DNA from: Acetofilamentum sp.
Lineage (GTDB): Bacteria; Bacteroidota; Bacteroidia; Bacteroidales; JAFGUD01
DNA: 32,856 bases
Assembly: GCA_020722645.1 (NCBI GenBank)
Contig: DYKL01000004.1
Coordinates: 1-32,856, forward strand
Direction of reading: 5' to 3'
How positions within the stretch are numbered: position 1 is the stretch's first letter; every line of letters starts with the position of its first letter. A program made the translations under genes and the position numbers. Under the pieces are notes generated by a model that had not been told where the DNA came from, ran no database searches, and saw only the letters and a program-made list of their open reading frames with translations. Below, piece after piece: positions 1 through 32,856 of the stretch.

Positions 1-49
1 TTAAAATTTATATCACACTTTTTCTCGTTTTTATTTTTTTTAGTGGCAC

Positions 50-355
50 TTAACGGTCATAAATCAATATTTTGCTGTTTTCAATATTTTGGGCAAGAAT
101 TGGATTTGATATTCTTTGGTCGGTTAATAAATCTACTTTTCTGGAAAAAAGAGACTCCAATTCGTCCCAGATAGCTAAGATATTTTCACCTTTTTGTTCA
201 GGAGACATTTTTTCGAGATGTACAATTAAATCAATATCACTTCCCTTTCGAAAATTTCCTTTTACAACAGAGCCAAAAGCATATAACTTATCGACTTTAT
301 ATTTTTCGCATATAAGTTCTAACTTTACGTAATAATTTCTAAAAAAATCTTTCAT
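50..355 (-). CDS. Minimal nucleotidyltransferase (MNT/MntA-like, DNA polymerase beta superfamily)
   Basis: 101 aa ORF with GSVVKGNFRKGSDID, matching the GSx10DxD nucleotidyltransferase motif. Confidence 0.85.
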   Translation of the reverse strand: MKDFFRNYYVKLELICEKYKVDKLYAFGSVVKGNFRKGSDIDLIVHLEKMSPEQKGENILAIWDELESLFSRKVDLLTDQRISNPILAQNIENSKILIYDR

Positions 356-380
356 TTCTTTTATACAAATGAGTTTAGTC

Positions 381-417
381 TATAAAGTTCATAAAGTTGA
401 AAATTCATAAAGTTAAT
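381..417. repeat. Short degenerate repeat of ATAAAGTT units (TATAAAGTTC ATAAAGTTGA ... CATAAAGTTAATG)
   Basis: Three ATAAAGTT copies within 37 bp of intergenic DNA; similar units recur at 32218-32278. Confidence 0.5.
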
Positions 418-421
418 GCAT

Positions 422-477
422 TGATTATCAGAAAATTATATTAATTTTTGAAAAATTAATTATACTACTGATAATCA
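422..477. repeat. Bipartite inverted repeat (TGATTATCAG ... ATTAATTTTT-G-AAAAATTAAT ... CTGATAATCA)
   Basis: Outer arms 422-431/468-477 (10 bp perfect) and inner arms 440-449/451-460 (10 bp perfect) read directly. Confidence 0.7.
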
Positions 478-587
478 GCTACTTATGATTGATATCCTAT
501 AATGTTTATACTTTTTAGACCTGACTCACAAATATTAATTAAAAAAATTAAACTTAAAAACATTATATTGGTTTTCGAATTTATAGT

Positions 588-2027
588 CTAAATTTTGGGG
601 TTAAACTTTAAAACACTAAAAGCCCCTTTAACTGCATACATAAATTCCTGTAATGAACGAATCTCTTTTAGTTTATTTATTACTGTAATTGGTCTTAAAT
701 AAAATCTTTTAAATGATTGTTTTATCGTTTTAAATAAAAATTGTTCAGAAACAATTTCTGTCCAGTATTCTACTTTAAAATTTTCATAAATTTCAATTGG
801 ATTTTCTGCAAATTCAAGCCAATAATCTTTTGAAAATAAACCTTTTTCAAGTCCTTCCAAATAAGCTTCGGTAAAAGGATATGGAACCAAAACACTATAC
901 TGGGCATAATTTAAACCAATTTTTCTTGAAAATCTCAAAGTTTCTAATATATCTTCTTCCGTTTCGTCCGGTAAGCCAATCATAAAATTACCAATAGTTG
1001 TTATTTTAGCTTTTTTGCACCATTTAATAACTTTTTTAATTTGTTCGGTTGTTATACCTTTTTTAATACGTTTCAATGTTTTTTCAACACCTGATTCAAT
1101 ACCGAATTGTATTCTATGAATATTTGCAGCTTTGACTTCTTTTATCAACTCTTCGGTAATGGTATTTATACGACCTCTGAAACTCCAATCGATTTTAATT
1201 TTTTCATCTTGCAAAGCTTTTGCAAAATCTATTACCTTTTTGGGCTGTAGTGCAAATAAATCATCAAAAAAGAATATTTCTTTATAACCTAAATCAAGTA
1301 AATATTTTATTTCTTCAATAATGTTCTTTGTGGAACGACTTCTATATTGTTTACTAGGACAGTAGCAATAAGTACATTTGAAAGGACAACCTCTTGAAGA
1401 CATGACGGTTGCAACCATTTTATTTCTACCAACAATACTTTTATACAAATCCATTGGCAATAGAGTTCTGTCAGGAATTGGTAAAATGTCTAAATTTTGA
1501 ATAAAAGGAATATTAGAATTATAAAAAATTTCATTATTTTTTAAAAAGCCGATACCTTGTATTTTTGATAATTCTTCATCATTTTTATTATTTTGCAATC
1601 CATCAATAAGTTCTAAAAATGTAAATTCAGCTTCACCGTTTAAAATAAAATCGATATTAGGATATTTAATACTTTGTTTAGGATAAAGAAAAGTATGATG
1701 TCCACCAATTATAACATAAATTTCAGTATTCAATTCTTTCACCAATTTTGCGGTATCCAAAACATCAATAATTGATGTAGTAAAAGTTGTTATACCCACG
1801 GCAAAAGGATTAAACAATAAAATTTCAGACTTAATTTCTTCAAAGTCATATTTCATTGGAACACAGTCCAAAATTTTAACTTCGTAAGCATTATTTTTCA
1901 GCACTGTTGCCAAATACATCAAACCAAGCGGAGGATAATATCCTATAATATCAATAAAATCGTCTTCAATTCCGGCAGCAACAACATTTTTCTGTGGAGG
2001 ATTTATAAGTAAAATTTTATTATTCAT
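588..2027 (-). CDS. B12-binding-domain radical SAM protein
   Basis: N-terminal cobalamin-binding-like domain (YPPLGLMYLATVLK...GGHHTFLYP) and CxxxCxxC in SRGCPFKCTYCYCPS. The track ORF runs to 2054, but that start lies inside a terminator hairpin; MNNKILLINPP at 2027 is the more likely start. Confidence 0.85.
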   Translation of the reverse strand: MNNKILLINPPQKNVVAAGIEDDFIDIIGYYPPLGLMYLATVLKNNAYEVKILDCVPMKYDFEEIKSEILLFNPFAVGITTFTTSIIDVLDTAKLVKELNTEIYVIIGGHHTFLYPKQSIKYPNIDFILNGEAEFTFLELIDGLQNNKNDEELSKIQGIGFLKNNEIFYNSNIPFIQNLDILPIPDRTLLPMDLYKSIVGRNKMVATVMSSRGCPFKCTYCYCPSKQYRSRSTKNIIEEIKYLLDLGYKEIFFFDDLFALQPKKVIDFAKALQDEKIKIDWSFRGRINTITEELIKEVKAANIHRIQFGIESGVEKTLKRIKKGITTEQIKKVIKWCKKAKITTIGNFMIGLPDETEEDILETLRFSRKIGLNYAQYSVLVPYPFTEAYLEGLEKGLFSKDYWLEFAENPIEIYENFKVEYWTEIVSEQFLFKTIKQSFKRFYLRPITVINKLKEIRSLQEFMYAVKGAFSVLKFNPKI

Positions 2028-2043
2028 AAATATACATATAAAA

Positions 2044-2065
2044 AAAGTCTGCAAAAGCAGACTTT
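2044..2065 (-). terminator. Rho-independent terminator downstream of the hemerythrin-tailed sensor
   Basis: Perfect 9-bp stem AAAGTCTGC-AAAA-GCAGACTTT; on the minus strand it is followed by a T-run (CTTTTTTTATA), just after the stop codon at 2069. Confidence 0.85.
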
Positions 2066-2068
2066 AAT

Positions 2069-4837
2069 TTATCTGATTCCATGTTTTTTAAATAAATCTA
2101 CATATTTTTTATCAGTAACAGTAACGTGTTCAGTAACCCAAGATTTCAAAAGAATAATCAACTGAAATACAGAATTTTTGCTACCACCAACGTATTCAGT
2201 AAACAATTCAATTACCCTGTTAACAAATTTTTGATGATTAATATGATGATTATCAAAATCCTGATAATTAAATTCTTTCATATACTTTTCTTCAAAACCG
2301 AAGTGATAATCTGTATAATCCATTAATTTTTTAAAAATTTCATTTAAAGCGATGTCTTTATCATCACTGTTTAATACTTCATAAAGCTTATTAATAAATT
2401 CAATCCAGCGTTTATGCTGATTATCAATCATTGATATACCTAACTCAAATTTTGGTCCCCATTTAATAAGTTGTTTTTTGTCTATATCTATATTAGTCAG
2501 CGGTATATTATTTTTTTCAAGTAACTCTGTATATTTTTCGATAAGCATAGAGTTTTGAAAATCTTTTTTAGCAAGCTCATTAATAAATTCTTGGCTCATA
2601 TCAACTTTTTTAGCAAATCGTTCAGTGTCTTTTAAGAACAATACCATTCTCATGTCTTCTTCTTTTTCTGCTTCGATAATCATCATTTCAAGATGGACTT
2701 TTTGAGTTTTACCATCTTTTATTGTGATAATAAAATCTTTGCCTTTATCATGTTTAATTTTCTCCATATTTTCGAACAAAAATTCACAAAGTTTAGCATC
2801 TTTTGCTTCAGGTGGTTTCAGTAACAATTTTTCAACATTTAGTCCAAGTATTTCCATTTCGTTATACCCCCATAAATCTTCTGCCGCTATATTAACAAAA
2901 TCAATAATCCCGTCTCTTTTAATTATCAAAACGGCTGTCATCATAAAATTCAATATTTCAAGACTTTGTTTCTGACTTTTAGATATTTGTTTGATTTTTG
3001 TATCGTTTTCCTGTGTAAGTTTCTGAATTTCTAATTTTTGTATTTCGTCTTTGTACTTAATTTGTTTATTAGCTTCTTCAAGGTCTCTAACTAAATTTCG
3101 TAAATTATCTTCATTTTTTCTTCTTTCATCGTGAGCTTTTTTAAGTTCATCAATTGTAGAACGCATCGCCGTTTCCTGTTCTTTCATTTCAGCCGCCTGA
3201 ATCTGGAATTTTTCGAGTAAATCAGTAGTTTGAGCAGAAATACGAACAGATTTAAGAGTAGATCCGATACTTTCAGCAATTTTTTCTACAAGCTCAATTT
3301 CATATTGATCAAATGTTCTGAACGAAGCCAATTCAACCACACCTAAAACTTCAGTATCTACTTTTAAAGGAACAATAAGAATACTTCGTGGATTTGCAGC
3401 ACCTGTTCCTGATTTAATTTCTATATAATCTTCGGGAACATCAGTCATATAAACTGTAAATTTTTCGACGGCAACAGCACCAATTAAACCCTCGCCAAGT
3501 TCAAGTTTCTTTTCAATAAATTTTTCTCTGTTCCACGCGTACGCAGAAAGAATATCCAAATAAATATGTCTTTTATCTTCATCATTTAATAAAAATATAA
3601 CACCTTGATTACAGTTCAAAAATTTAACTAAATTTGAAATAACTTCACTTCCTAATTTTTTCAGATTATGTTGATTTTGTCGAAGAATATCAGAAAATTT
3701 AGCCAAACCGTCAGCAGTTCTGCTTCTTCTGTAGTCTTCCAGTTTTCTGTTTTCTTCTTCTCTTTTAGCAGACAACAAACTTTCGCGAAGTTGAATCAGA
3801 GAATTCCCTAAAACGTCTGTATCACTAGCAGGATAGAATTTATAATCAAAATTACCGCCTGAAATTTCCTTTGCAAATTCAGCCGAATGCTTTAAATTTG
3901 TAACTAAAGACTCTAAAGATTCAACGATAAGTCCAATTTCATCAGTCCTGTCTTTATCTATGTTTTTAGGAAATTTTCCTTTGGATAAGTTAAGAATTAT
4001 TTCATTGGTTTCTGTAAGTGGTTTAATAACATTACCTGAAATAACGAAACTTATAATCAGAATAAGAATTAAAGAAACAGAAAAAATAATAGCAGTTGAT
4101 ATTATTGTATTTCTTCTTGCTCCTGTTATCAATTGTTCATCTTTGTTTGTTTCTTCCTGAATATTATATGATATTTTGTCTAATGAAAAAGTTTGTGATT
4201 TAATTTTATTTGTAATAAAAACAGTAATATCATTTATTGATTTTTCGTAAACACTTACCAATTCTTCAACAACCTCATCTTTATCGGTATATTCTTCGTC
4301 GTAAGACGTAACAATAACGCCAATATGCTGCTGTTCGTTAACTAACCTTTCGTAATCATCTTTAATTTTTTCGGGATGAATAATTAAATATTTGTACTCA
4401 ATTAATTTGTTTACAGATAATTTGATATTATCATTGTATATCCCTTCGTATTTAAACAAAGTATCATTAAAAGAGGAAAGGAAATTTATAGTATTTTGAT
4501 CTTTTAAATTTTTAATGTCAATATTTTCGAGTTCGATAAAAACAGAAGAAATATCAATGTCAAGAGATTTGAACTCGTTGGAATTTTTTACAAAGTCATC
4601 ATTGTTATTAGAATTGGCAATTTTTGCCATTGTTGCATCTAATTTAAAATACAAATTCTGTAATTTTATAAAATTGTTTTTGTATAAAGTCAGAACATAT
4701 CTGTCTTCATAATTTTTCTGAATTTTTACAATTTTATTAAACTCAATTATTCCAATGCCTAACGAGAGAAAAAGAGTAAATAATAGCCCAAAAATAATTT
4801 TATTTTTTATACTGATATTGTCAATAAAAGTTGCCAT
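2069..4837 (-). CDS. Membrane sensor: TM - periplasmic domain - TM - HAMP - GAF - coiled coil - PAS - C-terminal bacteriohemerythrin
   Basis: Two hydrophobic TM segments, HAMP after the second, GAF-like (VIFLLNDED...GLIGAVAVEK...ILIVPLK), PAS-like (MMTAVLIIKRDGIIDFVNIAAEDLWGY), and hemerythrin motifs (MIDNQHKRW, YHFGFEEKYM, HHINHQKFV, WVTEHVTVTDKKY). Confidence 0.85.
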   Translation of the reverse strand: MATFIDNISIKNKIIFGLLFTLFLSLGIGIIEFNKIVKIQKNYEDRYVLTLYKNNFIKLQNLYFKLDATMAKIANSNNNDDFVKNSNEFKSLDIDISSVFIELENIDIKNLKDQNTINFLSSFNDTLFKYEGIYNDNIKLSVNKLIEYKYLIIHPEKIKDDYERLVNEQQHIGVIVTSYDEEYTDKDEVVEELVSVYEKSINDITVFITNKIKSQTFSLDKISYNIQEETNKDEQLITGARRNTIISTAIIFSVSLILILIISFVISGNVIKPLTETNEIILNLSKGKFPKNIDKDRTDEIGLIVESLESLVTNLKHSAEFAKEISGGNFDYKFYPASDTDVLGNSLIQLRESLLSAKREEENRKLEDYRRSRTADGLAKFSDILRQNQHNLKKLGSEVISNLVKFLNCNQGVIFLLNDEDKRHIYLDILSAYAWNREKFIEKKLELGEGLIGAVAVEKFTVYMTDVPEDYIEIKSGTGAANPRSILIVPLKVDTEVLGVVELASFRTFDQYEIELVEKIAESIGSTLKSVRISAQTTDLLEKFQIQAAEMKEQETAMRSTIDELKKAHDERRKNEDNLRNLVRDLEEANKQIKYKDEIQKLEIQKLTQENDTKIKQISKSQKQSLEILNFMMTAVLIIKRDGIIDFVNIAAEDLWGYNEMEILGLNVEKLLLKPPEAKDAKLCEFLFENMEKIKHDKGKDFIITIKDGKTQKVHLEMMIIEAEKEEDMRMVLFLKDTERFAKKVDMSQEFINELAKKDFQNSMLIEKYTELLEKNNIPLTNIDIDKKQLIKWGPKFELGISMIDNQHKRWIEFINKLYEVLNSDDKDIALNEIFKKLMDYTDYHFGFEEKYMKEFNYQDFDNHHINHQKFVNRVIELFTEYVGGSKNSVFQLIILLKSWVTEHVTVTDKKYVDLFKKHGIR

Positions 4838-4899
4838 ATTGATGTTTTTTAACCAAACAAAGTTATTAAATTAAATAAATAATTAAAAATATTTTTTAT

Positions 4900-5877
4900 T
4901 TATTTTTTTCTGAATATAACGAAATCGACCAATAAATCTAATGATTTTTTTGTATCCGAATTACTAAAATTGCTATTTAGAATATTTTTTGCTGTTTTGA
5001 CAAATTGTAATAAAACATTTTCAGAATATTCTATACCGCCTTTTATTTTGACAAAATTATGAACAAATTTAATGTCATCATTAGTTTTTGTTTTTTTAGC
5101 CAATATTTTCCGAATTTTTCTTTGTTCATCTTTCTGTGAATTTTTTAAAGAATATATCAAAGGTAAAGTAATTTTACTTTCCTGAATGTCATTTCCATAA
5201 GGTTTCCCTACCAAATATGTTTGTTGATAATCGAACAAATCGTCCTTAATCTGAAAAGCCATACCTAAATTATAACCAAATTTTCTGATGTCAGCAAGAA
5301 TTTCTTCATTATCTGTAACAGATTTTGCACCGGATAGAGAAGAAGCTATTAAAAGACTTGCCGTTTTCTTAGAAATAATATCAAAATATTCATCTTCTGT
5401 AATATTCAACCTTCTAACCTTTTCTATTTGAATTAATTCGCCTTTTGCCATATCCTGGACAGCATCCGAGACAATTTCAAGAACATCAAATGCTTTATAT
5501 CTTACAGAAATAAGTAAACCCTGAGCTAAAAGATAATCGCCGACCAGTACAGCTAATTTTGATTTCCATAATGCTTTTATAGAAAATGAATTTCTTCTGA
5601 TTTGAGAATTATCAACAACATCATCGTGAACTAAAGTAGCTGTATGCAATAATTCTACCAAAGAAGCAGCAACGTAAGTTTTTTCATTAATTTTACCTAC
5701 TAATTTCGCACATAATAACACCAAAATAGGTCTAAGTTCCTTTCCTTTATTTTTTAAAATATAATTCAATACAAAGGTTAACAACTTCTTGTCTGACTTC
5801 ATTAAATCTTTAAAAAAAGTTTTAAAATATAAATATTCTTGTTCAATTGGAAATTTTATTTCATCTAATACAGACAT
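4900..5877 (-). CDS. Polyprenyl (octaprenyl-type) diphosphate synthase
   Basis: FARM-like LLHTATLVHDDVVDNSQIRR and second Asp-rich region AFQIKDDLFDY. Confidence 0.9.
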   Translation of the reverse strand: MSVLDEIKFPIEQEYLYFKTFFKDLMKSDKKLLTFVLNYILKNKGKELRPILVLLCAKLVGKINEKTYVAASLVELLHTATLVHDDVVDNSQIRRNSFSIKALWKSKLAVLVGDYLLAQGLLISVRYKAFDVLEIVSDAVQDMAKGELIQIEKVRRLNITEDEYFDIISKKTASLLIASSLSGAKSVTDNEEILADIRKFGYNLGMAFQIKDDLFDYQQTYLVGKPYGNDIQESKITLPLIYSLKNSQKDEQRKIRKILAKKTKTNDDIKFVHNFVKIKGGIEYSENVLLQFVKTAKNILNSNFSNSDTKKSLDLLVDFVIFRKK

Positions 5878-5896
5878 TTAATTTATTTTCATTATT

Positions 5897-5928
5897 TTTG
5901 AAACCAAAAGTAAAAATTTTTATATTTG
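5897..5928 (+). promoter_or_regulatory. Bacteroidota-type sigma-A promoter (TTTG-N20-TATATTTG)
   Basis: TTTG at 5897-5900, 20-nt spacer, TATATTTG at 5921-5928, matching the published TTTG/TAnnTTTG consensus; it precedes the ATG at 5980. Confidence 0.65.
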
Positions 5929-5979
5929 TTGCTTTACTTTTTTAAAAATAATATAATAATAAAACTAAATCTATTAAAA

Positions 5980-7236
5980 ATGAAAAAATTAACCGCTCTT
6001 ATATGTCTAATAATCAATGTTTTTACATATTCAATTTCACAAAATCCAAGTATAAAAATTTTGCAATATAATTTATTATATTTCGGTTTATATGATGATG
6101 GTTGCGACCAAACAAACAATAATATAGATGATAAATGTGATTATCTTAAAACTATTATAAATTATGCAGAACCCGATATTTTCGCTGTAAATGAAATTTA
6201 TAAAAATGATAATGTACACGAATATTTATGGACAAAAGTTTTTGCTTTGAATAATTTAAGCTATTATGATTATGGAGAAGTGAAAGGTTCGCATTTAACT
6301 TCGCAGGTTTTTTACAACACAAATACCCTAAGACTAAAAGTAGAAAACACAATTTATACATCTCCAAGAAATATTCACGAATATGTTTTTTACTATAATT
6401 CACCTGATTTATTAACAGGAGATACTGTCTTTTTTTCTTTGTTTGTGGCACATTTAAAAGCCGGTGATGAATATGAAAACGACAGAGCCGAATCTGCCAA
6501 CAGTTTAATGAGTTATATATATTCCAACGATTTAAAAAATTACATTCTTTCAGGCGACTTAAATTTATATGGTTCATCAGAACAAGCCTATCAATATCTG
6601 ACAAATTATGCACAATCATCTTATAGTTTTAAAGACCCATGTTCTTCAGGCGAATGGCACGAAAATTCAAATTATGCAGATTATCACACACAATCTACTT
6701 CATATTCCGGAACAGATTGCATGTCAAGTGGAGGATTAGATGACCGATTTGATTTTATACTTTTTTCCCCTGCAATACAAAACGGCACTTATGATATGGA
6801 ATATGTTACAAGTTCTTTTACAACAATCGGTCAAGATGGTGAACATTTTAATGACGGAGTAACATATAATGGAAACAGTTCAGTTCCTGCAAATGTTTTG
6901 ACAGCATTGGCAAATAATTCAGACCATTTACCTGTTTCAGCTATTTTTTCTTTTAATCAAACATCGGCATTTCAGTATAATGAAAAAATATATCAGGATA
7001 TTAAAATACAAAATCCGGCTAATGATTATTTAAAAATTTTTATATCCGACAATAGACTAATCTCGAACAATTTGAAAGCAGAAATCTACAAAATTGACGG
7101 CACAAAAATAAAATCTTATAGTATAGAAAATTTTGAACATAAAGAAAATATTTCCTTTTTATCAGCCGGAATTTATATTATTTCGATATATGATAATTCA
7201 AAATTTTACGGCACAACAAAACTTATAAAACAATAA
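5980..7236 (+). CDS. Secreted endonuclease/exonuclease/phosphatase-family protein with T9SS C-terminal sorting domain
   Basis: Signal peptide from ATG 5980 (MKKLTALICLIINVFTYSIS), EEP motifs (NEIY, SGDLN, NSDHLPV), C-terminal T9SS-like domain (LKAEIYKIDGTKIKSYSI...LSAGIYIISIYDN...KLIKQ). The upstream track start (5926) overlaps the promoter. Confidence 0.8.
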   Translation: MKKLTALICLIINVFTYSISQNPSIKILQYNLLYFGLYDDGCDQTNNNIDDKCDYLKTIINYAEPDIFAVNEIYKNDNVHEYLWTKVFALNNLSYYDYGEVKGSHLTSQVFYNTNTLRLKVENTIYTSPRNIHEYVFYYNSPDLLTGDTVFFSLFVAHLKAGDEYENDRAESANSLMSYIYSNDLKNYILSGDLNLYGSSEQAYQYLTNYAQSSYSFKDPCSSGEWHENSNYADYHTQSTSYSGTDCMSSGGLDDRFDFILFSPAIQNGTYDMEYVTSSFTTIGQDGEHFNDGVTYNGNSSVPANVLTALANNSDHLPVSAIFSFNQTSAFQYNEKIYQDIKIQNPANDYLKIFISDNRLISNNLKAEIYKIDGTKIKSYSIENFEHKENISFLSAGIYIISIYDNSKFYGTTKLIKQ

Positions 7237-7238
7237 AA

Positions 7239-8858
7239 TTATTCAAAGAGATTTGTAAAACTAAATTTTTCGACATCAAACAAACCTTTGTCGCTAAGTT
7301 TTAATTTAGGAATTACTAATAAAGACATAAACGAGAGAGTCATAAAAGGAGCTTTTAATTTTGTTCCAAACTCTTTGACTCTCTCGTTTATTTTTTTATA
7401 AATATCAATTACCTGTTCCGGATTTGCAGATGACATCAGACCGGCAATGTCAAGTTTTAAAAAATCAATATCATCTTGATTTGCAACAACAACGCCTCCT
7501 TTTATTTCAATCAATTTATTGATAGCATTAACAATGTCTGAATCATTTGTGCCTACAGCAACAATATTATGACTATCATGGGCAATACTTGTTGCCACCG
7601 GACCTTTCCTAAAGCCAAAACCATTGATAAAAGCAACTACAGGTTTGGTGTTTTTTTCATATCTGTTTAAGATGATCAGTTTTAAAATATCGTCATTAAT
7701 ATTCGAAACAATCTCACCGGTATCAGTTTTTATTTTAAAAGAATCTGTTATTAATTCCCCATCAATTGCTTTTATGACATTCATTTGTTTTCCATCAGAA
7801 AAAACTTTGATATCATCTGTGTTTATTTTCGATACATTAAAAACATTTAATGCATCAATTTTGTTTGAAGAAATTATTTTTCTGTTTGAATCAAAAACAA
7901 TTTTCCCGTTAATAACTGTTTTTAAAACATTAAAATTTTCCATGTTATCAACCATAATAAAGTCAGCCTTATCCCCTACCTTAAGCATTCCAATATCATT
8001 AAGTCCGTAATGTTTGATAGGATTAAAAAAGACGGCTTTATATATATTATTCATAGAAACGCCCTTGTTCAACAATCTTTTTACGATCACATCAATGTAT
8101 CCGTTTATTAAATCGTCAGGGTGAGAGTCGTCAGTACACAACATAACTTTATCCGGAAATTCATTGACAAGGGACCAAAGAGCATCAAAATTTTTAGCAG
8201 CGCTTCCTTCTCTTATTTGAATCATCATTCCCTTTTCTATTTTTTCTTTTGCTTCGGGATAAGAATACGCTTCGTGGTCAGTTGAAATTCCGGAGGCGAT
8301 ATATTTATTTAGAGCTTCACCCGTTAAGCCGGGAGCGTGTCCATCAATTTTTTTATTGTATTTTTTTGCCACAGATATTTTTGCCAACACATCACTATCT
8401 TCGTTCAGGGCACCGGGAAAATTCATCATTTCGCTTAAAGTAACGACCTTTGGATTCCTAATTAATTTTTCAATAATTAGCGGATCGAACACAGCTCCAG
8501 ATGTTTCAAAAGGAGTAGCAGGCACGCAAGAAGGTACTCCGAAATAGATTTTCAAATCAGTGTTTTCGGCATCATTAAGCATAAATTCAAAACCTTTAAC
8601 GCCCAACACATTTGAAATTTCGTGTGGGTCAGTAACTACAGCTATCACTCCTTTTCTGACAGCTAATTCCGCAAAACGACTCGGGATAAGCATCGAACTT
8701 TCGATATGTACATGCGAATCGATAAGCCCTGGCAAAATTAGTTGAACAGCACCCTCTTCTTTTTTTATATTTACGATCTTCCCATTTTCAAAAAAGATTC
8801 TCGACGATTCAAAAAACTCTTTTTCAAAATTGTAAATTTTTCCAAAAACGTTTTCCAT
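7239..8858 (-). CDS. ade: Adenine deaminase
   Basis: GLIDSHVHIESSML, TDPHEISNVLG, EMMNFPG, HAPGLTGEALNKYIASGISTDHE, CTDDSHPDDL, SIAHDSHNIVAVGT, APFMTLSFMSLLVIPKLKL. Confidence 0.93.
   Translation of the reverse strand: MENVFGKIYNFEKEFFESSRIFFENGKIVNIKKEEGAVQLILPGLIDSHVHIESSMLIPSRFAELAVRKGVIAVVTDPHEISNVLGVKGFEFMLNDAENTDLKIYFGVPSCVPATPFETSGAVFDPLIIEKLIRNPKVVTLSEMMNFPGALNEDSDVLAKISVAKKYNKKIDGHAPGLTGEALNKYIASGISTDHEAYSYPEAKEKIEKGMMIQIREGSAAKNFDALWSLVNEFPDKVMLCTDDSHPDDLINGYIDVIVKRLLNKGVSMNNIYKAVFFNPIKHYGLNDIGMLKVGDKADFIMVDNMENFNVLKTVINGKIVFDSNRKIISSNKIDALNVFNVSKINTDDIKVFSDGKQMNVIKAIDGELITDSFKIKTDTGEIVSNINDDILKLIILNRYEKNTKPVVAFINGFGFRKGPVATSIAHDSHNIVAVGTNDSDIVNAINKLIEIKGGVVVANQDDIDFLKLDIAGLMSSANPEQVIDIYKKINERVKEFGTKLKAPFMTLSFMSLLVIPKLKLSDKGLFDVEKFSFTNLFE
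7327..7391. repeat. Perfect 16-bp inverted repeat inside ade (ATAAACGAGAGAGTCA / TGACTCTCTCGTTTAT, 33-nt loop)
   Basis: Arms 7327-7342 and 7376-7391 are exact reverse complements. Confidence 0.9.
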
Positions 8859-8870
8859 ATTTTTGTTTTT

Positions 8871-8886
8871 TGTTCCACGTGGAACA
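8871..8886. promoter_or_regulatory. parS: parS-like ParB-binding site 1 (TGTTCCACGTGGAACA)
   Basis: Perfect 16-bp palindrome matching the TGTTNCACGTGNAACA parS consensus; intergenic. Confidence 0.85.
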
Positions 8887-8923
8887 TTTTTAATTGAATT
8901 TTTATTTAAAATAAAACAAAAAA

Positions 8924-8939
8924 TGTTCCACGTGGAACA
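8924..8939. promoter_or_regulatory. parS: parS-like ParB-binding site 2 (TGTTCCACGTGGAACA)
   Basis: Second identical 16-bp palindrome, 53 bp start-to-start from the first, between ade and mnmG. Confidence 0.85.
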
Positions 8940-8945
8940 TTTTAA

Positions 8946-10817
8946 CTATCTTTTCAAAAAAATCAAAATAGTATTAATGTCAGAAGGAGAAACGCCCGGT
9001 ATCCGTTGAGCTTCTCCAATGGTTCTTGGTTTAATTCTGTTTAATTTCTGTCTTGCTTCGGTTGAAATAGATTGTAGTTGTTGATAATCAAAATCGGGGT
9101 TGAGTTTTATGTTTTCTAATTTTATAATTTTTTCTGCAATTTCTTTTTCTTTGTCTATATAGTTTTGATATTTAATTTTAATTTCAGCAGATTCAATAAT
9201 CTCGTTGTTAATATTATTTTGTTCAATAAAATTCGAAATTTTTGGTAAAATTTCTTTTAAAGTAGAAATAGAAACTTCCGGTCTTAAAAGAAATTTTTCA
9301 GCTTTAAGACTTTGCGATAAAGCTGCTGAATTTATCTGTTTCAAATAATCATTTGCTTCACTTGGGGAAATTCTCAATTTTGCAATAAAATTAATAAACT
9401 TATTTATTAATTCGTATTTGTTTTTGTAAATATCATATCTATTCTTGGGAAGTAATCCTATTTCGTGACCCAAATCGGATAAACGTTCATCTGCATTATC
9501 TTGTCTCAATAAAATTCTATATTCAGCTCTTGATGTAAACATTCTATATGGTTCATCAACTCCTTTTAAGACCAAATCATCAATAAGAACACCAATGTAA
9601 GAGCTATCACGAGATAAAACAACAGGTTCTAAATCGTTTAAGATACGATGAGCATTAATTGCAGCCATCAAACCTTGAGCTGCAGCTTCTTCGTATCCGG
9701 TTGTTCCATTTACTTGACCGGCAAAAAAAAGATTTTTTATAATTTTTGATTCTAAAGAGTGATTTAATTGAGTAGGTGGAAAATAATCGTATTCAATAGC
9801 ATAAGCCGGTCTGAAAATAGTAGCATTTTCAAAACCTTCAATTTTACTTAATGCTTTTTCCTGAATTTCTAAAGGCAAAGAAGAAGAAAAACCATTAAGA
9901 TAATATTCTACGGTGTCAGTACCTTCGGGTTCAAGGAATAAAAGATGTTGATTTTTTTCAGAAAAAGTAACTAATTTATCCTCAATACTTGGGCAATATC
10001 TTGGACCACGACCTTTAATAACGCCTGAAAAAAGAGGAGAAAATTTGAACCCTTTTTTTAATTCATTATGAACATCTAAATTAGTATAAACTAAAAAACA
10101 ACTTTTAGAAGGAAGTATTTGTTTTGATTCCGGGTCATAAGAAAATTTACCGGTTTGCTCATCAGGTTTTTGTTCAATAAGCTTAGAAAAATCTACGGTT
10201 CTGCCGTCAATTCTAGGTGGTGTACCGGTTTTCATTCTGTCAGCTTTAATACCGAGGCTAACAATTTGTTCGGTTAGATGATAAGAAGCTTCCTCTCCTA
10301 CTCTCCCGCCCTGAATTTGATTACTACCAACGTGCATTAAGCCATTTAAAAAAGTACCGGCAGTTAAAATAACAGCTTTAGAATAAAAAGAAACACCCCA
10401 TTTAGTTCTGACACCTTTTAAAATATCTTTTTCAACAATAAGTTGAGTTACGGTATCTTGCCAGAAATATAAATTAGGTATTTTTTCCAATCTGTCACGC
10501 CAAGCAATCGAAAATTTAACTCTGTCAGATTGAGCTCTGGGACTCCACATAGCCGGACCTTTTGATTTATTGAGCATTCTGAATTGAATCATAGTTTCGT
10601 CTGTAACATAACCGGATAGTCCACCTAAAGCATCAATTTCACGAATAATCTGACCTTTTGCTATACCGCCCATTGCAGGATTACAAGACATTTGAGCTAT
10701 TTTAGTCATATCCATAGTTACAAGTAAGACAGAAGAGCCAAGATTAGCAGCGGCAGAAGCAGCTTCAGCACCAGCGTGACCGGCACCAACTACAATAATA
10801 TCAAAATTTGTTTTCAC
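8946..10817 (-). CDS. mnmG: tRNA uridine-5-carboxymethylaminomethyl(34) synthesis enzyme MnmG
   Basis: IVVGAGHAGAEAASAAANLG, MSCNPAMGGIAKGQIIREIDALGG, GRVGEEASYHLTEQ, GQVNGTTGYEEAAAQGLMAAINA. Confidence 0.97.
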   Translation of the reverse strand: MKTNFDIIVVGAGHAGAEAASAAANLGSSVLLVTMDMTKIAQMSCNPAMGGIAKGQIIREIDALGGLSGYVTDETMIQFRMLNKSKGPAMWSPRAQSDRVKFSIAWRDRLEKIPNLYFWQDTVTQLIVEKDILKGVRTKWGVSFYSKAVILTAGTFLNGLMHVGSNQIQGGRVGEEASYHLTEQIVSLGIKADRMKTGTPPRIDGRTVDFSKLIEQKPDEQTGKFSYDPESKQILPSKSCFLVYTNLDVHNELKKGFKFSPLFSGVIKGRGPRYCPSIEDKLVTFSEKNQHLLFLEPEGTDTVEYYLNGFSSSLPLEIQEKALSKIEGFENATIFRPAYAIEYDYFPPTQLNHSLESKIIKNLFFAGQVNGTTGYEEAAAQGLMAAINAHRILNDLEPVVLSRDSSYIGVLIDDLVLKGVDEPYRMFTSRAEYRILLRQDNADERLSDLGHEIGLLPKNRYDIYKNKYELINKFINFIAKLRISPSEANDYLKQINSAALSQSLKAEKFLLRPEVSISTLKEILPKISNFIEQNNINNEIIESAEIKIKYQNYIDKEKEIAEKIIKLENIKLNPDFDYQQLQSISTEARQKLNRIKPRTIGEAQRIPGVSPSDINTILIFLKR

Positions 10818-10819
10818 AA

Positions 10820-11236
10820 CTAAATATTTAACTTTAATAAATTATTATCTTCTAATTTTCTCATATTAAACCTTTTTTCGTCAGTATCATCAGAAAAACC
10901 CAAAAGATGTAAAACACCGTGAGCGATAACTCTGTGCAACTCATCTTGAAAAGTTTTTTTAAAAAGGGTGGCATTTTCTTCAACACGTTCAATACTTATT
11001 AACAAATCACCTGATATGTAATCATTATGAGAATTGTCAAAAGTTATTATGTCAGTATAATAGTTATGATTCAAATATTTTTGATTTATTTCAAGTAAAT
11101 ATTTATCAGAAACAAAAACAACAGAAATATCACCAAGTTTTTTTTTATAAGATTCAATAATTTCTTTTATCCATTTTTTAATAATTGTTTTATTTTTAAA
11201 AGTAAAAGAAATATCTTCAGTTACAAAATTAATCAT
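10820..11236 (-). CDS. ybeY: rRNA maturation endoribonuclease YbeY
   Basis: YLNHNYYTDIITFD, SGDLLISIERV, RVIAHGVLHLLGFSDDTDE; adjacent to mnmG. Confidence 0.92.
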   Translation of the reverse strand: MINFVTEDISFTFKNKTIIKKWIKEIIESYKKKLGDISVVFVSDKYLLEINQKYLNHNYYTDIITFDNSHNDYISGDLLISIERVEENATLFKKTFQDELHRVIAHGVLHLLGFSDDTDEKRFNMRKLEDNNLLKLNI

Positions 11237-11238
11237 AA

Positions 11239-11670
11239 TTATAAATTGAAAATCATTTTAACAATTTGTCCATTATTATAAGAAAATTCGACAATATCGG
11301 CTAAATTAAGAATAATAAATACACCTCTGCCTGTTAATTTTTCTCGATTTATAGTTTCAGTGGGGTCATCAATTAATTTATAATCAAAACCGGCACCTTC
11401 ATCTTTAACAGCAATTTCGAGTTTTTTAGATGAAATTTTGTAATATACAGTAACATTTTTATTTGGATTAAACTTATTACCGTGCACAATAGCATTGTTA
11501 ATAGCCTCAGATAATGATAACAAAACATTACCATATATTTCGTCAGAAATCACAATTTTTGAAGACATCTTTTGAATGACCTGCTCGGCATAAGTAATAT
11601 TTTTAAAATCAGATTGAAATACGATTATTTCATCATAATTATTCTTTTCCAAGTCTGTACATGTAATCAT
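11239..11670 (-). CDS. HATPase_c (RsbW/SpoIIAB-like) ATP-binding protein
   Basis: LSEAINNAIVHGNKFNP (N box), VKDEGAGFD (G1), GRGVFIILNLAD (G2). Confidence 0.85.
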   Translation of the reverse strand: MITCTDLEKNNYDEIIVFQSDFKNITYAEQVIQKMSSKIVISDEIYGNVLLSLSEAINNAIVHGNKFNPNKNVTVYYKISSKKLEIAVKDEGAGFDYKLIDDPTETINREKLTGRGVFIILNLADIVEFSYNNGQIVKMIFNL

Positions 11671-14600
11671 TATAGTAGGTTTTATAAAAAGGGTTTAACT
11701 GTAGTATTTTTTTTGAAAAAGATTCATTTAAAAGTTTATAATCATTAAAATATTTTTCTATATCTTCGGGTGAATTAGTATTTAGGTTGTTTCCGACTTT
11801 GGATTCTCGTTTATCGTCGTATTTTCTTTTATTATCAGAATTTTCGACTTCCAAAAGTCGCGTTTTAATTTCATTATCTCTTTGTAAAATTTCAGGTGTT
11901 ATATTATTGTTTAGAATATCTTTTTTAATATCATCATTTATTTGGTTAATCTCGTTCAATAATTTGGACATTTCATCAGAAAGCTGACCGGAATTTAGCA
12001 TATCTTCGAGCATTTTTTGAAAAGCTTCTCTTTTAGCGACTTGCTGCCCCATCTGTTCAGAAGTATATTGCCCATTTTTCATTTGGTTAATCATTTCCTG
12101 AAGTTGTTGCTGCATAGATTGTTGCATTTGTTTCATATCACCTACAGACATTTGCTGAGGTTTGCTGGAAGATGGATTTCCTGACCCGGGCATACTCATC
12201 TGATTTTGCATATTTTGCAAAGACTCTTGCAACATTAAAGCTAATTTATTGACAGATTCAATTGTATATCTTTGATTTATTGCTGCTTCATTTCTTTTAT
12301 TGACATTCAAATTTTGGATTGTTTTATCTAAATTATTTCTGATATTTACTAATTCATCTGTAATAGGTTTAGAAATAGTAGGATTTCTTTTGGCTAAAGC
12401 ATATAAAGTATCATTGATTACAGCATATTGATTTTGCAATGCTATTTGATTGATTTTCAATTCTATATATGCTTCAGATTTATACGATAAATTTTTCTGT
12501 GTTAATAAATTTAATTGTTCTTGTGTAAATGAAAAATTAAGCAAATTAGATAATAAAAATTTAATAGCCTGTTCATCTTCGGAATTTTGCATCATAGAAT
12601 TTTGCATCATCATATTAGACATCTGTTCAGAAAGATTCTTCATTTGTTCAGAAGAATTTTTCATATTCTGAGAAGCCTTTTTATTTTTATTTTCAAACAT
12701 ATTTTCTTTTGCTTGTTCAAATTCCTGATTTATCTGTTCAATTTCTTCCTGAAATTCTTCTAAAATGTATGGCTTTTCGAGTGATTGATTATAATTTTGA
12801 AGACTGTCATATTCCTGCATTAAATCTTCAAATTTTTTCTGATTTGTTAAAAGAGAATCTTGAAGTTCTTGATTATTTTTGTCAGATTTTTTAAAAGATT
12901 CAGATAAGTTTTCCTGTTCTTTAGCTAATTCATTGAGTTGATTTGCCACATTTTGCACATCTTGTTCCAACTTCATTCTTTTCAGTAATTCTTGAGTACG
13001 TTCCATTTCTTTAGACATATCTTCATAAGACAATTCTGTTTTTTTCAGAGTATTATCAAATTTTTTATCATCAAATTTACTTTGTAATTCTTTTAATTGC
13101 TCTAATAAATCTTTAATTTCATCGGTCATTAATTCATCTAATAATTTTTGAATTTCTTCGTGTTTCTTTAACAAATCTTCATTTTTTGGGTCGAAAGATT
13201 TTAAATTGTTAAGTTTTTCTTGATTTTCCTTTTTTAAAGAATCTAAAAGTTGTTCCAATTCATTTTGTTTGTTCAAAATATTGTCTAAAAAACTTTGTTT
13301 TTCCCATTTGCTAACCTCTTCATTTAATAATTTCTGATTAAAATTGTCAATATCCTGCTGAATGTCAAAAGATAATTGATAAGCATTGTTTAATTGCTCC
13401 TGCACTTTTTCATCAGAAACATTAAAAGCAGAATCAAGCTCGTTTAAAGAAGGGATATAAAAATTAAATTGTGAAGTAGCAGTTGATTTATAGCCGCTTA
13501 CATAATCGTTGTCAGTAATTTTGAAAAAATACTTAACTATTTGATTATTAGATATTTTTAAATCAGAAAAATCAAAGATATAAAAAAACTCCTGATTAGA
13601 TTGAAATTTGGAAATATCAATATTTACAGATTCATAATTATCAGCCTGTTCAGAATTTTTATCATTTACTGAATAGTTGAAAGATAAAGACTTAAAACCA
13701 TAATCATCTGAAATTAGCCCTCTGAAGAAAAATAAAGAATAATTATTTGAATCCTGAACCTGCTGAACAGCGATATTAGGATATAAATCAGGAATTACAG
13801 ATAAATTATATTCAAACAAAGAATTCTGAACATACTTATTTTTAACAATAATAGAATAGCTTGCTGATATTAAGGCTTGATAAGTAATGCTGAAAGTTTG
13901 TTTTTCGTTTTTTGAATAAATCTTATTAGAATCAACAAGCATTAAAAGAGTGTCGATGTTGTTACCGGAAAAATTAAATTTCAAAACAGAGCCGTAAGGA
14001 ACAATTAAATCGCCTGTATTTTTGAGAGAATACTTTGATTTTCCAGTATATGAAGGAGGTAAAATATCAACGGAAAAATCAGATATTTGAGGTGTTGGAA
14101 GAATAGAGATTTGATATTTAGACGATTTAAAATTATCAGCTTCGAAATAAAAAGAAAAGTTGTTGTTTATTGATTTAAAGTTGTATTCAAAAATACTTTT
14201 TTTAGAGCCGATAATCATAGGAATTTTATTAGAACCATAGACTATATAAACAATAGATGGGACATATTCGCCTGTAATTTGTACAAGTACATTGAAATCA
14301 GCTCCGTTTTGAACTTCCAAATTTTTATTTAACAAATTGAAGTTAAAAGGAGCTTGCTGTTCATATAAAACACCGTAATTTACGAATCTTTCAGTTCCAA
14401 GTTTAAGAATATTATTATTAAAAATAACAAAAAACAAAAGAATGAGTAGCGGAATAAATAAATATTTATAATATTTATTCAAATCTTTTGATGAAAGAGC
14501 ATTAGAAAAATTGAACAATTTGATGTTGCTAATTTTCTGATTTATAGCTGCATTAATAAGGCTGATGTTTTGTTTATCCGATATTTGTTCATTTAATTCC

Positions 14601-14935
14601 AAAATATTGATTAAAATATCTTGAATTTGAGGAATTTTTTCTGAAATATAAGTTGCAGCCTTATAATTTGAAATAGTAGGGAGTAATTTAATAACTTTTA
14701 AAAAAGGAATTATAATTAAATCGGCTAATATAAAGAGTAAAACTACTACGTAAGAAAAAAACAAAACTTTTTTTATACTAACAGGTAAATAATAAAAATA
14801 ATTAATTGCAACAATTAACAAAAAAATAAGAGAAAGAATAGAAACAGAAAAAATTAAACCTTTTAAGAGTTTGAATAAATAAAGCTTCCTAACAAATTTA
14901 TTTATATTTATATTTATGTCATTAATATTGTTCAT
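11639..14935 (-). CDS. DUF4175-family membrane protein with long Gln/Met-rich coiled coil
   Basis: 1098 aa, N-terminal TM segments, extended EQLKELQ/QMKNLSEQM coiled coil, position next to the ATPase/ybeY genes. Confidence 0.75.
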   Translation of the reverse strand: MNNINDINININKFVRKLYLFKLLKGLIFSVSILSLIFLLIVAINYFYYLPVSIKKVLFFSYVVVLLFILADLIIIPFLKVIKLLPTISNYKAATYISEKIPQIQDILINILELNEQISDKQNISLINAAINQKISNIKLFNFSNALSSKDLNKYYKYLFIPLLILLFFVIFNNNILKLGTERFVNYGVLYEQQAPFNFNLLNKNLEVQNGADFNVLVQITGEYVPSIVYIVYGSNKIPMIIGSKKSIFEYNFKSINNNFSFYFEADNFKSSKYQISILPTPQISDFSVDILPPSYTGKSKYSLKNTGDLIVPYGSVLKFNFSGNNIDTLLMLVDSNKIYSKNEKQTFSITYQALISASYSIIVKNKYVQNSLFEYNLSVIPDLYPNIAVQQVQDSNNYSLFFFRGLISDDYGFKSLSFNYSVNDKNSEQADNYESVNIDISKFQSNQEFFYIFDFSDLKISNNQIVKYFFKITDNDYVSGYKSTATSQFNFYIPSLNELDSAFNVSDEKVQEQLNNAYQLSFDIQQDIDNFNQKLLNEEVSKWEKQSFLDNILNKQNELEQLLDSLKKENQEKLNNLKSFDPKNEDLLKKHEEIQKLLDELMTDEIKDLLEQLKELQSKFDDKKFDNTLKKTELSYEDMSKEMERTQELLKRMKLEQDVQNVANQLNELAKEQENLSESFKKSDKNNQELQDSLLTNQKKFEDLMQEYDSLQNYNQSLEKPYILEEFQEEIEQINQEFEQAKENMFENKNKKASQNMKNSSEQMKNLSEQMSNMMMQNSMMQNSEDEQAIKFLLSNLLNFSFTQEQLNLLTQKNLSYKSEAYIELKINQIALQNQYAVINDTLYALAKRNPTISKPITDELVNIRNNLDKTIQNLNVNKRNEAAINQRYTIESVNKLALMLQESLQNMQNQMSMPGSGNPSSSKPQQMSVGDMKQMQQSMQQQLQEMINQMKNGQYTSEQMGQQVAKREAFQKMLEDMLNSGQLSDEMSKLLNEINQINDDIKKDILNNNITPEILQRDNEIKTRLLEVENSDNKRKYDDKRESKVGNNLNTNSPEDIEKYFNDYKLLNESFSKKILQLNPFYKTYYNDYMYRLGKE
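12582..12611. repeat. Two tandem 15-bp units (GAATTTTGCATCATA/C) in the DUF4175 gene, encoding Met/Gln/Asn/Ser-rich MMQNS repeats
   Basis: Direct reading: gaattttgcatcata gaattttgcatcatc. Confidence 0.7.
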
Positions 14936-14940
14936 AAAAA

Positions 14941-16002
14941 CTAATTTAAGTTCAAATATTCAACAGGGTTCAATTTTTCTGTATTATACCAAATCTGTAA
15001 ATTTAAGCAAGGATAAGAATATTTGCTTGTAGATTTTGATACAGAGCCAATAACAAATCCATTTAAAATTTGTTGATTTTGAGATACATATATAAGATTT
15101 AAGTTAGAATAAACAGAATAATAATTATCGTGTTTTAAAATAACCGAATGACCATAATTTGGTAAATTAACAATTGCAATAACTTTAGCATCAGCAATTG
15201 ATTTAACAAGAGTGTCAGTTTTGGAATACAAATCAATTCCATCGTTTACAACAGTAATATTTTTTAGATAAGGGTGATTATGAGTACCAAAAGAACTGAT
15301 AACAACAGAATTGTATAGAGGTGCATTAAATTTTTTCTCAATTTTTTCGGAATTATTTGAATTTAAGCTATATGGCAATTTCAAAAAATAATCGTTCAGC
15401 ATTAAATATGTATTATAATCATTATTTATTATTATACGGATATCATTTGCCTTTTGTTGCAAAATATTTGCAGAATTAAGAGCAATGATAAGATTGTTTT
15501 CAATGTCAACTTTTTGGGTTTGATAATTTTTAATATAAATATCCAATGATTTTACATAATTTTCATAAGAAAGAGATTCATTTATCAATTTTTGTTGAGT
15601 TAATTTAATAAATTGATTTAATTTTTTCAAATAATTTAACAATAACTGCAAATAATTATATCTGTAAAAAGCTTTCGAAAAAGAATCAGCTGAAAAAACA
15701 AATAATTTAGGAGATTTAAGCTGTAGTAGAATTAAATAAATATTTTTTAATAAATCAGCATATAAATCAGAATAAATTTCTAATGTTTTATTATAGACGT
15801 TAATTGAGATTTTGTTTTGATTAATTTGATTTTGATAAAATATAATTTTATTGTTTAATTCAACTAATAATTTTTCGTCATTGTCAATTTTAGATTTTAA
15901 TAAAAGTAAATCGTAAACAGACAAAACAGTATCGTTTAAATTATTAGAAAAAGAAAAAGAAGTTGAAAAAAGTAATATGTTAATAATTAATAGGTTTCGC
16001 AT
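14941..16002 (-). CDS. LytM/M23-like (EnvC-like) protein with apparently degenerate metal site
   Basis: Signal peptide, coiled-coil region, C-terminal LytM fold signature (NDGIDLYSKTDTLVKSIADAKVIAI...GHSVILKHDNYYSVYSNL) with zinc ligands substituted. Confidence 0.75.
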   Translation of the reverse strand: MRNLLIINILLFSTSFSFSNNLNDTVLSVYDLLLLKSKIDNDEKLLVELNNKIIFYQNQINQNKISINVYNKTLEIYSDLYADLLKNIYLILLQLKSPKLFVFSADSFSKAFYRYNYLQLLLNYLKKLNQFIKLTQQKLINESLSYENYVKSLDIYIKNYQTQKVDIENNLIIALNSANILQQKANDIRIIINNDYNTYLMLNDYFLKLPYSLNSNNSEKIEKKFNAPLYNSVVISSFGTHNHPYLKNITVVNDGIDLYSKTDTLVKSIADAKVIAIVNLPNYGHSVILKHDNYYSVYSNLNLIYVSQNQQILNGFVIGSVSKSTSKYSYPCLNLQIWYNTEKLNPVEYLNLN

Positions 16003-16753
16003 TATCAGGTAAATTAAATTTTATATTAATTTGTTCATTAAAAATAACTTTTTTGCTAATAATAAATAATGACAAAGTATCTATCGAAACAACTTTTAAT
16101 TCAGTGTGTTCCGGTAAATCATAATTATCGAAAGTTTTAAAATTACTGTAGTTTATATACAAATCTTTATGCAATAAATTATCGTATATTTCGCAGTATT
16201 TAATATTAAAATTGTCTGTTATATAAAATAAATGTGCAATATTAACAATTTTTGAGTTATTTTGATTATATATTAAATTTTTGAAGATATATAAAGAATC
16301 TTTATCAAGCGAATATGAATTCAAGTCTGTGAAATAAGGATAACTGAATAAATCGGCAGTAAAAATGGATTGCAAGGAATAAAAATCGAAAGCAATGCTG
16401 TAATTTTTTAATATAACATCTTTATTACCTGCGATATAGTCTTTTTGAACAGGCATATAAATAATAAAAGTATCGGGAGTTGCAAAGATTTCAGCGATAG
16501 TAATTCCAAATCCCAGAGATATTGAAATGTACATAACCGAATCTTTGATAATTTTAGTTGAACCAAAAAAAGATAATTTTTGTTCATTTGAAGAATAATC
16601 AGCACTGAATTTAAAAGACAACGATTTAAAATCCTTATTGACAGAATCAATAAAAGTAGTGCCTGAAATTTTCATTTTTGAGGTATTTTGTTTAAAAATC
16701 GAGCAAGAAGAAATCAGAAAGATTAAAGATATTATTATAAAAAAATTTTTCAT
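15980..16753 (-). CDS. DUF4292-like lipoprotein
   Basis: Lipobox signal peptide (MKNFFIIISLIFLISSCSIFK), size and position between the LytM and TPR genes. Confidence 0.65.
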   Translation of the reverse strand: MKNFFIIISLIFLISSCSIFKQNTSKMKISGTTFIDSVNKDFKSLSFKFSADYSSNEQKLSFFGSTKIIKDSVMYISISLGFGITIAEIFATPDTFIIYMPVQKDYIAGNKDVILKNYSIAFDFYSLQSIFTADLFSYPYFTDLNSYSLDKDSLYIFKNLIYNQNNSKIVNIAHLFYITDNFNIKYCEIYDNLLHKDLYINYSNFKTFDNYDLPEHTELKVVSIDTLSLFIISKKVIFNEQINIKFNLPDNAKPINY

Positions 16754-16767
16754 TAAATTGTTTATAA

Positions 16768-18435
16768 TTACAACTGTTTATTTAAAAAAGTGTTGCCCAG
16801 ATTAACAGATTTTAACCAAGCTTCATTAGCTAAATCATTCTTATTTAATTTATTGTAAACATTACCCAATAATTCATAGTATAAAAAATTAGGTTTTGAT
16901 GAATTTGAAATAGCAATTTGACAATAATTTAAAGAAGAGTTATAATCATCAAATTTGTACATAGCATAAGCATAAATGTATGCAATGTTTGAACTTAAAG
17001 AACTTGTTTCGTTTATAATACATTCACCAAGCAGGTTGAAAGTTTTATTTTTGTATAAGGAATTTTGTGCAAAATAAAAAGAGAAATAGGCATTTAAATC
17101 GCAATTTGAAGTAGCAAAAGAAAGAGCATTGTTGTAGTACAAATTTTCATCTGAAAAATTACCTGTTATTCTGAAATATTGAGAGAGATAAAAGTTAAAA
17201 TAAGCCATTAAATCATTTTGTTCGTAAACTATTGATTTACCAAAAATAAGAGCTTCATAAGCATCATTATTTTTTGATAAATTCAGAGATGAAATTCCTT
17301 TGAATAAATATATAACAGGTTGAGCCGGAAACAAATCTATTGCATAAGCAGCTAAAGAATCTAATTTTGAATAAAAACCAAATCTGTTGTATAAGTTAAA
17401 CAATTTCAAGTAAGTTGAAAAATCCGTTATATCTTTACTTTGTTTGATTTCATAGAAATAGATAGCATCATAGAACTTATTATTTATTTCATAAAATTCG
17501 CTTAAAAAATTCACAAATCTTACATTACTTTGATTTTTAAAATATAAATTATAAAAAATAGTATCTAAATCGAAAGAGAAAGAATTGTAATTGAAAAAAT
17601 CCATATTTTCATACAATATCTGTATAAATGCAGAATTAGAAGATAGACAATCGCCTGATTTTTCTAAATAATATAAAACACTGTCTTTTTTGTCGATTAA
17701 AATGTAATATTTGAGCGAAAGTTCATAAAAATAAACAGTTTCAGGAAATAAAGTTTGAATTTTTTTGATATAAAAAAAAGCAGAATCAAGATTTTTTTCA
17801 GACAGATAAAATTGAGCCAAATTCACTAATGATAAGGAATTTTGAGGAAATTTTTGAACAATAGTTTGTAAAAGATTTACAGCATCATCATTTTTACCTG
17901 TTTTTTGCAATAAATTGACTTTTTGAAGATAAAAATCAATTTCGTAATTGAATTTTGATATAGCTGCATTTAAAGCTATTAATTGATTTTTGTAATCAGA
18001 ATAAAAAGCAAAAAAATCAATTGCATTTTGAAAATCATCGTGAATATCTGATTTTTGTATTATTTGTAGTTGTAAATCAGTTGCTTCGTTAATCGAATTA
18101 ACCTTTTCGTAGAGTAAAGCAAGATTTTTTAAATACCAGATATTTTCAGCGTCAATATTAACAGCATTTTCAGCGTAATTTATGGCAAGAAAATATTGAG
18201 CTTCCTGTTCATATATTTTAGATAATAAATAATTTGCGGCAGAAGATTGATTGTCAATTTCCAAGGCTTTAATTAGTAAATATTTAGCTGTATCGGTATT
18301 TTCAGTTAATAAAAATCGTTGAGCCTCAGAAAAATATTCGATAAATTTTTCCTTTTCGACTGTTTGAGAATTGAGCGATAAAAAAGACAAAAAACAAATA
18401 ATAAAACCAAATATTTTATATTTTATCATAATCAC
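16768..18435 (-). CDS. Tetratricopeptide-repeat protein, exported
   Basis: Signal peptide and repeated TPR-like helices (AANYLLSKIYEQEAQYFLAINYAENAVNIDAENIWYLKNLALLYEK). Confidence 0.8.
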   Translation of the reverse strand: MIMIKYKIFGFIICFLSFLSLNSQTVEKEKFIEYFSEAQRFLLTENTDTAKYLLIKALEIDNQSSAANYLLSKIYEQEAQYFLAINYAENAVNIDAENIWYLKNLALLYEKVNSINEATDLQLQIIQKSDIHDDFQNAIDFFAFYSDYKNQLIALNAAISKFNYEIDFYLQKVNLLQKTGKNDDAVNLLQTIVQKFPQNSLSLVNLAQFYLSEKNLDSAFFYIKKIQTLFPETVYFYELSLKYYILIDKKDSVLYYLEKSGDCLSSNSAFIQILYENMDFFNYNSFSFDLDTIFYNLYFKNQSNVRFVNFLSEFYEINNKFYDAIYFYEIKQSKDITDFSTYLKLFNLYNRFGFYSKLDSLAAYAIDLFPAQPVIYLFKGISSLNLSKNNDAYEALIFGKSIVYEQNDLMAYFNFYLSQYFRITGNFSDENLYYNNALSFATSNCDLNAYFSFYFAQNSLYKNKTFNLLGECIINETSSLSSNIAYIYAYAMYKFDDYNSSLNYCQIAISNSSKPNFLYYELLGNVYNKLNKNDLANEAWLKSVNLGNTFLNKQL

Positions 18436-19405
18436 CTAATTCGAGAGATTTGGGGATTTTATTTACAAATACATTATTGCCAATCATTGAATTTTCTATA
18501 ACAATATTTCTAATTATCGAATTACTCAAAATAATGCTATTCTTAACAATAACATTCATCAGAGTAGAATTTGATTCGATTGAGACATTAGGACCGATAA
18601 CAGAATTTATTATTTTTACATTATCAGCAATAAAAACGGGCTTTATAATAACTGTATCAGTCAATACAATTTTATCAGAAGTCTGAAATTGATTAGTATT
18701 CAACAAGTGCGAAGTAGTATTTATCAATAAATCTTTATTACCGCAATCTAACCATTCATCAACATTTTGAGATTTGAATAATAAATTATCATCAAGCAAC
18801 ATTTGAAGAGCATTAGTAAGTTGATATTCATTGTTTTCCCTTAAATTGTTGTTTATAATATTTTCTATTTTGGTATGCAATAAAGCAACATTTTTGAAGT
18901 AATAAATACCAATTATAGCTTCATCAGAAATAAATTGTTTAGGTTTTTCGTAAAAAGAAGTAATAACATCATTTTGTTTTACGACAACTCCATATAATTG
19001 AGGATTAGAAACTTTTTTAGTCCAGATAATAACATCAGCGGAATTATCAATTTCAAAGTCTGCATCAAAGAGAGTGTCAGCAAAAGCAACAATAACTTCA
19101 TCACTTAGCATATCTTTTGCCTGATAAATAGCGTGAGCAGTTCCTAATGCTTCTTGCTGATAAAAAATATTTACTTTAAAATTGTATTTATTTCCGAGAG
19201 AATGAATATCATCAATAATATTTTGCGGAAAATTACCAATAATGAAGCCAACTTCTGTAACAGTGTTTTTAGAAACGGCAATTAGTTTTTCAATTAACCT
19301 TTGCAAAATTGATTTACCTGCTAATTTGATAAAAGGTTTAGGAGTAGTTAAGGTAAATGGACGCAATCTTGTGCCCATTCCAGCCATAGGTATTATTATT
19401 TTCAT
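18416..19405 (-). CDS. Sugar-1-phosphate nucleotidyltransferase with left-handed beta-helix C-terminus
   Basis: MKIIIPMAGMGTRLRPFTLTTPKPFIKLAGKSIL and C-terminal hexapeptide-like repeats. Confidence 0.9.
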   Translation of the reverse strand: MKIIIPMAGMGTRLRPFTLTTPKPFIKLAGKSILQRLIEKLIAVSKNTVTEVGFIIGNFPQNIIDDIHSLGNKYNFKVNIFYQQEALGTAHAIYQAKDMLSDEVIVAFADTLFDADFEIDNSADVIIWTKKVSNPQLYGVVVKQNDVITSFYEKPKQFISDEAIIGIYYFKNVALLHTKIENIINNNLRENNEYQLTNALQMLLDDNLLFKSQNVDEWLDCGNKDLLINTTSHLLNTNQFQTSDKIVLTDTVIIKPVFIADNVKIINSVIGPNVSIESNSTLMNVIVKNSIILSNSIIRNIVIENSMIGNNVFVNKIPKSLELGDYDKI

Positions 19406-19419
19406 AAAAATGTTGTTTA

Positions 19420-19851
19420 TTAGATTCCTGTATGTCCGAAACCGCCGTCTCCGCGATTAGTTTCGTTCAATTCATTTACTTGCATCCAGCTAACGTGTTC
19501 ATAACTGCTGATAATCATTTGAGCAATTCTTTCGCCGGAGTTTATTGTAAAAGGTTCATTTGATAAATTGACAAGAATAATTTTGATTTCACCGCGATAA
19601 TCAGCATCAATAGTTCCGGGAGTGTTTAAAACAGTTAAACCGTGTTTAGCAGCTAAACCGCTTCTGGGGCGGATTTGTGCTTCATAACCGACAGGCAATT
19701 CAATAAATATTCCTGTTGGTATCATTGCTCTTTGAAGAGGTTGTAAAATAACAGGTTGTTCTAAAAACGAATATAAATCAACACCGGCGGAACTTTCAGT
19801 AGCATAAGCCGGTAGAGAATTATTTGATTTATTAACTATTTTGACATTCAT
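19420..19851 (-). CDS. dut: Deoxyuridine 5'-triphosphate nucleotidohydrolase
   Basis: [57 protein letters not shown]. Confidence 0.97.
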
Positions 19852-19856
19852 ATAAA

Positions 19857-21359
19857 TTATTTTTTGTTAAATATTGTTTTTAATGACGACAAAGTTATAT
19901 TTTCATTTTTAAAAATGAAAATTATATATAACAAAATTAAAAAGTTATTTATAATTAATTTTAGATATATATTTGAAAGATTTATAAAATCAGTAATAAG
20001 ATACAAACCAAGCGGAATTGCAGTGTATAAAAAGATTTTAAAATAGTCATATTTAATTTTCATATATTTTCTACTCCAAATGAATGAAAAAACAACCATC
20101 ACAAAATAAGCAGCAAAGTTAGTCCAAGCCGCTCCGATATAACCGTATTTTGGAATTAAAAAATAATTTAAACTCAATGTAATAATTGCACCTGTCGAAA
20201 AAATGATAATACCATATTTTGTAACATCATTTAATTTATACCAAAACGAAAGCACAAAAAAGACACCAACCAATAATCTGCTTAAAAACAATGGCAGCAC
20301 AACATTTAAACCTTCAAAATATGTTTTGTTTATAAAATATTTTACAAAGTCCAAATTCATCATAACAGCCAAAAACATAAGAAAAGAAAAAATTATATAA
20401 TACTTCATTACATTTGCAAAAGCATCATACGAATCTTTATTTTTATGATAAGAAAAAAAGAAAGGTTCAGCAGCATATTTGAACGCCTGCACAAATAACA
20501 TCATAATGACAGCTAATTTGGCATTTGCACCATAAATGCCTAACTGATAAAGAACATATTCAGTTGCATTTTCAGTACCTTCCGGCACAACAGTCCAATA
20601 TTTTATTAAAATTCTGTCAGCCATTTCATTTACAGCACCGGTTAAGCCTGTAATTAGAAGCGGAAGTGAGTATATTAAAATTTGTTTCCAGATATGAAAG
20701 TCAAATTTAATTTTAATTTTGAATAAATCAGGAATAAAAATAATTAAAACTAAAATAGTTGCTATTAAATTAGAAATGAAAATATATCCGACACCATAAG
20801 CAGCATTGTATATATATTCGATAAAATTTATACCTTTTTCATATAAATACGGACACAGTATAAGGAAAAAAAGATTAAGAGCTATATTTACAGCAATATT
20901 TATAACTTTTATAATAGCAAATTTGAACGCTTTATTCTGTTGCCTTAAACGAGCAAAAAATATAGATGTAAAAACATCAACTGCTAAAATCAGTGAAAAT
21001 ATTAGAACATAGTCTCTGTTGTTTGGATAACCTATAAATGTTGAAACAGAAGAAGAAAAAATAAAAATAAGAAAGAGAAAAATGCTTGAAGTAGAAAATA
21101 CTGATGTTAAAACTGTTGAAAATACAGTATTTTTATCAATATTTTTTTGAGAAAATCTAAAAAAGCCGGTTTCCATACCATAAGTAAGAATTATTTGCAG
21201 AACTACCACATAAGCATAAAACTCAATAACAACTCCATATTGCTCAGGAGAGAAAGTGTACGTATAAAGAGGTACTAAAAGATAATTCAAAAAACGACCA
21301 ATTATACTACTTAAGCCGTAAACAGCTGTCTGCCCTGCTAATTTTTTTATAACTGACAT
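19857..21359 (-). CDS. Polysaccharide biosynthesis flippase (Wzx/MATE-like)
   Basis: Multi-TM 500 aa; [35 protein letters not shown]. Confidence 0.9.
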
Positions 21360-21793
21360 TATTTATTTTTATATATCATTTTAAAATGCTTTTTACCAAA
21401 CTCAACAAAGTCAGTACCTGAAACATAAAAACCGATAAGTTTGAAAAAATCTATGGTTTCTTCAATAGAATGTAAATAAATAATTTTTTTTGATTTTAAA
21501 ACATCATCTAAAATATGTTTAACGAGCAAAAAGCCATATCCTAAATGTCTGTAATTGTTTAAAACAGAAACTCTTTCTATCTTAATGCCATAATCAGTTT
21601 CGCGCCAACGAGCAGTGGCTATAAATTTGCCGTCTATTGACAACAAAAAATGAACTGCATCAAAATCTAAACCGTCATAGTCCAAATTTTTGTCAATTTT
21701 TTGTTCGTTTGTGAATACTTCAAAACGAATTTGAATAGCCTTATTAAAAAGCTCATTATTAGATATTGAAAAAGACAGTAATTCTAAAAACAT
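21359..21793 (-). CDS. GNAT-family N-acetyltransferase
   Basis: RFEVFTNEQ, ATARWRETDYGIKIERVSVLNNYRHLGYGFLLVKHIL (acetyl-CoA binding region). Confidence 0.85.
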   Translation of the reverse strand: MFLELLSFSISNNELFNKAIQIRFEVFTNEQKIDKNLDYDGLDFDAVHFLLSIDGKFIATARWRETDYGIKIERVSVLNNYRHLGYGFLLVKHILDDVLKSKKIIYLHSIEETIDFFKLIGFYVSGTDFVEFGKKHFKMIYKNK

Positions 21794-21919
21794 AAAAATA
21801 ATTTAAAAATTTTATGCAAAATAAACAATTTAAGAGTAAATCGGAAAATAGAAACTAAAAAAAAACGTTTATTTATAAAATATTAAATAAATTTGAAGCG
21901 AATTTGTAAAAGTAACAAA

Positions 21920-22603
21920 ATGAAAAAAATCCTGATATTTTTTAGTTTAATCTTATTTGCTTATATTTCTTTTAGTCAGGCAAATACCGGATTCACAATC
22001 GGAAGTAATTTTTCTACCTATACTGGCGATAGCACAACCCTTCCGTTCAATAATATAAAGCCAGGACTTAACACAGGAATATTTTGGGATATAAACAGCG
22101 GCTATAAAACTTATATTCAGATTGGCGGCTTTTATTCTCAGCAAGGAGCAAGATATAAACAAGAATATTTTACATTTGGTAACAAAGTAACATACCTTAT
22201 ACGACACAATGTTGATTATATAAATATTCCAATTTCGTGGAAGCAAATTTGGGGTGATTGGTTTACAATTTTAGGTTTGTACGGTGAATTTGCTATTGTT
22301 TCTAAATCAAAATGGACTGAAACTGATGAATACGCAGATACAATAATATACAAAGTAGGCGACTATCAAAGTTTTACAAATGAACTTAGAACTTTCGATG
22401 CAGGTATTAAACTTGCAATGGGTATTCAGGTTCCTATTTCCAGCCAAAATGATTTTACTCTTTCTGTAGCATATAATCACGGCTTTCTGTGTGTAAATCC
22501 GAATACAAACAGAGTAGAAAACAAAATGTTTAATCGTTTTTTTACAGTTAATTTGGGTATTATAATTAGCAGAAATAATTACAAGTATAAATCAAGAAGA
22601 TAA
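21920..22603 (+). CDS. Outer-membrane beta-barrel (porin-family) protein
   Basis: Signal peptide MKKILIFFSLILFAYISFSQ; alternating beta-strand pattern; C-terminal strand FFTVNLGIIISR. Track start is 21893, but a TAAATTTG -7-like element at 21888-21895 argues for ATG 21920. Confidence 0.7.
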   Translation: MKKILIFFSLILFAYISFSQANTGFTIGSNFSTYTGDSTTLPFNNIKPGLNTGIFWDINSGYKTYIQIGGFYSQQGARYKQEYFTFGNKVTYLIRHNVDYINIPISWKQIWGDWFTILGLYGEFAIVSKSKWTETDEYADTIIYKVGDYQSFTNELRTFDAGIKLAMGIQVPISSQNDFTLSVAYNHGFLCVNPNTNRVENKMFNRFFTVNLGIIISRNNYKYKSRR

Positions 22604-22605
22604 AT

Positions 22606-23520
22606 TTGATGAAGAAATTTCTATTTTCTCTCTTATTTGTATTTTTATCAATGTCTGTATTTCCTCAATACAGACAATTTTCTCACCCTATATGGACTAT
22701 TGGAACAGCAAAAACCATTGGCAAAAAAGAAGTTCATCTTAACACCTTATTTTATTCTCAATACGGCTTAACAAAAAGAGTTGAAATACAATCAAAACCT
22801 TTATGGTGGATTAAATTTCCTAATCTTGGAGCAAAAATTAACTGGATATACAAAAAACCAACTCCAAATGCAGAGTTTATTAAACGAAAAGGAATAATAG
22901 TAAGTACAAAACATTTTGGCTTTTACCCTAACCCTCTTTTAAAATATGTACAAAATAATAATGTACATAATATTGATTTCGGAATCTCTTCATTTGATAA
23001 TTTTTTTGTGATAAAAAATGAACTTCTCATTTCATTAATTAACAGAAAAAACAAAGGTTGTACTTCAAAATTAAGTATTTATACTTTAAAATTCGGAAAT
23101 CAAAAGGCATTAAATAATTCTCAAAATTTAATTTTAACTGATAACTCTATGTTATTCAGACAAACAAGTATGCTTGGCGATTATTCTTTGTGGTATATTG
23201 GTTTTGACCTTGATTCAAAGTTAACATACGGTTTGAATTATTGCATTGATTTTGATGTTTACGCTGTTGGTCTGATAGTTTCTAATTGGGTATTTGAGCA
23301 TAAGAGTATTTTTTATTGGTATATGGGAACAAACAAAAGAATAAGACCATCAATCGGCTATCAGTTGTCTTATGCAAGCCATCCTGATGCCAAAATGTCT
23401 TTTATGCCATTGTTTGATTTAAGCTATTTATTAAAAATCAGCAAAAAAGGTAAGGATAATGATTTATTTGAAAAAGGTGTTTTAGAAGATATGTACGATG
23501 ACAGAAGCGAACTTTATTAA
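22606..23520 (+). CDS. Hypothetical exported protein
   Basis: Signal peptide (MKKFLFSLLFVFLSMSVFPQ), 304 aa, beta-rich; family not recognised. Confidence 0.6.
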   Translation: MMKKFLFSLLFVFLSMSVFPQYRQFSHPIWTIGTAKTIGKKEVHLNTLFYSQYGLTKRVEIQSKPLWWIKFPNLGAKINWIYKKPTPNAEFIKRKGIIVSTKHFGFYPNPLLKYVQNNNVHNIDFGISSFDNFFVIKNELLISLINRKNKGCTSKLSIYTLKFGNQKALNNSQNLILTDNSMLFRQTSMLGDYSLWYIGFDLDSKLTYGLNYCIDFDVYAVGLIVSNWVFEHKSIFYWYMGTNKRIRPSIGYQLSYASHPDAKMSFMPLFDLSYLLKISKKGKDNDLFEKGVLEDMYDDRSELY

Positions 23521-23887
23521 AAAAATATTAAAATTCAAATTTACATTTCTTTGGTCATTAATAATTCTCATTCTTTTATTATTACCCTCTGATAATATCC
23601 CTGACAGCAAATTTCAGATTCCTCAACTTGATAAATTTGTTCATTTTACACTGTTTTTTATTCTTTCAATTATTGAATCAATTGAAAAAAAAAATAATTC
23701 TTTTAAACTAAAATTTGTTTATTTACTTTTATTATCATTATTATTTGCAGTTTTTAGTGAACTTTCACAAAAAATATTTACTTCTTCAAGAAATTTTGAT
23801 GTTTTTGATATTATCTCAGATTTAGCAGGTATTATTGCAGGCTTTGGAATATATTTTATAATAATAAAGATACATCAAAAGGCTTAA
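23498..23887 (+). CDS. VanZ-like family membrane protein
   Basis: Multi-TM 129 aa with PQLDKFVHFTLFFIL and ELSQKIFTSSRNFDVFDIISDLAGIIAGF. Confidence 0.8.
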   Translation: MTEANFIKKILKFKFTFLWSLIILILLLLPSDNIPDSKFQIPQLDKFVHFTLFFILSIIESIEKKNNSFKLKFVYLLLLSLLFAVFSELSQKIFTSSRNFDVFDIISDLAGIIAGFGIYFIIIKIHQKA

Positions 23888-24296
23888 GCTTAGTTACTAT
23901 CTCATTTATTGTTAATTCTTTAAATACCTTATAAATTTGTTCAAGTATCGGATCTAACTTCATTCTAAACGGACAAACTTCTTTCATTTTAATGTCTTTT
24001 TTGCAAATTTGCAATCCGATTAAACATTCATTATACATTTCTAAACCATCGAATATTTCTACAATATCCAAAATACTTATTTTTGAAGGATTTTTTTGAA
24101 ATTTAATGCCACCTTGTATTCCTCTTTGCGAATAAAGGATTTTATGCTTTGTTAAATTAGAAATAATTTTGGTTAAAAAGGAATAAGAAATATTCAAATC
24201 TTTGGCTATCTGTTTAATGTTTACCAAAGAATCTTTTTGATTAAAAGCTATATAAATCAAAGCTCTGATAGCATATTTTGTAGTTGCTGAAAGCAT
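23856..24296 (-). CDS. Rrf2-family transcriptional regulator
   Basis: MLSATTKYAIRALIYIA, LNISYSFLTKIISNLTKHKILYSQRGIQGG, three Cys (CLIGLQICKKDIKMKEVC). Confidence 0.92.
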   Translation of the reverse strand: MLSATTKYAIRALIYIAFNQKDSLVNIKQIAKDLNISYSFLTKIISNLTKHKILYSQRGIQGGIKFQKNPSKISILDIVEIFDGLEMYNECLIGLQICKKDIKMKEVCPFRMKLDPILEQIYKVFKELTINEIVTKLKPFDVSLLL

Positions 24297-24305
24297 AATA
24301 ATAAT

Positions 24306-24740
24306 TTACAAAGGTATTTTATCTATTCGTTTTTGATGTCTTCCGCCTTCAAATCCGGTAGATAGAAAATTATCAACAATTTGTACAGCAGTCTCAAAGT
24401 CTATAAATCTTGCAGGTAAGGAACAAACATTAGCATCATTATGCAATCTTGCCAACTTTGCAATTTCGGGTGTCCAGCATAATGCTGAGCGAATAAGCTG
24501 ATGCTTATTTGCGGTCATATTTATTCCGTTACCGGAACCGCATAAAGATATGCCGAAATTGAATTCTTTTTGTTCAACAGCCTTAGCCATAGGATGTGCA
24601 AAATCAGGATAATCTGCACTTTCTTCGGAATAGCATCCGTAATCAAATAAACTGTATCCTTTACTTTTTAAATAATCTATAAGTTGTAATTTTAACTTGT
24701 AGCCAGCGTGGTCAGAGGATAACGCAATTTTAATCTTCAT
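24306..24740 (-). CDS. rpiB: Ribose-5-phosphate isomerase B
   Basis: IALSSDHAGYKLKLQLIDYLKSKGY, FDYGCYSEESADYPDFA, ISLCGSGNGINMTANK, NDANVCSLPARF. Confidence 0.96.
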   Translation of the reverse strand: MKIKIALSSDHAGYKLKLQLIDYLKSKGYSLFDYGCYSEESADYPDFAHPMAKAVEQKEFNFGISLCGSGNGINMTANKHQLIRSALCWTPEIAKLARLHNDANVCSLPARFIDFETAVQIVDNFLSTGFEGGRHQKRIDKIPL

Positions 24741-24878
24741 TTTATTATGCTTTTTTAAATAAATTATTTACAAATTTAATTATATTTGCGTTTTTAATTG
24801 AATTTTTTTGTAAAATATTTCTTTAATAATTTGAATTTACTGAAAAATAAATAATCAATAGTTCGGTATATTTTGAAG

Positions 24879-25001
24879 TAATTCGTTAATATTCAGCAAA
24901 TTGATTTTGTATGTGTAACAAATTAGTAGTTGATTGAAAATCAATAATTTGCTTCCTTCGTTATAACTCTGGATGACGCTAAATGAAAAATTAACGAATT
25001 A
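24879..25001. repeat. Nested inverted repeats
   Basis: Outer arms TAATTCGTTAAT (24879-24890)/ATTAACGAATTA (24990-25001); inner arms AGCAAATTGATTTT (24895-24908)/AAAATCAAT-AAT-TTGCT (24937-24953, 3-nt bulge). Confidence 0.65.
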
Positions 25002-25219
25002 TTGAATAATAGTATCTTTTATTTATTATAATTGTTCTTATATGTTTTGTTCTTATTGTGAAAAATGATTGCTAAAAAGTAATGTAAATAACTGAATAAT
25101 AAAATGTTAAATTGCATTATCAACAATTATTTTTTGATGTAATTAAAACAAAAAGCATAGTTTTTGTTTTTAATTGTTTAATAATCAATAAAATACAATC
25201 TAATTTGAAATGTAAAATA

Positions 25220-25241
25220 TTATTAACAATTTTGTTAATAA
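25220..25241. repeat. 22-bp palindrome TTATTAACAA-TT-TTGTTAATAA
   Basis: Perfect 10-bp arms with 2-nt centre, read directly. Confidence 0.75.
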
Positions 25242-25585
25242 AAGTTCAAAAACTTAGAATAAGTTTCAAGTATTTTTAAAAAAATCAAAATTTGAATAAA
25301 TTAAAAATATTTTTACAAGTTACTTAACATTAATTTAACAAAAAATTTACATTGCTCATTCAACTATTTTTTCACAATTAAAAAAACAGTCTTAAATATT
25401 TAAAAACATAAATAGTTTATTTTCAGCAAAATAAATGATTACAATTAGTTAATAATATGTGGAAAAAAGTAAAGTTTTTTAATATCCAAGAAAAATTGAT
25501 TTTTTTTTTTCACTATATTAACAATCTATTATTATCATTATTTCTTTTAAATTAATTAATTTTTATTTATATTAATAATATAATT

Positions 25586-26530
25586 ATGGTTGATAACATA
25601 AAAAATGAAATTTTAAATTTAAAAAATAAAAAAAATGCAATAATATTAGCACACTTTTATGTTGATGACGATATTCAGGATATTGCAGATTTTGTTGGAG
25701 ATAGTCTTGAGCTGTCAAGAAAAGCTTCTTTAACTGATGCCGAAATTATTGTTTTTGCAGGAGTTCATTTTATGGCTGAAACTGCAAAAATTTTATCTCC
25801 TCATAAAAGAGTTCTGATACCTGATATAAATTCAGGATGTCCGTTGGCAGACAGTATGAATATAAATGAGTTCCTAAAATTTAAAGAAAAATATCCCGAT
25901 TATTTTGTTGTTAATTATGTAAATAGTACTGCTGAAATCAAAGCCGTAAGCGATTTAATATGCACATCTTCAAATGCTGTTGCTTTAATAAAATCGTTAC
26001 CCAAAGAAACAAAAATTCTTTTCGGACCTGATAAAAATCTAGGTTCTTATGTAAAATCATTTGTAGAAAATGAAATTGTATTATGGGACGGAAATTGTCC
26101 GGTTCACGAAAATTTTTCTGCTGAAAAACTGAAACTTTTGAAAAAACAATATCCTTCAGTTAAAGTATTAGCACACCCTGAGGCTAACAAAGATGTTCTT
26201 TTAAAATCCGATTTTATTGGCTCTACATCACAAATTTTGAAATTTGTCGAAAATAGCGACAATAAACAATTTATTATTGCAACTGAGCCGGGAGTTATTC
26301 ACAAAATGAAAGAAATTAAACCCGATAATTTATATATACCGCTTCCTCCTATCACAAAACATAGTCAAAGTATTTGCTATAATATGAAAAAGCATACCAT
26401 AGAAAAAGTTTATTATTCTTTAAAAAACGAGCAACACGAAATTATTATGAAAGATGACTTGATTGAAAAAGCTAAAATACCAATAACAAGAATGATTGAT
26501 ATATCTTTAAAGTTAGAATTAATAAAATAA
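25586..26530 (+). CDS. nadA: Quinolinate synthase
   Basis: AIILAHFYVDDDIQDIADFVGDSLELSRKA, INSGCPLADSMN, WDGNCPVHENF, HPEANKDV, IATEPGVIHKMK. Confidence 0.95.
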   Translation: MVDNIKNEILNLKNKKNAIILAHFYVDDDIQDIADFVGDSLELSRKASLTDAEIIVFAGVHFMAETAKILSPHKRVLIPDINSGCPLADSMNINEFLKFKEKYPDYFVVNYVNSTAEIKAVSDLICTSSNAVALIKSLPKETKILFGPDKNLGSYVKSFVENEIVLWDGNCPVHENFSAEKLKLLKKQYPSVKVLAHPEANKDVLLKSDFIGSTSQILKFVENSDNKQFIIATEPGVIHKMKEIKPDNLYIPLPPITKHSQSICYNMKKHTIEKVYYSLKNEQHEIIMKDDLIEKAKIPITRMIDISLKLELIK

Positions 26531-26552
26531 CATCTGAACAAAACCTCTAAAT

Positions 26553-28106
26553 ATGCGATATCCATTAAAATATTGTTTCTTAATGTCTTTGTTCTTGATT
26601 ACCAATAATTTATATAGTCAGGAAAAAGAAGTAAATCCAAACGGATACAATGTTTTTTACTATCCAAACGGATTCAAGCTCAGCGAAGGTAATTTCAAAG
26701 ATGGTAAACCTGACGGTTATTGGATAACTTATTACGTAAACGGAAACAAAAAATCGGAGGGTAACAGAAAGAACTTTTTGCTTGACAGTGCCTGGATTTT
26801 TTATTCTGAAAACGGAGATACTACAGAAATAATAAATTATAAAGAAAATCAAAAAAACGGTTTCTATTTTAAATTCGAAAAAAGCGATGATGGGGTAAAT
26901 TATTTAGCTTCAAAAGAACTTTATATTGATGATTTGAAACAAGGTTTTTCTTATTATTACTACCCTTCGCATAAATTACATTATCAGATAAAATATGAGA
27001 ATAACAATAAGCACGGTTCTGCAAATGAATATTCCGAAGACGGGACTTTGATTGCTATAGAAGAATACAGATACAATAATCTTGTAAGCCGTAAAGCAGT
27101 GAACAGAAAGGATAATGAAGGACAAAAAACAGGTACTTGGGTAGAAGTTTTTGACAATGGAAAAATAAAATCTGAAATTAATTTTGTTAGTGGTATGCCT
27201 AATGGCAATTATAAAGAGTATTCGCCGACAGGTAAAGTATTGAAAATTGAACAGTTTGAAAACGGTAAAGTTGTAAATTCATTTGACAAAATAAAATATG
27301 ATACATTGCAAAGTGCTAACATAAAAGTAGATAAAGAGTATTATCCTAACGGAAACATTAAATCAATAAAAAACTATAAAGACAGCATTCCTTTTGGTAA
27401 TCATCTTTTTTATGATAAAGATGGAAAAATCGAAAAAGCAATTTCTTACAACGAATACGGTATAAAATCAGGCGAAGGGCTTTTTGACGACAAAATGAAC
27501 AAACAAGGTAAATGGATTTTCTTTTATGATGATGGCAACATTAAAGCCGAAGGCGAATATGTGGACGATAAAAGAGAAAATCAGTGGATTTTTTATTATC
27601 AAAACGGAGTTATTTATCAGAAAGGTAATTACAAAAACGGTTTACCCGAAGGATTGTGGCAACTTTTTTACGAAAATTCAAATTTATGGCGTTCCGAAAA
27701 ATATTTGTTCGGAATCAGAAATGGAATGATGTATGAACTTTCACCGGCAGGCGATACAATTGTAAAAGGTAAATACGAAGAAGGAGATGAAACAGGCGAA
27801 TGGTATTATAAAATTGGCGATGAATACTCAATCGGTAATTATTTTTTTGGGCAGAAAACTGGTGAGTGGAAGACTTATTATTATCCGCAGATGAGAATTA
27901 AATCTGTTATTGAATATTCTGAAGGTAAAATGAACGGAAAATATGTTTTATATTACCCGAACAAAAAATTACAGACACAGGGAAAATATAAATCTAACGA
28001 AAAAGATTCAAAGTGGACATATTTTTACGAAGACGGCACACTAAATTATACTGTTTTATATAGCTACGGCGAAATTTTAAAAGTTAATGATATACCAATC
28101 AAATAA
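26553..28106 (+). CDS. Exported MORN-repeat / YwqK-antitoxin-like protein
   Basis: Signal peptide then many repeats of the form YYPNGxxKxEGxYKxGxxxGxWxxYYxNG. Confidence 0.85.
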   Translation: MRYPLKYCFLMSLFLITNNLYSQEKEVNPNGYNVFYYPNGFKLSEGNFKDGKPDGYWITYYVNGNKKSEGNRKNFLLDSAWIFYSENGDTTEIINYKENQKNGFYFKFEKSDDGVNYLASKELYIDDLKQGFSYYYYPSHKLHYQIKYENNNKHGSANEYSEDGTLIAIEEYRYNNLVSRKAVNRKDNEGQKTGTWVEVFDNGKIKSEINFVSGMPNGNYKEYSPTGKVLKIEQFENGKVVNSFDKIKYDTLQSANIKVDKEYYPNGNIKSIKNYKDSIPFGNHLFYDKDGKIEKAISYNEYGIKSGEGLFDDKMNKQGKWIFFYDDGNIKAEGEYVDDKRENQWIFYYQNGVIYQKGNYKNGLPEGLWQLFYENSNLWRSEKYLFGIRNGMMYELSPAGDTIVKGKYEEGDETGEWYYKIGDEYSIGNYFFGQKTGEWKTYYYPQMRIKSVIEYSEGKMNGKYVLYYPNKKLQTQGKYKSNEKDSKWTYFYEDGTLNYTVLYSYGEILKVNDIPIK

Positions 28107-28112
28107 TTTGCA

Positions 28113-29129
28113 ATGGACATAAGAAAACCGGAAATAAACATCACTGATTTGGATTTTGAGAACAAATTGAGACCTCAGCAGTTCAAAGATTTTCAGGGAC
28201 AGCAGAAAAATGTTGATAATTTGTTAATATTTGTTCAAGCTGCAAAAATGAGAAATGAAGCGCTTGACCACGTTCTTTTACACGGTCCTCCGGGATTAGG
28301 TAAAACTACTTTATCTAATATTATTTCAAATGAACTTGGAGTCAAAATAAAAATCACTTCTGGTCCTGTTCTTGAAAAACCCGCTGATTTAGCAGGGCTT
28401 CTTACAAATTTAGACGAGCGAGATGTTCTTTTTATTGATGAAATTCATCGTCTTTCACCTGTTGTCGAAGAATATTTGTACTCGGCAATGGAAGACTACA
28501 AAATTGACATTATGATTGATAAAGGTCCTAATGCTCGTTCTATTCAGTTGAACTTAAGCCCTTTTACTTTAATAGGTGCGACAACAAGAGCCGGATTATT
28601 GACAAGCCCTCTCAGAGCAAGGTTTGGAATTAAACTGCTTTTGGAATATTACGACTACGAAGTTCTTTCTAATATAATCACACGTTCATCAAAAATTTTA
28701 AATATTGATATTGTAAAAGAAGCCTCCGACGAAATTGCTCGCAGAAGCAGAGGAACGCCACGTATTGCTAATGCTTTGCTCAGAAGAGTAAGAGATTTTG
28801 CACAAGTTAAAGGTGACGGCAGTATTGATTTGAAAATTACTAAATATGCCTTAGATGCTTTAAATATTGATAAAAAAGGTCTTGATGAGATGGACAATAA
28901 AATTTTAACTGCAATTATTGATAAATTCAAAGGCGGACCAGTTGGTCTTACAACTATTGCCACTGCTGTTGGTGAAGAAGCCGGCACTATTGAAGAGGTT
29001 TATGAACCTTTTTTGATTATGGAAGGTTTTATCAAAAGAACTCCAAGAGGTAGGATGACTACTGAATTAGCTCTGAAACATCTTGGTAAAACTTTAACTG
29101 ATTTTGATAATTTTCCTTCTATTTTTTAA
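28113..29129 (+). CDS. ruvB: Holliday junction branch migration helicase RuvB
   Basis: [77 protein letters not shown]. Confidence 0.97.
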
Positions 29130-29193
29130 TTTTTTATAAATTTACAGAATTTTAAAATTATAAAAAGTTTACAAATTCATTTTATTATAAATT

Positions 29194-30039
29194 ATGGGAA
29201 AAAAGGACAATAATATAGGAAACACAAAAAGTAATAGGTTTAAAATGGTCATTTTTGATGAAGTTTCTTTAAAAGAAAGATTCAATTTTTCTTTATCAAA
29301 AATAAATTTATTCACTTATCTTGGAATAGCATTCATTTTATTGAGCTTTCTTGTTGGCTTATTGCTTATTTACACACCTTTGAAATATCTTTTGCCTCCG
29401 GTTGAAAATTACGCATTGGAAAAAAAGATTGTTCAGAATTATATTTTGATTGATTCTCTCGAAAAACAAATAATTCAAAGAGATTATTATTTTGATCAGA
29501 TAAAAAACATCATAACCAAAGATAATTTGCTGCTTTACGGCAATACTGATTCTATTGACGAAAGCGACATTTTGACTCAAAGTCAAAAAGATTCTATTTT
29601 GAATGAACTTATAGAAAGAGACAAAAACAGTCTGAGCATTATAAGAGATGAGCAAGGATTATCGGGCGAAAATTTATATTTTGTAAAACCATTGTCTGGA
29701 GCTATTTCAAACGGTTTTAATCCGAAAAAATCGCATAACGGAATTGATATTGTTGCCCCCGAAGGCACTCCTGTTCTATCTACATTGCAAGGAACAGTTA
29801 TTCTGGCTACTTGGAGCGTTAATTCCGGTTATATAATTCAAATTCAGCATCCAAATAATTTTATTTCTGTCTATAAACATAATGCCGAAATTTTGAAAAA
29901 AGAAGGAGATAAAGTAATAGCAGGAGAACCGATTGCTTTGACAGGTAATACAGGGCAAGAAACAGACAAACCTCATTTGCATTTTGAAATCTGGCAAAAC
30001 GGAGTTCCGGTTGACCCAACCGAATTTATAAATTTTTAA
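29194..30039 (+). CDS. M23 (LytM) metallopeptidase, membrane anchored
   Basis: N-terminal TM; SHNGIDIVAPEGTPV ... GNTGQETDKPHLHFEIWQNGVPVDP with intact HxxxD and HxH-type ligands. Confidence 0.9.
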   Translation: MGKKDNNIGNTKSNRFKMVIFDEVSLKERFNFSLSKINLFTYLGIAFILLSFLVGLLLIYTPLKYLLPPVENYALEKKIVQNYILIDSLEKQIIQRDYYFDQIKNIITKDNLLLYGNTDSIDESDILTQSQKDSILNELIERDKNSLSIIRDEQGLSGENLYFVKPLSGAISNGFNPKKSHNGIDIVAPEGTPVLSTLQGTVILATWSVNSGYIIQIQHPNNFISVYKHNAEILKKEGDKVIAGEPIALTGNTGQETDKPHLHFEIWQNGVPVDPTEFINF

Positions 30040-30047
30040 AAGTTTTT

Positions 30048-31208
30048 ATGTCCAAAAATATTGCAATTCTGGGCTCTACAGGCTCTATCGGAAAACAAAC
30101 TATTGAAGTTGTAGAACAAAATCCTGATTTGTTTAGAATAGTTGTTTTAACTGCAAATAGAAATTTTAATTTATTAATTGAGCAAGCACAAAAAATTAAA
30201 CCAAAATACGTTGTAATAGCTGACAATAAGCATTACAATGACGTAAAAAAAGCATTAAACTGTTTCGATATTGAAGTTTTATACGGAGATGAAAATGTCG
30301 CTAATGTTACAGTTTTAAATGAAGTTGATTTTGTACTTGTTGCATTAGTAGGATATTCTGCTCTTATTCCAACAATTAAAGCCATTGAAAACAAAAAGAA
30401 TATTGCTTTGGCAAATAAAGAAGCATTAGTTGTTGCAGGTGATATTATCACAAAAATCGCTCAAAAAAACAACATTAAATTACTACCGGTTGATTCAGAA
30501 CATTCAGCTATTTTTCAATGCCTTAGTGGTGAAGATTATTCTCAAATCGAAAAAATTTATTTAACTGCTTCCGGTGGTCCTTTCAGAGGTTATAGTTATA
30601 ATCAGTTAGAAAATGTTACGGTAAAACAAGCTTTGAAGCATCCTAACTGGTCAATGGGATCAAAAATAACTATTGATTCAGCTACAATGATGAACAAAGG
30701 TCTTGAAATGATTGAAGCTAAATGGCTTTTCGACCTCAAACCAGAGCAAATTCAAGTTATTGTTCATAAACAATCAATTATTCATTCTATTGTTCAGTTT
30801 ATTGATGGTTCTATGAAAGCTCAAATGGGATTACCTGATATGAAATTACCCATACAATATGCACTTGCGTACCCTCAGCGTATTTACTCTCCGTTTAAGA
30901 GGTTTTCTTTTTTGGATTATTCACAGTTTGATTTTCAATTGCCTGATTTTGAAGTTTTTAAATGTTTATCTTTGGCAGAATATGCTTTGATTAAAGGTGG
31001 TAATATTCCTTGTATTCTAAATGCTGCTAACGAAGTTGCTGTTGATGCTTTTTTAAATGAAAAAATTAAGTTTTTGCAGATACCTCAGACTATAGAAAAC
31101 ACCATTGAAAAAATAGGTTTTAAAGATAATCTGAATCTCGAAGAATATATTCTGACTGATAAAGAATCAAGAATTGTTGCAAGTGAATTTATTAACACTA
31201 AATTTTAA
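30048..31208 (+). CDS. dxr: 1-deoxy-D-xylulose-5-phosphate reductoisomerase
   Basis: IAILGSTGSIGKQTIEVV, ALANKEALVVAGD, LPVDSEHSAIFQCL, TASGGPFRGY, HPNWSMGSKITIDSATMMNKGLEMIEAKWLF. Confidence 0.97.
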   Translation: MSKNIAILGSTGSIGKQTIEVVEQNPDLFRIVVLTANRNFNLLIEQAQKIKPKYVVIADNKHYNDVKKALNCFDIEVLYGDENVANVTVLNEVDFVLVALVGYSALIPTIKAIENKKNIALANKEALVVAGDIITKIAQKNNIKLLPVDSEHSAIFQCLSGEDYSQIEKIYLTASGGPFRGYSYNQLENVTVKQALKHPNWSMGSKITIDSATMMNKGLEMIEAKWLFDLKPEQIQVIVHKQSIIHSIVQFIDGSMKAQMGLPDMKLPIQYALAYPQRIYSPFKRFSFLDYSQFDFQLPDFEVFKCLSLAEYALIKGGNIPCILNAANEVAVDAFLNEKIKFLQIPQTIENTIEKIGFKDNLNLEEYILTDKESRIVASEFINTKF

Positions 31209-32222
31209 TTGATGATTTTGGTTACTGGTGCAACAGGAAATTTAGGCTCTCACCTACTCTATCATTTACTTCAGGAGAATGAAAAAGTTGTTGCATTATA
31301 CCGAAATGAAAAGAAAAAGCAGAATGTTCTTGAAATTTTCGGTTATTATTCAGAAAATCCTGAAAAGATGTTCGAAAAAATTGCGTGGCGTAAAGCAGAT
31401 TTAACTGACGTTTTAAGTCTCGAAAATGCTTTTGAAGGTATCACATCAGTTTTTCACTGCGCTGCAATTGTTGGCTTTAAAAATAGAAAATATGAGCAAT
31501 ACCGCTTGAATAACATCGTTGGGACTACCAATATTGTTAATCTGGCTATTGATTTTAATGTCAAAAAACTTGTATATGTTAGTTCCATCGCTGCATTGGG
31601 TGTTAATAAAGAAGGCTTGACAACCGAAGAACATCACATCAATCCTGATAATGTTACTTCTTTTTATTCAAAATCAAAATATTATGCTGAATTAGAAGTT
31701 TGGAGAGGAATGCAGGAAGGTTTAAATGCCGTTATAATAAATCCGTCAGTTATATTAGCACCATATTCTTTTTCAGGTTTTACCGAAAAAATAATAAAAT
31801 TTGTAATTAGAAAAGGCATAAAATATTATACTTGCGGAAAAAAAGGTTATGTCGATGTTAATGATGTTGCAAAAATAGCAATTGACTTAATGAAAAGCGA
31901 CATATCAGGTGAAAGGTTTATCTTAAATTCGCAAAATTTGAGCTTCAAATCTGTTTTTGATTTAATAAATCGTAAAATTGGTAAACCTTATTCCGAAAAA
32001 AAAATCAAAAAAAGTACATTAATAGCATTAAAACATATACTGAACGTCTTTACATTCGGAAAATCTTTATTGAATAATCAGTTAATTTTTTATGCGGTAA
32101 ATGATGAGCTTTATTCAAGCGAAAAGTTAAAAAATGCTATTGATGTCAATTTTAAAACAGTCAGAGAATCAATAGATTATATTGTAGATATTTATAGGAA
32201 AAAATTGAGTTTAGAGTTATAA
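31209..32222 (+). CDS. NAD-dependent epimerase/dehydratase-family protein (extended SDR)
   Basis: MILVTGATGNLGSHLLYHLL, VFHCAAIVGF, YVSSIAALG, YSKSKYYAE. Confidence 0.9.
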   Translation: MMILVTGATGNLGSHLLYHLLQENEKVVALYRNEKKKQNVLEIFGYYSENPEKMFEKIAWRKADLTDVLSLENAFEGITSVFHCAAIVGFKNRKYEQYRLNNIVGTTNIVNLAIDFNVKKLVYVSSIAALGVNKEGLTTEEHHINPDNVTSFYSKSKYYAELEVWRGMQEGLNAVIINPSVILAPYSFSGFTEKIIKFVIRKGIKYYTCGKKGYVDVNDVAKIAIDLMKSDISGERFILNSQNLSFKSVFDLINRKIGKPYSEKKIKKSTLIALKHILNVFTFGKSLLNNQLIFYAVNDELYSSEKLKNAIDVNFKTVRESIDYIVDIYRKKLSLEL

Positions 32223-32350
32223 AGTTAAAAGTTTAAGGTTCATAAAGTTTGTAAAGTTGTGCCGTTTGTAAAGTTAATGTGTTAGACGAGTTCAACTATG
32301 CTCTTTTAACTTTTAGACCCTTTCAGGGCAAGTTTTATAAACTTTCAACT
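32218..32350. repeat. Intergenic ATAAAGTT/GTAAAGTT repeat element bounded by an imperfect inverted repeat
   Basis: AGTTAAAAGTTTA (32223-32235) vs TAAACTTTCAACT (32338-32350), 12/13 complementary; internal CATAAAGTTT GTAAAGTTGT ... GTAAAGTTAATG units similar to 381-417. Confidence 0.5.
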
Positions 32351-32357
32351 AATTCAT

Positions 32358-32588
32358 TTATTCTTTGGGTTTTTTCATTATAGCGTAAATTTCAAAGCCA
32401 AAGCCGAAGACAACAATAATGGTTGCAAGAACAATTCTGCGGAAGTTGAAAATTTCAGGGTTAAAAACATTAGGGTCTTTGCTGCCGCCACCTGCCATTA
32501 AAATAAAACCGAAAATTATAATAGCAAAGCCTATAGCCAATAAAATGAAGTTTTGTTTACCAAATGGAAAATCAATTTTAGGTGACAT
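32358..32588 (-). CDS. DUF3098-family small membrane protein
   Basis: MSPKIDFPFGKQNFILLAIGFAIIIFGFILMAGGGSKDPNVFNPEIFNFRRIVLATIIVVFGFGFEIYAIM; track ORF extends to 32624 but MSPKIDF is the likely start. Confidence 0.85.
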   Translation of the reverse strand: MSPKIDFPFGKQNFILLAIGFAIIIFGFILMAGGGSKDPNVFNPEIFNFRRIVLATIIVVFGFGFEIYAIMKKPKE

Positions 32589-32672
32589 AATGCAAGATTT
32601 AAAAAATTTGCGACAAAAATACAATATTTTGTTTAAAATCCTAATATTTTTGTTCTTAAAAAATCTTTTTTA

Positions 32673-32777
32673 TCATTCAACAAAAAAATCAACTGCTCCA
32701 CAAGTTTTTTTATCCGATTGTAAATAAACAATATATGTCTCTCCGTTTACAGTTGCTTTAAAATTTGATGGATATTT
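32673..32777 (-). pseudogene. Possible C-terminal remnant of a protein-coding gene (KYPSNFKATVNGETYIVYLQSDKKTCGAVDFFVE*)
   Basis: Short minus-strand open frame with protein-like composition and no start codon; upstream in-frame stops. Confidence 0.25.
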
Positions 32778-32831
32778 TCAATTTCAAGGATGTTTTATAT
32801 TGCCTTAAATCCGCAAGTCTTTTCGTAAGTG

Positions 32832-32855
32832 GTTGCAGGTGAAAACACCTGCAAC
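32832..32855. repeat. GC-rich perfect hairpin GTTGCAGGTG-AAAA-CACCTGCAAC (REP/RAYT-like)
   Basis: 10-bp perfect stem with tetraloop, markedly GC-rich for this AT-rich window, at the window edge. Confidence 0.7.
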
Positions 32856-32856
32856 A

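Follow-up and report, generated by a model that had tools for sequence, protein, structure and literature searches.

The window analysed in this work is a stretch of 32,856 nucleotides from an Acetofilamentum sp. genome under the order Bacteroidales. The window is the entire contig C59 of an assembly that consists of 684 contigs (3.93 Mb). The divergent genes rpiB and nadA are separated in the window by a gap of 845 bp that has a GC content of 16.1%, compared with 27.8% for the window as a whole. The second-longest non-coding stretch is 135 bp, and the preliminary description of this DNA was therefore right in calling the gap the longest one. It was also right that the gap is AT-rich with T-runs, the longest mentioned being 11 T at 25500-25510. 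The least stable 150 bp of the whole window, which is AT-rich, readily melted and adjoins the boxes described below, begins at 25,481. The switch of gene orientation that had been claimed at the gap is real but imperfect, as the plus strand carries three genes at 21.9-23.9 kb and a fourth at 5.9 kb. A search of the window found neither an Rfam family nor a tRNA. The features of the locus are listed in Table 1.

Table 1. Features of the rpiB-nadA locus and the parS sites in the window.
Feature	Sequence	Position	Strand	Basis or remark
AT-rich intergenic region, proposed oriC		24741..25585	.	longest gap; rpiB-gap-nadA order-wide; skew switch at the locus in relatives
rpiB, flanking gene		24306..24740	-	
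nadA, flanking gene		25586..26530	+	also next to the element in five genomes without rpiB at this place
DnaA-box-like site	TTTTTCACA	25057..25065	-	motif match
DnaA-box-like site	TTATCAACA	25117..25125	+	motif match; TTATNMACA enriched across gaps
DnaA-box-like site	TTATTAACA	25220..25228	+	motif match; de novo enriched word
DnaA-box-like site, inverted partner of 25220-25228	TTATTAACA	25233..25241	-	motif match; absent from the preliminary description
DnaA-box-like site	TTTTTCACA	25368..25376	+	motif match
DnaA-box-like site	TTTTCCACA	25458..25466	-	within block aligned among three congeners
Upstream box (box A)	TTTTTCACT	25506..25514	+	26-genome alignment
Proximal box (box B), abuts box A	ATATTAACA	25515..25523	+	kept in G000, G002, G001 and most other gaps
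DnaA-trio-like triplets, 2 bp past box B	CTA-TTA-TTA-TCA-TTA-TTT	25526..25543	+	pattern match
parS	TGTTCCACGTGGAACA	8871..8886	.	one of two matches in the assembly
parS	TGTTCCACGTGGAACA	8924..8939	.	other of two matches in the assembly

The arrangement of rpiB, gap and nadA was compared among relatives, as the preliminary description had proposed, and both the position of the gap and its motifs recur across the order. In both congeners the neighbourhood is retained, and rpiB and nadA are 627 and 535 bp apart. Divergent rpiB and nadA are also found in 21 of 40 genomes from other families, a non-random sample picked from the best rpiB matches, and their AT-rich gap is nearly always about 370-910 bp long (two are near 1.8 kb). 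The complete genome G188 also has this arrangement, which is found in 25 genomes in total. The sequence of the gap aligns poorly between the congeners except toward the nadA end. Some relatives do not have the arrangement; in G198, for example, nadA and rpiB are apart and no gap is found upstream of nadA. The mnmG/dut/flippase cluster is on the left side of the gap in the window and on the right side in most other genomes, as would be expected if inversions pivot at the gap.

Five DnaA-box-like 9-mers had been reported previously, and all of them were found where they had been placed (25057, 25117, 25220, 25368, and 25458). The boxes in the gap depart from TTATCCACA, and they are more frequent than in dinucleotide shuffles of the gap. 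TTWTNMACA occurs six times in the 845 bp (1.48 in shuffles, P 0.004), TTWTNCACA three times (0.28 in shuffles, P 0.004), and TTATYAACA three times (0.20 in shuffles, P 0.0005). The absence of a perfect TTATNCACA that had been stated is true of the gap but not of the window, where three copies are located outside the gap at 6606, 26295, and 30917. Boxes with one mismatch to TTATNCACA are overrepresented in the window as a whole (90 compared with 58), so an isolated match is weak and it is the cluster that counts.

The same types of box are enriched across the 25 gaps, where 55 TTATNMACA sites were observed compared with 7.3 expected (sd 2.4). The gaps of relatives have up to 7-8 boxes, and G002 has two copies of TTTTCCACA, 11 bp apart, at the place aligned with 25458-25466. 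When no box was supplied, the top 9-mers of the gaps included TTATTAACA, which is found in 16 of the 25 gaps (2 expected), and TTATCAACA, which is found in 6 (0.55 expected). The comparative analysis thus defines TTATYAACA as the putative characteristic DnaA box of this lineage. The TTATYAACA-type sites had been ranked as weaker in the preliminary description, and this ranking has to be reversed, as those sites are the better ones for such a box.

The most diagnostic element of the gap, absent from the preliminary description, is located at 25506-25543. It consists of two abutting boxes, a spacer of 2 bp and trinucleotide repeats, and the T-run extends into its start. The spacer between box B and the triplets is AT in the window, and the pattern TAACANNMTATTATYATCATNAT fits 25519-25541 with 0 mismatches. 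In an alignment of 26 genomes, the offset of box A exhibits a mean fit of 7.4 out of 9 positions to TTWTNMACA, compared with 2.9-5.3 at other offsets except +9. The best 9-mer fits are found only at offsets 0 and +9, and tandem boxes thus face the triplets; the fit at offset +9 is partly fixed by the alignment anchor, that at offset 0 is not. The consensus of the 26 genomes is TTWTNMACA, an abutting NWAYTAACA, a 2-bp spacer that starts with G in 18 of them, and the triplets MTA-TTA-TYA-TCA-TYA. The distance from the upstream box to the triplets is 11 bp.

Strict scoring of the triplets missed several relatives and was dropped, and a pattern that allows mismatches was used instead. At up to 4 mismatches, the element is found on the nadA-facing strand in 16 of 23 gaps and on the other strand in 4, compared with 1.1 in shuffles, although the count of 16 is partly circular because the pattern was derived from some of the same gaps. 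Several of the 23 gaps have no recognisable element at this threshold. The scan of the whole order is a better test of the element: among the matches listed, 4 of 7 exact matches are located in the rpiB-nadA gap and 2 of 7 directly upstream of a nadA that lacks rpiB beside it. The distance from the element to nadA is nearly always 67-122 bp. Unwinding probably starts at 25506-25543.

These findings also bear on whether the gap is no more than AT-rich junk or the remnant of a gene or element, with boxes that arose by chance. The very low GC content, the one-mismatch boxes common in the window and the poor congener alignment away from the nadA end would all fit such an origin of the sequence. 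However, the boxes outnumber those of dinucleotide shuffles, both in the gap itself and, strongly, across the 25 gaps, and a directional element is kept across families at a near-fixed distance. We consider this reading extremely unlikely.

The GC skew had been proposed as a check, with a minimum expected at the gap. A switch is indeed found at the locus in the complete genomes G170 and G188 and in the congener contigs, but the minimum of the window itself is elsewhere. The cumulative GC skew of the window has its minimum at 13,440 and a secondary minimum at 24,124, adjoining the gap, so the local skew alone is insufficient to reveal the gap. The minimum at 13440 falls within a coding region of 1098 aa with unusual composition, and the local skew there therefore reflects protein composition as well as replication. 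The source assembly being in 684 contigs, the skew was sampled in complete relatives. In G188 (4.81 Mb), the samples are negative to the left of the gap and positive to the right, and the local cumulative minimum is at 2,482,317, about 500 bp from the gap (2,482,815-2,483,371). In G170 (4.30 Mb), GC and AT skew, fourfold sites included, flip between the 80-100 and 100-120 kb chunks, and rpiB at 106.6 kb is located within this sign change; the resolution is about 20 kb, as some of the chunks to the right have mixed signs and the local minimum extends broadly. The skew of G170 switches in the opposite direction near 2.15-2.37 Mb, roughly half a chromosome off. The congener minima are about 100 bp or less from the nadA start: the minimum of the G002 contig is at 17,091 with the gap at about 16,391-17,017, and that of the G001 contig is at 32,351 with the nadA start at about 32,281.

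In many bacteria, oriC is located beside dnaA or gidA. The origin could accordingly be placed near mnmG and the parS pair (8.9 kb), at the skew minimum of the window (13.4 kb), or beside dnaA, which is on contig C95, outside the window. The parS pair at 8.9 kb and the minimum at 13,440 speak for the first two places, but no long gap is found near 13.4 kb and only one of 87 bp near parS, and the skew minima of the congeners are at the rpiB-nadA gap. In the AT-rich region of 454 bp before dnaA, TTWTNMACA is found once and TTATYAACA not at all, and in G170, G188, and G121 the skew minimum is 1.2-2.3 Mb away from dnaA. All of these places are very unlikely, and the origin beside dnaA was rejected, as no cluster of boxes is found in the 454 bp upstream of this gene. 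In G188, the putative origin is at 2.48 Mb and dnaA at 0 of 4.81 Mb, so that they are nearly opposite.

The parS pair was said to be about 16 kb away, which agrees with the distance of about 15.8 kb from the gap to the sites at 8871 and 8924. These are the sole two parS of the assembly, and both are on the contig of the window. As two perfect TGTTYCACGTGRAACA palindromes at 15.8 kb from the gap, they resemble the parS centromere, and parS sites mark the origin domain and not the origin itself. The reversed parS pattern, used as a control, has zero matches in 198 genomes of the order. Many relatives have parS and mnmG in linkage with rpiB or nadA. The pair in the window is located in an 87-bp gap (8859-8945) that is bounded by mnmG and a gene resembling adenine deaminase. 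Several relatives that have two parS show a spacing of 1.9-2.5 kb, with the copies flanking mnmG.

The gap could also be a control region of the divergent genes rpiB and nadA, with two promoters and with the 9-mers as operators of a regulator. Divergent genes share an upstream region, the most conserved element is located 67-122 bp before nadA in most gaps, and where rpiB is not beside the sites, they are nonetheless upstream of nadA. This reading is nevertheless improbable, given two genomes of one family in which the boxes and the element are found in gaps with other flanking genes and the nadA genes have none. In the complete genome G121, neither rpiB (at 3.94 Mb) nor nadA (at 1.84 Mb) adjoins an origin-like gap. 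Near mnmG, the skew has its local minimum at 1,650,954, 1.5 kb from a gap (1,652,461-1,653,083) that has 8 boxes, mostly TTATCAACA, compared with 0-3 in the other gaps (12 gaps of at least 300 bp in 140 kb). This gap also has the tandem element, followed by CTA-TTA-TTA-CTA, and the skew switch tracks the boxes and not nadA. In G017, the element and five boxes are found in one gap, 18.6 kb from parS, that is flanked by genes for a carboxypeptidase-regulatory-domain protein and a peptidase S49. Both genomes indicate that the element follows the origin and not nadA. The length of the gap and the up to 7-8 boxes in relatives also speak against a control region. The nadA promoter may overlap the edge of the origin.

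The rpiB-nadA gap is thus very probably the chromosomal replication origin (oriC), as a lineage variant of the bacterial oriC. This origin had been put forward as a hypothesis in the preliminary description, and it is now well supported by the skew switch in relatives and by the conserved position and motifs. The position of the gap, its conservation, the skew switch in relatives, the motif enrichment and the tandem architecture were computed. From these, DnaA is predicted to bind the gap, the duplex to unwind at the triplets and replication to start in both directions. The dispersed TTATYAACA boxes (plus TTTTNCACA) at 25057-25466 would recruit DnaA. The abutting boxes at 25506-25523, directed at nadA, would load a DnaA filament on one strand of the triplets at 25526-25543. 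The AT-rich duplex would then open at the triplets and allow helicase loading, and forks would depart both ways.

The element resembles the basal unwinding system (BUS) of Bacillus subtilis and other bacteria, where tandem boxes face a run of triplets (PMC6669920, PMC8287927). In the BUS, the upstream box is the better match, the distance to the trios peaks at 10-13 bp, the commonest first trio is 3'-GAT-5', and the criterion used to recognise it is at least three 3'-NAN-5' triplets within 16 bp of a DnaA box (PMC8287927). The element likewise has tandem boxes that face triplets, a better upstream box and a distance of 11 bp compared with 10-13 bp (PMC8287927). The first triplets of the window read 3'-GAT-AAT-AAT-5' and follow 2 bp after box B, which gives the required three triplets, but boxes A and B are degenerate, with three differences each from TTATCCACA; the fourth triplet deviates from 3'-NAN-5'. 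The element differs from the BUS in the A at box position 6, in not adjoining dnaA, and in its later triplets, which are mostly 3'-AGT-5' or 3'-AAT-5' instead of 3'-GAT-5'. The comparison is one of sequence layout, and the function here is predicted. The trio of Clostridioides difficile oriC2 is 5'-CACCTACTACTATTACTACTATGA-3' (PMC7561715). This origin has the same polarity of boxes, short GC spacer, CTA/TTA triplets and AT-rich unwinding region, but it adjoins dnaA in a bipartite origin and has canonical TTWTNCACA boxes (PMC7561715).

The recognition motif of DnaA is DHTT in B. subtilis and DHST in the genus of the window; the other relatives where it is readable have DHAT or NHAT. The DnaA of the genus (L029:9492-10916) has GGRDHSTVLHA where that of B. 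subtilis has GGRDHTTVIHA. The altered motif possibly accounts for the A at position 6 of the box.

The oriC predicted for Prevotella intermedia OMA14 is away from dnaA, at a place where the skew changes and DnaA boxes cluster, and the authors consider an oriC far from dnaA common in Bacteroidetes (PMC4755523). A skew transition and a box cluster far from dnaA are shared with the gap described here. The OMA14 origin was found with E. coli boxes, and the passages compared here describe no flanking genes, box variant or unwinding element for it (PMC4755523). In this work, the rpiB/nadA locus, the TTATYAACA box and the tandem element are defined across the order. No publication that names a nadA/rpiB oriC, a Bacteroidota TTATCAACA box or the tandem element was found in a literature search that was incomplete and had DoriC outside its scope.

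There is an even chance that much of Bacteroidales has one nadA-anchored type of origin, in which abutting variant boxes with A at position 6 are followed by a 2-bp spacer rich in G and by variant trios (3'-RRT-5'). The DnaA that reads this origin would have changed from DHTT to DHAT, NHAT or DHST. In that case, the specificity of the initiator would have shifted by co-evolution, along with the separation of oriC from dnaA, and the paired change of box and DnaA motif would make it possible to test cleanly how such shifts occur. Bacteroidales origins are difficult to locate, as they lie away from dnaA and lack the textbook box. With nadA (often with rpiB) as a landmark, the box consensus and a searchable element, the origin could be placed in drafts and metagenome bins, and estimates of growth rate from read depth would improve.

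Two further observations concern genes of the window. A contig scan with peptide patterns of NadA (25586-26530) matched one congener and otherwise nearly only Lokiarchaeota, which is probably a pattern effect; relatives within the order are found at 45-52% identity, and no gene transfer is therefore claimed. A small ORF on the minus strand at 50-355 resembles a minimal nucleotidyltransferase of the MNT type.
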